Below, piece by piece: positions 1 through 64,000 of a stretch of DNA of 64,000 bases. Made by a program: the position numbers and the translations under genes. The DNA is from Acidobacteriaceae bacterium. GTDB lineage: Bacteria > Acidobacteriota > Terriglobia > Bryobacterales > Bryobacteraceae. Where the stretch lies: positions 1-64,000 of the forward strand of contig JAFAYL010000017.1 of assembly GCA_019240405.1 (NCBI GenBank), written 5' to 3'. The notes beneath the pieces were generated by a model, which was given only the letters and a program-made list of their open reading frames with translations, was not told the origin of the DNA and made no database searches. Within the stretch, counting starts at the first letter, position 1, and the number at the start of each line of letters is the position of its first letter.

Positions 1-771
1 CCCAGCCTTGCAGTCTTCACACAAGGACGTAAGTTCCTGAACGTTGGAGGTATTGAGTACGTCTGCGACAATTCGTCGTTCGTCCTTTCCGCAATCGACA
101 TGCCGGTTCAAAGCCAAATTATCGAGGCCTCAGAAAAGGTTCCTTTACTGTCGATGCTGCTCAGGCTTGATATCGCGATAGTGCGTGAGGTCTTAAGCCG
201 CGAAGATCTGCCACACATCGAGTCAACATCTCAGCGCCAGGGACTCGTCGTGGGTGAGACAACGTCTGGACTGCTGAGCGCCTGCACCAGATTGATCGAA
301 CTGCTGGACTCTCCAGAAGATATACCGTTTATGGCGTCCTTGATCCAGCGCGAAATCGTGTACCGGATACTCCGAACGCCACAAGGCGAGCGGTTACGTG
401 CCATTGCGACCAGGGGCGACCTAAGTCACCGGACAGCGAGAGCGATCGCCTGGCTTCGGACAAACTATACCAAGCCGCTTCGCATGGAAGAGCTCGCCGG
501 GATCGCGCAGATGGGTGTATCGACGTTGCACCACCAATTCCGCGCGTTAACTACGATGAGCCCGCTTCAATATCAAAAGCAACTCAGACTGCAAGCTGCG
601 CGGCAACGAATGCTAGTGGACGGAATGGATGCCACTAGCGCGGCTTACGAAGTTGGCTATGAAAGCGTAAGCCAGTTCAGCCGCGAGTACAGCCGGTTCT
701 TCGGCCAACCGCCAATCCGAGACATCAAAACGCTGCGAGACGGTAAAGTTGCGGCGATTCAAGTGGCGTAG
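1..771 (+). CDS. AraC-family transcriptional regulator (5' end outside window)
   Basis: The reading frame is open from base 1 with no stop before the ATG at position 100. The residues encoded before that ATG (PSLAVFTQGRK and onward) match the cupin-like AraC_N ligand domain, so the gene begins upstream of the window and the ATG is internal. About 256 residues are visible, against roughly 300 for the family. The C-terminal half holds two helix-turn-helix segments typical of AraC/XylS: one around KPLRMEELAGIAQMGVSTLHHQF, and a second ending in YEVGYESVSQFSREYSRFFG, the classic GYESxSQFSREYxRxFG signature. It is a cytoplasmic DNA-binding regulator. Its effector and target cannot be told from here, because the neighbour it probably controls is outside the window or divergent. 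Confidence 0.9.
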   Translation, partial: PSLAVFTQGRKFLNVGGIEYVCDNSSFVLSAIDMPVQSQIIEASEKVPLLSMLLRLDIAIVREVLSREDLPHIESTSQRQGLVVGETTSGLLSACTRLIELLDSPEDIPFMASLIQREIVYRILRTPQGERLRAIATRGDLSHRTARAIAWLRTNYTKPLRMEELAGIAQMGVSTLHHQFRALTTMSPLQYQKQLRLQAARQRMLVDGMDATSAAYEVGYESVSQFSREYSRFFGQPPIRDIKTLRDGKVAAIQVA

Positions 772-870
772 CCCCTTCCGCGTCGTTTCCACTCAAGCTA
801 GCGGAAGCTAGTCCGCGCGCTTAAGCGGCCGGGATTCATTGATGAGCGGCAGAAAGGCAGTTGAAACGTC

Positions 871-1281
871 TCAATCACGGAACGGATTGACGATCCTTAG
901 GCCAACATTCGTGAAATCAGCACGGTTTCTCGTGACCACAGCCAAACCATGGGCAATCGCTGTCGCCGCAATCAAGCTATCCTTAATCGGCATCGCTTTC
1001 CCGGCGGCGCGAAGACGCGCCAGTAACTCCGCCCATTTCAGCCCTGTATCCAGGTCCCAGACCAGGCAGTGTAGCCGCTGGACGCCTCTTTCGAACCACC
1101 GTTCGAGAGCAGTCCGCTTCCGTCCCTTCGGAAGAACAAGAATACCGAATCGCATTTCACCGAGAATGACGGGATCCACAGCAATTTCTGACTCGTGCGC
1201 GCGAAGCCATTCTATGACGCGCGAGTCCGGAGCAGGTTTTGTCGGCTCGCTTAGAACGTTTGCATCAACCAAATACTTCAC
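871..1281 (-). CDS. vapC: VapC-type PIN-domain toxin
   Basis: A 136-residue PIN-domain ribonuclease, the toxin half of a type II toxin-antitoxin pair. PIN acidic residues are visible: Asp6 in YLVDANVLSE, Glu in the GEMRFG segment, the Asp in PIKDSLIAATA, and the late TRNRADF segment. The length is typical of VapC. The GTG start overlaps the antitoxin stop by four bases (GTGA), so translation is probably coupled. By family knowledge the toxin cleaves structured RNA such as tRNA when released from its antitoxin; the target of this one is unknown. The pair sits just downstream of purA on the same strand but has its own promoter-like sequence. Confidence 0.88.
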   Translation of the reverse strand: MKYLVDANVLSEPTKPAPDSRVIEWLRAHESEIAVDPVILGEMRFGILVLPKGRKRTALERWFERGVQRLHCLVWDLDTGLKWAELLARLRAAGKAMPIKDSLIAATAIAHGLAVVTRNRADFTNVGLRIVNPFRD

Positions 1282-1508
1282 AACTCGTCCGTCGATTCAG
1301 AAGGAATCATTACGAAAAAATCTTTATGAGGACAGGCGAGCAGCCAGTCGATGACTCCCTCGTTCGGAGGAGCAGTTCGACGAACGAGGCGATAATCTCC
1401 ACGCTCGATACGCTCAATATCAAACTCTTGTCCCGGCTCAACTCGATCCATTTGCCTGAACTCTGCCGGCAGAACGATCTGCCCTTTGGAGGAAACCGTG
1501 GTCTTCAT
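1278..1508 (-). CDS. vapB: AbrB/SpoVT-type antitoxin of the vapBC pair
   Basis: A 76-residue swapped-hairpin AbrB-type protein starting MKTTVSSKGQIVLPAEFR, the standard start of this fold. An ATG 48 bases further upstream is in frame but adds residues outside the family and lies upstream of the promoter, so the start at 1508 is preferred. The C-terminal part should wrap and inhibit the adjacent PIN toxin. No Shine-Dalgarno sequence precedes the ATG. A -10-like TATCTT lies only six bases upstream, so the mRNA may be leaderless. AbrB-type antitoxins usually repress their own operon by binding a palindrome, and one is present just upstream. Confidence 0.85.
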   Translation of the reverse strand: MKTTVSSKGQIVLPAEFRQMDRVEPGQEFDIERIERGDYRLVRRTAPPNEGVIDWLLACPHKDFFVMIPSESTDEL

Positions 1509-1512
1509 GCAT

Positions 1513-1544
1513 GTAAGATACCGTCTTACGTCACGTCGGGTCAA
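1513..1544 (-). promoter_or_regulatory. vapBC promoter with overlapping palindromic operator
   Basis: On the minus strand a -35-like TTGACC (1539-1544) and a -10-like TATCTT (1515-1520) are separated by 18 bases. A perfect inverted repeat, GTAAGA-N5-TCTTAC (1513-1529), covers the -10 box. Antitoxin binding here would block RNA polymerase, the usual conditional autoregulation of vapBC operons. The predicted transcription start falls at or next to the antitoxin ATG at 1508. Confidence 0.55.
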
Positions 1545-1552
1545 GCCGCCGC

Positions 1553-2851
1553 TCACCCCAGCAGCTTCTCCAACCTCGACCCCGGCACGATGAGCGTTTC
1601 ATCGCGCCCGGGGCCATTCGAGACGGAACCAATCTCCACGCCGGTTTTCTCTTCGAGAAACTTCAAATATTGCTTCGCTTTTTCGGGTAGATCACTCCAG
1701 CGGCCCGATACACGCGTTGATTCCTTCCAGCCGGCAACGCGCTCGAAGATCGGCTTGATCGCCTCCATGCGCCGCGTGCTGGCAGGCATCTGCGTCATCA
1801 CTTTGCCGTCGACTTCGTAAGCCACGCAAACCGGAACCTCTTCGAGATCGTCAAGCACATCCAGCTTGGTAATGATTAAGCTGTCGAACCCATTCACTTC
1901 GGCCGTGTAGCGCAAGAGCGGCACATCGAACCATCCGCATCGCCGCGGCCTGCCTGTCACCGAACCGTATTCATTCCCTTCGCGCCTGATCTTTTCGCCC
2001 AGTTCCGTCAAGTCTTCCGACGGAAATGGGCCCTCACCGACGCGCGTAATGTAAGCCTTCGAGACGCCGAGAATCCCATCAATTTTGGTCGGCGCAACTC
2101 CCGTCCCAGTGCAAGCGCCCCCCGCAGCCGCGCTCGAGCTCGTCACGAACGGGTACGTCCCGAAATCGATATCGAGCATGGTCCCTTGCGCGCCTTCAAA
2201 CAGAATGCTCTTCCCCTCCCGAATCATGCTGTTCAGCAAGTGCGCCGTGTCGCAAACCATTGGCCGGATCTGGTCTGCAAATTCGGTGTACTGCTCGAGG
2301 ATCTCTTCAAAATCGATTTTTTCTGAAATTTTGAAGGTATCGGCGATGAGCTGCTTGTCTTCGGCGAGGGCACGATAGAGCCGCGGGAAATCGACATCCA
2401 CCAAATCCGCTATGCGGATGCCGCGCCGCGCGATCTTGTCCTCGTATGAGGGCCCGATACCGCGTGAAGTGGTCCCGATCTTTCGGTCAACTCGCCCCTC
2501 GGAAATCTTCTCAATAGTGCGATGGAACGGAAAGATCACGTGCGCCCGGTTGCTGATTCTGAGCTGCGATCGAACATTCACGCCCAGAGCCTCGAGCGCG
2601 GAGATCTCTTCCAGCAGCGCCGCGGGATCAATGACAACGCCGTTTCCGATCACGGCCTGAATGCCGCGCCGGAGAACGCCGCTCGGGATCAACTTGAGCA
2701 CGAACTTCTGCTCACCGATCAACACTGTATGTCCGGCGTTATGCCCACCTTGGTAACGAGCCACAGCATCGAACTTTTCAGAGAGAAGGTCGACGATTTT
2801 GCCTTTCCCCTCATCGCCCCATTGCGCGCCAAGCACAATTAAATTGCTCAT
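1553..2851 (-). CDS. purA: adenylosuccinate synthetase
   Basis: A 432-residue enzyme joining IMP and aspartate, with GTP hydrolysis, to adenylosuccinate: the first committed step from IMP to AMP. The family signature is at the N-terminus: the GTP-binding loop GDEGKGK at residues 12-18 with catalytic Asp13, then GGHNAGHTV with catalytic His41. The GTSSRGIGPSYEDK and VTGRPRRCGWFD segments are also recognisable. Length is normal. It is cytoplasmic. It is divergent from the unknown gene beginning near 2961, with about 109 bases between them, and is followed by the toxin-antitoxin pair, which has its own promoter. Confidence 0.97.
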   Translation of the reverse strand: MSNLIVLGAQWGDEGKGKIVDLLSEKFDAVARYQGGHNAGHTVLIGEQKFVLKLIPSGVLRRGIQAVIGNGVVIDPAALLEEISALEALGVNVRSQLRISNRAHVIFPFHRTIEKISEGRVDRKIGTTSRGIGPSYEDKIARRGIRIADLVDVDFPRLYRALAEDKQLIADTFKISEKIDFEEILEQYTEFADQIRPMVCDTAHLLNSMIREGKSILFEGAQGTMLDIDFGTYPFVTSSSAAAGGACTGTGVAPTKIDGILGVSKAYITRVGEGPFPSEDLTELGEKIRREGNEYGSVTGRPRRCGWFDVPLLRYTAEVNGFDSLIITKLDVLDDLEEVPVCVAYEVDGKVMTQMPASTRRMEAIKPIFERVAGWKESTRVSGRWSDLPEKAKQYLKFLEEKTGVEIGSVSNGPGRDETLIVPGSRLEKLLG

Positions 2852-2960
2852 TGACTTTGGCCGAAATCAGCCCAAGAAATTGTAACTCGTACAGCCCAAA
2901 ATTCTTCAAAAATCACAAGGTCGGTCCCTTAAAGAAGCCGCTCCGTGGGCCCGCGAGCCT

Positions 2961-3440
2961 GTGTTACGCTTGGCAGAAATGCAGATGTGTGGCGTCTTTT
3001 TGGCGCTGGGTCCGGACGTGTTCCGGCAGTTGGTGCGCGGCATCTCCATTGGCAAGCTCAAAACGTATCAAGTCTATGAGCGCTTCAAGTTGAGAGCGCA
3101 TCTTGTGAAGCTGAATTCTGAGTCGCTGCGAAAAGCTATCCCTAAAATGTGGGCGCGCATCGAAGCCGGCGAAGAAGATTTCGCAACCGATCTATCGCAA
3201 GTATTCTTACTGCCGCACTTGGACATGGTTGTCGACGTGCTGAATTTCCTTGGCATTCCGAACGAGAATGGTTTTTTCGATAAGGATCTGAAACCAGAGC
3301 AGTACCTCTCGGAAGGCTGGCAGCAGCGCGTCTTTGAGCAATTCGCGAGCAAGTACCCGCGCGAAATCCTTCTTTTCTACATCAATCACCTCGATTGGGA
3401 GCTCAATAAAACCGAGCAGGTCTTCGTTCCGGCGGCTTAA
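2961..3440 (+). CDS. conserved hypothetical protein, function not recognised
   Basis: A 159-residue soluble, mixed-charge protein with no signal peptide, no membrane segment and no motif I can name. The frame begins with GTG at 2961. ATG codons at 2979 and 2985 are alternative starts, and a TACGCT box eight bases before 2979 would suit a short-leader start there. No start has a convincing Shine-Dalgarno sequence. The stop lies only one base before the ankyrin gene start, so the two are probably co-transcribed with pheS and pheT downstream. Coding is supported by the tight spacing, regular amino-acid composition and absence of a better frame. Confidence 0.7.
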   Translation: MLRLAEMQMCGVFLALGPDVFRQLVRGISIGKLKTYQVYERFKLRAHLVKLNSESLRKAIPKMWARIEAGEEDFATDLSQVFLLPHLDMVVDVLNFLGIPNENGFFDKDLKPEQYLSEGWQQRVFEQFASKYPREILLFYINHLDWELNKTEQVFVPAA

Positions 3441-3441
3441 T

Positions 3442-4113
3442 ATGAACGACTTGAAGTCCTTTCATGAGCAAGTGAAATCCGGCGATTTGGCCGGCGTGCG
3501 CGCCTCGCTCACGCATGATGCATCGCTCCTCAATGCGAAGAACGAGTCTGGTCAGAACGCCTTTTTGCTAGCGAAATATTACCGGCAGGCGGAAACCGCT
3601 GAATATCTCCTCAGTCTTCATCCGCAGCTCGATCTATTCGGTTCCTGTGTCGCGGGACAAGTCGATGCCGCGATGGCCGAAATCGATCGCGACCCGTCTC
3701 TGCTCGAAGCGCGCAGCCCTGATGGGTGGACTCCGCTTCACCTCGCCGCGTACTTTGGGCATCCGGCGCTGACGAATGCGCTGCTCGACCGCGGAGCCGA
3801 TGTGAATGCTCGGTCAACGAACTACATGAAGAATACGCCTCTCCACGCTGCGGCCGCCGGACGCCAGCTCGAAACCATGAAAGTATTGCTGGCGCGCGGC
3901 GCCGATACGAATGCCCGTCAACAAGGCGGCTCGACGGCTTTGCACTCGGCAGCCCAAAACGGCGATCGTGAAGCCGTAGAGTTGTTGCTCGCCCATGGGG
4001 CCCAAGTCAATCTGCGCGCCGAAAATAATCAGGCTCCCCTCGATCTCGCCCTGACGAGAGGCCATCACGAGATTGCCCAGTTGCTGGAAGCGCTTGGCGC
4101 AACTCTGCAGTAG
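3442..4113 (+). CDS. ankyrin-repeat protein
   Basis: A 223-residue protein built largely of ankyrin repeats. Repeats are clearest at DGWTPLHLAAYFGHPALTNA, NTPLHAAAAGRQLETMKVL, STALHSAAQNGDREAVELL and QAPLDLALTRGHHEIAQLL, each with the helix-turn-helix plus GADVN or GAQVN loop. The ATG at 3442 is chosen because it follows the upstream stop directly and gives a repeat-like N-terminus; a longer in-frame extension would run inside the previous gene. There is no signal peptide, so it is probably a cytoplasmic protein-protein adaptor. The partner is unknown. It ends five bases before pheS, suggesting a shared transcript with phenylalanyl-tRNA synthetase. Confidence 0.88.
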   Translation: MNDLKSFHEQVKSGDLAGVRASLTHDASLLNAKNESGQNAFLLAKYYRQAETAEYLLSLHPQLDLFGSCVAGQVDAAMAEIDRDPSLLEARSPDGWTPLHLAAYFGHPALTNALLDRGADVNARSTNYMKNTPLHAAAAGRQLETMKVLLARGADTNARQQGGSTALHSAAQNGDREAVELLLAHGAQVNLRAENNQAPLDLALTRGHHEIAQLLEALGATLQ

Positions 4114-4118
4114 CACGA

Positions 4119-5147
4119 ATGACGTTGTTGGATTCGCAGCTCGAGGAACTCCGCCGCGCTACTCTCGCAGCATTTGCTTCTGCAGGATCGGTTGAAGAAC
4201 TCGAAGAATCGAGAGTCGGAGCCCTGGGGCGCAAAGGGACTCTAGCGCAGATCAGCAAGGAATTTGGCAAGCTTCCGCCCGAAGACCGCGCTCAACTTGG
4301 CAAGCTGCTGAACTCAGTTAAGCAGGACCTTGAAACAGAATACGAACAGAAGAAGCGCCGTTTCGAACAAACTGAACTTACGGACCGTCTCGCGAAAGAA
4401 TGGCTCGATGTAACTCTGCCCGCGCCCGGCGTGCACCCCGGCAGCCTTCATCCCATCACGCAACTTCAAAACGAAATCGAAGATCTGTTCACCTCGCTTG
4501 GATTCGCCGTGCTCGATGGCCCGGAAGTCGAGACCGAAGAACACAATTTCGACGCGCTTAATATTCCACCATCTCATCCCGCGCGTGACATGCAAGATAC
4601 CTTCTGGTTGTCAAATGGCCACTTGCTGCGGACTCACACCTCGCCCGTGCAGGTTCGTGGCATGAGAAAGCTTGGACCGCCGCTTCGGATGATTGCCCCG
4701 GGTCGCGTCTTCCGCAACGAAGAGGTCGACGCCTCGCACGAGCACACGTTCTATCAACTCGAAGGCATGATGATTGATCGCGACGTCTCAGTCGCGCACC
4801 TGATCTACTTCATGAAGACACTTCTTAGCTCGATCTTTAAACGCGAGGTCACCGTCCGCCTACGCCCTGGCTATTTCCCGTTTGTCGAACCCGGTTTCGA
4901 GCTCGATATTCATTGCCTGATTTGCGATGGCGCGGGTTGCTCGGTTTGCAAACAAAGCGGGTGGGTGGAGCTAATGCCCTGCGGCTTGGTGCATCCGAAT
5001 GTTCTTCGCATGAGCAATATCGATCCGGAAGAGTGGAATGGCTTCGCCTTTGGCCTCGGGCTCACACGCCTGGCAATGATGCGCTACGGCATCGATGATG
5101 TCCGCCTTCTCCAGAGCGGAGACCTGCGCTTTCTAATGCAATTTTGA
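4119..5147 (+). CDS. pheS: phenylalanyl-tRNA synthetase alpha subunit
   Basis: A 342-residue catalytic subunit of the (alpha-beta)2 class II synthetase that charges tRNA-Phe. The N-terminal roughly 90 residues form the coiled-coil tRNA-binding arm. The catalytic core shows motif 2 (GRVFRNEEVDASHEHTFYQLEG) and motif 3 (FGLGLTRLAMMRYGIDD). Paired cysteines in CLICDGAGCSVCKQSGW lie between motifs 2 and 3, in a segment that is variable among bacterial PheS and often Cys-containing. Length is normal. pheT follows after 24 bases, the usual pheST arrangement. Confidence 0.97.
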   Translation: MTLLDSQLEELRRATLAAFASAGSVEELEESRVGALGRKGTLAQISKEFGKLPPEDRAQLGKLLNSVKQDLETEYEQKKRRFEQTELTDRLAKEWLDVTLPAPGVHPGSLHPITQLQNEIEDLFTSLGFAVLDGPEVETEEHNFDALNIPPSHPARDMQDTFWLSNGHLLRTHTSPVQVRGMRKLGPPLRMIAPGRVFRNEEVDASHEHTFYQLEGMMIDRDVSVAHLIYFMKTLLSSIFKREVTVRLRPGYFPFVEPGFELDIHCLICDGAGCSVCKQSGWVELMPCGLVHPNVLRMSNIDPEEWNGFAFGLGLTRLAMMRYGIDDVRLLQSGDLRFLMQF

Positions 5148-5171
5148 CGCGCCGGTTGCGAGGAACCTGGT

Positions 5172-7217
5172 TTGAACTTCTCTTATCAATGGCTGCGTGA
5201 ATTTGTACCGGGATTAACCACAGAACCCGCCGAACTTCAGCGCTTGATCACAATGAAAACCGCCGAGTGTGAAGGCATCCGACGAGTGCCGTCGCGCGAG
5301 AATTCGCCCCCTGATTGGATCATCGAAATCGACAACAAGAGTCTCACGCATCGCCCAGACCTGTGGGGGCATTACGGAATGGCGCGCGAAGTGGCCGCCA
5401 TCACCGGGCTAGTGCTCACCGATCCAGTTCATCTCGAAGTTCTTCCGAGATCCGAGCCCGTCGTCAAAGTGCAAATTGAGGAACACACGCTATGCCCGCG
5501 TTATAGCGCGCTTCGCTTTGATAACGTGACCGTCGGGCCATCTCCTCATTGGCTCCAAATGCGTCTCGAGAGCCTCGGCCTCAATCCCATCAACAACATC
5601 GTCGATGTTACGAACTACATCCTTACCGAACTTCCGCAGCCGATGCATGCTTTCGACGCCGCAAAGCTCATGGGAGATACGATCTTCGTTCGACTTGCCC
5701 GAACGGGAGAACAGCTCCACGCGCTCAATGGTGAAACGTACAACCTGGATCCGGCAGACCTTGTGATCGCTGATGCTGCACGGCCCGTAGGTCTCGCCGG
5801 GGTCATTGGCGGTTTCGATAGCGCCATCTCGGAGACAACCACCAGCATTATTCTCGAGAGCGCGAATTTTCTCGGTTCCAGTGTTCGGTTCACTGCCACG
5901 CGCCACAAATTGCGTACCGACGCTTCGATGCGCTTCGAAAAATCGCTCGATCCGGAAAACACACTGCGCGGTTTAGCTCGCGCTGTCGAGCTGTTTGAGC
6001 AAGTGTGCCCCGGCATCCGCGTTGCCGGCGGCCTCACCGACAACGTGGGCCATTTGCCGCAAACGAATCCGGTCTTGCTTCCGGTTCCATTCGTTGGCCG
6101 CAAACTTGGCAAAGAGATTAGCGAAGGAACCATCTGCCAGATTTTGATCGCGTTGGGGTTCACTGCCAAAGAAACCGCTCCTGGCTTGCTCACCGTAACC
6201 GTTCCCAGCTGGCGCGCTACTAAAGACATCTCGATAAAAGACGATCTTGTCGATGAGGTCGGCCGAATTGTCGGATATGAGGAGATTGCTCCTGCAGCTC
6301 CGCTTGTCTCGGCCGTGGTGCCGCATTCCGATCCAATGCGACTCTATCTTCGCCAAATTCGAGCCCATCTCGCCGCGCAAGGCTTCACGGAAGTCTACAA
6401 CTACTCCTTTGTCAATCAGACCGAAGCTGCGCGTTTTATCCATGACGGCGATCATCACGTGGGCATTCAAAACCCGATAGCTTCCGAGCTTACCCACCTT
6501 CGGCGCAGTCTTCTGTCCGGCGTTTTTAGAAACATCCTCGGCAACGTCCGGCATTATGCGGAATTCCGGGTTTTTGAAATTGGCAGTGAAATTCATCCCT
6601 CCTCCGACAATGCTCTTCCGTCAGAAGTCAGGCACGCTGTTGCAGCTCTTTATAATGCGCATGGCGATGAACAGGACTTCTTCGAATTGAAGCGTGTCGC
6701 CGAATGCGTCTTCCCATCGTGTCTCATCGCCGCCGTCGAAGCCCGCGCGTATGAGCATCCAGTCCGCGCGTCCGAAATTCGCTGGCACAATTCCGTAATC
6801 GGGCGCATCTTCGAACTACATCCTTCACTCCTCCACCAGGAAGGAATCGAAGGACGAGCCCTGGCGTTCGATGTTGATCTGGAAGTGGCGCAAAAGGTCG
6901 CCAGCGGTCGCGAGATCAAGTATCGCCCGTTACGAAAATATCCGACTAGCGGCTTTGATCTCTCGATTGTCGCCGATCTGAAATTGCCGGTTCAGCAGAT
7001 TCAAGAAGAGCTCTCGAAGCTTGCTAGCCCGCATCTTGCAGCGATCGACTTTGTTCGTCAATATGCCGGACCTCCTTTGCCCGAAGGCCGGAAAAGCGTG
7101 TCTTATCATCTCGAAATCGGCGCGATCGACCACACCATGACGGCGGACGAGGTCACTGAAATCCGCAACCGCATCATCCAAGGTATGCGTGAGCGGGGCT
7201 TCGAACTGCGGATCTGA
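5172..7217 (+). CDS. pheT: phenylalanyl-tRNA synthetase beta subunit, short form
   Basis: The beta subunit carries the aminoacyl-tRNA editing (B3/B4) site and the C-terminal anticodon-binding FDX-ACB domain. The start is TTG at 5172, preceded by a GCGAGGA Shine-Dalgarno about seven bases upstream; it yields [14 protein letters not shown], matching the family N-terminus. At 681 residues it is about 110 shorter than Escherichia coli PheT. The missing piece is the EMAP/OB-type tRNA-binding domain: the sequence passes from ECEGIRR (about residue 37) almost directly to [16 protein letters not shown], which in the long form follows that domain. B3/B4 (MHAFDAAKL and following), B5 and FDX-ACB ([11 protein letters not shown] to the end) are present. 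It should still pair with PheS and function. Confidence 0.95.
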
Positions 7218-7276
7218 TTCGCCGCGATCTGAAACCGACACCGGGAGGCGCGAGCAGCTCGCCAAATGGTCTCACG

Positions 7277-7528
7277 TTAGGACTTAATTTCATCGCCCGA
7301 AATGGGCGGCTTCCCTTTTCCGGCGCGGTTCAAAATTCGTTTGGCCATGGAAAGATCTGCGCGGCTTGAACGTTCACGAAAAAATTCTTCCGTTCGCAGC
7401 GCCGAAAGCTTCTCTGCAACTGCGACATTGATAAATTGGTTGAGAGCGACTCCTTCACTTTTGGCCATTCTCCGTGCTTCGTCAAGCAGTGATGACTGAA
7501 GTCGAAGTGCGACATTACTTCTTCTCAC
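7277..7528 (-). CDS. HicB-family-like ribbon-helix-helix antitoxin, apparently orphan
   Basis: An 83-residue protein beginning RRSNVALRLQSSLLDEARRMA, then VALNQFINVAVAEKLSALR, the beta-strand plus two-helix layout of Arc/MetJ-type ribbon-helix-helix DNA-binding proteins. Proteins of this look are usually named HicB-family antitoxins. The GTG start is preceded by GAGAGG about 12 bases upstream. No HicA-like toxin, or any small partner gene, flanks it: glcD ends 39 bases upstream and pheT converges downstream. It may be a solitary regulator or antitoxin whose toxin is elsewhere or lost. Confidence 0.75.
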   Translation of the reverse strand: MRRSNVALRLQSSLLDEARRMAKSEGVALNQFINVAVAEKLSALRTEEFFRERSSRADLSMAKRILNRAGKGKPPISGDEIKS

Positions 7529-7567
7529 GTCGATGCTGAACCTCTCAAAATTCCGATTCGATCCTGC

Positions 7568-8992
7568 TTACAACACCATTCCCGCAGCCTGCCGTATCTC
7601 CAAACAGCCTTTTCCTGTTGGCAGCACCTTCCCCGGATTTAAGCAGCACGCCGGATCGAATAGCGCTTTCAACTCCTTAATCAGATCGAGCGTTTCTTCA
7701 GAAAACAAATGCGGCATCAGCTCCATCTTTTCCATTCCCACTCCGTGCTCGCCTGTAATCGATCCGCCAACTGAAATGCAAAAGTCGAGAATTTCTTCGC
7801 CTGCAGCTCGCGCCCGCTCCAGATCGCCTTTCTTTCCCGGATCAAACGGCAGAATCGGATGCATATTCCCGTCGCCTGCGTGAAACACGTTGCTCACATT
7901 GATGCCGTGCTTCTTTCCAATCTCCTCAATCGCTCGAAGTGTCCTCGCGATTTGCGTTCGTGGAACGACGCCATCCTGGACGTAGTAGGTCGGACTCACG
8001 CGCCCAATCGCGCCGAACGCATTCTTACGACCCTTCCACAACAAGTCGCGTTCCTCCGCCGATTGCGCCACTCTTACATCGCGCGCCCCGCAAGCCCGGC
8101 AGACCTCCGCAATCTGAATCGATTGCTCCTCAACCGCTTCTCGCAAGCCTTCCAGCTCGATCAGCAAAACCGCCGCCGCATCCAGCGGATATCCCGCGTG
8201 GGTCGCCGCCTCGACCATTCGCAGCATCGGGCCATCCATCATCTCCAGCGCAACGGGCGTGATCCCTCGCGCCGTGAGCGCGCCGACCGTATTTCCGGCG
8301 TCATCCGTTGAGTTATAGATCGCCAGCATCGTCTTAATCGCCTCCCGCTGGCGCATCAAACGCACCGTGATCTTCGTCACCAACGCCATTGTGCCTTCCG
8401 ATCCCGTGAGTAGGCCCGTTAAATCGTATCCCGGCACGTCCAACTCTTTTCCGCCCGTCTCAATCACGCTTCCGTCCGCCAGAACCGCTTCAAGACCGAG
8501 CACGTGATTCGTCGTAACACCATATGCCAGCGTGTGCGGGCCGCCGGCGTTCTCGGCCACATTTCCGCCAATTGTGCAGGCTCTCTGGCTCGACGGATCC
8601 GGCGCATAAAAATATCCGAACGGCTGAACTGCGAGCGTGATATCCAAATTCACAACGCCAGGCTGCAACACCGCGCGCTCGTTCGCAATATCGATTTCCA
8701 GAATCCGATTCATCCGCGAGAACGCGATGACCATGCCGCCGGCGCGCGGAATCGATCCGCCGCTCAGCCCGGTTCCGGCGCCTCGCCCAACAATCGCGAC
8801 ATTATGCTGCGCTGCAAGCTTTACCAGCGCGATTACGTCCTCTGTACTTCGCGGGAACACAACCACATCGGGCAGCGCGTGATCCACTCCGCCGTCATAT
8901 TGGTAAAGCTTTAGATCGCTGGGGAGCGACAGCACGGCATCCTTGCCGATCTGCGCTTCAAGCTCCGAAAGGACCGCTCCGCCCATCGCCAT
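7568..8992 (-). CDS. glcD: FAD-linked oxidase, glycolate/D-lactate dehydrogenase (GlcD-like)
   Basis: A 474-residue FAD enzyme of the VAO/PCMH type that oxidises a 2-hydroxy acid such as glycolate or D-lactate. The FAD-binding domain is clear (VVFPRSTEDVIALVKLA, GRGAGTGLSGGSIP, TIGGNVAENAGGPHTLAYG, TGSEGTMALVTK), as is the C-terminal FAD-oxidase domain with HAGDGNMHP and TGEHGVGMEK. The ATG at 8992 is chosen because a GAGGG Shine-Dalgarno lies eight bases upstream and it avoids a long overlap with the TlpA gene; an in-frame ATG at 9049 would overlap that gene by 46 bases. GlcE and GlcF partners are not adjacent, so it may act alone or with distant subunits. The substrate is not determinable from sequence. 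Confidence 0.92.
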   Translation of the reverse strand: MAMGGAVLSELEAQIGKDAVLSLPSDLKLYQYDGGVDHALPDVVVFPRSTEDVIALVKLAAQHNVAIVGRGAGTGLSGGSIPRAGGMVIAFSRMNRILEIDIANERAVLQPGVVNLDITLAVQPFGYFYAPDPSSQRACTIGGNVAENAGGPHTLAYGVTTNHVLGLEAVLADGSVIETGGKELDVPGYDLTGLLTGSEGTMALVTKITVRLMRQREAIKTMLAIYNSTDDAGNTVGALTARGITPVALEMMDGPMLRMVEAATHAGYPLDAAAVLLIELEGLREAVEEQSIQIAEVCRACGARDVRVAQSAEERDLLWKGRKNAFGAIGRVSPTYYVQDGVVPRTQIARTLRAIEEIGKKHGINVSNVFHAGDGNMHPILPFDPGKKGDLERARAAGEEILDFCISVGGSITGEHGVGMEKMELMPHLFSEETLDLIKELKALFDPACCLNPGKVLPTGKGCLEIRQAAGMVL

Positions 8993-9003
8993 AGGTGCCC
9001 TCG

Positions 9004-9513
9004 TTAGAGCAAGCTTTCGACGTAATGCGTCATATCGTCGCTCAGCCAATCTTCGGCCTGAGCAAATTTTCGCATTACGCGGCCGTTCTTGATGATGTAG
9101 GTTTCTGGAAATTGAAACGTTCCATACTCCGCGCTCACATCGCCATTCGGATCACGTGCTGTTTCAAACGAAACCGGAATTCGCTCCAGAAATCGCTTAT
9201 ACTTCTGCTCATTCTTGTCCACGCTGATCGCCACAACCACAACACCCGAATTCGCGAAACGCCTCTGAAACTCGTTCAGCGACGGAATCTCCTGCACACA
9301 CGGCGCGCACCACGTCGCCCAAAAGTTCAAAACGAGAATTTTTCCGCCAAACGAATTCGCGCTCACAATCCTGCCCTGATCGGTTCGAATCGAGAACTCC
9401 GGCGCGGCGCCGCCCTCTTTGGCAGAGCGGTCCTGCAGGCTCCAGCCAATCACGGCAATGAAACACACGATCAACGCTACAAGCAGGGCGCGCAAGGCAT
9501 TGTTGGTGTTCAT
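9004..9513 (-). CDS. membrane-anchored TlpA-like thiol-disulfide oxidoreductase
   Basis: A 169-residue thioredoxin-fold protein. Residues about 7-25 are a hydrophobic N-terminal anchor (ALRALLVALIVCFIAVIG), placing the rest outside the cytoplasm. The active site is WATWCAPC, followed by the conserved EIPSLNEF helix, and a cis-Pro context is seen in QFPETYII. The family reduces periplasmic disulfides, often for cytochrome c maturation or metal-site assembly. glcD follows 11 bases downstream on the same strand, so the two are probably co-transcribed, though a functional link is not evident. Confidence 0.9.
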   Translation of the reverse strand: MNTNNALRALLVALIVCFIAVIGWSLQDRSAKEGGAAPEFSIRTDQGRIVSANSFGGKILVLNFWATWCAPCVQEIPSLNEFQRRFANSGVVVVAISVDKNEQKYKRFLERIPVSFETARDPNGDVSAEYGTFQFPETYIIKNGRVMRKFAQAEDWLSDDMTHYVESLL

Positions 9514-9614
9514 ACGTGAGTACGAAGCGTAGGGGCCGTGGCTTGGGGCCCAGCCCGGTCTGCGGGATAATTTAAGTATCTAATGCTGTCGCTGCGACAT
9601 CGTTAGAAATAGCG

Positions 9615-10040
9615 ATGTTTGTGACCCGTAAGGCAGAATTCTCCGCCTCTCATGTCTGCCGCCTCGCGCATTTAAGCGACCAAGAGAATCAGGAAATTTT
9701 TGGACCTGCGGCTAACCCGAACGGGCACGGCCACAATTATGTTGTCGAAGTAACGCTCGAGGGTGATCCCCATCCCATCACGGGCATGGTGATTGATCTT
9801 AAGGAGCTCAAGCAGATTCTCGAGGACGAAATCGTAACCCCGATGGACCATCGCTTCCTCAACTATGAAGTCGCGCCCTTCGACAAAACTGTTCCCACGG
9901 CCGAGAACATTGCGCGGGAGATCTGGTTTCGTCTCGAGAAGCGCTTCCGAAACTCGTCCCCAAGCCTGCGAAAGGTTCGTCTGTTTGAGACCCCTGATCT
10001 CTATGTGGACGTTGCCGGCGAGGATTTCGCCTCATCATGA
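9615..10040 (+). CDS. 6-pyruvoyl-tetrahydropterin synthase/QueD family protein A, catalytic Cys replaced
   Basis: A 141-residue T-fold protein of the PTPS/6-carboxytetrahydropterin synthase family, which acts on the FolE product dihydroneopterin triphosphate. The zinc ligands His13 (FSASH), His38 and His40 (NGHGHNY) are present, as are the triad pair Asp78-His79 (PMDHRFLN) and the pterin-anchoring Glu125 (LFETPD). The residue aligned with the catalytic Cys of mammalian PTPS (Cys42 in KCNNPNGHGH) is Ala32 here (PAANPNGHGH). A Cys15 sits near the zinc site but not at that position. It overlaps the next gene, a paralogue, by four bases (ATGA). Alone it may be inactive or use another mechanism. 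Confidence 0.9.
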   Translation: MFVTRKAEFSASHVCRLAHLSDQENQEIFGPAANPNGHGHNYVVEVTLEGDPHPITGMVIDLKELKQILEDEIVTPMDHRFLNYEVAPFDKTVPTAENIAREIWFRLEKRFRNSSPSLRKVRLFETPDLYVDVAGEDFASS

Positions 10041-10516
10041 AGCTCACACGCCGGTATCACTTTTCCGCCTCGCACAGGTTGCACTCGCCCGAGCTCACCA
10101 AGGCTGAAAACACGCGACTCTACGGAAAATGCAATTACCCCTTCGGCCACGGCCACGATTATGTCCTTGAAGTAACGGTAGGCGGAGATGCGGATTCCAA
10201 TACAGGTTTACTTCTTCCGATCGCCAAACTAGATCGGCTGGTTCGAGAAAAGGTTCTGCAGCTCATTGCACACCGCAACCTCAACCTCGATGTGCCGCAG
10301 TTTGCGCATCTGATCCCCACCACCGAAAATCTGGCTTTAGTTATCGCCGATCTACTTGAGGAGAATTGGCCCGCCTATCTGGGCCAAAGCCCGGTTCGGC
10401 TACATCGAATCCACATTCAAGAGACGGACCGGAACGGCTTTGAGCTTCTACTGGATTCACGGCCGCGTACTCCTGCACGACATCGCCAAACTGAAAGTGT
10501 GGCACTCAATGCATAA
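10037..10516 (+). CDS. 6-pyruvoyl-tetrahydropterin synthase/QueD family protein B, triad Asp replaced
   Basis: A 159-residue paralogue of the preceding protein that aligns to it without gaps through the core. It has the zinc ligands His13, His38 and His40, the catalytic Cys32 ([11 protein letters not shown], very like mammalian PTPS) and a pterin-anchoring Glu129 (IQETDRNGF). The triad Asp is Ala78 ([14 protein letters not shown], against LDHKNLDLDVPYF in the mammalian enzyme), while His79 is kept. It therefore lacks exactly the triad member that paralogue A keeps and keeps the one A lacks. Its end overlaps the folE start by eight bases, so the three genes are translationally linked. Confidence 0.9.
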
Positions 10517-11135
10517 AGCCAAATTAGACAAGAAAAACAACCGCGTCGTAGATATTCAATCCAAGGCCTCACCCGCGCTTGCCCCTCATATCCGCGAAAT
10601 GCTTGCCGCACTCGGCGAGGACCCAGAGCGTCAAGGTCTGCTCCGCACCCCCGAGCGCAGCGAGCAAGCCTTTCGATACCTGACCAGCGGATACGCGACC
10701 GACGTTCAGCAGATCGTGAACGGCGCGCTATTTGATGTGAAGTACGACGAGGTCGTCATCGTTCGGGATATTGAATTCTTCAGCCTCTGCGAGCATCATC
10801 TTCTTCCCTTCTTCGGGAAAATGCACGTGGCTTATTTGCCGGATCAAAAAGTTATCGGCTTAAGCAAGATTCCCCGCATTGTGGACGTATTCGCCCGGCG
10901 TCTCCAGATCCAGGAGCGCCTCACGCAGCAAATCGCCGAAACCATCCAGAATCTGGTGAAACCCCAGGGCGTCGCCGTGATCTGCGAAGCGCGCCACTTC
11001 TGCATGATGATGCGCGGCGTTGAGAAGCAGCATTCCGGTGCAATTACGAGCGCGATGTTAGGCGCATTCCGGGAGAACAAAGAGACTCGCAACGAGCTCC
11101 TCTCTCTCGTCGGACAGCGCTCGACGGCCATCTAA
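10509..11135 (+). CDS. folE: GTP cyclohydrolase I
   Basis: A 208-residue FolE1 enzyme converting GTP to 7,8-dihydroneopterin triphosphate, the entry to folate, queuosine and tetrahydrobiopterin. The zinc and catalytic residues are in [20 protein letters not shown] and in the later [30 protein letters not shown] and the C-terminal TSAMLGAFR are family hallmarks. The ATG at 10509 is used because longer in-frame extensions lie inside the upstream gene and do not resemble FolE. It is co-directional and overlapping with two PTPS/QueD-like genes, so its product is very likely handed to them. Confidence 0.96.
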
Positions 11136-11178
11136 ATTCTCGCTCTCCGTTATCGACTTCACATGCTAGCATCTGGTC

Positions 11179-11556
11179 ATGAGCGGCCAATACCGGCTTT
11201 TTGAAGCGGGTCCGGATCCGTTTGGCCGAATGTGGAAAGTGCAATTTCGATGGCTACAAACCGGCATCTCAATCCGACACGCAGATACCGTGGATGTTAA
11301 ATTTTTCATCGAACCCCAGGACGGGTCTACCGAAGAGAAAGTGATCGCTTTACCGCATCCTATGCTGCTTGAGATCTCGGCCAGGCAGGGTTGGAAACTG
11401 ACCGATCCTATGTGCATAAGAATCGCGGCGCTACACGTGAACCACATGATCGAAACGTCCGAAGATATGGATAAAACGCTCGTCACCCTCTCCGCGGAAG
11501 AGCTGGGCGCTTATGCCGAGCAATTGAACCATGTAACAGTTCAGCAGCGCCGGTGA
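11179..11556 (+). CDS. conserved hypothetical protein, function not recognised
   Basis: A 125-residue soluble protein with no signal peptide or membrane segment. The N-terminal half looks like beta strands (WKVQFRWLQTGISIRHADTVDVKFFI) and the C-terminal half helical. I recognise no motif. It lies 43 bases after folE and 35 bases before the LysW-like gene, in an uninterrupted plus-strand run, so it probably shares their transcript. No clear Shine-Dalgarno precedes the ATG. Confidence 0.7.
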   Translation: MSGQYRLFEAGPDPFGRMWKVQFRWLQTGISIRHADTVDVKFFIEPQDGSTEEKVIALPHPMLLEISARQGWKLTDPMCIRIAALHVNHMIETSEDMDKTLVTLSAEELGAYAEQLNHVTVQQRR

Positions 11557-11591
11557 TCCATTCGGTCGTAGCGCCAAAAGGAAGGAGTGCT

Positions 11592-11822
11592 ATGGTCACT
11601 TGTCCAAAATGTGAAGCCGTCATCGACGTCGAAGAGGAAGAACTGGACGAAGGCGACGTGCTTTCGTGCGATGAATGTGGAGCTTCTTTGACCGTCGCCA
11701 GCCTCAATCCGGTTGAGCTGGAACTCGAAGACGAAGAAGACGACGACGACGAAGACTTCGACTACGACGAAGACGAAGACGAGGAAGAAGAGGAGGAGGA
11801 AGAGGAAGAAGAGTGGCATTGA
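11592..11822 (+). CDS. LysW-like zinc-ribbon protein with polyacidic C-terminal tail
   Basis: A 76-residue protein. The first roughly 42 residues (VTCPKCEAVIDV, then DVLSCDECGASLTV, then SLNPVELEL) closely resemble the amino-group carrier LysW, with two CxxC pairs for zinc. The remainder is almost only Asp and Glu. LysW ends in EDWGE, with the terminal Glu serving as the attachment point for alpha-aminoadipate; this protein ends in EEWH, so carrier function of the usual type is doubtful. The ATG at 11592 has a strong GGAAGGAG Shine-Dalgarno; an ATG 39 bases upstream does not. No lysX, lysZ or lysY homologue is nearby. The tail overlaps the start of the next gene by 10 bases. It could be a metal chaperone or an electrostatic adaptor. 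Confidence 0.8.
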   Translation: MVTCPKCEAVIDVEEEELDEGDVLSCDECGASLTVASLNPVELELEDEEDDDDEDFDYDEDEDEEEEEEEEEEEWH

Positions 11823-12208
11823 GGCGAGTCCCATCTCGGCTTCTCATCCTCATCACTGCTGCACTTTCGCTCCCGTGTTTTGCGCAGATTCAGCCAAGCG
11901 TTCAGGACCAATCCGGCGTAACTCCCAGAACTCGGTCCATTGAGGGCTCTGTGTTGGATAAGAGCGGGGCTCCTGTTGCTGGTGCGATCGTTTTGCTCAA
12001 GAACACGAAAACACTTCAGGTCCGGTCGTTCATCGCGCAGCAAGATGGCAAATACCACTTCTACGGTTTGAGTCCGGACATCAATTATCAGGTTCGCGCC
12101 GAATCGCGCGACATGACCAGCCCGACGAAGCAGATCAGCGTGTTCGATAGTCACAGCAAAATCACCGTCAATCTCAAGCTGAAGAAGAAAAGAAAGCCTA
12201 ACGCTTAA
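11813..12208 (+). CDS. small exported protein with carboxypeptidase-regulatory-like domain
   Basis: A 131-residue protein with an N-terminal signal peptide (RRVPSRLLILITAALSLPCFAQ) and one CarboxypepD_reg/CNA-B-like beta-sandwich: IEGSVLDKSGAPVAGAIVLL, then GKYHFYGLSPDINYQVRAES. Similar domains occur at the front of TonB receptors in this phylum, but here it stands alone. The C-terminus is lysine-rich. The start is GTG at 11813 (TTG at 11819 is an alternative), inside the end of the previous gene. The KDPG aldolase gene begins directly after its stop codon. A structural or adhesive role at the cell surface is likely. Confidence 0.82.
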   Translation: MALRRVPSRLLILITAALSLPCFAQIQPSVQDQSGVTPRTRSIEGSVLDKSGAPVAGAIVLLKNTKTLQVRSFIAQQDGKYHFYGLSPDINYQVRAESRDMTSPTKQISVFDSHSKITVNLKLKKKRKPNA

Positions 12209-12853
12209 ATGAAGCATTCCGAGATACTCGCTCGAATCAAGCAATCTCGGATCGTTCCCATCGTTCGCGCGCCGAACGCTGGCACTGCGCTAAAGGCGGT
12301 ACAGGCTCTTCGGGAAGGCGGAATTGATTGCGCCGAAATCACCATGACAGTGGACAACGCCCTGAAAGCGCTCGAAACGCTCGCAGACCGGCACGGCGAT
12401 CAGATGCTGCTCGGCGCAGGCACTGTGCTCGATCCCGAAACCGCCCGCTCGTGCATGCTTGCCGGCGCGCAGTTTTTCGTTGCGCCAAGTCTCAATCTCA
12501 GAACTCTCGCAATTGCACGGCGCTATAGCAGACCCATCTTTCCTGGCGCTCTTACACCCACCGAAATCCTGACCGCCTGGGAATCCGGCGCAGATGCCAT
12601 CAAGGTTTTCCCCTGTAGCGCGGTCGGCGGCGCGAGTTACATCAAAGCTCTAAAAGCGCCATTCCCTCAGATTGAATTGTTTCCGACAGGCGGAGTGAAC
12701 CTCGATAGCATTGGCGAGTTCCTCCGCGCTGGATCATTCGCCGTCGGTGTCGGTAGCGAGCTGATCGATGGCAAATCGATCGCTGAGGACAACTACCAAG
12801 CCATTACCGAAAGAGCGCAGAGGTTTAGAGAGGCCGCCCTACGAGTACCCTAG
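12209..12853 (+). CDS. eda: KDPG/KHG aldolase
   Basis: A 214-residue class I aldolase that cleaves 2-keto-3-deoxy-6-phosphogluconate to pyruvate and glyceraldehyde 3-phosphate (Entner-Doudoroff), or 4-hydroxy-2-oxoglutarate. The family pattern is complete: IVPIVRA at the N-terminus, EITMTVDNALKALE, LLGAGTVLD, FPGALTPTEI, the Schiff-base Lys132 in DAIKVFPCSAVGG, and LFPTGGVNLDS. Length is normal. The ATG abuts the stop of the exported protein gene. The edd partner is not in the window, so the exact sugar-acid route is open. Confidence 0.93.
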   Translation: MKHSEILARIKQSRIVPIVRAPNAGTALKAVQALREGGIDCAEITMTVDNALKALETLADRHGDQMLLGAGTVLDPETARSCMLAGAQFFVAPSLNLRTLAIARRYSRPIFPGALTPTEILTAWESGADAIKVFPCSAVGGASYIKALKAPFPQIELFPTGGVNLDSIGEFLRAGSFAVGVGSELIDGKSIAEDNYQAITERAQRFREAALRVP

Positions 12854-12864
12854 CTCTGATTCCT

Positions 12865-13200
12865 TTAGTACCGGGGCACCGTGGGATCAATTTCACGGCT
12901 CCAGCGGTCGATTCCGCCTGCCAAGCTAAAGCAATTCTCCAAACCCTGCTGCCGGAGCCATGCGGCAACTTGCAAGCTGCGCACTCCGTGATGGCAAATC
13001 ACAATCAGATCTCCTTCATCGGCGAGAGACTCCAAATGCTGCACTTCCGCCGGAACTGATTGCATCGGAATAAGTTGCGCCTCTTCTATCCGAGCCAGCG
13101 CAATTTCCTCCGGTTCACGGACATCGATCCAGACCAGCCGGTCGCCTCGATTCAGCCGAGTTTGCACCTCGGCAGGCATGAGTTCTAGTAGTTCTGGCAT
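12865..13200 (-). CDS. single-domain rhodanese (sulfurtransferase)
   Basis: A 111-residue rhodanese domain beginning MPELLELMPAEVQTRLN. Conserved features are WIDVREPEE, the active-site loop VICHHGVRS with its sulfur-carrying Cys, and the terminal LAGGIDRWSREIDP. The frame extends upstream to 13455, but that part overlaps the opposite-strand ATP-grasp gene and is not rhodanese-like, so the ATG at 13200 is used. It is cytoplasmic. Stand-alone rhodaneses move sulfane sulfur or detoxify cyanide; the partner is unknown. It is convergent with eda, with 11 bases between. Confidence 0.92.
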   Translation of the reverse strand: MPELLELMPAEVQTRLNRGDRLVWIDVREPEEIALARIEEAQLIPMQSVPAEVQHLESLADEGDLIVICHHGVRSLQVAAWLRQQGLENCFSLAGGIDRWSREIDPTVPRY

Positions 13201-13302
13201 CGTTGATACTCTAACTTCACCAAAAACAGACTCAGAAATACCTGGGGAAACTACGGAAAACCCATTTCTCGTGCCATACTGTAGCTCAAGAAAGCCCCGG
13301 AA

Positions 13303-14652
13303 ATGGCCCAGTTTGGCGGCGCAATTGCGCGATATCACCAGCTCTTGCACGCGCCAAAATACGGTGACCTGGCTTGGGCTCAGGAATTTGCGGGCCACGC
13401 GCAGGAGCAGCTCGCTCATGCCGGACCGCTCAGCGCCACCGTTCTCAGGCCTCACTTTATCTCCGCGAGCGAGTTGGCGAGACTCACGCGGGCGACGGAG
13501 CGCTTAGCAGCGATCTTTGACGCTGTCGAGACTATCGCCCTCCACTCTCCTTCTCTCCTTGACCGACTCCGGCTACTTCCGGCGGAAAAAATGCTCGCAG
13601 CGATTCCTTCCGGCTATTCGCGATTCAACATCAGCTCGAGAATGGACGCGAATCTTCAAAACGGATCTCTCTCCCTGCACGGTTTCGAGCCGGCAAGCAT
13701 CTCGAATCTTACGTACTCGGAAGCACTCGCCGATCTCTTTCTCGACCTAAATGTAGTGAAAGACTTCAAGCGGGGCCGGTTCAAGCTGACGAAAGTCGGC
13801 GGCGCGAAGTACCTCTTGCCTGCCGTTCTCCAGGCTTGGAAGGAGTTTGGAGGGAAGCGCCTTCCAAACGTTGCCGTCGTCGAGTTCAGTGAGCCGCCAG
13901 CTTCCGGTTCCAGCAAGAGCTCGCCAATTCTAGACCTGTTCAACGGGCGCGGTGTTCCCGCGAGAATCGTTTCTCCGGAAGAGCTCGAATATAGCGGCGG
14001 TAAGCTCCGTGCGGGTGACTTCGAAATCGACGTTGTTTTGCGATGCCTGCTCACCCGCGATCTGCTCATTCGCTTTGATCTCTCTCATCCTCTGCTTCTC
14101 GCCTATCGGGATCGCGCCGTTTGTGTCGTGAATAGCTTCCGCTCTGAGATCGCGCAGCGCCGAGCGCTATTTGACTTAATCACTGACGAAGGGGTAACTA
14201 CTCGACTCGCGGCAGCCGATCGAAAACTGATTCGCGAATTCGTTCCTTGGACAAGGCTTGTTTCGCCGAGGAAAACCACCTATCGCGAACGCGAAATCGA
14301 TCTTCCCGAATTTATCCGCCGAAAGCGTGAGCAGCTCGTGCTCCGTCCGAATGAGGATACTGACGGCCATCGCGTCTTTATCGGCGCGGAGTTGGATCAG
14401 GCCGCATGGGACCGGGCGCTCCGAACCGCTCTTCAAACGCCTTACGTCGTGCAGGAGCGATCACCGGCTGCACGCCGCCTCTTCCCCCTCCTTCAGTACG
14501 GCGAATTGCAAATGAAAGAGCTCGACGTGTCGCTTCGCCCTTATATCTTCAGCGGCAAAATGCACGGCGCTACCGCCGCCTTGCGGCCGGTGTCTGGTAT
14601 CTCCGCAACTCCCATTTCCATTGCCCCGGTGCTGCTGCTAGAAGGCAGATAG
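13303..14652 (+). CDS. circularly permuted ATP-grasp protein (glutathionylspermidine synthase-like), unknown product
   Basis: A 449-residue protein without signal peptide. The C-terminal half carries the circularly permuted ATP-grasp signature: EFVPWTRLVSPRKT, then LPEFIRRKREQLVLRPNEDTDGHRVFIG and TPYVVQER. This resembles glutathionylspermidine synthase-type ligases, with RPNEDTDGH in place of the usual KPNDxxGGxG. The N-terminal half is not recognisable. The family joins a carboxylate to an amine using ATP. The partners commonly seen with such genes (an alpha-E domain protein, transglutaminase) are absent; it is flanked by rhodanese and an ABC permease. The final roughly 30 residues are small and hydrophobic. 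The true substrate is unknown. Confidence 0.75.
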   Translation: MAQFGGAIARYHQLLHAPKYGDLAWAQEFAGHAQEQLAHAGPLSATVLRPHFISASELARLTRATERLAAIFDAVETIALHSPSLLDRLRLLPAEKMLAAIPSGYSRFNISSRMDANLQNGSLSLHGFEPASISNLTYSEALADLFLDLNVVKDFKRGRFKLTKVGGAKYLLPAVLQAWKEFGGKRLPNVAVVEFSEPPASGSSKSSPILDLFNGRGVPARIVSPEELEYSGGKLRAGDFEIDVVLRCLLTRDLLIRFDLSHPLLLAYRDRAVCVVNSFRSEIAQRRALFDLITDEGVTTRLAAADRKLIREFVPWTRLVSPRKTTYREREIDLPEFIRRKREQLVLRPNEDTDGHRVFIGAELDQAAWDRALRTALQTPYVVQERSPAARRLFPLLQYGELQMKELDVSLRPYIFSGKMHGATAALRPVSGISATPISIAPVLLLEGR

Positions 14653-14695
14653 CCTGCCTCTTTTGGCCTTCTCCGTAGAACGGCGTTTAACCTGC

Positions 14696-17161
14696 CTACT
14701 CATCCCTCAACGTCAGTGCTGGATCCAACCTCGTCAGCCGCATCGCCGGAAGTGTGCTCGAAACCCCGGCAACTAGGATCACAAGTATGGCAACCGCGAC
14801 GAACGTCAGCGGATCGGTGCTGCTTACGCCCCATATCATGCTCTTCAGAAGGCGTGTTACAAAGAGCGCGAGCACAACCCCGAAGCCGGTTCCCGCCAGC
14901 GACAACGTGATGCCGGGCAGAGCCGCAGCTCTGACGACTTGTGCCGTCGTAGCTCCTAGCGCCAACCGTATTCCCATTTCGCGCGTGCGCTGCGCTACAG
15001 ACTGCGCAATCAGGCCATACACACCAAGAGCAGCGAGCAGAACCGCGAGGGCCGCCAGCGCAGAAAAAAGCGTCGCCTCATAACGCTGCTGCCTCAGTGA
15101 TGCGCCGCGCACCTCAAATAGAGTCTTAAAACTCGAAAATGGCAAGCGCTGATCAACAGACTCGAGCGCGCGCCGCATCAGGTCCGGCAACGAACCAACG
15201 TCCCCGCGCGTCCGCACAATCCAGACCGGTGAAAACCAGACATTCGCCCCGGCGAACAGCGCATCAGGAAGCTGATCGACCGGCACGTACACTTCTGAAA
15301 ACTGATCAATGGGACCCCACTCTTTGCCCCAACCATTCTGTTCTTGCACATTATTCACAACTCCGACCACCCGCCAGTCCTTGCCTTCGATTGTCACCGA
15401 AACGCCGAGCGGATCGCGCTCGTTTCGCAAAAACCGCTTTACGAAAGCGGCATTTACGATAGCAACAGGAGCGCCGTTCGCATTATCCCCCTCATTGAAA
15501 GTCCGGCCTTGCAGTAGACGAATTCGGAGCGTCTCGAACAGACCCGGTGTGACCCAAGTCAAGTTTGTGAGACAGTCTTGGGGTGGTCGGCCTGCAATTT
15601 TGCTTATGCAGTCATTCAATGGACGTCCATAGGGCGGAGTTAACGCTACGGCTGCCGATTCGACTCCGGAAGTCTGCCGCATCCGCTCCAGGCTCTCGCG
15701 GAACAGGCGTGCGCCGGCTGATGTCGTTGAATATCGTGCATCCTGTAAAGACGCCGTGGCAGTGATGACGTGATTGGGATCGAATCCAGGATTCGCATTC
15801 ACCAGAATCGCGAAAGTACGGATAACGAGTCCGGCTACGATCACTATAACCACCCCGAGAGCGACCTCAGCGAACACCAAAGCTTGACGCTTCCATTGCC
15901 GTCGGCTGCCGGCGCTGCCGCGGCCAGCCTCCGCGAGAGCAGATCTCAGGTCAACCGCCGTCGCGTCGAAAGCTGGAACCAGACCGAAGACAATGCTCGT
16001 CGCAAGTGATACGCCGAGCATGACGGCCATGACACGCACGTCAAGATGAGGCGAGCCGAAGATTGCGAACTCACTTGGATTAAGCCGGACTAGGCCTTCG
16101 AGCGCCAGATAGCCTATGCCCAGCCCGAGCGCGCCGCCGAGCACCGCAAGCAGAACCGATTCGGCCAGCAGCTCGGAAACCACTCGCGTGCGGCCGGCAC
16201 CTAAAGCCATGCGCGTGGCGATCTCCCGAGACCGCGCCGCCGAGCGCGCTAGCAGGATGCCGGCGATATTCACGCATCCGATCAACAAAACCAGCCCAAC
16301 TGCCACCCACATCAAATAAACGCTCGACCGCACATCGTACGTAAGTCCGGCCTGAAGTTGAAGCGCTCTTTCCTCCGCCGACACCCCGGGTGGAAAATGT
16401 TTGCTCGCGAAATATTCGTGTAGTATCGAGTTCAGTTGCGCATTCGCCTGTGCCGCCGTGACTCCGGGCTTCAGGCGTGCAACGATGCCGTAATTCGTAC
16501 CCGATCCTTCACCGGAACGCGACGGATGCAGAGGCGTCCAGACATCAGCCGCGGCATTTGTGCCAACGTCTTCAGTGCCGGGTGGAAGGCTATGGAACCC
16601 TGTGGGCATGATGCCAATGACGGTGTGCGGAGAGCCGCGCAGGTCAATCGTGCGACCCACGGTTTTAGGATCACCATGGAACACCCGCTGCCATAGCCCA
16701 TAGCTAAGTATGGTCAGCGCCGGACCGTTCGGTTTATCGTCCTCGCGGCTGAATTCGCGCCCTATCAGCGGCCCAATCCCCAAAACGTGAAAATAGTTCG
16801 CGCTGACCCGCTGATTAATGACATACTCTACGCGGCCTGCCGCGAACAGATTTACTCCAGCGGCACTCCCAAAGACTGCGCTGTCGAGCAGCGACGCCCC
16901 ATCCCGAACCAGCTCCCATTGATGGCCGTCCTGGCTTGTACCAACCCCCGATGCCCCACCTTCGCGGAACAACGTGGTCAGCAGCACAAGCCGGCTCGGG
17001 TCGGGATAGGGCAGCGCCTTGAAGAAGAGCCGGTCGACAACACTGTAAATAGCGGTATTAGCGCCAATACAGAGGCCCAGAGTCAGAAGGATCGTTAGCG
17101 TGAAGGCCGGATTTTTCGTTAGCTGGCGGGCCGCAAACCTGAAGTTCTTCCATAGGTTCAT
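14696..17161 (-). CDS. ADOP-type ABC transporter permease (MacB/FtsX duplicated)
   Basis: An 821-residue inner-membrane protein with two MacB periplasmic-core plus FtsX permease units in one chain, the architecture called acidobacterial duplicated orphan permease. Unit 1 starts MNLWKNFRFAARQLTKNPAFT, then a membrane helix (TILLTLGLCIGANTAIYS), a large periplasmic domain, and helices around residues 280-400. Unit 2 begins near residue 430 (RQALVFAEVALGVVIVIVAG) and ends with FtsX helices and the LDPALTLRDE tail. No ATPase gene is adjacent, which is usual for this group. The natural substrate is not known. Length and ends fit the family. Confidence 0.92.
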   Translation of the reverse strand: MNLWKNFRFAARQLTKNPAFTLTILLTLGLCIGANTAIYSVVDRLFFKALPYPDPSRLVLLTTLFREGGASGVGTSQDGHQWELVRDGASLLDSAVFGSAAGVNLFAAGRVEYVINQRVSANYFHVLGIGPLIGREFSREDDKPNGPALTILSYGLWQRVFHGDPKTVGRTIDLRGSPHTVIGIMPTGFHSLPPGTEDVGTNAAADVWTPLHPSRSGEGSGTNYGIVARLKPGVTAAQANAQLNSILHEYFASKHFPPGVSAEERALQLQAGLTYDVRSSVYLMWVAVGLVLLIGCVNIAGILLARSAARSREIATRMALGAGRTRVVSELLAESVLLAVLGGALGLGIGYLALEGLVRLNPSEFAIFGSPHLDVRVMAVMLGVSLATSIVFGLVPAFDATAVDLRSALAEAGRGSAGSRRQWKRQALVFAEVALGVVIVIVAGLVIRTFAILVNANPGFDPNHVITATASLQDARYSTTSAGARLFRESLERMRQTSGVESAAVALTPPYGRPLNDCISKIAGRPPQDCLTNLTWVTPGLFETLRIRLLQGRTFNEGDNANGAPVAIVNAAFVKRFLRNERDPLGVSVTIEGKDWRVVGVVNNVQEQNGWGKEWGPIDQFSEVYVPVDQLPDALFAGANVWFSPVWIVRTRGDVGSLPDLMRRALESVDQRLPFSSFKTLFEVRGASLRQQRYEATLFSALAALAVLLAALGVYGLIAQSVAQRTREMGIRLALGATTAQVVRAAALPGITLSLAGTGFGVVLALFVTRLLKSMIWGVSSTDPLTFVAVAILVILVAGVSSTLPAMRLTRLDPALTLRDE

Positions 17162-17250
17162 ATGTGCACAACACTAAATACGAAAAGCGCACGGAAAGTG
17201 CCCCCGAGTATTCCATATGGGACAATGGTAATATCCGTGCCGGGAATAGT

Positions 17251-17267
17251 ACGAAAGTACTTTTCGT
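17251..17267. promoter_or_regulatory. palindromic operator candidate between the permease gene and nrdJ
   Basis: The sequence ACGAAAGTACTTTTCGT forms an inverted repeat (ACGAAA, then TTTCGT) in the spacer between two divergent genes. The same TTTCGT half-site recurs in four direct repeats about 100 bases downstream and once near 17180, which suggests binding by one regulator. No regulator can be named. Confidence 0.4.
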
Positions 17268-17345
17268 CACGCCGTGTACTCCTTATAGATTTTTTTCTTG
17301 ACTGGGCACCATATATAGGGGCAAACTGACGGAGTGCCCCTCCAA

Positions 17346-17416
17346 GTTCGTTTCGTAAAACGGACTTCGTTTCGCAAAATGGGTTCGTTCCGCAAAAACG
17401 AGTTCGTTTCGCAAAA
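17346..17416 (+). repeat. four phased direct repeats upstream of nrdJ
   Basis: Four 15-base copies of GTTCGTTTCGCAAAA, with one or two substitutions each, start at 17346, 17365, 17383 and 17402, so the spacing is 19, 18 and 19 bases. Copy 1 also contains a small inverted repeat, CGTTT-CGTA-AAACG. The array ends 35 bases before the nrdJ ATG and lies between divergent genes. Regular spacing near two helical turns fits an operator array or tandem duplication. Confidence 0.75.
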
Positions 17417-17451
17417 AAAGGCATCCTCTCCCCCGGAAGAAAGGCGCGCAC

Positions 17452-20280
17452 ATGGGTCAGTTAAGCGTCAATTTGGCTTTGAAAGTTAAGGAAGCAAAGC
17501 GTTCCCTCCGCCGAGAGGAGCGCCAAGGCGTCTCGTTTCCCCGCTTCTTCAGTTCCAAGCTGGAGCCGGGAAAAACGCCGTATGACGAGATCACCTGGGA
17601 GTTGCGGACGGCAACCATAGGAAATGACAAAGGATCTGTCATTTTCGAGCAGCGCGATGTGGAGGTGCCCGCCGACTGGTCACAGACAGCCACCAACATC
17701 GTCGCCAGCAAATATTTTCACGGGCGCATGGGTGCGCCCGATCGGGAATCGAGCGTCGCTCAGCTTGTCCATCGCGTTGTCGACTCAATCGCGGATTGGG
17801 GTCTGGCGGGTAACTACTTCAAAACGGAAGAAGACGGCGAAAATTTCCGCCTCGAACTGGCTCATCTTATGCTCACCCAGAAGGCCTGCTTCAATTCGCC
17901 AGTCTGGTTCAATGTCGGCGTTCGCGAGTCACGAGGCTACGGTTTCTATTTTGACGAAGCTGAGCAGGTCGTCAAAAAGCTGCAACCCGGCGAAAATCAC
18001 CCCCAATGCTCGGCTTGCTTCATCAATTCGGTTGCGGATTCGCTCGAATCCATTCTCGATCTCGCCAAAACCGAGGGTATGCTCTTCAAGTGGGGCTCCG
18101 GCACCGGCACAAATTTATCCAGCATCCGCGAAGAAGACGCGCACCTCTGGGGTGGCGGCCACGCTTCAGGACCGCTAAGTTTTATGAAAGGCTTCGATGC
18201 GTTCGCCGGGGTCATTAAGTCCGGCGGAAAAACTCGTCGCGCCGCAAAAATGGTGATCCTCAACGCGGATCATCCTGACATTGAACAGTTCATCTGGTGC
18301 AAGGCGAAGGAAGAGAAAAAGGCGCATACTTTGATTGATGCCGGTTATGACTCGTCTCTCGACGGCGAAGCCTACGCCTCTATCTTTTTCCAAAACGCGA
18401 ACAACTCCGTGAGAGCCACAGACGATTTCATGCAGGCCGTCCTGGATGACGTCGACTGGTGGACCAAGAGTGTTGTTTCCGGCGAGAAGAAGACCCGCTA
18501 CAAAGCGCGAGAGCTAATGCGCGAGATCGCTCAAGCAACTCACCAGTGCGGCGATCCCGGGATGCAATTCGACACCACGATTAATCGCTGGCACACATCG
18601 AAAGAAACGGCGCGGATCAATGCATCGAATCCCTGCTCGGAGTACATGTTCCTCGACGATTCGGCTTGCAATCTGGCCTCGCTCAATCTCATGAAGTTCA
18701 TCGGGCCTGATGGCAGCTTCGATGTCGAAGCCTTCCGTCAAGCGGTTGACACCGTGATCCTCGCGCAGGAAATCATCGTCGACAACGCCAGCTATCCGAC
18801 GCAAAAAATCGCGAAGAACTCTCACGACTTTCGTCCTCTCGGACTCGGTTATGCAAATCTAGGCGCATTGCTTATGTCGTTAGGCATTCCGTATGACAGT
18901 GAGCGCGGCCGCGGCTTCGCTGCATCTCTGACCGCCATCATGTGCGGCCAAGCCTATCTGACGAGCGCGCGAATTGCCGAAGCCGTCGGCACCTGCCCCG
19001 GCTATCCGGAAAACGAAGAATCGTTTCTGGACGTCATTCGCATGCACTGGAACGCTGTCAATGCGATTGACAGCAAAAGTGTGCCCGGCAACGTGTACAA
19101 AGCCGCGGAAGAATGCTGGCGTCAGGCTTACGAGCTCGGCGCGCGCGCCGGTTACCGCAACGCGCAAACAACTGTCATTGCGCCGACTGGAACCATCGGC
19201 TTCATGATGGATTGCGATACCACCGGAATCGAACCCGATCTCGCACTCGTGAAATACAAGAAGCTCGTCGGCGGCGGGGTAATCAAGATCGTCAACAACA
19301 CAGTTCCGCAAGCCCTCATTAAGCTCGGCTACACGCCCGAGCAAACCGAAGCGATTGTGGCGCACATCGATTCAACCGGTACGATTGAGGGAGCGCCTCA
19401 CGTAAAACCGGAGCACCTTCCGGTCTTCGATTGCAGCTTCCGGCCGCAGAACGGATCTCGTTTCATCGCTCACATGGGCCACATCCGCATGATGGGCGCC
19501 GTGCAGCCGTTCATCTCGGGCGCGATTTCGAAAACCATCAACATGCCCGAAGAATCCACGGTCGAAGACATAATGGAGGCGTACACCGAGAGCTGGAAGC
19601 TGGGTTTGAAAGCCGTGGCGATTTATCGCGACGGATCCAAGCGCACGCAGCCGCTCAGCTCCGGCACCGGCAAAGGTGAAAAGAAAGGAACAGTCGCAAC
19701 GCCCACGATTCCGCAGCCTCAAACGATAGAAAAGATCATTTATCGGCCCGTTCGCCGCAAGCTCCCCGACGAGCGCCAATCAGTCACGCACAAGTTTTCG
19801 ATCGGTGGTCACGAAGGCTATATCACAGTCGGTCTGTACGATGACGGCACCCCGGGCGAGGTCTTCATCTCGATGGCGAAAGAGGGCTCGACCATTTCAG
19901 GCCTGATGGACACGCTCGCCACTTCCATCAGCTACGGCTTGCAATACGGCGTGCCGCTGAAGTTTTTTGTCGACAAATTCAGTCACGTTCGCTTTGAGCC
20001 CAGTGGCTGGACCGGCAACCCGCAAGTGCCGTACGCCAAGTCGATCATCGATTACATCTTCCGCTGGCTCGGCGCGCGCTTCCTCGGCATCACCGAAGCA
20101 ACCGAAGCAGGCGAGACCCCGAAGCTCCGCCCCACCGAACCCGATCCGCAAACCGCCCTGCCATTTGACGCAAACGTCGTCAGCGATGCGCCGCTCTGCT
20201 CGGAATGCGGCAGCATCATGACGCGCAACGGTTCCTGCTACAAATGCGAAAACTGCGGCGGTACGTCAGGGTGCAGCTAG
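17452..20280 (+). CDS. nrdJ: adenosylcobalamin-dependent (class II) ribonucleotide reductase
   Basis: A 942-residue class II reductase that makes deoxyribonucleotides using adenosylcobalamin to start the radical, independent of oxygen. The redox Cys is in CSACFINSVADSLESILD. The active-site segment NPCSE lies at residues 393-397, with the thiyl Cys395 and catalytic Asn393 and Glu397, followed by SACNLASLNL. PTGTIGFMMDCDTTGIEPD is typical of the vitamin B12 form. The C-terminus is a zinc-ribbon-like cysteine tail (CSECG, CYKCENCGG) used to re-reduce the active site. The ATG at 17452 has GGAAGAAAGG upstream. I saw no cobalamin riboswitch or NrdR box, but repeats precede it. Confidence 0.96.
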   Translation: MGQLSVNLALKVKEAKRSLRREERQGVSFPRFFSSKLEPGKTPYDEITWELRTATIGNDKGSVIFEQRDVEVPADWSQTATNIVASKYFHGRMGAPDRESSVAQLVHRVVDSIADWGLAGNYFKTEEDGENFRLELAHLMLTQKACFNSPVWFNVGVRESRGYGFYFDEAEQVVKKLQPGENHPQCSACFINSVADSLESILDLAKTEGMLFKWGSGTGTNLSSIREEDAHLWGGGHASGPLSFMKGFDAFAGVIKSGGKTRRAAKMVILNADHPDIEQFIWCKAKEEKKAHTLIDAGYDSSLDGEAYASIFFQNANNSVRATDDFMQAVLDDVDWWTKSVVSGEKKTRYKARELMREIAQATHQCGDPGMQFDTTINRWHTSKETARINASNPCSEYMFLDDSACNLASLNLMKFIGPDGSFDVEAFRQAVDTVILAQEIIVDNASYPTQKIAKNSHDFRPLGLGYANLGALLMSLGIPYDSERGRGFAASLTAIMCGQAYLTSARIAEAVGTCPGYPENEESFLDVIRMHWNAVNAIDSKSVPGNVYKAAEECWRQAYELGARAGYRNAQTTVIAPTGTIGFMMDCDTTGIEPDLALVKYKKLVGGGVIKIVNNTVPQALIKLGYTPEQTEAIVAHIDSTGTIEGAPHVKPEHLPVFDCSFRPQNGSRFIAHMGHIRMMGAVQPFISGAISKTINMPEESTVEDIMEAYTESWKLGLKAVAIYRDGSKRTQPLSSGTGKGEKKGTVATPTIPQPQTIEKIIYRPVRRKLPDERQSVTHKFSIGGHEGYITVGLYDDGTPGEVFISMAKEGSTISGLMDTLATSISYGLQYGVPLKFFVDKFSHVRFEPSGWTGNPQVPYAKSIIDYIFRWLGARFLGITEATEAGETPKLRPTEPDPQTALPFDANVVSDAPLCSECGSIMTRNGSCYKCENCGGTSGCS

Positions 20281-20301
20281 GCGGCTAGTTGCTCGAATAA
20301 T

Positions 20302-20339
20302 CCCAGGATCGCGACGCTCGCTCTTTCGCTATCCTGGGG
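20302..20339 (+). terminator. hairpin after nrdJ, overlapping the ribosome site of the next gene
   Basis: CCCAGGAT (20302-20309) pairs perfectly with ATCCTGGG (20331-20338). With one mismatch the stem extends by three more pairs (GCG with CGC), leaving a 13-base loop. A T-rich stretch follows only after about 15 bases, so it is not a classic intrinsic terminator. The right arm contains the GGGG that would act as Shine-Dalgarno for the CTG at 20344, so it could instead control translation of the TonB receptor. Confidence 0.45.
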
Positions 20340-20343
20340 TTTC

Positions 20344-22659
20344 CTGAAAACATTTTTTCTTCTGCTCATTTCCGCGGCCTATATCTTGGCGCAACTGGCC
20401 ACTGGCGAGGTCCGTTTATCAGTTGTTGATCCCAGCGGCTTGCCGCTTCCTTGCTCGGGCACGCTGGTCAGCGAAGCAACGGGAATCGAACGCGAGTTCG
20501 TGACGAACGATTCCGGATCACTCACGTTTCAACACCTTCCGTTTGGTATCTACCGCCTGGCTATATGTCATGCAGGCTTCACATCATCCTCGGCGCTGAT
20601 CGAGATCCGCTCCGGCATCCCGGTTGAGGCGCGCGTTCAACTAAGTATCCAACCGGCCGCGACCAATATCATCGTAACCGATTCGCAAACGCTCCTCGAT
20701 CCGCACCAAACCGGCATTGTGTACTCGGTTGGGGGACAACAAGTTCGTGAGCAGCAATCAAGTGTGCCTGGTCGTGGCGTTCCTGATCTCGTGAATATGC
20801 AACCTGGATGGCTCTTTGAGGCGAACGGCGTCCTTCACCCGCGCGGATCTGAATACCAAACCTTGTTCGTAGTCGATGGAGTGCCGATGGACGAGAACCG
20901 CTCGCCGGCATTCGCGCCCTCTCTCGGCGCAGAAGATGTCCAGTCGATGAGTGTCCTCACCGCGAATTACCCGGCCGAATATGGCCGCAAGCTCGGGGGT
21001 GTTGTGGAGGTCACGACAAGCCGCGACATTCAACCAGGGTTCCACGGGTCGGCTGAATTTGGCGGAGGAAGCTTTGGAACTGAAACCGGTTTTCTGTCCG
21101 GCGTATATGGCTGGAGCCGCAGCGCTTTGGCGATGAGCGTTGATGCCGAACGGACGGACCGCTACCTCGATCCCCCAGCCGTCGCAAATTTCACCAACTC
21201 TGCAATCATCGACGGCTTAAACGTCGCTTACGATCACGATTTTTCCGATTCCGACCGCCTTCATCTTTATGTGCGGCGAACGCAAACGGCGTTCGAGGTC
21301 CCAAACGAGAACCTGCAACAAGTCGCGGGACAACGACAGGATCGCAACAGTCGCGAGGATCTCGGGCAAGCGGCATGGACCCACGATATCTCGGCTGAGC
21401 TTATCTTTAACTTGCGTGCCGCAGTCGAAGATCTCTCGGCCAATCTGTGGTCGAACGGTCTTTCGACTCCCGTCATTGCTTTTCAACAGCGCGGCTTCCG
21501 GCGCACTTATCTCGCGTCTAATCTCGCGGCACACAAGGGCCGCCACGACATCAAAATTGGCGCCGATGCGTACTATGCGCCGGTGACGGAGGCGCTCCAA
21601 TACCAAATCACGAATCCGTTCTATTTCGACCCGGGGACGCAACCAAGTTTTCGATTCTTTGATCACGCGCTCGATCACGAGCAGAGTTTATTTGCGCAAG
21701 ACACAATGCGATTGGGAAATCTCACTCTGAGCGCGGGCTTGCGATGGGATCATTATGCGCTGCTTGTGAAAGATAACGCCTGGAGTCCTCGATTTGGCGC
21801 AGGATGGTACTGGCCTTCAGCCGATATCGTCTTCCATTTTTCTTACGACCGTGCGTTCCTCACTCCTGCTCTGGAGAATCTGCTGCTTGCCAGTTCGCCT
21901 CAGGTCGACAGCTTGAACCCTTCCGTTCTGCGGCTCCCGGTGCAAGCCTCGCGCGGCAATTTCTACGAAGCGGGATTTACGAAGGGCATCGCGGGAAAAC
22001 TGAGACTTGATGCGTCAGCGTATCGCCGGACTTTCATCAGTTTCGCGGATGACGATGTCTTTCTGAACACAGGCATCAGCTTCCCGATCGCTTTTCATAA
22101 CGCTGATATCAAGGGCACCGACGTGAAACTCGACTTGCCGCGCTGGCGCGGATTTTCCGGCTTCTTGAGCTATTCAAATATGATCGGCATCGCACAATTG
22201 CCCGTCACGGGAGGTCTTTTTCTCGGCAGCGACGCAGTGGGCGTGCTTGGCGTGCGAGACAAGTTTCCGATTTCCCAGGATCAGCGCAACACCGCTCGAG
22301 GACGGCTTCGATATCAACTTCATCCTCGGATGTGGATAGCGGTTGCGGCTGAATATGGCAGCGGTCTTCCCGTCGATATCAATACCAATCAGGTCAACAT
22401 CCCGTCACTCGTCGCGCAATACGGTCAAACGATTATCGATCAGGCGAACTTCAGCCGCGGTCGCGTGCGCCCGAACTTTTCTCTCGATGCGAGCCTTGGA
22501 GCCGAGCTGTGGAAACGAGAGAAGCAAAGCCTGACGATTGAAGTTGAAGGTGAGAACCTGACCGACAAAGTGAATCTGATCAACTTCGAGGGCTTATTCT
22601 CCGGGACAGCAGTTGCGCCGCCCCGGAGCGGAAGTGTGAGATTGCGGTACAGTTTCTGA
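20344..22659 (+). CDS. TonB-dependent outer-membrane receptor with N-terminal regulatory beta-sandwich
   Basis: A 771-residue protein if read from CTG at 20344. Domain order: signal peptide (MKTFFLLLISAAYILAQ), carboxypeptidase-regulatory-like domain (residues about 20-100), plug domain (VREQQSSVPGRGVPDLVNMQPG, then FVVDGVPMDENRSP, then YPAEYGRKLGGVVEVTT) and a beta-barrel ending in SVRLRYSF, with a terminal Phe as expected for outer-membrane insertion. No ATG, GTG or TTG occurs in frame between the nrdJ stop and 20386, and a TTG start at 20386 would cut the signal peptide away. CTG with GGGG upstream therefore fits best. The substrate is unknown. It is shorter than the Oar-type receptor at 36267 and has a canonical barrel end. 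Confidence 0.88.
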   Translation: MKTFFLLLISAAYILAQLATGEVRLSVVDPSGLPLPCSGTLVSEATGIEREFVTNDSGSLTFQHLPFGIYRLAICHAGFTSSSALIEIRSGIPVEARVQLSIQPAATNIIVTDSQTLLDPHQTGIVYSVGGQQVREQQSSVPGRGVPDLVNMQPGWLFEANGVLHPRGSEYQTLFVVDGVPMDENRSPAFAPSLGAEDVQSMSVLTANYPAEYGRKLGGVVEVTTSRDIQPGFHGSAEFGGGSFGTETGFLSGVYGWSRSALAMSVDAERTDRYLDPPAVANFTNSAIIDGLNVAYDHDFSDSDRLHLYVRRTQTAFEVPNENLQQVAGQRQDRNSREDLGQAAWTHDISAELIFNLRAAVEDLSANLWSNGLSTPVIAFQQRGFRRTYLASNLAAHKGRHDIKIGADAYYAPVTEALQYQITNPFYFDPGTQPSFRFFDHALDHEQSLFAQDTMRLGNLTLSAGLRWDHYALLVKDNAWSPRFGAGWYWPSADIVFHFSYDRAFLTPALENLLLASSPQVDSLNPSVLRLPVQASRGNFYEAGFTKGIAGKLRLDASAYRRTFISFADDDVFLNTGISFPIAFHNADIKGTDVKLDLPRWRGFSGFLSYSNMIGIAQLPVTGGLFLGSDAVGVLGVRDKFPISQDQRNTARGRLRYQLHPRMWIAVAAEYGSGLPVDINTNQVNIPSLVAQYGQTIIDQANFSRGRVRPNFSLDASLGAELWKREKQSLTIEVEGENLTDKVNLINFEGLFSGTAVAPPRSGSVRLRYSF

Positions 22660-22675
22660 TTGCCCCTAGTTCAGA

Positions 22676-22987
22676 TTACGGGTTATCAGTGTCGATCGTC
22701 TCCCAACTCGAACACGTGATCCCTTCGTCAGGCGTCGTGAGCGTCGAAAGAATCCCAACCTCGCCGGGCTTGCCCGATACCTTTTGCGTCTTGGTGACTG
22801 TAATCGGCGGCTCGGTCTTCTTCAGCGATTGTGACCAAAGCGATTCCACCGTGTTGTCGGATACAAGCCAGCTGTTCCACGTCGCGGTGACAGAAGTCCC
22901 CAAACTGAACTCCATCGTCAGCATGTCGGATTTTGCGTTGTAGCTGAGCTTGTCAGCCAGCGTGCAAGGCACTTCGCTAATCGCCAT
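22676..22987 (-). CDS. small hypothetical protein
   Basis: A 103-residue frame on the minus strand with ordinary composition (TMEFSLGTSVTATWNSWLV, VTVTKTQKV-like beta-rich text) and no recognisable motif, signal peptide or membrane segment. It is convergent with the TonB receptor gene. A GTGGGG about ten bases before the ATG is a weak ribosome site. The opposite strand also has an 84-residue frame here, so the coding strand is not certain; the minus frame is longer and has a more natural start. Confidence 0.45.
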   Translation of the reverse strand: MAISEVPCTLADKLSYNAKSDMLTMEFSLGTSVTATWNSWLVSDNTVESLWSQSLKKTEPPITVTKTQKVSGKPGEVGILSTLTTPDEGITCSSWETIDTDNP

Positions 22988-23178
22988 GTATGCCCCACGA
23001 AATACCCGGCTGCCGAGTTTGCGTCCTTATATAACTCCAGATCCACAGTGTCTCCCGACGTTAGGTTCGCAAGAACACAAGCCCGTAAGTCGCTGTTTAT
23101 ACAAGGGGCCCAAGAAAATCTGCTGCGAATTCCGGCTAGCCGGCGGCACTACAACAATGAGCTCTAGACTCTTCCACC

Positions 23179-23556
23179 ATGCACCGCCTATTTGCGTTTT
23201 TTGTCGCTCTTTCGCTGTTCTTGATTATACCCGCGGCGCCCGCTCATGCAACGGCCCCGTCGCGGAAAGCAGCGTCACAGCGCGGGCCAACGCCCAGCGA
23301 CGCGCAGATTGAAGCCACCATCCGCACCAAGCTCGCCAAGTCAAAGATTGGTAAGGACGGCTTCCGCTTCCGCGTGCAGCACGGGGTGGTGACCTGGGAA
23401 GGAAACACTAACGTCATGCAGCACAAGGGTTCGGCGACGCGGATGGCGCGCACAGCGGGTGCCGTTCAGGTGATCAACAACATCCAGGTGAGCGCCAGCG
23501 CGAAAGCCAAGGCGAGCGCACAATTGAAAAAAGCTTCGGTAGTCCAGCCGCAATAG
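23179..23556 (+). CDS. exported BON-domain protein
   Basis: A 125-residue protein with a signal peptide (HRLFAFFVALSLFLIIPAAPAHA) followed by a single BON domain: SDAQIEATIRTKLAKSKIG, then FRFRVQHGVVTWEGNTNVMQHKG, then ARTAGAVQVINNIQV. BON domains bind lipids or envelope polymers and are found in OsmY-like periplasmic proteins. The C-terminal tail is rich in Ala and Lys. A role in envelope stability is likely but not shown. The PpiC-type isomerase gene follows 64 bases downstream. Confidence 0.88.
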   Translation: MHRLFAFFVALSLFLIIPAAPAHATAPSRKAASQRGPTPSDAQIEATIRTKLAKSKIGKDGFRFRVQHGVVTWEGNTNVMQHKGSATRMARTAGAVQVINNIQVSASAKAKASAQLKKASVVQPQ

Positions 23557-23620
23557 TCACGCCCCTGGCGGGAGCTAGTCGATTCGCATGTTAGAGTTGA
23601 GGTGTCTAAACGACATCTGA

Positions 23621-24751
23621 ATGAGAAGCAGTCTATTTTTTCTATTCCTTTCCTGCTGTGTCGTGGTGTTAGGGCAAACACCTTCGTCTTCGCAAACGCC
23701 GCCGGCGCAAACTAGTTCGGGAGCTCAGAAACAGCAGTCGTCCGCTCCGGCGACAACAAGCCAGACGCCTGCGCCTACGAATCAAGCGCCCTCTGGCGCG
23801 CCTGGGCAATTGAAGGCGAGGGGTCCTGAAGCAGTCGCGCAGCAGGATCCGAAACGCGTGGTGGCAACTATCGAGGGCAAGCCGATAACGGCGCAGGAAG
23901 CCCTCGAGATGCTGAAGGGAATTCGTCCCGAAGACCGCAAGCGCTTTGAAAACAATCTTTCAAATTTACTGCAACAGCTATACATGCAAAAGCAGTTTGC
24001 TTCCGTAGCGGTGAAGATGAATCTGGAGCAGCAGTCGCCCTGGAAAGAACAGCTCGAGATGAATCGCGCGAACATTTTGGCGCAGGCTTACATTAGTACG
24101 CTGGGCAACACCGCCGGTTCCGGAGCTTCTGCCGAAGATCCGAAGAAATACTACGATGAGCACCCGGACGAATTCGATCAAGTGAAACTGAGTGGCATTC
24201 TGGTGGCATTCAACACTCCCGGAACACCCGGACCGAATGCAAACGTCACGCGGACCGAGCAACAGGCTCGCGATAAAGCGAACGATTTAGAGAAGAAGTT
24301 GAAGGGTGGAGCAGATTTCGCAGCCACGGCGCGATCCGATTCCGATGACAAGCGCAGCGCGGCGACGGGCGGCGAAGTTGGAACTTTCCCGATGAATGCG
24401 CCGAATCTTCCGCCTGACATCAAAGCAGCAATCGCTAAGCTGCAGGCGGGGCAAGTCTCCGAACCGGTCCGCGTTCCGGCCGGGTTCTATATTCTGAAAG
24501 TGGACAGCCGGACGAAGGTCCCTTTTGAGCAAGCTCGGACTCAAATTTTAGACAAATGGAAAAATGAGAAGACACAAGCCGCGCTGAAACAGGAGTTCGA
24601 CAAGTTCAAGATTCAGGTCCAAGATCCGGACTTCTTTAATGCCCCGAGTAGCCCAGCCGCAAAGATCCCATCCCTCCAGCAGGGCCCAAAACCCGCGAAC
24701 CCGACGCCGCCCTCCCCGCCTAGCCAAGCTTTGGCTAAACCTCAACCCTAA
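23621..24751 (+). CDS. periplasmic PpiC/SurA-type peptidyl-prolyl isomerase
   Basis: A 376-residue exported foldase. Order: signal peptide (RSSLFFLFLSCCVVVLGQ), a low-complexity Gln/Ser/Thr/Pro linker (residues about 19-70), an N-terminal chaperone helix domain (VVATIEGKPITAQEALEML, LLQQLYMQKQFASVAVKMN), a parvulin domain (KLSGILVAFNTPG, then GGADFAATARSDSDDKRSAATGGEVG, then LQAGQVSEPVRVPAGFYILKVDSR), and a C-terminal helix with a Pro-rich tail. It should help fold outer-membrane or secreted proteins, which fits the many exported proteins nearby. Confidence 0.92.
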   Translation: MRSSLFFLFLSCCVVVLGQTPSSSQTPPAQTSSGAQKQQSSAPATTSQTPAPTNQAPSGAPGQLKARGPEAVAQQDPKRVVATIEGKPITAQEALEMLKGIRPEDRKRFENNLSNLLQQLYMQKQFASVAVKMNLEQQSPWKEQLEMNRANILAQAYISTLGNTAGSGASAEDPKKYYDEHPDEFDQVKLSGILVAFNTPGTPGPNANVTRTEQQARDKANDLEKKLKGGADFAATARSDSDDKRSAATGGEVGTFPMNAPNLPPDIKAAIAKLQAGQVSEPVRVPAGFYILKVDSRTKVPFEQARTQILDKWKNEKTQAALKQEFDKFKIQVQDPDFFNAPSSPAAKIPSLQQGPKPANPTPPSPPSQALAKPQP

Positions 24752-24788
24752 GCGCAACACTGACGCTGTTCGTTACATTCCGGGTGTC

Positions 24789-25313
24789 GTGACAGGGCTG
24801 CCGAAGCTAACGGGCAGCCCGATTCAAATCTCATTCAAATCTCAACTGAGCGCTCATCGCGGCAAATTGCTTGCGACGGAGCCGTATAAAGGTACTCCTG
24901 TGTACGGCGCCTGCTTTATCAAAGAACGCAGGATCGTGCTGGAGAGCGGGCTTACGAATCGCCCTTCATTACTTCGGCTCATCGTCGTTCACGAACTCTT
25001 TCATTTCGTTTGGAGACGGCTGGGCAACCGAACTCGAGAGCAGTTTGCGGAGTTGCTGGCGTATGAATATGAGCACCGGGCGCGCGGAGAGCTTGGCGAA
25101 TCCGCCGCTGTGAAAAAGGCACTCCTAAGACGCAGCGATTATGAAAGCTCTTCTGGATCTTGGCGCGATTATGTTTGCGAGAGCTTTTGCGATACGGCGG
25201 CCTGGCACTATTCAGGGATTACGAAAGATCCTACATTCACGCTCGCTCAAAGTTGGAGAGAACGTAGGCGAGCCTGGATTGAGACGAATTTCGCGAAAGG
25301 TTATAACTGCTAG
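24789..25313 (+). CDS. putative HExxH metalloprotein, start uncertain
   Basis: The frame encodes VVHELFHFVWRRLG, an HExxH zinc-metallopeptidase motif inside a predicted helix, followed by AELLAYEYEHRARGELG, which could supply the third ligand (Glu). The in-frame ATG at 24639 lies inside the isomerase gene and gives an arginine- and proline-rich stretch typical of an off-frame reading, so it is rejected. GTG at 24789 is the first reasonable start after the upstream stop and gives about 174 residues. No signal peptide is visible from it. I do not recognise the family; a peptidase is inferred only from the motif. The TlpA lipoprotein gene begins 32 bases later. Confidence 0.65.
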   Translation: MTGLPKLTGSPIQISFKSQLSAHRGKLLATEPYKGTPVYGACFIKERRIVLESGLTNRPSLLRLIVVHELFHFVWRRLGNRTREQFAELLAYEYEHRARGELGESAAVKKALLRRSDYESSSGSWRDYVCESFCDTAAWHYSGITKDPTFTLAQSWRERRRAWIETNFAKGYNC

Positions 25314-25345
25314 CGACTGCTCTCGCGAGCGATACACTAAAACTT

Positions 25346-25951
25346 GTGACGCGATTGACCGGTCGACGATTTAGCGTTTTGATTGCTGTTGCTGCAGTAA
25401 TCATCCCGTTGTGTTCCTGTTCCGGTTCGTCTGCGACAAGGGCTGCTTCGCACCCCGCGAAGGAGCGAAAGTCCGCGCCCGATTTCACACTCCGGGACGC
25501 GAACGGAAGTCTCGTAAAGCTTTCCGACTACCGGGGCAAAGTGGTTCTCCTGAATTTTTGGGCGACTTGGTGCGGTCCGTGCACGCTCGAGATTCCGTGG
25601 TTCATCGATTTTGAGCAGCAGTTCAAGTCGAAAGGGTTCGAAGTGGTTGGCGTGTCGATGGATGAAGAGGGATGGACTGCGGTGAAACCGTACATTGCGC
25701 AACACAAGATGAACTACCGCGTGCTCTTGGGGGACGATTCTGTGGGCGAGCTTTACGGCGGAGTCGACTCGCTGCCGACCAGCTTTATTATCGATCGGGA
25801 CGGCAAAATCGCCTCGGTTCACGTTGGCCTTGCTGAAAAGAATGAGTACATCGATGAGATTGAAAATCTGCTGGGCGCAAAACAAGCACGCAGCTCTGGT
25901 TCTTCTGTGCGGCATGTGCCTGCCGCTCTCGTTGGCGGCGCAGCAAAATAA
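25346..25951 (+). CDS. TlpA-like thioredoxin lipoprotein
   Basis: A 201-residue periplasmic thioredoxin. The N-terminus is a lipoprotein-type signal (FSVLIAVAAVIIPLCSC) with a lipobox-like Cys near residue 23-25. The active site is WATWCGPC with the EIPWFIDFE helix; DSLPTSFIIDRDGKI holds the cis-Pro. The thioredoxin fold ends at about residue 170 (YIDEIENLLGAK); the last roughly 30 residues (SSGSSVRHVPAALVGG) are read from bases that also encode the signal peptide of the next gene in another frame. The start is GTG. It probably works with that neighbour, a DsbD N-domain protein, in periplasmic disulfide reduction. Confidence 0.9.
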   Translation: MTRLTGRRFSVLIAVAAVIIPLCSCSGSSATRAASHPAKERKSAPDFTLRDANGSLVKLSDYRGKVVLLNFWATWCGPCTLEIPWFIDFEQQFKSKGFEVVGVSMDEEGWTAVKPYIAQHKMNYRVLLGDDSVGELYGGVDSLPTSFIIDRDGKIASVHVGLAEKNEYIDEIENLLGAKQARSSGSSVRHVPAALVGGAAK

Positions 25952-26339
25952 GCTGACAGTTGAGCCGGTTAAGGAACTCACTATCAAACCTGGAGGCACG
26001 GCTGTCGAGACTCTTCGGGTAGTCGTGGAGCCCAGCTTTCACGTCAACAGCGACAAACCTAAGGATGAGTTCGTAATTCCGCTTAAACTCACCTGGATCA
26101 GAGGACCGCTCGAAACCGAATACACCCATTACCCTGCTGCTGAGGAAATCAAGGTCGGCGATCAGATGCTCACCGTGTTTACGGGTGCGTTTAACATCGA
26201 AACGGAATTCAAAGCGCCTGAAAGCTCAACACCAGGAACATCGATGATGACGGGCAAGCTACGCTATCAAGCCTGCAATAACCAGATGTGCTTTCGTCCG
26301 GCGACGTTAGAGATCCGGCTACCGGTTCTGTTTCAGTAG
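25854..26339 (+). CDS. exported DsbD N-terminal-domain (DsbD-alpha) protein
   Basis: A 161-residue protein from the ATG at 25854: a signal peptide (HAALVLLCGMCLPLSLAA core) followed by an immunoglobulin-like DsbD-alpha domain. VEPSFHVNSDKPKDEFVIPL and the ending LRYQACNNQMCFRPATLEIRLPV carry the Cys pair (ACNNQMC) that passes electrons in DsbD. The membrane and thioredoxin parts of DsbD are absent. It overlaps the TlpA gene by 98 bases in a different frame, and the hydrophobic core itself lies in the overlap, so the overlap is real and not a misplaced start. An electron shuttle to or from TlpA is the natural inference. Confidence 0.85.
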   Translation: MRLKICWAQNKHAALVLLCGMCLPLSLAAQQNKLTVEPVKELTIKPGGTAVETLRVVVEPSFHVNSDKPKDEFVIPLKLTWIRGPLETEYTHYPAAEEIKVGDQMLTVFTGAFNIETEFKAPESSTPGTSMMTGKLRYQACNNQMCFRPATLEIRLPVLFQ

Positions 26340-26393
26340 CCGCATAAATCGGCCTATCATGATCGTTGGAATCAGGGAGGACTGAGGAAAACC

Positions 26394-27986
26394 ATGCCAG
26401 CGAATGAGCACAGTGTCGGGCGGACCGGCGATCTCGAAGACGGGCAGATGAAGGAAGTCGTCGTTGGCGATACCAAAGTACTTCTGGCGCGGGTGAATGG
26501 CGAGTATTATGCGCTCGGGGCGGAGTGCCCTCACTGGGGCGCGCCGCTTGCGGAAGGGCTGCTTTGCGGGGAACGGCTTATCTGCCCCTGGCACAAATCG
26601 TGCTTTCGAGTAAGCGATGGAGCACTGTTAGAACCGCCCGCGCTCGACGGTTTGCCGCGCTATTCTGTGCGGGTCGAAAATGGAACGATTTTTGTCAGCG
26701 TGCCGGATTCAGCACCTGAACCGCCAAAACCATCGGGCCGATTGAAATCCTCTGATTCGCGCCGGATGGTTATTCTAGGCGCGGGTGCCGCAGGTTTGGT
26801 CGCCGCTGAAGCACTGCGCTTCGCGGGCTACGAGGGCCGAATCGAGATGATCAGTCATGAAGGTGAGCTGCCATACGATCGCCCGAAGCTGAGCAAGGGA
26901 TATTTGTCCGGGCAAGCCAAAGGCGAGGAGCTGCCGCTGCGACCACGAGACTTCTATGAAGAGTACGGGATTGAGCATGTCGTCCGGCGAGTGACGGAGG
27001 TGGACGTAGCGCAGCGCCAAATTCTCTTCGACGATGGGCCTCCGGTTACGTACACGGCATTGTTGCTTGCGACAGGCGGTAGACCGCGTACGCTGGACTG
27101 CCCTGGGGCAAATTTGCGGAACATATTCCTGCTGCGCAGCGAAGCAGATGCGGATCACATCCTCTCTGCGGCATCAGAGGGTACTCGCGCCGTAGTCGTC
27201 GGCGGAAGCTTTATCGGAATGGAGGCGGTCTCGTGCTTTGCAGCGCGCAAGATTCCGGTCACAGTTGTTGTCAAAGAAAATGTGCCATTCGCGAACCAGT
27301 TCGGTCCCGAGGTGGGGCACGCGTTTCGGGTCTTAGCAGAAAGAAACGATGTGGAGTTTCGCTTGAACTCGGAGGTGGAAAGATTCGACGGAGCCGGTGC
27401 GATTCGCGAAGTAATGTTGCGTTCCGGCGAGCGTCTGAGCGCAGATATCGTCGTCATCGGAGTTGGCGTGCGTCCGGCGACCGAATTTATCCGCGGCGTA
27501 CAGACTCGCGAGGATGGTGGAATCGTAGTCGACCAGTATCTGCGGGCGGCTCCAGATGTGTATGCCGCGGGAGATATTGCGGTATTCCCTGAACAGCGTT
27601 CCCTTCGACCGATTCGGATTGAGCATTGGCGGGTTGCCGAGCAGCAGGGGCGAGTAGCGGCTGGAAACATGCTGGGACGCGCCAAGCCTTTTGAAGCCGT
27701 GCCTTATTTTTGGACGGAGCAGTTCGGCACGCCCTTTGAGTATTTAGGTCACGCCGAAGATTGGGATGACTTCATCATCCAAGGCGACGTGAATAAGCCG
27801 GAGTTTTTGGGCTTTTATGTGAAAGACGGCCGCGTTGCGGCGGCGGTCGCCTCCGGACGCGATCGGGATATGGCCGCGCTCCATGAGCTGATGCGGCTGA
27901 ACCGCGTGCCTGCAGTGGAAGAGATACGGCGCGAAGTAGATCTGGTGAAACTTGCGCAGGAATCGGCGCGAGTAGTATCAGCTTAG
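26394..27986 (+). CDS. Rieske-type FAD/NAD(P)H oxidoreductase (AIFM3/ferredoxin reductase-like)
   Basis: A 530-residue fusion. Residues about 10-105 are a Rieske [2Fe-2S] domain with both ligand boxes (CPHWGAP and CPWHKSCF). The rest is a pyridine-nucleotide disulfide-type FAD reductase: FAD-binding VILGAGAAGLVAAEALR, LPYDRPKLSKGYLSG, NAD-binding AVVVGGSFIGMEAV, and VYAAGDIAVFP near the FAD. A C-terminal reductase domain follows. It is cytoplasmic, as there is no signal peptide. It should move electrons from NAD(P)H to a small iron-sulfur carrier or oxygenase; the partner is not adjacent. Confidence 0.93.
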   Translation: MPANEHSVGRTGDLEDGQMKEVVVGDTKVLLARVNGEYYALGAECPHWGAPLAEGLLCGERLICPWHKSCFRVSDGALLEPPALDGLPRYSVRVENGTIFVSVPDSAPEPPKPSGRLKSSDSRRMVILGAGAAGLVAAEALRFAGYEGRIEMISHEGELPYDRPKLSKGYLSGQAKGEELPLRPRDFYEEYGIEHVVRRVTEVDVAQRQILFDDGPPVTYTALLLATGGRPRTLDCPGANLRNIFLLRSEADADHILSAASEGTRAVVVGGSFIGMEAVSCFAARKIPVTVVVKENVPFANQFGPEVGHAFRVLAERNDVEFRLNSEVERFDGAGAIREVMLRSGERLSADIVVIGVGVRPATEFIRGVQTREDGGIVVDQYLRAAPDVYAAGDIAVFPEQRSLRPIRIEHWRVAEQQGRVAAGNMLGRAKPFEAVPYFWTEQFGTPFEYLGHAEDWDDFIIQGDVNKPEFLGFYVKDGRVAAAVASGRDRDMAALHELMRLNRVPAVEEIRREVDLVKLAQESARVVSA

Positions 27987-28002
27987 AAGCAGGTGAGTGC
28001 GT

Positions 28003-28101
28003 ATGCATCGGCTTATGGTCACAAAAATTGGGGACGAGTTGCGAATTGTCATTCCCGGCGAGATGCAGGACTGCATGACAATTTGGGCAGACTGGCCGTA
28101 A
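28003..28101 (+). pseudogene. 32-codon AbrB/MazE-like fragment
   Basis: A short frame starting at ATG 28003 with an AGGTGAG ribosome site encodes VTKIGDELRIVIPGEM, the first hairpin of an AbrB/MazE-type antitoxin, then stops after 32 residues. Full antitoxins have about 75. No toxin follows. It may be a decayed antitoxin or a chance resemblance. Confidence 0.35.
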
Positions 28102-28114
28102 GGCCTTTTTTGGG

Positions 28115-28282
28115 TTAACGCGATGCTATGCCCCAACGGTCCGGGTATCTTTGGGACAGAAACTCGATGTCATCGGCGAGGAACTTCAAATAATTCTGTC
28201 GGTCAGACTCCGGTTTCCCTTTGAAAAACGAATCGAGGATTTCCGCCGTTTTTGATGGGTCTGATCTCTCCTGAGCAGTCAT
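28115..28282 (-). CDS. 55-residue hypothetical protein divergent from dnaE2
   Basis: A small frame on the minus strand with an AGGAG ribosome site just before its ATG at 28282. It encodes a charged helical protein (SKTAEILDSFFKGKPESD, then NYLKFLADDIEFLSQRYPDRW) without a membrane segment. No family recognised. The ribosome site, the regular amphipathic composition and the position 30 bases from the dnaE2 start on the opposite strand argue that it is real; it fills an otherwise empty 325-base gap. Confidence 0.55.
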   Translation of the reverse strand: MTAQERSDPSKTAEILDSFFKGKPESDRQNYLKFLADDIEFLSQRYPDRWGIASR

Positions 28283-28300
28283 ATTCTCCTTTTATTCGCC

Positions 28301-28306
28301 TATACT
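28301..28306 (+). promoter_or_regulatory. -10 box for a probably leaderless dnaE2
   Basis: TATACT lies six bases upstream of the dnaE2 GTG, the spacing that places the transcription start at the start codon. The -35 region is weak. No LexA-type palindrome was recognised here. Confidence 0.4.
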
Positions 28307-28312
28307 GGAATC

Positions 28313-31300
28313 GTGTCTGCAGATGTTTATGTCGAGCTGCATGCGCGGTCGGCGTTCTCTTTTCTAGAAGGTGCGTCGCTCCCGGAAGATCTCGCATCGC
28401 AAGCGGCGCAGCTCGGGCAGCCAGCTCTGGCTATTACCGACGCGCATGGAGTTTATGGGGCGCCGCGATTCCATTTAGCTGCAAAGCAGCTCGGAATCCG
28501 GGCGCTCATTGGCGCTGAAGTTAACTCTGCAGAAAACTGCCGGTACACGTTGCTATGCGAGAACAGACGTGGATATCAAAATCTGTGCCGGCTGGTTACG
28601 CGAACGAAATTTCGTGGAAACAGCCCTGGCAAGCCTGAGAATCCATTTGCCACGGCTCAAGATTTTGCCGAACACGCTCAAGGCCTGGTGTGCCTGACCG
28701 GCGGGGATGAAGGCCCGCTGGCCAATATGAGCACGACGCGGGAGCGGCTCGAACAGCTCGTCCATTTATTCGGACCGAAAAACGTCTTTGTCGAAGTCCA
28801 GCGACATTTCCGGCGCGATCAGGAGCTTCGCAATCAGGCGCTCATTGATCTGGCGCGAAATATGAAACTGCCGCTTCTCGCGACAAACGGCGTCACTCAC
28901 GAGACAACAGAGCGGCGTGAGCTTCAGGACGTGCTCACTTGCGTTCGCAACAAAACCACAATCGCAGAAGCCGGAAAGCTGCTCAATTTCAATTCAGAGC
29001 GGCACATGAAGAGCTCCGGCGAGATGAAGAAGTTGTTCGCCGATCTACCGGAGGCATTTGAGCAAACTACAGAGCTGGCAAACCGCTTGAATTTCACGCT
29101 TACCGATCTGGGTTATGAGTTCCCGCGATATCCGGTGCCGCCGGGCGAGACCGAAATGTCTTACTTGCGGCAGCTCACGCATCGGGGAGCGCAAGAACGC
29201 TATCGCCCTTATTACGACGCAGCGCGCGGGCAAGTGGAGCGCGAATTAGCGTTGATTGAAAAGCTCAACCTCGCGGGTTATTTCCTCATTGTTTGGGACA
29301 TCGTCGATTTCTGCCGCAGGAACAACATTCTTGTGCAGGGCCGCGGATCGGCTGCCAACAGCGCGGTCTGCTACTCACTCAGGATCACGGCTGTCGATCC
29401 AGTGGGAATGGACTTATTGTTTGAGCGCTTTCTTTCCGAAGAACGCGGCGAGATGCCGGATATCGATCTGGATTTACCCAGCGGCGATCAGCGCGAGCGC
29501 GCCATTCAATATATTTACGAGCGATATGGACAATTAGGCGTTGCCATGACGGCAAACGTCGTAACGTATCGCGGGCGCTCCGCGGTGCGGGATGTGGGCA
29601 AGGCGCTGGGGTTTGAAGAAAAGGAGCTTAACCGGCTAACTAGCCAGATCAATCCGTTCGAGTGGAGAGATTCGCAAGACACGCTGGAACGCAGGTTCAT
29701 CGAACACGGCTTCGATCTGCGCGACCGGCGCATCCTGAATTTTTTTACGCTGACAAACCAGATTCTCGATTTACCGAGACATCTTGGGCAGCACTCCGGA
29801 GGCATGGTCATTTGCCAAGGCCAGCTTGATTCGATTGTTCCGCTGGAGCCGGCGACCATGCCGGGGCGAGTCGTCGTTCAGTGGGACAAAGACGATTGCG
29901 CGGACCTCGGAATCGTCAAGGTGGACCTGCTGGGCCTGGGGATGATGGCCGTGCTCGAAGACACTATCGACATCATTGCCGATAAATATAGCGAGCAAGT
30001 GGATTTGGCGCACTTGCCGCAAGATGACGCACAAGTCTATGCGTGTTTGCAGAAGGCTGACACAGTTGGGTTATTTCAGGTGGAAAGCCGCGCGCAGATG
30101 TCGTGTCTGCCGCGCATGAAGCCGGAAAAGTTTTACGACATTGTCGTGCAAGTGGCGATCATTCGTCCGGGCCCCATTGTTGGCGAGATGCTGCATCCTT
30201 ATTTGCGGCGGCGGCAAGGCTTGGAAGAGGCTGTTTCTTTGCATCCGTCGCTCGAGCCTGTGCTGAAGCGGACACTTGGTGTTCCTTTGTTTCAGGAGCA
30301 ACTGATCCGGATGGCGATGATCGCGGCTGGATTTACCGGTGGCCAAGCAGAAGAATTGCGCCGGGCTTTTGGGTTCAAGCGCTCGGAACGGCGCATGCGC
30401 GAAGTGGAAGTAAAGCTGCGCGAAGGCATGGAGCGGAAAGGCATCACGGGAGCCGGGCAGGATCGCATTATTCAAGCCATCACCTCATTCGCTCTGTACG
30501 GATTCCCGGAGTCGCATGCCGCAAGTTTTGCGCTGCTTGCTTATGCTAGTGCTTATTTGAAATGCCATTATTTGGCCGCGTTCACCGCAGCCATGCTGAA
30601 TAATCAGCCGATGGGGTTTTACTCGCCGGCGACGCTGGTCAAAGATGCTCAACGGCACCGGCAGCGATTTCGCCCCGTAGACGTGCTGCGCTCGGACTAT
30701 CTGTGCACGGTTGAAGTAGAAGGGACAGAAAAGTATGTGCGCTTGGGATTGAATTATGTGCGCGGATTGAGCACCGCAACAGCGCGCCAGATTGAGCAGG
30801 AAAGAAAACGAAACCCGTACATATCGCTGCGGGATTTAGTTTGCCGCGTGCCCGAGCTGCAGAAAGATGAGCTCGCGGCCCTTTCAGAATTGGGCGCCTT
30901 AAACTCTCTCCCGAAACATAAATCTGACCGGCACCGCCGCGGCGCGTTGTGGCAATCAGAATTGGCATTGCAGCCTGTAGGAGAGTTGCTGGAGCCTGCC
31001 GCAGAGGAAGGCGCTCCATCACCGCTCGCGCTCATGACGCCCGGACAGCGCACTCAGGCCGATTTCAGCAATAGCGGGCTGACAATCGGCAAACATCCGA
31101 TGTCTTATTACCGCGAGCGAATGCGCGAAATGGGCGTGATGGATGCGGCAACAGCAAAAGCTCAGCGGGACGGAATGGTGTTGAAGGTTGGAGGATGCGT
31201 GATTACTCGCCAACGCCCCGGCACTGCAAAAGGATTTGTATTTCTGAGCCTGGAGGACGAGACGGGAATCGTGAACATTATTGTTCGACCAGATCTGTTC

Positions 31301-31453
31301 GAAAGACGCCGCCAGATCTGCACTACATCGCCGTACGTGATGGTAAAGGGTGTATTGCAAAGCATCACCGGCGTGATTTCCGTGAAAGCGGGAGAAATTG
31401 AAGAATTGAAGTTCCAAGATGCGGCAGTTATGCAATCGCATGATTTCCATTGA
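28313..31453 (+). CDS. dnaE2: error-prone DNA polymerase III alpha subunit DnaE2
   Basis: A 1046-residue C-family polymerase, the length of DnaE2/ImuC (replicative DnaE is about 1160). The N-terminal PHP domain starts YVELHARSAFSFLEGAS, with ALAITDAHGVYGA. The polymerase active site has PDIDLDLPSGDQRERAIQY, preceded by VQGRGSAANSAVCYSL. The C-terminal half has helix-hairpin-helix segments and an OB fold (LKVGGCVITRQRPGTAKGFVFLSLED). By family knowledge it performs damage-induced mutagenic synthesis, normally with ImuA and ImuB; neither gene is adjacent. The GTG start matches the family N-terminus and lies six bases after a TATACT box. Confidence 0.95.
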   Translation: MSADVYVELHARSAFSFLEGASLPEDLASQAAQLGQPALAITDAHGVYGAPRFHLAAKQLGIRALIGAEVNSAENCRYTLLCENRRGYQNLCRLVTRTKFRGNSPGKPENPFATAQDFAEHAQGLVCLTGGDEGPLANMSTTRERLEQLVHLFGPKNVFVEVQRHFRRDQELRNQALIDLARNMKLPLLATNGVTHETTERRELQDVLTCVRNKTTIAEAGKLLNFNSERHMKSSGEMKKLFADLPEAFEQTTELANRLNFTLTDLGYEFPRYPVPPGETEMSYLRQLTHRGAQERYRPYYDAARGQVERELALIEKLNLAGYFLIVWDIVDFCRRNNILVQGRGSAANSAVCYSLRITAVDPVGMDLLFERFLSEERGEMPDIDLDLPSGDQRERAIQYIYERYGQLGVAMTANVVTYRGRSAVRDVGKALGFEEKELNRLTSQINPFEWRDSQDTLERRFIEHGFDLRDRRILNFFTLTNQILDLPRHLGQHSGGMVICQGQLDSIVPLEPATMPGRVVVQWDKDDCADLGIVKVDLLGLGMMAVLEDTIDIIADKYSEQVDLAHLPQDDAQVYACLQKADTVGLFQVESRAQMSCLPRMKPEKFYDIVVQVAIIRPGPIVGEMLHPYLRRRQGLEEAVSLHPSLEPVLKRTLGVPLFQEQLIRMAMIAAGFTGGQAEELRRAFGFKRSERRMREVEVKLREGMERKGITGAGQDRIIQAITSFALYGFPESHAASFALLAYASAYLKCHYLAAFTAAMLNNQPMGFYSPATLVKDAQRHRQRFRPVDVLRSDYLCTVEVEGTEKYVRLGLNYVRGLSTATARQIEQERKRNPYISLRDLVCRVPELQKDELAALSELGALNSLPKHKSDRHRRGALWQSELALQPVGELLEPAAEEGAPSPLALMTPGQRTQADFSNSGLTIGKHPMSYYRERMREMGVMDAATAKAQRDGMVLKVGGCVITRQRPGTAKGFVFLSLEDETGIVNIIVRPDLFERRRQICTTSPYVMVKGVLQSITGVISVKAGEIEELKFQDAAVMQSHDFH

Positions 31454-31495
31454 AAAGTTCACGGACCTAATCAACTCGTAATCCCAAGTACTAGA

Positions 31496-31696
31496 ATGCA
31501 AGTCGGGGCCGCTCGCGCAAAAATGACGGATGTCCTCGGCTTGGGAAATCTGCTGCTAGCGATGGCAGTACTTTTCACAGTGCTTATTTTCGTCTTTGAA
31601 TGCCTTGAAAGGCGGCGCGAGGGGAAAAGGCAAAACCGAATTCTGGACGAGATTGAGCGGGAGTACGAGGTGTACTGCCGCATGGGCCGTCTTTAA
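31496..31696 (+). CDS. small single-span membrane protein, hypothetical
   Basis: A 66-residue frame with one clear transmembrane helix (LGNLLLAMAVLFTVLIFVFECL) followed by a basic-acidic helix (ERRREGKRQNRILDEIEREYEVY), which would lie in the cytoplasm. An internal ATG at 31523 is an alternative start; neither has a good ribosome site. No family recognised. It sits alone between dnaE2 and the histidine kinase. Confidence 0.55.
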   Translation: MQVGAARAKMTDVLGLGNLLLAMAVLFTVLIFVFECLERRREGKRQNRILDEIEREYEVYCRMGRL

Positions 31697-31806
31697 TGGA
31701 TTCGCTTGTCAGGATCGTGTGAAGCTTCGGGTTTTACCCAGTTACACTTTTTGTTCCTGAGTATTAGCTTTTAGAAGAAGCGTAGTTTTGCCTAGGCAAG
31801 GACGTG

Positions 31807-33390
31807 ATGCGAAAATCAGCGAATGAGATCAGCGATATCGGCGCGGAGCTCGAGCGGCTTCAACAGATTGAAAAACGCTTTGAGGATTTCGCAAACAGCA
31901 CGCGCGATTTTGCATTTATCACGATGGATTTGAACGGAGTGATCGTCGGCTGGAACAAAGGAGCTGAGCACATGCTCGGTTACAGTGAAGCCGAGATTAT
32001 CGGCCAGCCTGGGGCTGTCTTTTTCACACCTGAGGATAACGCCATCGGAGAGCCACAAAAAGAGATGGCCGCGGCCATGGCCACGGGACGGGGTGAGGAT
32101 GACCGGTGGCATATCAGGAAGGATGGCAGCAGGTTCTGGGGCAGCGGAGTGATGACGGTCTTGCGGGATCGAGATGGAAATGTGCGTGGCTTCGCCAAGG
32201 TCATGCGCGACCGCACGGAGCAAAAAAAGAGGACTCAAGAGTTACGGGCGAGTGAAGAGAGGTTTCGCCTACTCGTGGAGAACGTGAGGGATTGTGCATT
32301 ATTTTCTGTTGACCCGGATGGAAATATCTCGGATTGGAATCCGGGCGCAGAACGGATTTTCGGGTACACAGACGCCGAAGTTATCGGGCGCTATTTAATA
32401 GATTTGTTCGCCGCAGATCGCGAATTGAAGGAATTGATAAAAGAGGATTTGGCGCGGGCCGCGATCGAGGACGGGGCCTCGGCTGAGTCTTGGCTTACAC
32501 GCAAAGACGGAACAAGGTTTTATGCCCGTTGGGTTACGAACGCGATCCGAGACGAAGACGGAATCCTGATCGGATACATGAAGGTATTACGCGATGAAAC
32601 CGATCTCAGGAAAAACGAAGAGGAACGACAAAGACAATTACAGCGCGATCGCGAATTGTTGGAAGGGCAATTTCAGCTTACCAACATTGCGCTCCATCGC
32701 ACCAAAGAGGAATTGCAGGATCTGACAGGCCAGCTTTTGAATGCCCAAGACGAGGAGCGTCGCCGGATCGCACGTGATTTGCACGATCATCTCGCGCAGA
32801 GGATCGGGCTAATAGACATGAAGCTGTCAAATCTGGGGCGCACGCCAGATGGCCCCGCTGCGCTTCAAGCCGAGCTAGAGCCGGTTCACGAACAAATATC
32901 GGAGTTATTGGCCGAAGTGCGCGACCTCTCTTACCGGCTGCACCCCGCCACACTAGAGCACTTGGGACTACTGCCAACATTGGGGAGCCTTGTCGAACAA
33001 TTTAGATCCGTGCGAAGCACCCCTATTCACTTGGAGACGGCTGATTATTTCGAGGAGGGCCTCGAGTCGGAACTGAGGAGTGCGCTCTATCGGATTACGG
33101 AAGAAGCGCTACGTAACGTCCAACGCCACGCCGGCGATGTGCCTGTGACAATTACGTTGTATAGAAATTCCGGCGAGGTACATCTGGAGATTCAGGACAG
33201 CGGACAAGGATTTTCAGAAGCTGCCATAAAGGGCAGGCGGACGCTTGGGCTGATCAGCATGGAGGAACGCGCCCGGCTCGTGGGGGGAACCCTCGAGTTG
33301 CGGTCCGTTCCGGGCGAGGGAACGACTCTTGAGGTGGTTGTGCCAGTGGCGAAGGATGTAAATGGGACGGCCACGAGTCATTCTAGCTGA
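31807..33390 (+). CDS. PAS-PAS histidine kinase, NarL/DesK-type
   Basis: A 527-residue cytoplasmic sensor kinase. Two PAS domains follow each other (about residues 15-140, ITMDLNGVIVGWNKGAEHMLGY; and about 150-270, FSVDPDGNISDWNPGAERIFGY), then a coiled linker, a HisKA_3 dimerisation helix with the phospho-acceptor His in RRRIARDLHDHLAQRIG, and an HATPase domain (ITEEALRNVQRHAG, DSGQGF, LGLISMEERARLVGG). There is no membrane helix. ATG 31807 is preferred to GTG 31804 because AAGGA is better spaced. Its 3' end overlaps the receiver gene by 29 bases. Confidence 0.92.
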   Translation: MRKSANEISDIGAELERLQQIEKRFEDFANSTRDFAFITMDLNGVIVGWNKGAEHMLGYSEAEIIGQPGAVFFTPEDNAIGEPQKEMAAAMATGRGEDDRWHIRKDGSRFWGSGVMTVLRDRDGNVRGFAKVMRDRTEQKKRTQELRASEERFRLLVENVRDCALFSVDPDGNISDWNPGAERIFGYTDAEVIGRYLIDLFAADRELKELIKEDLARAAIEDGASAESWLTRKDGTRFYARWVTNAIRDEDGILIGYMKVLRDETDLRKNEEERQRQLQRDRELLEGQFQLTNIALHRTKEELQDLTGQLLNAQDEERRRIARDLHDHLAQRIGLIDMKLSNLGRTPDGPAALQAELEPVHEQISELLAEVRDLSYRLHPATLEHLGLLPTLGSLVEQFRSVRSTPIHLETADYFEEGLESELRSALYRITEEALRNVQRHAGDVPVTITLYRNSGEVHLEIQDSGQGFSEAAIKGRRTLGLISMEERARLVGGTLELRSVPGEGTTLEVVVPVAKDVNGTATSHSS

Positions 33391-33784
33391 CGATTATGAG
33401 CCCGCGCAGCGAATGTGCCGCGAGCTGCTTGAGCCCGATTTTGACATCGTAGCAGCGGTTGGAGACGGAGAAGCCGCGGTGCAGGCGGTCAAGGCGCATC
33501 ACCCCGATCTCTTAGTCCTTGACGTGTCGATGCCTCTACGCGATGGATTTTCGGCCGCACGGCAATTAAAGGAAGAAATGCCGCACGTGAAAATTCTATT
33601 TCTCTCGATGCACGCAGAACCGGCATATCTGAGAGAGGCCGCTCGCATAGGGGTCGATGGCTACGTGATTAAGAGGAATGCATTAATTGAGCTCCGGGTA
33701 GGACTACGAAGGCTAATGGAAGGCAACAGGTATTATCCTCAGGAGCAATCGGCGAGGAGCTCGAATGCGGCCACAAGCCGATAA
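33362..33784 (+). CDS. receiver-domain response regulator without output domain
   Basis: A 140-residue protein consisting of one receiver domain: acidic pair DD in VILADDYEP, phospho-acceptor Asp in LLVLDVSMPLRDG, the conserved Ser in LFLSMHAE, and Lys in GYVIKRNA. After about residue 120 there is only a short polar tail; the LuxR-type HTH normally paired with HisKA_3 kinases is missing. It overlaps the kinase gene by 29 bases, so the two are surely expressed together. It may act by protein contact or as a phosphate sink. Confidence 0.9.
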   Translation: MGRPRVILADDYEPAQRMCRELLEPDFDIVAAVGDGEAAVQAVKAHHPDLLVLDVSMPLRDGFSAARQLKEEMPHVKILFLSMHAEPAYLREAARIGVDGYVIKRNALIELRVGLRRLMEGNRYYPQEQSARSSNAATSR

Positions 33785-33827
33785 AGTCTGATGCCGCACA
33801 GTACGCCGGCGCTACACTCTGAGTGCG

Positions 33828-34460
33828 GTGAATTGCAGAGTAGCCGAAATCGGTGTAATAACGGTTTTAACCGTAATTACAGCCTTCGGGCAGAATCCGG
33901 GGCAAAGCGGAAATGTGCCGTCACAGGGAGTCGGAACTCCGCTCTCCGTCAAAGAGAAATGGGGAAACTTCGTTGGCGAGACCGTCAGTCCTTTAACCCT
34001 GGGCGCCGGAGTCTTCAACGGCGGCTTCGCGCATCTTACGAACTCCGATCCCAAGTACGGGACGAACAGTGAGGCCTTCGCGCAGCGTTTTGGCGCATCA
34101 GTTGCGGATATTGCGACACAGAACTTTTTCGGAGACTTTTTTCTCGCGTGGGCGTTCCATGAGGATCCACGTTATTTTCGCAAAGGTCCGCCCTCCAGCA
34201 AGACGTCACGTTTCTGGTACGCGGTAAGCCGGGCCATGATTATCCGCAGGGATGCAGCCGGGGAGAGTTTCAATTGGTCGAACGTGCTGGGGACCGCGAT
34301 GAGCGCGGGATTTTCAAACGCCTACTATCCGCCAGCGGGCAGAACCGGTGGCGCAATCTTGATTCACTTCGCAACGAGTGTCGCCGGGGCAGGATTCGCA
34401 AACCTCGCCCCGGAATTCTGGCCGGATTTCAAACAGAGATTCTTCAGCCGGCAACACTGA
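33828..34460 (+). CDS. exported hypothetical protein
   Basis: A 210-residue protein with a probable signal peptide (VITVLTVITAFGQ) and a body rich in Gly, Phe and small residues (LTLGAGVFNGGFAHLTN, FFGDFFLAWAFHEDPRYF, LIHFATSVAGAGFANLAPEFW). The glycine-rich helical text suggests membrane association, but no family is recognised. The start is GTG at 33828 with only a weak ribosome site. It is followed 24 bases later by the convergent VOC gene. Confidence 0.72.
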   Translation: MNCRVAEIGVITVLTVITAFGQNPGQSGNVPSQGVGTPLSVKEKWGNFVGETVSPLTLGAGVFNGGFAHLTNSDPKYGTNSEAFAQRFGASVADIATQNFFGDFFLAWAFHEDPRYFRKGPPSSKTSRFWYAVSRAMIIRRDAAGESFNWSNVLGTAMSAGFSNAYYPPAGRTGGAILIHFATSVAGAGFANLAPEFWPDFKQRFFSRQH

Positions 34461-34484
34461 CGAACGCTTCAGATTCCTGAGCGA

Positions 34485-34979
34485 TCAGGCGCCTTGTCCG
34501 GCTCCCTGCGCCATCTTGGCCGCAAACGCGTCGGCGCGCTTTTTCATCTCTTCGGGAGCTACGTCTTCAATATGCGTGGCGACGCTCCAGTTATGACCGA
34601 ACGGATCCGTCAGCTTCCCAAACCGGTCGCCCCAGAACATGTCTTGGGGAGGCATGTCTGCTTTTGCTCCGGCGTTCACGGCTTGTTGAAAAACTGAGTC
34701 AACATTTTCGACGTAAAGGAAAATGCCAACGGGCGAACCGCCGAGCGATTGAGCGGAGCGGTTTCCGCTTCCCGGCATTTCATCCGATAACATAATCATG
34801 GAATCGCCGATTTTGAATTCGGCGTGCCCGATTTTGCCGCCCGGCCCGGACATTCGAACGGTTTCCTTCGCTCCGAACGCTTTTTTATAGAACTCGAGCG
34901 CGCGGTTACCGTCATTCACAACTAAATACGGCGTTGCCGTATGATATCCCTCTGGAATCGGTTTTACAGTAGCTGGCAT
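34485..34979 (-). CDS. VOC-superfamily (PhnB/glyoxalase-like) protein
   Basis: A 164-residue protein with the PhnB-like vicinal-oxygen-chelate fold: TATPYLVVNDGNRALEFYKKAFGA, then KIGHAEFKIGDSMIMLSDE, then VGIFLYVENVDSVFQQAVNAG, and the end GDRFGKLTDPFGHNWSVATH. A strong AGGAGG ribosome site lies eight bases before the ATG. Members include glyoxalases, antibiotic-resistance and unknown proteins; which activity applies here cannot be said. The last 30 residues are a helical, Ala-rich extension beyond the fold. Confidence 0.9.
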   Translation of the reverse strand: MPATVKPIPEGYHTATPYLVVNDGNRALEFYKKAFGAKETVRMSGPGGKIGHAEFKIGDSMIMLSDEMPGSGNRSAQSLGGSPVGIFLYVENVDSVFQQAVNAGAKADMPPQDMFWGDRFGKLTDPFGHNWSVATHIEDVAPEEMKKRADAFAAKMAQGAGQGA

Positions 34980-35076
34980 TTCGATTGCCTCCTGGAAATT
35001 GATGGAAAGATCAGATTACAATTGGGGCTACTTCCTTAAGCAATAGCTTCGAAGAAGGCCCAAAAAGGAGACTAGC

Positions 35077-35628
35077 ATGAAACTTGTAAATTTGATTTTT
35101 GCCTCTATTTGTGTGATCGGACTCACACAACTTGGGTGGAGTCAGAGTCATAGGAACCGGGATGCACGCCATGGCGTGCTGGGATACTTTGATCCTGAGA
35201 CAGGTACATTCAAACCGATGACCCCGCAGGCATTGGAAGAAGGCGCTGCCCCGCCAGCGTCGCCAACCACAGGAACATTCGTTTTCAATATAACGATCAC
35301 GATAAAGTCATCAATTCCTACTAGCGACACGATTGTGTGCACAGCCACTGCCGATACGGACGACGTGAGCAGCGGACGCTTCATGGACGAAGAAGCATCT
35401 GTGGCCGCGAAGCGTACGGGAAATACCGCGACGTGCAGCGTGACCATTCCGTATTCCTGGCCTCTATCGAGCGCGAGCAGCGATACGGTAGGCCTGAGCT
35501 ATGAAGTTGAGGCATTCAGCTCGACAACAACAGGCGCGCTCACTCGATTGAGTACCCAAAGCCTTCCCAGTATCAAAGTGCCGGCAAACGGCGCGACAAC
35601 TACTGAGACTATCGCGTCAACGATCTAA
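35077..35628 (+). CDS. exported hypothetical protein
   Basis: A 183-residue secreted protein with a signal peptide (KLVNLIFASICVIGLTQLGWSQ). The mature part is Ser/Thr-rich and beta-strand-like (GTFVFNITITIKSSIPTSDTIVCTAT, NTATCSVTIPYSW), with two cysteines about 40 residues apart that may form a disulfide. No family recognised. It has an AAGGAG ribosome site and is divergent from the VOC gene. Confidence 0.78.
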   Translation: MKLVNLIFASICVIGLTQLGWSQSHRNRDARHGVLGYFDPETGTFKPMTPQALEEGAAPPASPTTGTFVFNITITIKSSIPTSDTIVCTATADTDDVSSGRFMDEEASVAAKRTGNTATCSVTIPYSWPLSSASSDTVGLSYEVEAFSSTTTGALTRLSTQSLPSIKVPANGATTTETIASTI

Positions 35629-35647
35629 TTTCCCGATTCGATCGAAT

Positions 35648-36154
35648 TTAGAACTGATACTCGGCCGGAGTGATGCCTTTCGCGCGAAGGTACATTTCGG
35701 CCGAGGCGCGATGATGCGTAGTGTGATCGAGCAGTCCAAGCAGCAGATCGGCCCCAGTCATTGTCCCTTCGTCCGACTTGTATGTCTTCGAAATCTGATC
35801 TGGAGCAAGCTTCGAGACAGTCTCGATCGCGTTATCGAATGACGTTTTAACAAACGCCGTCACGTCTTCTTTGCTCATCGATTTCGGCTTTCCCGGATTC
35901 GGCTTCTCGCCCGAAAATGGGGCGAGAAAATAAGTCAGTCCCTGGGATAGGTGGACCAATTGCTCCGCAAAGCTCATCTGTGGGGGAGTGAGCTTGAAAC
36001 TGTAGTCCGAGGCTGGCATCTGATCGGCGATTTTCAGCGTGAAATCCCGGGAGGTCTTTAGGTGTTTCAGGACTGCCTGCTTGACATCCTCCTGGGCGTA
36101 AAGCTGCGCCGCGAGGCAGGCGATGATCGGAAGTGCGAAAGATAGTCTGCGCAT
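35648..36154 (-). CDS. exported DinB-like four-helix protein
   Basis: A 168-residue protein. The ATG at 36154 is chosen because AAGGTGA lies five bases upstream; it gives a signal peptide (RRLSFALPIIACLAAQLYAQ). The mature part is a DinB/YfiT-like bundle with metal-binding histidines: FAEQLVHLSQGLTYF near the middle and LLGLLDHTTHHRASAEMYLRAKG near the end. DinB proteins are usually cytoplasmic, thiol-dependent metalloenzymes; export is unusual outside this phylum. The function is unknown. Confidence 0.88.
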   Translation of the reverse strand: MRRLSFALPIIACLAAQLYAQEDVKQAVLKHLKTSRDFTLKIADQMPASDYSFKLTPPQMSFAEQLVHLSQGLTYFLAPFSGEKPNPGKPKSMSKEDVTAFVKTSFDNAIETVSKLAPDQISKTYKSDEGTMTGADLLLGLLDHTTHHRASAEMYLRAKGITPAEYQF

Positions 36155-36266
36155 AGTCACCTTGAATGTTCTGTAGTTTGGCATTAACGTCTAGTTTCGC
36201 TCAGTCTACATGATCGAGCCTTGGAAGTTCCTTACGGGTGTATAACGGTTGGCTGAAATTGGGGAG

Positions 36267-39200
36267 TTAGAAAGTGAATCGCGCCGAAAACTGCACGGCC
36301 CGAGGAAGGCCGTTCGGGCTGATTTCCTGGAGGGTTCCGAAGTTGCCGGGTCCCGAGTTCGGTACGAGATAGCAGGTCTGGTTCAAGCTGACTCCGTCGC
36401 CACAGTTGGTTCCGATGGGATTGTATTGCAACTGGTTGATTCCATCTCCATTCTGTACAAAGAAATTAGCGTGGTTGAACAGGTTGAACACCTGCACTTG
36501 CAGTTGCAATTGCTTACCTTCGCCTACCAGGAAGTTCCGCGCCAGCGCAAGATCGACTCGCTTCAGCCACGGACCGTAAAAAGAATTCAGACCGATACCG
36601 GGCGTGGGACCAGCCCCGTTGATTCCGGCAGCGGTATTCGATGTGTCTTGATTGAAGGCTGAGTCGTTCAGGTTGTCGTTACCCGTTAGCGCGCCGTTAA
36701 CAGTCAAGCCGCAATTGCTGAATGACAGAGTTGAACTGGTGCAAGCGGGACTTAAAAGGCCCGCGAAGGGCCGGCCGGAAGAAAACTCCATAACACTACT
36801 GAGCCGCCAGCCAGATAAGATGGCGCGAGCGGCGACTGTACTAGTCAACCGCTCGAGCCGCGGCAAGTAAACGGCAGCGAAGCTAATTCGATGGCGCTGA
36901 TCAAGCAGCGAAGGTCCGTTGGTGTTGCTGAAGTCGAACTGATCATTGAAATCCATCCCGTCGCGCATGGTGCTCTTCGCCAATGTGTACGAGAGTTGCA
37001 AAGATAAGCCTTTCGACATCCGGTGTTGGAGCTGCACGAAGAAGGACCGGTAGTCGCTTTGGCCGGGGCTGATGAGCTCGTTGATCTGGCCCAGGTTGGA
37101 ATTTACAAAACCATCGGTCAGCAGGCCGTTGTCCATGTTCGGCAGAACAATCGTTTTGCCGCTACACGGTGCCGCACTTGCATCCGGAGGACAAATTATG
37201 TAAGTTGTCGTGCCCTGGAGCGGATTCAGGTTCAAATCGTAGGCGCTGCCGGAAATGAGATGCAGCGCATGATTCCACATAAACCCGGCGCTCACGCTTG
37301 TGTTTTCGAAGATCTCTCGTTCGATTTGTAGACTGGCCTGCAAAGTATAGGGCACGCGAAACTGAGGAGAAACCAACGAAATGTCAGGAGAGGCCTGGAA
37401 TAAAGGCGAGCCAGCCGGGATGATATTCGGGAACGTGGGCAATTGTTGGTTCGGAGGAAGAGCCGGGTTGTAACTCGCGTTTACAGAAGACTGATGAGAT
37501 GCTAAACCATTCGAAACCACGGCGTTCCGGTAGTTCAAGCCGTTCATGTTGTCGTAGAACTGGCCGAAGCCCCCGCGAACGACTGTTTTTGATGCCGGCT
37601 GCCACGCAAATCCAAACCGCGGCGCCAAACGGAGAAACTGATTTGGATATTGACCGGTTAATGGGAACGCGGGATTAGTCGGCGGCTGCGGGTAGACCTG
37701 AAAGTCTTCGCGCAGGCCTATTTCGAGCGTTAGGCGAGGCAACGCGCGGAATGAATCCTGAACATAAAAGCCGTAATAAGGCACGTGAAAGGAAAAGACC
37801 GGGTTCCCGGAAGCCTGGCTGAAAATGTTGTACTCGCCCAGAGCAAAACTTTCCAGATTCGAAAATTCATAACTGCCGAGAAAAGAGCCGAATTGCACGT
37901 CGGCATTCGGATCGGCCCCGCCGAAATTGGTGTCGGCATCGAAAGCGCGATTCATATCGAAGCCGAATTGTAATGTGTGTTTACCGGCTACGTAGTCGAT
38001 GCGGTCGGCCACTGACCACTGCCGTTCAAAAACCCTTCCGACCGAAAATGGCGCGTTCCCTAGAGTGAAAGAGGCAGGGCTGTCGAGTATCAAAGTGGGC
38101 ATGTCTGAGGCGAGTCCGGTGGGGTTCGCAATCTGGTTATCATTCGAGGCGCCGGCGTGGAATTCGTTGAGCAGTTTCGAAGAGAACGCATGATTCCATC
38201 CGAGGCTGAGCTGAAAATCATGCACGTCAGCATTGGCCAGTGTTTGCTTTCCGTAAGTCGCGACGGGACTGACCGTGATGATTCCTCCGGGCGAGTGGAA
38301 CTGATTCGAATTGAAGCTAAGGAAGAAGTTGTCGCGCGGACTGGCCTGGTAATCGATACGCGATGTAACCACTAGATCGTTCTTCTTTCTGGGTTGCGTG
38401 CCTAAATTCGAATTGATGGCGTTGAGAGCGTTTGACACTTGCTGGAGGTAGGCCGGATTACCGGGATCCGGCACGCTATTGTTGCCAGGTACCGGGTATG
38501 GAGCATTTGGCGCGGGTAAAGCTGTCCCGTTCGGGATTCCAAAATAGGTAGATAAGTTCGATTGCACGGCGGCTAACGCAGAATTGATGATCGAAATTGG
38601 GTCATTTTCGAGTTGTTGCTCGTAGTCGACAAAGAACCACAACCGATTCCGCAGAATGGGACCACCCAATCCGGCTCCGAATTGCTGCAGAGAGTCTTGT
38701 TGTTTCGGGTAGCCATTAGCCTTGGATAAGGAGTCATTGGCTTCGAACAAAGAATTGCGGTTGAAGTAAAATCCGCTGCCGTGGAAATCGTTGCTGCCGG
38801 AGCGGGTCACCGAGTTTATGAAGCCCGCACCACCTCCGTACACGGCCGAATAGGGGCTGATTGCGACTTGAAACTCCGAGATAGCGTTCTCGCCGTAGAG
38901 GTACGGAATTCGATAACGGCCCAAAATGTCTCCGAAATAATTACTGGTCGCATTCGTGCCATCGACTGTGAAAACGTTCGAGCCGTTCCCATTGGCGTAT
39001 CCTGAATCCTCTCCGCCCTGTTGACCGGCGATACTGATCAGCCCGGTGTCGCCGTCCGAACTGGTGTTCGGCGTAAGCAATGTAAAGTCCGTGTAACGGC
39101 GGCGATTGAGCGGTAATTCCTCGAGGAGCCGTCGCTCAATCACCGATTCCACGGAAACTGCGGCAGGCTGGAGCAGAGGCGCGGTTCCGCCTACGCTAAC

Positions 39201-39572
39201 TACGTCCTTCCCGACTCCCAGTTGCAACTGGATATCTTGCAACGCGGTGTTTCCTACCAGCACTTGAACCAACCCTTGAACCACACGAAAGCCCTTCAGA
39301 GTTGCCGTGAACGAATAGGTGCCTGGCGCCAACACTGGAAAGCGATAGAGCCCGCTGCTATCTGCGCGGGTAGAATGTTCAACGCCAGTCTCGATATCCC
39401 GAACCACAACCAATGTTCCCGGAGCGGCGGCGCGCGTTTGATCGGTAACTCGTCCGCTTAGCGCGCCGGTCATCACGACGTTCTGGGCAGGCAACGACGC
39501 ATAACTGAATGCGAAGACCAAAAGCTGGACGAATAGATGTTTTGCTCTACTGTTTCGCCGGGGTATTTTCAA
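36267..39572 (-). CDS. Oar-like TonB-dependent receptor
   Basis: A large outer-membrane protein of 1101 residues from TTG at 39572: signal peptide (HLFVQLLVFAFSYASLPAQ), carboxypeptidase-regulatory domain (ALSGRVTDQTRAAAPGTLVVV, GLYRFPVLAPGTYSFTATLKGF), plug-like domain (SVESVIERRLLEELPLNRRRYTDFTLLTPN) and a long barrel ending in VQFSARFTF. An in-frame TTG at 39617 extends it by 15 residues, but that TTG coincides with a -35-like box, so 39572 is preferred. Oar-like receptors are abundant in Acidobacteriota and take up large ligands or bind proteases. It is divergent from two phosphoesterase genes, a possible functional pairing. Confidence 0.92.
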   Translation of the reverse strand: MKIPRRNSRAKHLFVQLLVFAFSYASLPAQNVVMTGALSGRVTDQTRAAAPGTLVVVRDIETGVEHSTRADSSGLYRFPVLAPGTYSFTATLKGFRVVQGLVQVLVGNTALQDIQLQLGVGKDVVSVGGTAPLLQPAAVSVESVIERRLLEELPLNRRRYTDFTLLTPNTSSDGDTGLISIAGQQGGEDSGYANGNGSNVFTVDGTNATSNYFGDILGRYRIPYLYGENAISEFQVAISPYSAVYGGGAGFINSVTRSGSNDFHGSGFYFNRNSLFEANDSLSKANGYPKQQDSLQQFGAGLGGPILRNRLWFFVDYEQQLENDPISIINSALAAVQSNLSTYFGIPNGTALPAPNAPYPVPGNNSVPDPGNPAYLQQVSNALNAINSNLGTQPRKKNDLVVTSRIDYQASPRDNFFLSFNSNQFHSPGGIITVSPVATYGKQTLANADVHDFQLSLGWNHAFSSKLLNEFHAGASNDNQIANPTGLASDMPTLILDSPASFTLGNAPFSVGRVFERQWSVADRIDYVAGKHTLQFGFDMNRAFDADTNFGGADPNADVQFGSFLGSYEFSNLESFALGEYNIFSQASGNPVFSFHVPYYGFYVQDSFRALPRLTLEIGLREDFQVYPQPPTNPAFPLTGQYPNQFLRLAPRFGFAWQPASKTVVRGGFGQFYDNMNGLNYRNAVVSNGLASHQSSVNASYNPALPPNQQLPTFPNIIPAGSPLFQASPDISLVSPQFRVPYTLQASLQIEREIFENTSVSAGFMWNHALHLISGSAYDLNLNPLQGTTTYIICPPDASAAPCSGKTIVLPNMDNGLLTDGFVNSNLGQINELISPGQSDYRSFFVQLQHRMSKGLSLQLSYTLAKSTMRDGMDFNDQFDFSNTNGPSLLDQRHRISFAAVYLPRLERLTSTVAARAILSGWRLSSVMEFSSGRPFAGLLSPACTSSTLSFSNCGLTVNGALTGNDNLNDSAFNQDTSNTAAGINGAGPTPGIGLNSFYGPWLKRVDLALARNFLVGEGKQLQLQVQVFNLFNHANFFVQNGDGINQLQYNPIGTNCGDGVSLNQTCYLVPNSGPGNFGTLQEISPNGLPRAVQFSARFTF

Positions 39573-39587
39573 TGGTCGAGACCCTAG

Positions 39588-39617
39588 TATATAGAAACTA
39601 CCATTTTTTGGAGGCAA
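39588..39617 (-). promoter_or_regulatory. promoter of the Oar-like receptor
   Basis: On the minus strand TTGCCT (39612-39617) and TATATA (39588-39593) are 18 bases apart. The predicted transcription start lies about eight bases before the TTG codon at 39572, leaving almost no leader. Confidence 0.4.
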
Positions 39618-39761
39618 TCAGGAACGCTAGCGTACGGCAAGTTGCTGCAGGACACCCTCCGGAGGGATGCTGCCACGGTAATGCTACAAACAGTTGAAAA
39701 CTGAAATACAAGCGTATTAGGAGCACCAGGACCGGTCTGCCAAGGTCGGGATTTTTGGCTA

Positions 39762-39788
39762 TTGACTCGAGGTTCATTCGGGTATAGA
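39762..39788 (+). promoter_or_regulatory. possible promoter of the phosphoesterase pair
   Basis: TTGACT (39762-39767) and TATAGA (39783-39788) are separated by 15 bases, shorter than ideal. It lies about 75 bases before the first phosphoesterase start. Confidence 0.3.
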
Positions 39789-39863
39789 GTTGCGAGTAGC
39801 TTCTAGTGTAATCGTACTAGGTCGTTCTGAGGTAAGGAAATTCCAAGAAGGAGGGAACTCGTT

Positions 39864-41312
39864 ATGAAATCTGCCGCCGCCGGTTTATGTCTGCTGGCTG
39901 GACTCGGAACCAGTATCGTATGCGCGCAGGACGCGCAATACCCTACGCCATTCAAACACGTCATCGTAATTTTTCAGGAGAATCGCACTCCCGACAATCT
40001 TTTTCAGGGATTGTGCAGCCCTCCTTACGGTACAAGCAGTTCCTGCAGTACCAACCCGAACGGGTCTCAATACAACATCCAAACGAATAACTGGTTGGAT
40101 AAGAAAGCTCCTGGGGGCACGATTACGCCGGGCACAGTTCCACTCGGAAATACGTATGATTTGAGTCACGCACATAGCGCTTTCATAGCTGAGTACGACA
40201 ACGGCAAAATGGATGGCGCTGCGGGGGTGTCGTGCGGAGGGAGCTGCCCGCCGAAGCCGCAATTCAGGTATGTCGACAACTCCTCGGGCATTCTGAATCC
40301 GTATCTAGATTTGGCGACCCAGTACGGCTGGGGCAACTATATGTTCCAGACCAACCAAGGCCCTAGCTACCCCGCGCATCAGTTTATTTTTGGTGGAACT
40401 TCAGCGCCTTCCGCAGCCGATGACAAGAAGGGAATATTTGTCTCGGAAAACTCGGGCGGGGGAGGCGGCTCAGGCTGTCTCGCAGCATTGAACGCGTTCG
40501 ACATGCTCATCTCGCCCCAAAGCGCTCCGGATGAGTACAAGTTGGTCAATAACCCGCTCGGTACGCTCTGCTTTAGCCGTCCTACGATGGCATCGCAGAT
40601 TGATAACGCTAAATTCACTTGGAAGTATTACACTTCATCACCGAGCGGCATTTGGACTGCGCCGAATACAATTCGAGCGATATGCGATCCGAACTCAAAT
40701 TACACGGAGTGCACCGGTCCAGAGTGGGTCAACAATGTTGATAAGAAATCTGCAGATGTACTGAGCGACATCAGCGCCTGCGACCTCGCTAATGTGAGCT
40801 GGGTAATTCCTGCAGGACAAAACTCCGACCATCCTGGAAGTCCGCACACGACGGGCGGGCCTTCTTGGGTTGCTTCGATCGTCAATGCCGTTGGCATGGA
40901 CAAGAAATGCGAAGGTGGGAAAGGCTACTGGTCCGATACTGCGATTGTCATCACATGGGATGACTGGGGAGGCTGGTACGACCATGAGCCTCCGCCGATT
41001 CTGTGCTGCGAGGAAGGCGATTATCAGTATGGAATCCGCGTGCCTTTGATTGTCGTCTCAACTTATACGCCGGAGCGCTACATCAACAACGTTCGTCCGC
41101 ACGATTTCGGCACGATCTTGAGATTTATTCAACACACCTTCAACATCAAAGAAGGTTCGCTTGGATTCGCCGATGCCCGCGCGAACACAGATCTTTCTCT
41201 CTTCTTTCATTTCAATGCAACCCCTCGCCCGTTTAAGAAGATTGCATCCGAATATGGCGCAGACTACTTCCTGAACGATACGTCACCGCCGGAACCGCCG
41301 GATAACGATTAA
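39864..41312 (+). CDS. secreted phosphoesterase (phospholipase C/acid phosphatase family), copy 1
   Basis: A 482-residue protein of the bacterial phosphoesterase family (non-haemolytic phospholipase C and acid phosphatase AcpA type), with a signal peptide (SAAAGLCLLAGLGTSIVCAQ). Metal and catalytic motifs: KHVIVIFQENRTPDN (residues 31-45), NTYDLSHAHSAF, WVIPAGQNSDHPGSPHTTGGPSWV and IVITWDDWGGWYDH. Paired cysteines (GLCSPPY, CGGSCPP) suggest disulfides. A strong AAGGAGGG site lies eight bases before the ATG. It should release phosphate or head groups from phospholipids or phosphomonoesters outside the cell. A near-copy follows 21 bases downstream. Confidence 0.92.
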   Translation: MKSAAAGLCLLAGLGTSIVCAQDAQYPTPFKHVIVIFQENRTPDNLFQGLCSPPYGTSSSCSTNPNGSQYNIQTNNWLDKKAPGGTITPGTVPLGNTYDLSHAHSAFIAEYDNGKMDGAAGVSCGGSCPPKPQFRYVDNSSGILNPYLDLATQYGWGNYMFQTNQGPSYPAHQFIFGGTSAPSAADDKKGIFVSENSGGGGGSGCLAALNAFDMLISPQSAPDEYKLVNNPLGTLCFSRPTMASQIDNAKFTWKYYTSSPSGIWTAPNTIRAICDPNSNYTECTGPEWVNNVDKKSADVLSDISACDLANVSWVIPAGQNSDHPGSPHTTGGPSWVASIVNAVGMDKKCEGGKGYWSDTAIVITWDDWGGWYDHEPPPILCCEEGDYQYGIRVPLIVVSTYTPERYINNVRPHDFGTILRFIQHTFNIKEGSLGFADARANTDLSLFFHFNATPRPFKKIASEYGADYFLNDTSPPEPPDND

Positions 41313-41333
41313 GACGAGCAAAGAGGAATGGTT

Positions 41334-42785
41334 ATGAAGGCTTCCGTTATCAGCCTATCTTTGTCTATTTCGGTTGGGACCGTTGTTTACGCGCAAGATA
41401 TTCAGTATCCAAACCCGTTCAAGCACGTAATTGTGGTTTTCCAGGAGAACCGCACGCCTGACAACTTATTTCAAGGGCTGTGCAGTCCCCCTTACGGCAA
41501 CAGTAGTTCGTGCAGCATTACGCCAAGCGCGACGCAATACGACATACAGACCAATAATTGGCTGGACAAGAAGGCTCCCGGCGGGACGATCACGCCGGGT
41601 GTCGTTCCACTCGGCAACACTTATGATTTGAGTCACGCCCACAGCGCCTTCATCGTTGAGTACGACGGCGGAAAGATGGACGGCGCGGCTGGTGTGCCTT
41701 GCTCAGGGAGTTGTCCGCCGAATCCCCAGTTCAGATATGTCGATAACTCAAGTGGGATTCTGAATCCGTATCTGGATCTTGCGACGCAATACGGCTGGGG
41801 AAATAATATGTTTCAGACTAATCAAGGGCCCAGCTACCCCGCCCATCAGTTTATTTTCGGAGGAACGTCAGCCCCGTCAGCTGCCGATGACTCCAAAGGG
41901 ATCTTCGTAGCCGAGAACCCCGGGAATACGCAAGGAGGAGGCGTCGGCTGCCTGGCGCCTTTGAACGAATACGACTGGTTGATTTCGCCTGGAACCGCGC
42001 CGAATGAATATAAGTTGGTCAATAATCCGCTTGGGACGCTATGTTTCAGCCGGCCGACAATGGCGACGCTGATCGATAAGGCCAAGTTGACCTGGAAATA
42101 TTACACATCGTCACCAGACGGTATTTGGACTGCGCCGAATACGATTCGGGAAATATGCGATCCGAATTCGGATTACACGAAGTGCACGGGTCCCCAGTGG
42201 GTCAATAACGTCGATAAGAAATCGGCGGATGTTCTAAGCGACATTGCCGCCTGTAAACTCGCCGACGTGAGCTGGGTTATTCCAGCGGGCCAAAATTCCG
42301 ATCATCCAGGAAGCCCGCATACTACGGGTGGTCCGTCGTGGGTGGCATCCATTGTCAACGCAGTCGGCTTAGATACGAAGTGTGAAGGGGGAAAGGGATA
42401 CTGGTCGGATACCGCCATCGTGATCACATGGGACGACTGGGGCGGCTGGTACGACCATGTCCCGCCACCGATTTTGAAGCACAACCAAAGCGACTATCAG
42501 TACGGCATTCGTGTGCCATTGATCGTTGTGTCGACGTACACACCGGAGCGGTACATCAATAATGTCAGCCCCCATGATTTCGGCAGTATCCTCAGGTTCA
42601 TTGAAGGAACGTTCGGCATCAAGGAGGGCTCGCTTGGATTCGCGGATGCACGCGCGTCAAACGATCTCGAAGGCTTCTTCAATTTCAAGCAAACGCCACG
42701 ACGGTTCAAGAAAATTGCGGCTGAATATGATGCAAATTACTTCCTGAACGACACCTCGCCGCCCGAGCCGCCGGATAACGACTGA
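41334..42785 (+). CDS. secreted phosphoesterase (phospholipase C/acid phosphatase family), copy 2
   Basis: A 483-residue paralogue of the preceding protein, roughly 85 percent identical by eye over its length, with the same signal-peptide layout and all the same motifs (ENRTPDNLF, DLSHAHSAF, SDHPGSPHTTGG, TWDDWGGWYDH). The ATG at 41334 is preferred over 41328 because the AGAGG ribosome site is better spaced. Differences cluster in the signal peptide, a loop with extra residues (NPGNTQGGGVGC) and the segment after PPPIL, where copy 1 has a Cys pair and copy 2 has KHNQS. Probably a recent tandem duplication with some divergence of surface loops. Confidence 0.92.
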   Translation: MKASVISLSLSISVGTVVYAQDIQYPNPFKHVIVVFQENRTPDNLFQGLCSPPYGNSSSCSITPSATQYDIQTNNWLDKKAPGGTITPGVVPLGNTYDLSHAHSAFIVEYDGGKMDGAAGVPCSGSCPPNPQFRYVDNSSGILNPYLDLATQYGWGNNMFQTNQGPSYPAHQFIFGGTSAPSAADDSKGIFVAENPGNTQGGGVGCLAPLNEYDWLISPGTAPNEYKLVNNPLGTLCFSRPTMATLIDKAKLTWKYYTSSPDGIWTAPNTIREICDPNSDYTKCTGPQWVNNVDKKSADVLSDIAACKLADVSWVIPAGQNSDHPGSPHTTGGPSWVASIVNAVGLDTKCEGGKGYWSDTAIVITWDDWGGWYDHVPPPILKHNQSDYQYGIRVPLIVVSTYTPERYINNVSPHDFGSILRFIEGTFGIKEGSLGFADARASNDLEGFFNFKQTPRRFKKIAAEYDANYFLNDTSPPEPPDND

Positions 42786-42799
42786 ACGAGATTATGGAC

Positions 42800-42835
42800 G
42801 CTCGAGCTGCTGGACAAGATTTCAGCGGCTCGAGC
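42800..42835. terminator. hairpin between convergent phosphoesterase and S9 peptidase genes
   Basis: GCTCGAGC-T-GCT pairs with AGC-G-GCTCGAGC around a 12-base loop; one mismatch. It overlaps the last codons of the S9 peptidase gene. There is no T-run, so termination is only suggested by position between convergent genes. Confidence 0.35.
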
Positions 42836-44927
42836 CTCCGAGTTTCCGTTGAAAGAAGTCCGCGGTGGCTTTGTACGCTTCAAGCCAATGGCGGGTTATG
42901 AGGAAATCGTGGATTTCGTTTGGAATAATCAGTTCTTCGAATTCGACGTGTTGGTTGCGTAACGCCTCGACGAGCTCAACTGTTTGCGAGAAGGGCACGT
43001 TTCGGTCGTCGTCTCCGTGAATCAGCAGCACCGGCGATTTCCAGTTCTTTACCGATGCAAGGGGCGAAGATTCGAACGCCAATCTCGCGGCGTCAACCTG
43101 GCTTTTAGGGTCGTAAGCCGGCGCGAAATTCTGAATGACTTCGTTCCAATCGTGCACACCGTGAAAGTCTACGCCGGCGGCGAACAGATCTGAAGCTCGC
43201 GCGAGTGCAAGCGCAGTGAGATATCCGCCGTACGACCCACCCCAAATTCCGATCCTCTTGGGATCGACGTCGGATCGCGCTTTCAAATATAAACCCGCGC
43301 CGAGAACATCATTGAACTCGCTTGCTCCGGTAGCTCCATAGTTGAGCGCCTCGCGAAAATCGAGTCCATAACCGATCCCGCTCCGATAATTTACCGACAG
43401 CACGATGTAGCCCTGATTGGCGAAGTACTGATTTAAAGCGTAGGCGTTCGAATAGTAATACATGTAGTGAAAGCCGAGCAGCATTTGCCTGCGCGAGCCG
43501 CCATGAAAGAAAATCAGAGCCGGATGGCGCGCTTCCGTGGCATGCGATTGTGGCGGTAAAAATAGCTGGCCGTGTATCTCGAGTCCGTCAGCGGCTGTGA
43601 TCATCACGGGCTGCGGCTTGACTAGTTGCGTGGCGGGGAACTCGGCAGGTATCGCCTCAGGGGCCAGCGCTTTTGCCTGCCCGTTTCGCGGTTGCGCCAT
43701 CGCATGCGCCTTCTCGTTGTAGCTCGAAGCAAGGAAAATCAGAGTGGAACCGTCGGCCGCTGGGACGGGTTCCCACTGGATGTTCTCGCCCGAGGTCAAT
43801 TCCTGCGGTGATTGTCCGCCTGCGCCATTAATACTCCAGATATGCCGCCGATCGATGTCCCCGATGTTTGTCGAGTAATAAAGCGTTTCACGGTCACCCG
43901 AGATTGTAACAAGCTCGACTTCGCCATCGCCGGGTGTCAGCTCGGTTGGGGTCCCGCCGCCGCTTACAGGGACGCTGTACAAATGGCACCATCCGGTAGC
44001 TTCCCAGGGAAACACGAGGCGATCCTGGGCCGACCAAAACACCTGCTGCTGCGCCTCGACTGGATGAAACACGCTGCCCTGTCCGGCTTTAGCACGAAAT
44101 ACTTCCCGGCCAATGCCGCTCTTGACGTCTGCTATCCGAATCGACCAGGGTTCTCCCTCGCGTTGCGGACCGAACGCGAACTCCCGTCTTCTCGCCGGAA
44201 TCCGGATGAAAGCAATCTTGGAGCTGTCTGACGACCAAACCGGAAATGAGTCTCTGTCTACGCTCGGATCGAGATAGCGCAAGTTCTTATCGGCTGGCGT
44301 GTAGACAACGATGAAACTGTGGTCGGCGCGTCCGCTGACAAATGCAAGAGCGTTTCCGTCCGGCGACCAGACGAGTCCGCTCAGCGATCCTTTTAGAGCC
44401 ACGGCGCTCTTGATGTTTTCCCCGGCAGGCCTCATCATAAAGATCTGGCCCGCGCGCAGAAACGCGACCATGTCACCTTTCGGCGAAATTGCAGGACTGT
44501 GACCTTCAGTTAATTTCTTGGCGGGCGAACCGTCAAGCCCGGCTGTCCAAATATCCTGCTCTGGTTTTTCGGGATTCGATGAAGGATTTGGATTGTCTCG
44601 CCCCATTTCGAAATCGCCGCCGCGGGCAAAGAGAACATGATTGCCATCTGCCGCCCAGACCAGGTCGGCGATTTCCTGCCCATCGTCCTGGTTGAAATTG
44701 GTGACTTTACGCCCCTTCCAATCGGGCGCGGTCGCTATCCACACGTTCCGGGCGCCGCGCTCGTTAAGCAGCCAAGCCACTTTCGCGCCTTTTGTAGCAG
44801 TCTTTAAAGAAGAAGCGAATGGCGCGCTCATGACCTGCTCGATTGTGAAGGAAGATGACGTGTCTTGCGATCGCGCAGTAATGAGCGTGCAGGAAAGAAG
44901 AGACAAAGTTAAAAGGGCAGGTTTCAT
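42822..44927 (-). CDS. exported S9-family prolyl oligopeptidase (DPP-IV/acylaminoacyl-peptidase-like)
   Basis: A 701-residue serine peptidase with a signal peptide (KPALLTLSLLSCTLITARSQ). The N-terminal roughly 430 residues form a TolB/beta-propeller (repeats such as WAADGNHVLFARGG, WSPDGNALAFVSGR, WSSDSSKIAFIR). The C-terminal alpha/beta-hydrolase domain has nucleophile Ser565 in GIWGGSYGGYL, the Asp in LLIHGDDDRNVPF and the His in NEIHDFLI. It should cleave short peptides in the periplasm or outside. Length is normal. It is transcribed after the OmpA gene, but a strong terminator separates them. Confidence 0.94.
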   Translation of the reverse strand: MKPALLTLSLLSCTLITARSQDTSSSFTIEQVMSAPFASSLKTATKGAKVAWLLNERGARNVWIATAPDWKGRKVTNFNQDDGQEIADLVWAADGNHVLFARGGDFEMGRDNPNPSSNPEKPEQDIWTAGLDGSPAKKLTEGHSPAISPKGDMVAFLRAGQIFMMRPAGENIKSAVALKGSLSGLVWSPDGNALAFVSGRADHSFIVVYTPADKNLRYLDPSVDRDSFPVWSSDSSKIAFIRIPARRREFAFGPQREGEPWSIRIADVKSGIGREVFRAKAGQGSVFHPVEAQQQVFWSAQDRLVFPWEATGWCHLYSVPVSGGGTPTELTPGDGEVELVTISGDRETLYYSTNIGDIDRRHIWSINGAGGQSPQELTSGENIQWEPVPAADGSTLIFLASSYNEKAHAMAQPRNGQAKALAPEAIPAEFPATQLVKPQPVMITAADGLEIHGQLFLPPQSHATEARHPALIFFHGGSRRQMLLGFHYMYYYSNAYALNQYFANQGYIVLSVNYRSGIGYGLDFREALNYGATGASEFNDVLGAGLYLKARSDVDPKRIGIWGGSYGGYLTALALARASDLFAAGVDFHGVHDWNEVIQNFAPAYDPKSQVDAARLAFESSPLASVKNWKSPVLLIHGDDDRNVPFSQTVELVEALRNQHVEFEELIIPNEIHDFLITRHWLEAYKATADFFQRKLGGSSR

Positions 44928-44960
44928 GGACTTCTATTCTGGCATGCCCAGGCAGCCCGA

Positions 44961-44999
44961 CCTAAACAAAAGGGCCAAGCGGATGATCCGCTTGGCCCT
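44961..44999 (-). terminator. intrinsic terminator after the OmpA-like gene
   Basis: A perfect 14-base inverted repeat (44971-44999, AGGGCCAAGCGGAT and its complement around one base) is followed on the minus strand by TTTTGTTT. It lies 20 bases after the OmpA stop and 33 bases before the S9 peptidase start, so it should separate the two transcripts. Confidence 0.85.
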
Positions 45000-45019
45000 G
45001 TACTCGGTCGAGATGTGAG

Positions 45020-47026
45020 CTATCTCGGACAGCCGAGCGCTTTGACTTCGCTCTCCGGAAGCGGCTTGATGTTCTTCACCGCTGGAGGCATCGCCGTCGT
45101 GTTTCTCGGCACGAGATAGACTTCTACGCGCCGATTCTTATCGGCTGCGCTCACCTTGGAGCCTCTCCGCTCCTTTTGAGCCGCGAGATTGGAAGTTCCG
45201 CAGAGTCCAGGCTCAGGATCTGAGGTCTGGTCAGTACCGACCCAATCGACTCTGATGCGTGACGGATCGACCTTGCCGCAAGTACCCGTTCCCGCGCTCA
45301 AGACAGCAGCGCAGTTCAGAGCACGCTGTTCGTCGAGTGCACGTCGGGCAGCAGCAGCGCGGCGTCTCGCTCTTTCTCTACGGCCTGCGCCGGCCACGTT
45401 CTCCTGCTCGTCACTGTCGCGATGGCCGACCAGGACGATATCGTAATCGCCGCTGGCAGATCTCGGGGCAGCCTCGTCAATGAGAATGCGCTTGCCGCAG
45501 TTGTTCACACGGGCGTTATTCTTTGCGAAGATCACGTCGGACAACCGCACAAACTGCGGTGGGCAGTTTACGCTGATGTCAACGGTCTTCGAAGCCGTTT
45601 TGCCGGTTTCGTCAGTTACGGTTGCAGTTGCCGTAACCGTCTTGGTCTGGCCTTGCGCGCCGCCTTCGAAGTTCAAGGTAGAAGCATCGAAGGTTGCGTT
45701 GGCGCTCGTGTCATTACTCACGCTGCCTTCTGTGACCGTCCACTTGTAAGTCAAATTGCCGCCGCAAGCCGACGGATTCGCCGTCACTGAGAGCGCCGCA
45801 GTATGCGTGCCGCTGGTGTTAGCAGCGCAGCTTAGCGTGTTCGGAGTCGCCGAGATATTCGTAATCTCCGGCGCTACCTCACTCACTGTGATGGTCGTCG
45901 TAGCTGTTACCGGGGCAGGAGCCTGGGGTGCAGGCGGTGCTATCCAGCAGCGAGCCGGGAAGTTCTTCGGCTTCGTCATCGGGGCTGGAGGAGGAGTGGT
46001 GTCAGTCACTGTAACCTCCACCGTAAAGCTACCAGTATTGTTGGGAGTAAATGTAAAGTCGGGACTATCCGTACCCGAAGCAGCACCATTCAGCTTCCAA
46101 GCGTAAGAAAGCTTGTGTCCAGCAGCCCCGCTAGCTGTCGAATGCAGTGTAACTGGCTTGCCTTGGCAGATCGTGGCGCCTTCCGCCCCAGTAATTGCAC
46201 CTTGGCTGAGCGGCGCCGGAGGTGGAGGCGGCTCGGGCATTGGAGGACACTTACTCTGGCCGAGATACCACACCAATCCAAGGGTGCCCTCGAATCCGTT
46301 CAATTTGTCTTTTGCGGGGATGTAAATTCCACCGTCAGGATAGTTCGGAAGATCGAAAGTTGGATTCCGCGACCAGAATCCGCGGGCGTCCAATCGGAGT
46401 CCGAAGTGATCAGATAAATGGAATTTAATACCGCCGCCATAGTTCACGGCGACCTGTAAATTGTCATTCAAATTTGCGGAATGATATAGCGCATCGGTTG
46501 TTGGGAGACGCGCGAATCGTTCCGCATCGCTATCGGGCGTAAATTGCCGAGCGCCCACGCCCACAGTCAAATACGGCTGAACCTTCGAACCGCGCGGCTT
46601 CAGATAGAACACAGGGTTCAGCGCAATGTCGTAAATCGCATTGTGGAAGCTATAGGCCGGGAGCGGCGCACCGGCCAGCGGATTACCAGGCGGATATGTT
46701 CCGCTTGACAGTCGGAACTCTACATTTGCCCTATCCCAGCTACCCATGAGCTCGAGGCCTACCCAACGACTCATATTCCACGTGAGGCGCAAGCCGACTA
46801 CACCGCCGTCCACAAGCTTGGTGTCCAAGCCGCGCATGACTTGACCATAGGTACTAACACCGCCGAACGGATCTATTTCCACAATGTCCGGGTATTGATC
46901 GGCGGACGAATTGTTAGTTTTGTTACTGGCTTTGCTCGTATCCTGCGCGTACGCTAGAGTGCAACACGATAGAGCGCCCGCTAGGATTGCCGAACTAATC
47001 GGCCTAACTGTGAGCCGAGTTTTCAT
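45020..47026 (-). CDS. OmpA-family outer-membrane protein with Ig/PKD-like repeats
   Basis: A 668-residue envelope protein. Order: signal peptide (SSAILAGALSCCTLAYA), an eight-strand-type beta-barrel domain (about residues 35-240, GLRLTWNMSRWVGLELMGSW and others), a Pro-rich hinge (PMPEPPPPPAP), two Ig/PKD-like domains (SYAWKLNGAASGTDSPDFTF; LTYKWTVTEGSVSNDTSAN), and an OmpA-C peptidoglycan-binding domain (DVIFAKNNARVNNCGKRIL, DIVLVGHRDSDE, AADKNRRVEVYLV) that carries an Arg/Ala-rich insertion. The ATG at 47026 follows GGAGGGAAGG; the ATG four codons upstream overlaps that site. It likely tethers the outer membrane to the wall. Confidence 0.9.
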   Translation of the reverse strand: MKTRLTVRPISSAILAGALSCCTLAYAQDTSKASNKTNNSSADQYPDIVEIDPFGGVSTYGQVMRGLDTKLVDGGVVGLRLTWNMSRWVGLELMGSWDRANVEFRLSSGTYPPGNPLAGAPLPAYSFHNAIYDIALNPVFYLKPRGSKVQPYLTVGVGARQFTPDSDAERFARLPTTDALYHSANLNDNLQVAVNYGGGIKFHLSDHFGLRLDARGFWSRNPTFDLPNYPDGGIYIPAKDKLNGFEGTLGLVWYLGQSKCPPMPEPPPPPAPLSQGAITGAEGATICQGKPVTLHSTASGAAGHKLSYAWKLNGAASGTDSPDFTFTPNNTGSFTVEVTVTDTTPPPAPMTKPKNFPARCWIAPPAPQAPAPVTATTTITVSEVAPEITNISATPNTLSCAANTSGTHTAALSVTANPSACGGNLTYKWTVTEGSVSNDTSANATFDASTLNFEGGAQGQTKTVTATATVTDETGKTASKTVDISVNCPPQFVRLSDVIFAKNNARVNNCGKRILIDEAAPRSASGDYDIVLVGHRDSDEQENVAGAGRRERARRRAAAARRALDEQRALNCAAVLSAGTGTCGKVDPSRIRVDWVGTDQTSDPEPGLCGTSNLAAQKERRGSKVSAADKNRRVEVYLVPRNTTAMPPAVKNIKPLPESEVKALGCPR

Positions 47027-47085
47027 CCTTCCCTCCAAAACGATGTTCTAAGCAACACCAAATATTGATCTTATCGGATAATAGC

Positions 47086-49137
47086 CTAATTGCGAAAGAG
47101 AATTCCTAATTCATTTGTAATTCCGTAGATCCGGTTAGAGCTTTGTCCGGTCATCCAAAGTTGTTTTACATGCAGCCCGGAAAGGGCAGTAGGAAGCGCG
47201 GTCCAAGAGGTCCCGAAATCTTTACTTTCATATAGCTGGCCATATTCGACGGCATAAGCCACTGAAGGTTCAGCGTGACTATAGATAACTGAGCTTACAG
47301 TTGTTGCTCGTAATTTTCCGGAATCGGGATACCACGTAGTGGCGTTATCAGGTGAGCGATAAAGGCCGCCCCATGTAGCCATAAGAAGTGCACTTTCCGG
47401 GTCAGCCGGAATCGCAATATCGTTGATTCGAGATGCAGGCACTGGGGAAAATAGCGGAGACCAATGATCTCCGCAATCCTTCGATTCATAAAGGCCGCCG
47501 CCCGCGCGCACGATCATCCGGCCGTCCGCAACGGGAGGCAAATATAGCGCGTAAACCGCAGTGGACCCAGTAAGTTCAGCAAGACTCCACTGCTCTCCCA
47601 TATCATTGCTCTTCAGCAGTCCTAAATCTGTTGCTGCAAAAAGGAGATCCTTGATGCCACTTTTGAAAGAGTAAAGCGCACTGATCTCAGAAGGCGTGAC
47701 TTCTCTGATACTGGCTTTGGGCGGTGTGGGTTTTGAAGATCTGGACCGCGATCGTGATTTGCTTCGCTGCGGACGTTTAGGAGCGATTTTTGCGGTGTTG
47801 GCGCTAACCGGAGGTGGCACAATCAACCGAACGGGGATCGCTTTCCAGGTCAAGCCCGCATCGATGGACTTGTACATTTGGCGCGGACTAGCAGCGAGCA
47901 GAATACGATCCTCGCTGGGCAGCGCGGTGAGGGCGTGAAGGTGCACGCCAGCGAGCCCGCGGGAATCCATGCGAGACCAAGTTTCCCCGCGATCACTGCT
48001 TGAGAAAATGCCGCTGGTTTCACCCTCCTGCGTTTCGACGGCAAACAGCTTACTTCCAGAAGTCGTCACAGCACTGATGTCACGATTGACAAATCCGTTG
48101 TTAATGGGCCGGATAGTTTCTCCATCGTCCTCGCTCTTGCCTACACCGTCATATTCCATAGCCAAATACATGCCGTTCGGGTGCGAAGGATCAATTGCTA
48201 TTGCATTTACTTGACTACTATTCACGAGTTTCCATTTCGTGCCGCCATCAGAGGATTTGAAGAGACCAAGCGTTGTTCCTGCGAAGACGGTCCCCGGAGC
48301 CGTGCTGCTGCAACAACCGCGCTCGAAACGAACCACGTGGGTCCGGCGCGACGTATTCGGTATCCCGAGTAGCTTGCGCCACACATCGCCACGGCTGCTG
48401 CTTGCGTAGACTCCGCTGCACGCGCTGAGGAAAACATTTGTCGGCAACACCGGATCGAGATAGATCGAGAACACATCCGAATCATCGATTATGCCGGTGT
48501 GAATGGAATCCCAGCTCTTGCCCCCATCGAGGGTCCTCCATGGGAGATGCGCGGTACCGGCGTAGATGATGTCGGGGGCCTGCGGATCAATTGCCACGGC
48601 CGTGATCCCTTGAAGCTCAAGATTCTGAGGATCAGAGATCCGCTTCCAGGTTTTTCCGGAATCGTCGCTGAGCATCACGCCGCGTAATGTTCCGGCGACG
48701 AAGCGCGACGGCTTGCCTGCTGACGCAGCCAACGCCCGGACGCCAACATCCTGTACGTCCTTCACCGGGATCCATGTCTTACCGGTGTCGTGGCTTTCGA
48801 AGAGACCGGCCGAATGCGCAGCAATGATGCCGGCCAGATAATGTGTGGAATCGACGGGGTCAACGAGGATCGAAGTGATCTCGCCGAAATTACGCTCCGG
48901 GAAATTCAACCGGGTCCAAGTCACGCCCGCATCTTCGCTTTGGAAAAGTAACGAGTTCCTCGCGCCCGCGAGCACGATCTTCGGGTTCTCAGGATCGAGC
49001 GCGATCGATGTGGCGGTCCCTCCGAACGGGCCGGCAATTTTCCAATCGTCTATCGGTAGAGAGATCGCCCAGGCCGCCACGACGAGCGTGCAAAAACCTG
49101 CAAGAGTGACACTCCGCAACCCAAAGCGTTGAATCAT
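47086..49137 (-). CDS. exported Asp-box/BNR repeat beta-propeller protein
   Basis: A 683-residue protein from the ATG at 49137, with a membrane or signal segment (SVTLAGFCTLVVAAWAISLP) and at least ten Asp-box motifs of the SxDxGxTW type (DAGVTW, DTGKTW, DSGKTW, DGGKSW, DRGETW, DAGLTW, DMGEQW, DFGTSW), like sialidase or HCF136/sortilin propellers. Between two propeller sections is a basic Ser-Arg linker (KRPQRSKSRSRSRSSKP, about residue 460). No sialidase catalytic arginine set was identified, so an enzymatic role is not claimed. An in-frame GTG at 49200 is an alternative start; neither has a clear ribosome site. Confidence 0.82.
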   Translation of the reverse strand: MIQRFGLRSVTLAGFCTLVVAAWAISLPIDDWKIAGPFGGTATSIALDPENPKIVLAGARNSLLFQSEDAGVTWTRLNFPERNFGEITSILVDPVDSTHYLAGIIAAHSAGLFESHDTGKTWIPVKDVQDVGVRALAASAGKPSRFVAGTLRGVMLSDDSGKTWKRISDPQNLELQGITAVAIDPQAPDIIYAGTAHLPWRTLDGGKSWDSIHTGIIDDSDVFSIYLDPVLPTNVFLSACSGVYASSSRGDVWRKLLGIPNTSRRTHVVRFERGCCSSTAPGTVFAGTTLGLFKSSDGGTKWKLVNSSQVNAIAIDPSHPNGMYLAMEYDGVGKSEDDGETIRPINNGFVNRDISAVTTSGSKLFAVETQEGETSGIFSSSDRGETWSRMDSRGLAGVHLHALTALPSEDRILLAASPRQMYKSIDAGLTWKAIPVRLIVPPPVSANTAKIAPKRPQRSKSRSRSRSSKPTPPKASIREVTPSEISALYSFKSGIKDLLFAATDLGLLKSNDMGEQWSLAELTGSTAVYALYLPPVADGRMIVRAGGGLYESKDCGDHWSPLFSPVPASRINDIAIPADPESALLMATWGGLYRSPDNATTWYPDSGKLRATTVSSVIYSHAEPSVAYAVEYGQLYESKDFGTSWTALPTALSGLHVKQLWMTGQSSNRIYGITNELGILFRN

Positions 49138-49216
49138 TTTCAAATATATCTGTTTCAAGCCGTTAATTCTATTGTCAATCAAGGCGGGATGGAGTCTCAC
49201 GACTTCGCACCAGAAT

Positions 49217-49246
49217 TTGATTCGCCACTGCTAGCTCAGGTATCCT
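49217..49246 (+). promoter_or_regulatory. rpsT promoter
   Basis: TTGATT (49217-49222) and TATCCT (49241-49246) are 18 bases apart, ending 40 bases before the rpsT ATG. This gives a leader of ordinary length. Confidence 0.5.
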
Positions 49247-49286
49247 GAAAGTTAGATCTCGCAAAGGCTACAGGTCAGTAACAGCA

Positions 49287-49556
49287 ATGGCAAATACAGT
49301 TTCCGCGCTGAAGCGCGTTCGCATGACGGAGCGCCGGACGGCCATTAACCGTTCACGCAAATCCAGACTGCGCCACCAAATCCGAGCTTTGCGTCGTTTG
49401 ATCGAACAGAAAGATGTTCAGGGCGCTACGAAGACGCTTCCCGCGACTTTCTCGCTGGTCGACCGCGCCGCTAAATGGGGAATCATTAAAAAAAATACAG
49501 CAGCGCGGTATAAAAGCCGCCTTACCACAAGGCTGCAAAAACTTACTGCCGCATAA
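49287..49556 (+). CDS. rpsT: 30S ribosomal protein S20
   Basis: An 89-residue, highly basic, three-helix protein binding the 5' domain of 16S r[64 protein letters not shown] are characteristic. Length is normal. It is monocistronic, with a promoter upstream and a gamma-glutamyltransferase gene 85 bases downstream. Confidence 0.96.
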
Positions 49557-49641
49557 AAGAAGCCGACTCCTTACTCGCTTACACAATCAGCTTCATCTTT
49601 AACCTGGAAGCTTCGGTCGCGGCTGTTAGACTGACTTCGAG

Positions 49642-51345
49642 ATGAAAAGCCGCTGCTCCAAAGGGCTTATCTGTCTGCTCGTTGTGTCTGCCTTCACAAT
49701 AGCTGCGCGGGCAAAGGAGCCTGTAACGGCAAAGCACGGGATGGTAGTGGCGCAAGAACCACTTGCTGCGGACGTGGGACTCGAAGTGCTTAAAGCGGGA
49801 GGTAATGCCGTGGATGCCGCGATTGCGGTTGGCTTTGCTCTCGCGGCAACACACCCATCTGCAGGAAACATTGGCGGCGGCGGATTCATGCTGGTTCGCT
49901 TGGCGAACGGTCGAACAACTTTTCTCGATTTCCGCGAAGCCGCTCCTCAAAAGGCCAGTCGCAACATGTATGTCGGCCTGAACGGCGAAGTGACACGCGA
50001 GAGCATTTTCGGCTGGCGAGCTTCGGGTGTACCGGGGTCAGTTGCCGGTTTTGAATTCGCTCATCAGAAATTTGCCAGTAAGCCGTGGGGAGAGTTGCTT
50101 GCCCCGGCCATTAAGCTGGCCGGAGATGGGTTCATCGTCGATGACGCGTTCGCGGCGTCGCTGACTGAGCGGGACTCGAATCTGAAGCTCGATCCGGAAT
50201 CGAGGCGCATCTTCTTGCGCGATGGTAAGCCGTACAAGGCTGGCGATCGATTCCGTCAAGCCGAGCTTGCCGCGACGCTCGCGCGCATCGCAAAGAATGG
50301 CGCGAATGAGTTTTATCGCGGAGAGACGGCCAAGCGGCTGAGTGGCGCGATGGCGGCGCATGGCGGTCTCATTACGGTTGAGGACCTGAACAGCTATAGA
50401 GTAATCGAACGCACGCCACTGACGGGCGATTATAAGGGTTATCAAATCATCACGGCTCCGCCGCCAAGTGCTGGAGGAGTCGGCATTCTGCAAATGATGG
50501 GAATGCTCGCTTCGACGAACTACGACGCCGCAGGTCCCGATTCGCCGGCCGCTGTTCATTACGAAGCTGAGGCGATGCGGCGGTTTTATGCCGATCGTAG
50601 CGAGTATCTTGGCGACCCAGCTTTTTATAACGTTCCATTGAAGGAACTGCTCGACCCGGCTTACCTTGCATGGCGCCGCGAAACTATTGATCCTTCTCGC
50701 GCAACTCCCAGCGAACTGATTGGGCCAGGGCTTCCGAAGTCATTCGATGCGCGCGTTTTCTGGCGTGAAAACGAGGAGACCACACACTACAACGTGGTGG
50801 ACGGGAAAGGAAACGCTGTGGCCGTGACGTACACTCTGAACGACTCCTATGGCAACGGCATCACAGTGCCTGGTCTGGGCTTTCTGTTGAACAACGAAAT
50901 GGATGATTTCGCGGCGAAGCCAGGTGAGCCGAACATGTTTGGACTCATTGGGGGCGATGCAAACGCAATTGAGCCCGGAAAACGGCCTCTCTCCTCTATG
51001 ACTCCGACCATCATCGCTAAAAACGGCAATCTGTTCATGGTGGTCGGCGCGCCCGGCGGCTCCCGCATCACAACCGGCGTTCTGGAGGTGATTTTGGATG
51101 TGCTCGATTTTCACATGAATCCACAAGATGCAGTCGACTTGCCGCGGTTTCACCATCAATGGAAGCCTGACGTGCTCTATTTGCAGAGCGGTTTCACGCC
51201 CCAGACGCAAGAAGATTTGAAAAAAATGGGATATCAGATAAAGCCCACTGAGGGAGTCGCGCGAGTGGAAGCTGTCGTTGCAAGCGGCGGCATTTTGCAG
51301 GGAGGGACCGAGTCCCGGCTTCACGGAAAGGCTTCGGGGTATTAG
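49642..51345 (+). CDS. ggt: gamma-glutamyltransferase
   Basis: A 567-residue periplasmic Ntn-hydrolase that cleaves gamma-glutamyl bonds of glutathione and similar compounds. Signal peptide (KGLICLLVVSAFTIAARA), large subunit with LKAGGNAVDAAIAVGFALAATHP and GGGGFMLVR, and the autocleavage nucleophile Thr in EETTHYNVVDGKGNAVAVTYT, which begins the small subunit. GSRITTGVLEVILDVLDF is also typical. Length is normal. It leads a plus-strand group with a sugar-phosphate-isomerase-like gene, asnS and arginase. Confidence 0.95.
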   Translation: MKSRCSKGLICLLVVSAFTIAARAKEPVTAKHGMVVAQEPLAADVGLEVLKAGGNAVDAAIAVGFALAATHPSAGNIGGGGFMLVRLANGRTTFLDFREAAPQKASRNMYVGLNGEVTRESIFGWRASGVPGSVAGFEFAHQKFASKPWGELLAPAIKLAGDGFIVDDAFAASLTERDSNLKLDPESRRIFLRDGKPYKAGDRFRQAELAATLARIAKNGANEFYRGETAKRLSGAMAAHGGLITVEDLNSYRVIERTPLTGDYKGYQIITAPPPSAGGVGILQMMGMLASTNYDAAGPDSPAAVHYEAEAMRRFYADRSEYLGDPAFYNVPLKELLDPAYLAWRRETIDPSRATPSELIGPGLPKSFDARVFWRENEETTHYNVVDGKGNAVAVTYTLNDSYGNGITVPGLGFLLNNEMDDFAAKPGEPNMFGLIGGDANAIEPGKRPLSSMTPTIIAKNGNLFMVVGAPGGSRITTGVLEVILDVLDFHMNPQDAVDLPRFHHQWKPDVLYLQSGFTPQTQEDLKKMGYQIKPTEGVARVEAVVASGGILQGGTESRLHGKASGY

Positions 51346-51384
51346 CAAGATTGCTGCTGGATCGAAAAATCAGAGAACAAGCAG

Positions 51385-52209
51385 ATGCAGCGTGTAATTT
51401 CTACTCATCTTTTCGTGAAGCACCGGCTGACGACGGTCTGGCTAGAGAGGGTTTGGGACGCGGGATTCCCAGCGGTTGAAATCTTTTGCGCTCGCCAGCA
51501 TATTGATTACCGGGATAAATCACAAATCACAGAGCTCGGCCATTGGTTCCGCGATTCCGAATTGAAGGTGCATTCGTTACACGCTCCGATGTATAACGAC
51601 GATGTTTGGGGCAGATCAGGACCGCAAGCTGTCATCGACATAACGGAAACGGCCAAGGGAAAGCGCATCGCCGTGGTTGACGAGATCAAGCGCGCGATAG
51701 AGATTGCAGATGTGGTTCCGTTTCGTTATTTGATTCAGCATCTTGGAGTAACGGGCGAGGAGTTCGACGAGCGCCGGCTGGAATCTGCATTCTCATCGCT
51801 TGATGAGCTGAAAGTGTTTGCCGGACAGCGCGGTGTTGAGGTGCTGTTGGAGAACACGCCAAACGAATTATCGTCGGGCGAGCGCTTGAATTATTTTCTA
51901 AGCCAGACACATCTCAACCTGCATTACTGCTTCGATGTGGGGCATGCGCACATGGCACGAGGCATTGAAGCGGAGTTCGAGGAAATGAAGGAGCGGATTC
52001 GCTCAACGCATATTCACGACAACGATGGGGAGGAAGATCAGCACCTGTTTCCCGAGGAAGGCACAATCGATTGGCGTAACACGATGCGCCTGTTAGGGTC
52101 GCGCCGCGATCAATATCCGCTCTTATTGGAGCTTCGGGAACAGCCGGACCATGAACATCCTATCGAACAAGCAAGGCAAGCGATGGAGGAATTGACGAAA
52201 CACTTATGA
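51385..52209 (+). CDS. xylose-isomerase-like TIM-barrel (sugar phosphate isomerase/epimerase family)
   Basis: A 274-residue AP-endonuclease-2-type TIM barrel. [51 protein letters not shown] (metal Glu), [14 protein letters not shown] (metal Asp and His), [19 protein letters not shown] and LLLELRE place metal ligands as in IolE/hyi-type isomerases and endonuclease IV relatives. There is no signal peptide. The substrate cannot be assigned. Its stop overlaps the asnS start by four bases (ATGA). Confidence 0.88.
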
Positions 52210-53570
52210 GTGCCGAATCCCCCACCGTTCGAGGCTTGGGTGAAGCCGAGGATATTCGGTCTGTACCAGCCACCATCACGATCGGTGAAGCAGGAGGGCA
52301 CCCCGGCAAGACTGTACGAATTCAAGGCTGGCTCTATAATCTCCGCAAATCGGGAAAAATCGTGTTTCCTATTGTCCGCGACGGAACCGGCCTGATGCAA
52401 TGCGTGGCGGTGAAAAGCAATCTGCCGGAGCCAGTGTTCGACTCATTGAAGAGTCTGACGCAAGAAAGCTCACTCGTTGTCACGGGCGCGATCCGAGCCG
52501 AACCGCGCGCCCCGGGCGGATACGAGCTCGATGTCAGCGATGTCCAAATCATCCAGCGCGTCAGTGAAGATCATCCGTACCCGATCACTCCCAAAGAGCA
52601 CGGGGTGGAGTTCCTTATGGATCATCGCCACCTCTGGCTGCGCAGCCGCCGTCAGCATGCCGCCATTCGCGTGCGACATGAGGTAATTAAATCGATCCGC
52701 GATTATTTCGATTCGCATGGCTTTACGCTTGTCGATACTCCGATCTTCACGCCGGCAGCATGCGAAGGGACGACAACGCTCTTCGAAATCGATTATTTCG
52801 GGGATAAGAAAGTGTATCTCACGCAATCCGGCCAGCTTTACAACGAAGCGAATGCGATGGCGTTTGGAAAGGTGTATTGCTTCGGGCCTACGTTCAGGGC
52901 CGAGCGGTCCAAGACGCGTCGCCATCTCACCGAATTCTGGATGGTCGAACCGGAGATGGCGTTTGCGGATCTGGAGGAAGTGAAGCGCGTTGCGGAAGAG
53001 CTGATCGTCTACATAGTAGGCCGCGTTTTGGAACAGCGCAGTGAAGAACTGAAAACGCTTGAGCGCGATGTGTCAAAGCTAGAGGCTGTAAGGGCGCCCT
53101 TTCCTCGAATGAGTTATGACGATGCGGTGAAAATTCTGCAGTCCAAAGGCAGCGAGATCCAGTGGGGCGGCGATTTCGGCAACGCGGATGAGACGCTTTT
53201 GACCGAGGACTTTGACAGGCCCGTGATGGTGGACCGGTACCCGGCATCCATTAAGGCGTTTTATTTCCAACTGGACGAGCAGCGCCCAGAACTCGCTCTT
53301 GGCGTCGATATTATTGCGCCGGAAGGGTACGGCGAAATCGTGGGAGGCGGGCAGCGCATACATGATCTCGCGATGTTGGAGAAACGCCTCACGGAGCACA
53401 ATCTACCGCGCGAAGCCTTCGAGTGGTATCTGGACGTTCGAAGGTTCGGCACCGTCCCGCATGGGGGTTTCGGAATGGGCGTAGAGCGCTTCGTTGCATG
53501 GATGTGCGGGCTTGAGCACGTTCGCGAAACGATCCCGTACCCGCGCATGTTGTACCGGACGCGACCATAG
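52206..53570 (+). CDS. asnS: asparaginyl-tRNA synthetase
   Basis: A 454-residue class IIb synthetase charging tRNA-Asn. N-terminal OB-fold anticodon-binding domain ([28 protein letters not shown]), then the catalytic core with motif 2 ([25 protein letters not shown]) and motif 3 ([16 protein letters not shown]). Asn- rather than Asp-specific features include [22 protein letters not shown]. An N-terminal extension of about 25 residues precedes the OB domain. The start overlaps the upstream gene by four bases. Confidence 0.95.
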
Positions 53571-53579
53571 CACGAACGC

Positions 53580-54494
53580 ATGCGTCAACATCAGATCGCA
53601 ATTCTTGGCGCGCCGCTCGATCTCGGCGCCGGACGGCGCGGTGTGGACATGGGTCCCTCCGCGCTGCGGCTCGCAGGACTCAATGCCAGGCTCGCGTCGC
53701 TTGGGTATGAGCTAGAAGATCTCGGCAATGTTTCGGTAGCGCAGCAAGAGAGTAGTCCAACCGGGCCTGAGGATGCCAAGTATCTTCCGCAAATTGCGAA
53801 AACATGTTCGAAACTGGCCGAGATGGTTGAGAACGCGCTACAAGAGAATACGTTTCCGCTTGTTTTGGGCGGCGATCATTCGGTTGCGACGGGTACTGTT
53901 TCGGGCGTGTCGCACTTTTTCAAGCAGCGCGGCGACAAAATCGGGCTCATCTGGATAGATGCACACGCCGACATGAATACGCCGGAATCGAGCCCAAGTG
54001 GAAACGTCCATGGTATGCCGCTAGCGTGTTGCGTAGGCCGCGGCCCACGCGAGCTGACGTACATATTCGAGTACGCGCCCAAAGTGGAAGGGCGTAATGT
54101 TGCGCTTGTCGGGATCCGCGATGTGGATCAGCGCGAGCGCAATTTAGTTCGAGAGTCCGGAGTAACCGCGTTTACGATGCGCGACATCGACGAGCGCGGC
54201 TTGACCAACGTTATGCAGCAGGCGATCGCGATTGCGAACGAGGGAACAGCCGGGTTCCATTTGTCGCTCGATATGGACGTCGTTGATCCCGATGAAGCGC
54301 CGGGCGTGGGGACGCCAGTCCGGGGCGGAATGACCTACCGTGAAGCCCACCTTGCAATGGAAACCATATGCGATTGCAGCCGCATGCTGTCCATGGAAGT
54401 GGTTGAAGTGAATCCGGTTCTCGATGAAGCGAACCGGACCGCACTGCTTGGTGTAGAACTCGTGATGTCGGCGATGGGCAAAAAGATTCTCTGA
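53580..54494 (+). CDS. rocF: arginase
   Basis: A 304-residue ureohydrolase hydrolysing arginine to ornithine and urea. The binuclear manganese site is complete: GGDHSVATG, WIDAHADMNTPESSPSGNVHGMPL and SLDMDVVDPDEAPGVGTPV. The N-terminus (IAILGAPLDLGAGRRGVDMGPSALR) and the SGNVHG substrate loop are arginase- rather than agmatinase-like. Length is normal. It starts nine bases after asnS, so both are on one transcript. Confidence 0.95.
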   Translation: MRQHQIAILGAPLDLGAGRRGVDMGPSALRLAGLNARLASLGYELEDLGNVSVAQQESSPTGPEDAKYLPQIAKTCSKLAEMVENALQENTFPLVLGGDHSVATGTVSGVSHFFKQRGDKIGLIWIDAHADMNTPESSPSGNVHGMPLACCVGRGPRELTYIFEYAPKVEGRNVALVGIRDVDQRERNLVRESGVTAFTMRDIDERGLTNVMQQAIAIANEGTAGFHLSLDMDVVDPDEAPGVGTPVRGGMTYREAHLAMETICDCSRMLSMEVVEVNPVLDEANRTALLGVELVMSAMGKKIL

Positions 54495-54507
54495 CCCGGC
54501 AAACTAA

Positions 54508-56220
54508 TCAGGTTACCGGTAATCCTAGTCTCTTTTGCAAATGAGCGAGCGCGCCGTGCAGCAGAACTTCTTCGGAAGCGCGCGTGCGCCGTTCACCGAA
54601 TTCAACCTTTCCTTCATTGAGCTTCTTCCCGATCGTGACGCGATAAGGAATCCCGATCAGGTCGGCATCTTTGAACTTGACGCCGGGCCGTTCATCGCGA
54701 TCGTCCAACAATGCGTCGATCCCGGCTCTTGTGCACTCGGCGTAGAGTAAGTCGGCTGCTTCACGCTGCAGCGGTTCGCGATAATTCACCGGAGTGATCA
54801 CCACTGAGAAGGGTGCGATTGAGGCGGGCAGAGCCATTCCGTCTGGATCGTGATAGAGCTCGATTGCGCACGTCAAAATTCGTTCAATCCCAATCCCGTA
54901 AGAACCCATAATGGGCGTGATTTCTTTACCGTCTTCGCCCAACACGCGCAAGCCCATCGATTCCGCATATTTGTAGCCAAGCTTGAATATGTGTCCGATC
55001 TCGATGGCTTTCACGATCTCGAGCGGGCTGCCACAGTTGGGGCATGCATCTCCAGAAGCGGCTTGCCGCAGGTCGAAGTATTCCGGCCGGAAGTCTTCGC
55101 CGGGGGTCACGTTCCTGAGGTGGTAATCGTCCCGGTTGGCGCCTGTGATCAAGTTGCGCCTGCCTTTCAGCGCGTCGTCCGCAAGCACCCGCATATTGTT
55201 GACGCCCACAGGGCCAAGCGAGCCTGCACTCGCCCCAAACCATTCCACAATTTCTTGTGGATGGGCGGGTCTTAACTCCGTTGCATGCAAAACGGCGGCG
55301 AGCTTCGTCTCGCTCAATTGATGGTCGCCCCGCATCATAATCAAGACCGGTTTCTTATCGACGACCATTGCCAGACTCTTCATCTGTGAGGTTTCCGGGA
55401 GGTTCGTAAATTGCGCGAGATCGGCGATTGTCTTCTGATCCGGCGTGTGAAACTGCTCTGGCTCAAAATTACCATCGAGATCTGCAGCAAGAGGCTCGCT
55501 TGCCCGCGACACAGCTTTTTCGAGATTCGCCCGGTAACCGCAGTTTTGGCAGCGGACAACGAAATCCTCGCCTGCATCGGAGGCGATCATGAACTCGTGT
55601 GACTCGCTCCCGCCCATGGCTCCCGAGTGAGCTTCTACATCGATATACTCCAGACCGCATCGATCAAAGATCTTGCAATATGCGGCGTGATGCTTATCGT
55701 ATGCGATGTCCAGCCCCTTCGCATCTAAGTCGAAGGTGTAGGAATCTTTCATGATGAACTGGCGCACTCGCAGCAGACCGGATTTGGGACGCGGTTCGTC
55801 GCGGAATTTTGTCTGAATCTGATACCAGATCTGAGGCAGTTGCTTATAACTGCGGAGTTCTCCGCGCGCGATCGACGTCACGATCTCTTCATGAGTCATT
55901 CCCAGGCAGAGGTCCCGTCCAAAGCGGTCCTTCAGGCGAAACATGTTGTCGCCCATCACTTGCCAGCGGCCGGATTCCTGCCACAGCTCGGCGGGATGAA
56001 GAGCGGCCAACAGCATTTCCTGTCCGCCAATCGCGTTCATCTCTTCGCGTACAATCTGCTCAATTTTCAAAAGAGAGCGGCGTGCAAGCAGCAGATAATT
56101 GTAAATGCCTGCGGAGAGCTGGCGTATGTAACCCGCTCGCAAAAGTAGTTGATGGCTGATCACCTCTGCTTCAGCGGGGACTTCACGCAGAGTGGGAATA
56201 AAAAGGGTGCTCCAAAGCAT
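54508..56220 (-). CDS. proS: prolyl-tRNA synthetase, bacterial type
   Basis: A 570-residue class II synthetase with the bacterial layout. N-terminal [33 protein letters not shown], motif 2 ([25 protein letters not shown]), an inserted Ala-editing (INS) domain around residues 225-400 ([27 protein letters not shown]), motif 3 ([13 protein letters not shown]) and a C-terminal anticodon-binding domain. Paired cysteines ([22 protein letters not shown]) flank the insertion. Length matches E. coli ProS. It is divergent from glyA with only 33 bases between starts. Confidence 0.96.
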
Positions 56221-56253
56221 TCAGGTCTAATAGGACAATTAGAGCAGACGATT

Positions 56254-57543
56254 ATGAATGACCAACAGCGCATGGCGAGGCCGTTATCGGAAACAGATCC
56301 CGAGATTTACGATGCCATTCAGCATGAGGTTGAGCGACAGAACACGAGTCTCGAGCTGATTGCAAGCGAGAACTTCACATCGGAAGCCGTGCTCGAAGCG
56401 ATGGGGAGTGTCTTCACAAACAAATACGCCGAAGGATATCCGGGAAAACGGTATTACGGCGGTTGCGAGTTCACGGACATAGTGGAAAACCTGGCGCGCG
56501 AGCGCGCGAAGAAGCTCTTCAACGCCGAACATGTGAACGTCCAGCCGCATTCGGGATCGCAGGCGAACGAAGCTGCTTATGCCTCGGTGCTTCAGCCAGG
56601 CGACACGATTCTGGGAATGAATCTGGCGCACGGCGGCCATCTCACACACGGCCATCCGCTCAATTTCTCGGGCAAGCTCTACAAAGTCGTTGCATATGGT
56701 GTAAGGCGTGACGACGAACTGATCGATTATGACGAGCTGGCGCGCCTTGCGGAAGAGCACAAACCGAAGCTCATCATTGCCGGCGCGAGTGCTTATTCTC
56801 GTGTCATCGATTTCGCGCGATTTCGTAAGATTGCCGATGCCGCAGGCGCGGTCTTCCTGGTCGACATGGCGCATTATTCCGGCCTGATAGCCGCCGGTGT
56901 ATACCCCAATCCCTGCGAGCACGCGGACATCGTTACTTCCACGACGCATAAAACGCTACGCGGCCCACGTGCGGGAGTCATCTTCTCGAAGGAGAAGTTT
57001 GGACCAGCGATCGACAAAGCCGTTTTTCCAGGCGCCCAGGGCGGTCCACTCGTTCACATGATCGCAGCAAAGGCTGTCTGTTTTCTCGAAGCGCTTTCAG
57101 AGGAATTTCGCGCGTATCAACGGCGAGTTTTGGCCAACGCACGAGCGCTGGCGGCATCTCTTCAGGCCGAGGGATTTCGCGTGGTGAGCGGCGGAACCGA
57201 TTCGCACATGTTTCTGATCGACGTGTTCGCGAAAGGTCTCAAAGGCAAGGAAGCAGAGAAAGCGCTGGATGATGCGTACATCACTGCAAACAAAAATGCT
57301 ATTCCATTTGATACAAATCCGCCATTGAATCCAAGCGGTATCCGTCTAGGAAGCCCCGCGGTGACCACACGCGGCTTTCGGGAATCGGAAATGACGGAGG
57401 TTGGAAAGCTGATCGCGCGTGTGCTCAACAACGTGAAATCGCAGGAGGCTCTCAGCGAAGCGCGTAAACGTGTCGCTGCGCTTACAGACCGATTCCCGCT
57501 GTACGCGTGGAAACACCAACTCGCGACGACCACTGCGCGGTGA
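56254..57543 (+). CDS. glyA: serine hydroxymethyltransferase
   Basis: A 429-residue PLP enzyme interconverting serine and glycine while charging tetrahydrofolate with a one-carbon unit. [19 protein letters not shown], the [13 protein letters not shown] substrate loop, and the PLP-binding Lys233 in [12 protein letters not shown] are diagnostic. ATG 56254 is used; the frame is open further upstream but that part overlaps proS and is not GlyA-like, and ATG 56272 is also possible. ubiX overlaps its stop. Confidence 0.96.
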
Positions 57544-58127
57544 CGGACTCGATCGGAGCGACTGGACTTAAGCAACGGATCGTAGTGGGCGTTAGCGGTG
57601 CAACAGGCATCGTCTACGCTGTGCAATTGCTACGAAGGCTTCGCGAGGTCGACGTTGAGAGTCACCTGGTTGTATCGAAAGCTGGGGATCTGACGCGCAC
57701 CTACGAGACGCCATTGTCGATGCAGCAACTGCGTGCCTTAGCGGATGTAAATTATCGGGTGGGTGACGTATCGGCGGCCATTTCGAGCGGCTCATTCAAG
57801 ACAATGGGCATGATCATTGCACCCTGCTCAATGCGGACATTAGCTGAGATTGCGATGGGCATGAGCAGCAGTCTCCTGACGCGCGCCGCGGATGTCACCT
57901 TGAAGGAGCGGCGAAAGCTTGTTCTGCTGCCTCGCGAAACGCCCCTGCACGCGGGACACTTGCGAAACATGCTGGCCGTCACGGAAATGGGCGGAATCGT
58001 CATGCCTCCCGTGCCAGCGTTTTATTTGAAACCGGCAACCATCGATGATTTAGTCGATCACACGGTGTGCCGCGTGCTGGATTTGTTCGGGATTGACGTG
58101 CCGGGCGTGAAGCGGTGGGGCGAATGA
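57540..58127 (+). CDS. ubiX: flavin prenyltransferase UbiX
   Basis: A 195-residue enzyme that attaches a dimethylallyl group to FMN, making the cofactor of UbiD-type decarboxylases. [21 protein letters not shown] (FMN binding), [64 protein letters not shown] and [11 protein letters not shown] are hallmarks. GTG 57540 overlaps the glyA stop by four bases (GTGA), which fits coupling; an upstream ATG lies inside glyA. No ubiD gene is in view. Confidence 0.94.
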
Positions 58128-58132
58128 TCCGG

Positions 58133-58981
58133 CTATGACGTGCGAGTGTGCGCGATTTCGGGAGCCTCTTCAATCGGGTACTGCAGGGCGCCTTCGGGTT
58201 CGAGATAGAAGTGCGTCAGATCCTCCTTCAAAATTTGGAGGGCCGCTTCCGGAGTATCAGCAGTCTTAAACAAATTGAGATCTTCCTTGGAAATGACATC
58301 GTGTTTCACAAGGGCACTGAAATTCAGAATCTCGTTCCAGAACTCCGGTCCATAGAGAACAATCAAGATTTTGCTTTCAAGTTTCTGAGTTTGCGCCAGG
58401 GTAAGAATTTCCATCAGCTCATCGAGCGTGCCAAAACCGCCGGGAAATACGACCAGCGCCTTAGCCGGGTACGCGAACCAAAACTTTCGCATAAAGAAGT
58501 AGTGGAATTCGAAACTCAGCTCCGGCGTGATGTATTGATTAGGGCGCTGTTCGTGAGGGAGGCCGATGTTCAGGCCGATAGTTTTTCCGCCGGCATCCCG
58601 CGCGCCCCGGTTTGCGGCTTCCATAATTCCAGGGCCACCACCGGAGCAAACGACAAATCGGCGGCGAGCCTCTGAGCAGGGACCCGGTTTAGAAATGGAT
58701 ATGCCCCATTCCGTAACAAGCCGGGCGAGCTCACGCGCTTCACGATAATAACGGCCGAGAGGTCCGTCCTCCTGGATGCGCGCGGAGCCGAAGAACACAA
58801 TCGTATCCTGAATTTTTTCCTCCTGAAGGTGTGCAAGCGGCCACAAGTACTCCGAGAGGATGCGGAGCGGGCGGGAGTCGGGGCTCTGCAGAAAAGCCTC
58901 TTCGCGGTAAGCAAGCGGACGGCGAAATGCCTCCAGCTCGGGACCATTCAAGGTAGCCCCTGGGTCGTGATCGGTACTCAA
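58133..58981 (-). CDS. LOG-family (TIGR00730-type) nucleotide phosphoribohydrolase-like protein
   Basis: A 282-residue Rossmann-fold protein of the lysine-decarboxylase-like/LOG family. IVFFGSARIQ, CSGGGPGIMEAANRGA and the key VFPGGFGTLDELMEILTL are present. Family members cleave nucleoside 5'-monophosphates (cytokinin activation in plants); bacterial roles vary. It is longer than the classical about 190 residues, with about 60 extra N-terminal residues. The frame starts with TTG at 58981; TTG at 58951 has AGGGG upstream and is a good alternative. It is convergent with ubiX. Confidence 0.9.
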   Translation of the reverse strand: MSTDHDPGATLNGPELEAFRRPLAYREEAFLQSPDSRPLRILSEYLWPLAHLQEEKIQDTIVFFGSARIQEDGPLGRYYREARELARLVTEWGISISKPGPCSEARRRFVVCSGGGPGIMEAANRGARDAGGKTIGLNIGLPHEQRPNQYITPELSFEFHYFFMRKFWFAYPAKALVVFPGGFGTLDELMEILTLAQTQKLESKILIVLYGPEFWNEILNFSALVKHDVISKEDLNLFKTADTPEAALQILKEDLTHFYLEPEGALQYPIEEAPEIAHTRTS

Positions 58982-59023
58982 CGCTTCGATTGTCGCATCG
59001 GATTGTTAAGATTCTGAACGAAC

Positions 59024-59974
59024 ATGGCCGCACTAGCTCTGGATAAACCGATTCAGCTCATGCCGATCTTTCGCGAGCGCGTTTGGGGCCGCGAAAGCTT
59101 AGCGCCATATTTCCCCATCACTCCCCGCAACGAACCCATCGGCGAGGTTTGGTTCACCGCTGAGGAGAATCTCACTTCGGTTGATCGGACGCTAGGCGAT
59201 TTGATCCGGGAACATCCGGAAATTCTGGGAAGCGGCGCCGACTTTCGATATCCGAATATCTGCCCGCTGCTTCTGAAACTGATCTTCACGAATGACCGCC
59301 TATCCGTTCAAGTGCACCCCGATGATGAGTATGCGGCAAAACATCACCAATCGTTAGGGAAAACGGAGGCTTGGTACATTCTGGAAGCGAATCCGCTGGG
59401 AAAGATTGCACTGGGATTCAGCGAAGCTCTCTTGCGGGATAGGTTACGTCAAGCAGCTCAATCGGGTGAAATCGAGCATCTGCTTGATTGGCACTCCGTC
59501 GCGGCGGGAGATGCAGTATTTGTGCCGGCCGGAACGATCCACGCAATTGGCGAAGGCCTAATAATCTGCGAAATCCAAGAGAATTCAGATATCACATACC
59601 GCCTTTATGACTTTGGCCGAGGGCGTGAATTGCATCTCGAGCATGCAATTGAAGTCGCCAGGCTTGACCCACAAACTTCCTGTGGGAAGCGTGTTGCGCT
59701 GAGCTACTGGCGCGAAGAGCTGGTTGCTTGTTCTTACTTTCGACTCGAGCGGCTGGTACCGAAGCGAGTCATTCAAATCGACGGCAGTTTGCCATATTAT
59801 TCACTCCTTCTTTGCGTGAAAGGCTCCGGGCGCGTTGCGCAAGAAGAGTTCACTGAGGGACAGGCATGGCTGATTCCAGCGGGAGGTGCTTCATACCGTT
59901 TCGAAGGAACAGGTTCAGAATGGATCCTCGCGTATAAGTCAGATCAGCCGATGATGGCAATTCAGGGCGAGTGA
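59024..59974 (+). CDS. manA: mannose-6-phosphate isomerase (class I cupin)
   Basis: A 316-residue zinc cupin interconverting fructose 6-phosphate and mannose 6-phosphate for mannosylated polymers. Metal ligands appear in SVQVHPDDEYAAKHH and FVPAGTIHAIGEGLIICEIQENSD, followed by ITYRLYDFGR. Class I short form, like Bacillus ManA; length is normal. It is divergent from the LOG-family gene, with 42 bases between, and convergent with hpnD, three bases away. Confidence 0.94.
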   Translation: MAALALDKPIQLMPIFRERVWGRESLAPYFPITPRNEPIGEVWFTAEENLTSVDRTLGDLIREHPEILGSGADFRYPNICPLLLKLIFTNDRLSVQVHPDDEYAAKHHQSLGKTEAWYILEANPLGKIALGFSEALLRDRLRQAAQSGEIEHLLDWHSVAAGDAVFVPAGTIHAIGEGLIICEIQENSDITYRLYDFGRGRELHLEHAIEVARLDPQTSCGKRVALSYWREELVACSYFRLERLVPKRVIQIDGSLPYYSLLLCVKGSGRVAQEEFTEGQAWLIPAGGASYRFEGTGSEWILAYKSDQPMMAIQGE

Positions 59975-59977
59975 TCG

Positions 59978-60859
59978 TCAGTATACAGATGCACGAAGCA
60001 AAATGGCGATCTTGGTTCGGGCCGGAACATTAATGCGCCGACTAAGAACAGCATAATTCGCCTTTTCGATTCTCGAGAGCAGATTCAGATAAATTGAACG
60101 GAGCGCCCATAGGGATCGCCGACTTTTTGGAGCGACCAAATTACCGAGCGAAGCCGATTCCCGATAGTATGCGCGCGTCCGGGCGGCTTCGAAACGCATA
60201 AGATCGCGGAACGCGTTGTCCTCTTTGCCCGACCGCAGTTGATCGAATGGAACAGAAAACATCTCAAGATCTTCATAAGGAAGATAGACACGCCCAAGCT
60301 CTGCATCCTCGCGCACATCGCGCAGAATGTTCGTTAATTGAAATGCCACGCCACACTTTTCCGCGAGCAATAGCGCTTTGACTGATTCGAAGCCAAAGAT
60401 ATGCACGATTACGAGACCAACAACAGACGCAACCTGATAACAGTAACGATAAAGCTCTTCAAAAGTTTGTATCTGGCGCGGATCCAGGTCTGACGTAATC
60501 CCATCAATCATCTCGTGAAAAAATCGATGCGGAATCGAATATCGCTGGACCGTGTTGTGAAAGGCCGGCCAAATCGGATTCGTTGGAACATCCCCCGCCA
60601 GTGCGCTATCCAGTTCAAGACGCCACTCAGCGATGCTTTGCCGAACGCCCGTTTTATCAGAGCTACCGGGGGCGTCACTGAGATCGTCACAATGGCGCAT
60701 GAACGCGTAAATCGCGCACATCGCGTCCCGTCGGGGCTTCTCAAGGAGAAGAAATGAATAATAAAAGTTCTTGGCACGCGTTCGCGCAATTTGCCGGCAA
60801 TATCGATATGACTCCTCGATGGAGCGAGTCCTCAGAGCGGGAGCAGTCGCGGAAGACAT
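59978..60859 (-). CDS. hpnD: presqualene diphosphate synthase HpnD
   Basis: A 293-residue squalene/phytoene synthase-family protein condensing two farnesyl diphosphates to presqualene diphosphate in hopanoid synthesis. Both Asp-rich substrate motifs are intact: MRHCDDLSD and NILRDVREDAELGRVYLP. FYYSFLLLEKPRRDAMCAIYAFMR is the family N-terminal signature. ATG 60859 is chosen, giving a 28-base overlap with hpnC; a farther ATG at 60898 would double the overlap. HpnE, needed to finish squalene, is not in the window on this side. Confidence 0.9.
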   Translation of the reverse strand: MSSATAPALRTRSIEESYRYCRQIARTRAKNFYYSFLLLEKPRRDAMCAIYAFMRHCDDLSDAPGSSDKTGVRQSIAEWRLELDSALAGDVPTNPIWPAFHNTVQRYSIPHRFFHEMIDGITSDLDPRQIQTFEELYRYCYQVASVVGLVIVHIFGFESVKALLLAEKCGVAFQLTNILRDVREDAELGRVYLPYEDLEMFSVPFDQLRSGKEDNAFRDLMRFEAARTRAYYRESASLGNLVAPKSRRSLWALRSIYLNLLSRIEKANYAVLSRRINVPARTKIAILLRASVY

Positions 60860-61755
60860 CGAAGAAAAATACCAACACGTTCCGCTTTGGAGATGCACGG
60901 GCGGCGTTCGAGAACGTTGTAACGCTGCGACCGAATTTTTTCGAGGATTTTCATACCGCCGCGACTGAACAGCTCAATATCCAGAGCCAGTCGCCGATCG
61001 ACAATATCCACGAGAGGCAGACCGCGAATAAAGAGATCTTCGGCAATGCCGATTGCCTCCTGCATTACCGCTTCAAAGTTGTGATTATGTTCGCGAGCAA
61101 ACAGCTGTTCAACTGAGCAGCCGTGTTTCGCCAGCAGATCTATAGGCAAATAGACCCGATTCTTTTCCAAATCGATACTTACGTCCTGCCAGTGATTCGC
61201 CAGTTGAAGAGCCGTACACGTGTAATCGGAGAGGCGTTGGCGCTCAGAGTCGCGGTATCCGCAGAGATAGAGAACGAGATGGCCGACCGGATTCGCCGAA
61301 TTTACGCAGTAACCAAATACGTCGTCCATGGTCTGGTAACGGCCGACGATCTGATCCTGTTCGAACGCCCGAATGAGACGATCGAAAGGCTCTATGGGTA
61401 TTCGGTACCGCTCTGCAGTTCCTTTCAGAGCCACAAAAACAGGATGCGCGGCTTCGCCGTTAAACATGGCCTCGAGTTCACTCCGCCACCACGCAAGCAA
61501 ACGCAAACTTTCCGCGGGATCGCCAATTTCATCGCCCAGATCATCGGCCCAGCGGCAATAGGCGTACACATTGTAGAAATCCTGGTGTAGATGCTTGGGA
61601 AGAAGTAAGCTCACCACGTGGAAGTTTTCATAATGGTGAGTAGCGAGCCAGCGGGTATATTCAAGCGCTTCGGTTTCGAAGCGAGGCGCAAGCCCTACGC
61701 TCTCGGGCGGAATCTGGCGGATGTAGTCTTTGGGCTGTAAATGTGCGACAGGCAC
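60832..61755 (-). CDS. hpnC: hydroxysqualene synthase HpnC
   Basis: A 307-residue paralogue of HpnD that turns presqualene diphosphate into hydroxysqualene. The family pattern is YTRWLATHHYENFHVVSLLLPKHLHQDFYNVYAYCRWADDLGDE, and the second motif is NHWQDVSIDLEKNRVYLP. Length is normal. It overlaps hpnD and follows two zinc dehydrogenase genes with seven bases spacing, so all four probably form one transcript. Confidence 0.93.
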   Translation of the reverse strand: MPVAHLQPKDYIRQIPPESVGLAPRFETEALEYTRWLATHHYENFHVVSLLLPKHLHQDFYNVYAYCRWADDLGDEIGDPAESLRLLAWWRSELEAMFNGEAAHPVFVALKGTAERYRIPIEPFDRLIRAFEQDQIVGRYQTMDDVFGYCVNSANPVGHLVLYLCGYRDSERQRLSDYTCTALQLANHWQDVSIDLEKNRVYLPIDLLAKHGCSVEQLFAREHNHNFEAVMQEAIGIAEDLFIRGLPLVDIVDRRLALDIELFSRGGMKILEKIRSQRYNVLERRPCISKAERVGIFLRCLPRLLPL

Positions 61756-61762
61756 TCTTGGG

Positions 61763-62851
61763 TTAGGGGAGAATGGCGGTCTTGATCTGTCCGTTCCGGT
61801 TATGAGCGAGATCTTTCAAAACCTCAGGAAGGCGGCTGAGCGGCTCTTCATGATTCACGAAGTGATTGGCCGTCACGGTGCCATCGGCGATGACGCCCAG
61901 AGCGCGGCGGATGTAGTCAGGCGTGTGGTGAAAGCTAGCTTTGCAGGTGAGTTCCGAGTAGTGCAGGAGATTAGTATCCAGAGCCACTTTCGTCCCCGTA
62001 GGACAACCCCCGAAGAAATTGATCACTCCGCCCTTTCGTACAAGCTGCGTAGCGAGTTCCCATGCCTCAGGGCGCCCCACGGCCTCTATGACCACGTCCG
62101 CGCCTCGTCCCCCAGTATGGGACCGCACTTCGGATATCAGAGCGCCGTTGTCGCCGAAGACGACGCCCTGATCGGCGCCTAGCATCACGGCTCGATCAAC
62201 TTGCTCTATACGTCGAGCGATCGCGATGACACGCGCGCCAAATGTCCACTTTGCCAATCGAACAAACATCAGCCCGATGGGCCCAAGCCCCATAATCGCG
62301 ACTATGTCGCCGGCCCGAAGATTGCTTTCATCTAAGCCGCGCAAAGCGCACGCGAGCGGCTCGACCAAAGCAGCATCCTTGTATGCCAAATCATCTGCAA
62401 TCCTGTATGTGTTACGCCGGACGATTCTTTCAGGCAGGCGGATGAACTCGGCGTATGCTCCATTGTTGAACAGCAAATCTTCGCAAAGGTTTTGCTGGTT
62501 GTGCTGGCAAAAAAAGCATTGATCGCATGGAGCGGAATTAGCAGCAACAATACGCTCCCCGACCGTAAATCCTGTAACGCCGTCTCCGATTGCAACAACA
62601 TCGCCTGCCATCTCATGGCCGAAAAGCGCCGGCGGAATGATCATCTTGGCGTGGTAGCCGCGACGGAAAACTTTTATGTCGGTGCCACACGTAAGCGCGG
62701 TCCGCACGCGAACCAACAGCTCGCCGGGGCCGATAGTAGGTACTGGGACATCCTCCAGCCGAACGTCTTCTTTCCCATAGAGCACGGCCGCTTGCATTCT
62801 CGTTTTGGAAATCTTAGTAGCCGTTGAACGCGGCGCAGTCAATTCCACCAT
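61763..62851 (-). CDS. zinc-dependent medium-chain dehydrogenase, second of a pair
   Basis: A 362-residue MDR-family oxidoreductase with catalytic zinc ligands (TCGTDIKVFRRGYH, FGHEMAG) and a four-Cys structural zinc lobe (CDQCFFCQHNQQNLC). The NAD(P)-binding segment is AIMGLGPIGLMFVRLAK. It resembles threonine or sorbitol dehydrogenase-like enzymes; the substrate is unknown. An N-terminal extension of about 18 residues may be removed if the ATG at 62797 is the true start. The start codon directly follows the stop of the upstream paralogue, and hpnC follows after seven bases. Confidence 0.9.
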   Translation of the reverse strand: MVELTAPRSTATKISKTRMQAAVLYGKEDVRLEDVPVPTIGPGELLVRVRTALTCGTDIKVFRRGYHAKMIIPPALFGHEMAGDVVAIGDGVTGFTVGERIVAANSAPCDQCFFCQHNQQNLCEDLLFNNGAYAEFIRLPERIVRRNTYRIADDLAYKDAALVEPLACALRGLDESNLRAGDIVAIMGLGPIGLMFVRLAKWTFGARVIAIARRIEQVDRAVMLGADQGVVFGDNGALISEVRSHTGGRGADVVIEAVGRPEAWELATQLVRKGGVINFFGGCPTGTKVALDTNLLHYSELTCKASFHHTPDYIRRALGVIADGTVTANHFVNHEEPLSRLPEVLKDLAHNRNGQIKTAILP

Positions 62852-63979
62852 CTACGTGTTCTCCTGAGGATGGACGACCACCTTCAGGGATCGCTCCGTT
62901 GGATGCTGCGCGAGGGCGATGCCGCGCTCGATATTGGCGAGAGAAACGCGGTCCGAAATAAGTTGCTCGAGCGGCAGCTCCCCACTGAAAACGAGGCGAG
63001 CGGATTCGTGCTGAAGGTCGATATCCGCGCTGTAGGAGCCAAACAGAACACGCTCGCCAACGCACACATCTGCCCCGGAGATTTCGATACGTTCCGATGC
63101 CGAGGTCTGTGCAAACAGTAATACTTTTGCACCCGGGCGAGAGATGCGCAAAGCCTGTTCAACAACTCCTTTCGCATTTGAAGCGACAATCACAGCATCC
63201 GCGCCGCGTCCACCAGTGTGATCCTGTACCGCGGTCTCAAATTCGGGGCCACGCGGATCGAAGGCCGCTGCTCCGAAGCGTTTGGAAAAATTCCGTCGAA
63301 ACTCAACCGTATCGGTGGCAAGAACAGCAGCGCCCGTTCGTTTGACCAAAAGCGTGAAAATGAGGCCAATCGGTCCCTGCCCCAGTATGGCCACGACATC
63401 GCCTGCATTCGGGTCCAGCACTCCCATGGCCTTCAAACAGGTGTTAACAGGTTCCACCCAGCAGGCCTGATCGAAAGACACGCCTTCAGGAATCAGTTCC
63501 ATGCCGCCATCAACGACCCAGTCCATGACGCAAGCATATTGGGAAAAGCCGCCTCCGGCAGGCTCATAGCCCGCGGTCACACCGACTTTTTTGTAGCCCG
63601 AACATTGAGCATACAGGCGATTCCTGCAATAGAAACAGTTTCCGCAGGGTACGTGATGAAACACAATAACGCGATCCCCCGGAACGTATTTTGTTACGTG
63701 TTCACCCACGGTCGCGACAACTCCCGCCGTCTCGTGCCCATAAATACGAGGTGGCGGCAGAAGGTCGTGTTCAATCTTCTTTAAATCGGTATGGCAGATT
63801 CCGCAACTCTCGATACGAATCAGAATTTCGCGCGGCCCCACGCGAGGGACGTCGATAAATTCGACCGAGATCCGGCCAGAGCCCCGATAAACCGCCGCTC
63901 TCATGGAACGAGGTAAATCCTCATTCAGCCGGAGCAGCGTCGGACTCAGCAGGCTTCGGCTTGATTGGACAACTGACAA
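62852..63979 (-). CDS. zinc-dependent medium-chain dehydrogenase, first of a pair
   Basis: A 375-residue MDR-family paralogue of the next gene. Catalytic ligands (SCGICHTDLKKIEH, YGHETAG), the structural zinc lobe (CGNCFYCRNRLYAQC) and NAD-binding VVAILGQGPIGLIFTLLVK are intact. The family N-terminus starts near residue 26 (MRAAVYRGSGRISVEFIDVP), so the ATG at 63904 may be the true start; about 25 extra residues precede it. It is the first gene of the visible dehydrogenase-dehydrogenase-hpnC-hpnD run, and more genes may lie beyond the window edge. The substrate is unknown. Confidence 0.88.
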   Translation of the reverse strand: MSVVQSSRSLLSPTLLRLNEDLPRSMRAAVYRGSGRISVEFIDVPRVGPREILIRIESCGICHTDLKKIEHDLLPPPRIYGHETAGVVATVGEHVTKYVPGDRVIVFHHVPCGNCFYCRNRLYAQCSGYKKVGVTAGYEPAGGGFSQYACVMDWVVDGGMELIPEGVSFDQACWVEPVNTCLKAMGVLDPNAGDVVAILGQGPIGLIFTLLVKRTGAAVLATDTVEFRRNFSKRFGAAAFDPRGPEFETAVQDHTGGRGADAVIVASNAKGVVEQALRISRPGAKVLLFAQTSASERIEISGADVCVGERVLFGSYSADIDLQHESARLVFSGELPLEQLISDRVSLANIERGIALAQHPTERSLKVVVHPQENT

Positions 63980-64000
63980 GAAAACTCCCTAATGCCTTGG

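Follow-up and report, generated by a model that had tools for sequence, protein, structure and literature searches.

Two adjacent genes, here called A and B, encode proteins of the 6-pyruvoyl-tetrahydropterin synthase (PTPS) family that probably work together as one asymmetric heteromeric PTPS-type enzyme with a shared working site; the complex, the shared site and the product are what we infer from comparing the two proteins across species. The genes lie in the window analyzed here, which is the whole stretch of 64,000 nucleotides (the genome it comes from is the host genome below). The PTPS family is well known, and the comparative evidence argues strongly for a heteromer. No heteromeric PTPS with a shared site was found in the open-licence PMC literature, which was searched in part.

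Genes A and B and their genomic neighborhood

Gene A (positions 9615 to 10040) and gene B (10037 to 10516) lie on the forward strand and encode proteins of 141 and 159 amino acids, identified from the list of open reading frames (ORFs), Pfam matches and alignment to the rat and human PTPS. They are followed on the same strand by folE, encoding GTP cyclohydrolase I (10509 to 11135, with its ATG at 10509), recognized by Pfam and NCBIfam matches. The initial annotation had described two overlapping PTPS-family genes followed by folE at these positions, and this description holds. The end of B and the start of folE share 8 bases, and A and B share the 4 bases ATGA (10037 to 10040, forward strand, read directly from the sequence), which contain the stop codon of A (TGA) and the start codon of B (ATG) and suggest translational coupling of the two genes. 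This folE is the sole one found in the host genome, which is 95.8% complete. The product of FolE is dihydroneopterin triphosphate, the substrate of PTPS enzymes.

Immediately upstream of A, an ORF on the reverse strand (9004 to 9513) encodes a divergent ResA/TlpA-like thiol-disulfide oxidoreductase according to Pfam and NCBIfam. Similar genes occur near A in relatives, but the cluster that holds them is mixed with other ORFs: in an unfiltered clustering of ORFs from 80 named loci, the first cluster, present in 74 loci, contains the divergent thioredoxin-like gene together with other ORFs. An oxidase-like gene is found farther out in 29 of the 80 loci, and no additional pterin gene was recognized near A-B-folE in this clustering. 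On the other side, the small protein encoded at 11179 to 11556 (forward strand) matches nothing in Pfam or NCBIfam; its relatives form a cluster present in 9 of the 80 loci, in eight of the nine on the strand of A. The ORF at 11553 to 11822 (forward strand) also encodes a small protein; it has two CxxC pairs, judged by eye to resemble a zinc ribbon, and carries a long tail made up almost entirely of Asp and Glu.

Both A and B match the Pfam PTPS family (PF01242, cut-off 22.4 bits), with 117.6 bits (4e-34) for A and 94 bits (8.6e-27) for B, and neither reaches the cut-off of the NCBIfam QueD model (TIGR03367, 89.25 bits; A 67.9, B 51.6). The closest solved structures by sequence are the human and rat PTPS for A and B alike. 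The AlphaFold model of A (mean pLDDT 93.6) has rat PTPS 1gtq as its best fold match in the PDB (TMq 0.88), and that of B (mean pLDDT 90.2) has human PTPS 3i2b (TMq 0.75). The spacing CxxxxxHGH, which marks the PTPS-II, biopterin type (PMC5041015, available in part), is present in B in all 154 species pairs surveyed below and in A in 28 of them, the host A not being among these. The PTPS-III motif ExxHGH is absent from both host proteins, which read PNGHGH (A) and PFGHGH (B) with no Glu three residues before HGH.

Alignment to the rat and human PTPS locates the catalytic triad, Cys42, Asp88 and His89 in rat numbering. In host A, codon 32 (gcg, 9708 to 9710) places Ala at the position of Cys42, and codons 78 and 79 (9846 to 9851) encode the Asp-His pair, which is kept in all 154 A proteins of the species survey. 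In host B, codon 32 (tgc, 10130 to 10132) encodes the equivalent of Cys42, kept in all 154 B proteins, and codons 78 and 79 (10268 to 10273) read Ala-His in place of Asp-His; all of these codons are on the forward strand. The zinc ligands His13, His38 and His40 are present in both proteins, as is the equivalent of the pterin-binding Glu133 (Glu125 in A). Thus the residues named in the initial annotation, both those lost and those retained, are confirmed by the alignment. Neither host protein contains a complete Cys-Asp-His triad, and only A and B together supply all three residues.

Conservation and loss of triad residues across species

We assembled adjacent A-B pairs from class-, family- and order-level searches, with one genome per species; the genomes counted are samples of those on record. 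The searches gave 157 pairs, from which three were removed (B masked by N in G332, B cut by a contig end in G319, A cut in G411), leaving 154. The pair counts also leave out G412, in which B has an internal deletion, G024, G123, G163 and G265, whose coordinates fell on another PTPS copy, and G242, a 2-base placeholder. Three genomes from outside the class, each with a single related gene, served as outgroups (G056, G222 and G278). Below, f1 denotes the host's own family and f89 its sister family; many of the best named matches to the A-B locus are titled Bryobacterales or Bryobacteraceae, an association by which f1 is placed there. A lies upstream of B on the same strand in 154 of 154 pairs, which were collected by adjacency, and the motif columns that were counted contain no alignment gap.

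The triad residues of the two proteins have had very different fates. Cys is missing from A in 126 of 154 pairs, comprising all pairs from f1 (107), f89 (17), f88 (1) and f80 (1), and is kept in all 28 pairs from f2, f82, f83, f84 and f87. The residue found in its place is Ala (62), Glu (32), Ser (12), Asp (8), Asn (6) or Gly (6). Asp and/or His are missing from B in 67 pairs (57 of 107 in f1, 1 of 17 in f89, 3 of 7 in f82, 5 of 5 in f84 and 1 of 8 in f2), with 25 different residue pairs in place of Asp-His; the B of KBS 96 reads Ala-Asn there. In terms of pair states, nothing is lost in 19 pairs, only the Cys of A in 68, only the Asp-His of B in 9, and both in 58, so that single-loss states are common. 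In those 58 pairs neither protein has a full triad, yet a joint triad can be composed in every one of the 154, always from the Cys of B and the Asp-His of A; the reverse combination is available in 19. The zinc histidines of A are also retained (His23 in 153, His48 and His50 in 154 of 154 pairs, rat numbering), as is its Glu133 equivalent (152 of 154).

These counts allow the proposal of the initial annotation to be refined. Its view that the pattern exceeds chance is upheld: A is never without Asp-His and B never without Cys in the 154 pairs, and the other two features change repeatedly. The "exact complementarity" it described goes too far, since Ala in A combined with Ala-His in B occurs in 1 of 154 pairs, the host genome itself. 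We therefore rejected the idea that Ala and Ala-His represent a co-evolved state.

The named loci, a set that shares contigs with the 154 pairs and overlaps them, give the same result, with the Cys of B and the Asp-His of A present in 79 of 79 complete pairs from the 80 loci. The order A-B-folE is found in 76 of these 80 loci of related Acidobacteriota; in three others the contig ends at B or soon after, and in the remaining one (L173, the same place as in G412) B is internally deleted. The deletion (L173 6418 to 6732, corresponding to contig C4, L308 of G412) falls between the HGHN and NLN motifs, and A and folE look intact. As for partners occurring alone, no full-length lone B was found in the 12 genomes where A, B or both were not found whole (in G363 a fragment of B stands at the start of a contig), or in the searches of the class sample. 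Against this, one of the 12, G412, carries a full-length A beside its internally deleted B; this case could reflect a faulty assembly or else count against co-retention.

In order to trace these changes we built a joint FastTree tree without the three trait columns (rat 42, 88 and 89). On this tree A and B are parted by a single label change, and therefore one duplication suffices for all pairs. The Asp-His state changes at least 28 times in B (31 on A-only or B-only trees) and not at all in A. For the Cys state of A, the joint tree and the A tree each require one change and the B tree two. The identity of the residue at rat position 42 switches at least 33 times in A, against none in B; many forks are weakly supported, and all these counts combine loss with regain. 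The loss of Cys from A is old and common to the host's order, and the losses of Asp-His from B are many and scattered, nine of them among the 28 pairs in which A still has its Cys. The losses are accordingly not "reciprocal" as had been supposed. In one outgroup from a different class of the phylum (G056; L103, about 1497 to 2491), a lone PTPS gene has all three triad residues and a folE-like ORF comes after it, an arrangement that possibly represents the pre-duplication state.

Overall, the evolutionary rate of B is about 1.6 times that of A (tree length 66.7 vs 41.7; median changes per column 37 vs 19.5). Change counts in B are therefore inflated in general, and for this reason we also compared columns individually. 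Sites conserved only in B (rat 17, 24, 41, 42, 52, 134 and 137) have 0 to 3 changes in B and 11 to 59 in A, and sites conserved only in A (rat 14, 51, 56, 68, 71, 72, 88, 89, 90, 95, 99, 104, 114 and 130) have 0 to 3 changes in A and 12 to 58 in B. The ratio of changes in B to those in A is higher in the region 68 to 114, around Asp-His, than elsewhere (p = 7e-5, or 3e-4 without positions 42, 88 and 89), this region having been picked after viewing the site lists and neighboring columns being non-independent. Four of the A-only sites (14, 51, 56 and 130) fall outside it. The conserved sites appear largely complementary between A and B, which is a guide to a spatial split and not a proof of it.

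A proposed shared active site and alternative explanations

In the rat PTPS structure, the zinc ligands, Cys42 and Glu133 are reportedly on one subunit and His89 on its neighbor. When this geometry is combined with the set of residues that is always kept, namely the zinc ligands, Cys and Glu of B and the Asp-His of A, exactly one type of interface is left, that of B facing A. The title of Burgisser et al. 1995 likewise describes the PTPS active site as an intersubunit catalytic triad, and PTPS is reported to assemble as a dimer of trimers, in which each of the six zinc sites lies between neighboring monomers (PMC7546909, available in part).

We propose that an ancestral gene with a full triad was duplicated in tandem before the families carrying A-B diversified, and that its descendants would be two subunits of one 6-pyruvoyl-tetrahydropterin-synthase-type enzyme acting on dihydroneopterin triphosphate from the adjacent FolE. 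At the productive site, B would contribute zinc, Cys and the pterin-binding Glu, and a neighboring A would contribute the Asp-His relay. Such a division would make the Cys of A and the Asp-His of B dispensable: the former would have disappeared in one or two events at the root of the host's order (Bryobacterales, assigned by association) or close to it, and B would have lost Asp and/or His many times. The B-to-A interface would keep working and the other interfaces would be freed to decay. The earlier suggestion that A and B rebuild a joint site is thus supported by all 154 pairs and by the largely complementary conservation; the complex itself is what we infer.

The PTPS triad is possibly shared between neighbors within one trimer. 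If the neighbor is in the same trimer, there would be at most one B-to-A interface per ring of three, and hence two working sites in a hexamer; with the neighbor in the opposite trimer, a hexamer of A3 and B3 would have three working sites. The earlier estimate of one full site per interface is too generous if the triad is shared within a trimer, where a ring allows at most one B-to-A interface. The heteromer was also called possibly obligate, which need not hold for every species. B has a full triad by itself in 87 of the 154 pairs and A by itself in 28, so homomers could work in those species, and strict dependence on A may apply in only part of the group. In the nine pairs where the relay of B is gone and A is complete, A could act alone.

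The retained zinc ligands of A are not predicted by a simple model in which the second site is dead. Together with the retained Glu133 equivalent they indicate that the pocket of A itself is still under selection; these residues may be structural, or the pocket may still bind or process something. A tentative elaboration of the heteromer is that it has two unlike sites: a B-type site (zinc and Cys of B with Asp-His of A) might start the reaction, and the Cys-less zinc/Glu site of A might bind or process an intermediate, perhaps with channelling from FolE (the folE gene overlaps B). If this elaboration is true, a T-fold enzyme would have split one active site into two specialized ones after duplication.

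It is also conceivable, and on balance rather unlikely, that A and B form separate homomers with distinct specialized functions, B being a Cys/zinc enzyme for which the relay is unneeded in some lineages and A a zinc enzyme that works without Cys on a different pterin intermediate. Such an enzyme would be expected to keep its zinc ligands, its Glu133 equivalent and Asp-His, as 152 to 154 of the 154 A proteins do although 126 of them are without Cys, and Glu, which takes the place of Cys in 32 of them, is a reported alternative catalytic residue in PTPS-III enzymes. However, the drift at this position among Ala, Glu, Ser, Asp, Asn and Gly is unlike the behavior of a new catalytic residue, and the Asp-His of B gives way to 25 residue pairs. 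Separate homomers also leave the complementary split of conserved sites unexplained and give no reason for the adjacency, common strand and fixed order of A and B in every pair or for the failure to find a full-length lone B.

A less probable alternative makes B the sole enzyme and A a pseudoenzyme bound to it, serving stability or regulation, with a structural role for the Asp-His of A. The widespread absence of the catalytic Cys from A (126 of 154) agrees with it, and there are known cases of a catalytically dead paralogue activating its partner, for example in trypanosomatid deoxyhypusine synthase (PMC3663545, available in part). But in the 67 pairs (of 154) whose B is without Asp, His or both, B would need the relay from A, which keeps exactly those residues; at this point the pseudoenzyme account shades into the shared-site heteromer.

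The remaining question of substance is the pathway that the heteromer would serve. Besides A and B, the host genome carries a third PTPS-family gene, located on another contig (G000 contig C15, L001 1495 to 1857, reverse strand) and of the PTPS-I/III type with the motif CENVHGHN. FolK is present, dihydroneopterin aldolase (FolB) gave no match in the host genome, and the C15 gene is a candidate for queuosine synthesis plus the FolB step. The third PTPS copies of own-family genomes have the hybrid motif CExxHGH in 10 of the 12 that were read. This hybrid type is reported to serve both folate and queuosine (PMC5041015, available in part), and such a role fits the third gene. In the class sample, one genome (G320; L307, contig C2) is the only FolB carrier among nine own-family genomes, and its third PTPS is without Glu (CARLHGH), as if FolB and the hybrid enzyme substitute for each other. 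Another genome (G344; L315, contig C43), with no FolB match and a third PTPS also without Glu (CANVHGH), does not fit such a swap.

That A-B itself stands in for FolB in folate synthesis is very unlikely. The distribution in the class sample of 61 genomes at first favors it, FolB being missing from 38 of the 39 genomes that carry A-B and found in all 8 genomes sampled from each of f81 and f85, neither of which has A-B; the FolK of the host genome is in line with it as well, and in f86 all three genomes have neither FolB nor A-B. In f89, however, FolB and A-B occur together in the same 10 of 10 genomes, the third PTPS gene of own-family genomes mostly has the motif of the reported folate/queuosine type, and G320, which has FolB, has a third copy lacking Glu, with the misfit of G344, which has neither FolB nor that Glu. 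The spacing in B is, moreover, that of the biopterin type. This spacing, the coexistence of FolB and A-B in f89 and the hybrid third PTPS together point to 6-pyruvoyl-tetrahydropterin, or a tetrahydropterin resembling it, as the most likely product of A-B. The host genome encodes one biopterin-type hydroxylase. Such hydroxylases were found in 7 of the 30 genomes searched, the host included, and phenylalanine hydroxylase was accordingly rejected as a general consumer of the A-B product.

An account in which redundant copies simply decayed, unconnected in function, has next to nothing to recommend it. A third PTPS-family gene does exist in the host genome, but 153 to 154 of the 154 pairs retain the Cys of B, the Asp-His of A and the zinc ligands, and the block with folE is conserved.

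If the shared-site heteromer is real, more than 150 species provide a natural series leading from an enzyme with an intersubunit site to an asymmetric heteromer, with the intermediate stages (both complete, A lost, B lost, both lost) still visible. Such a series would open to direct test the order in which the steps toward an obligate heteromer occurred, and the annotation of such genes as enzymes that act alone would need correcting.

Relation to known systems

By sequence and predicted fold, A and B are closest to PTPS-II (rat 1b66/1gtq, human 3i2b), with which they share the zinc histidines in both proteins, the CxxxxxHGH spacing in B and the Asp-His motif in A. The known PTPS-II enzyme is a hexamer of identical monomers (PMC7546909, available in part), whereas A and B are each without part of the triad and are predicted to form a heteromer. 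PTPS-I (QueD) and the PTPS-I/III hybrids belong to the same superfamily, and the host has one of the latter on contig C15 (see above); A and B differ from QueD in falling below its cut-off and in having two extra residues between Cys and HGH. The PTPS-III enzymes, the FolB bypass of the Plasmodium type, resemble A in that the catalytic Cys is replaced, by Glu in some of the A proteins (32 of 154). However, PTPS-III is defined by ExxHGH (PMC5041015, available in part), and the substitution in A lies six residues before HGH, is mostly Ala, and is accompanied by a Cys-bearing partner encoded next door.

The closest analogue in terms of how the A-B enzyme is predicted to work is the deoxyhypusine synthase of trypanosomatids, in which an impaired and an inactive subunit combine into an active heterotetramer (PMC3663545, available in part). 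That is a different enzyme catalyzing a different reaction, and its complex was shown biochemically, whereas the A-B pair is known from comparison of sequences.
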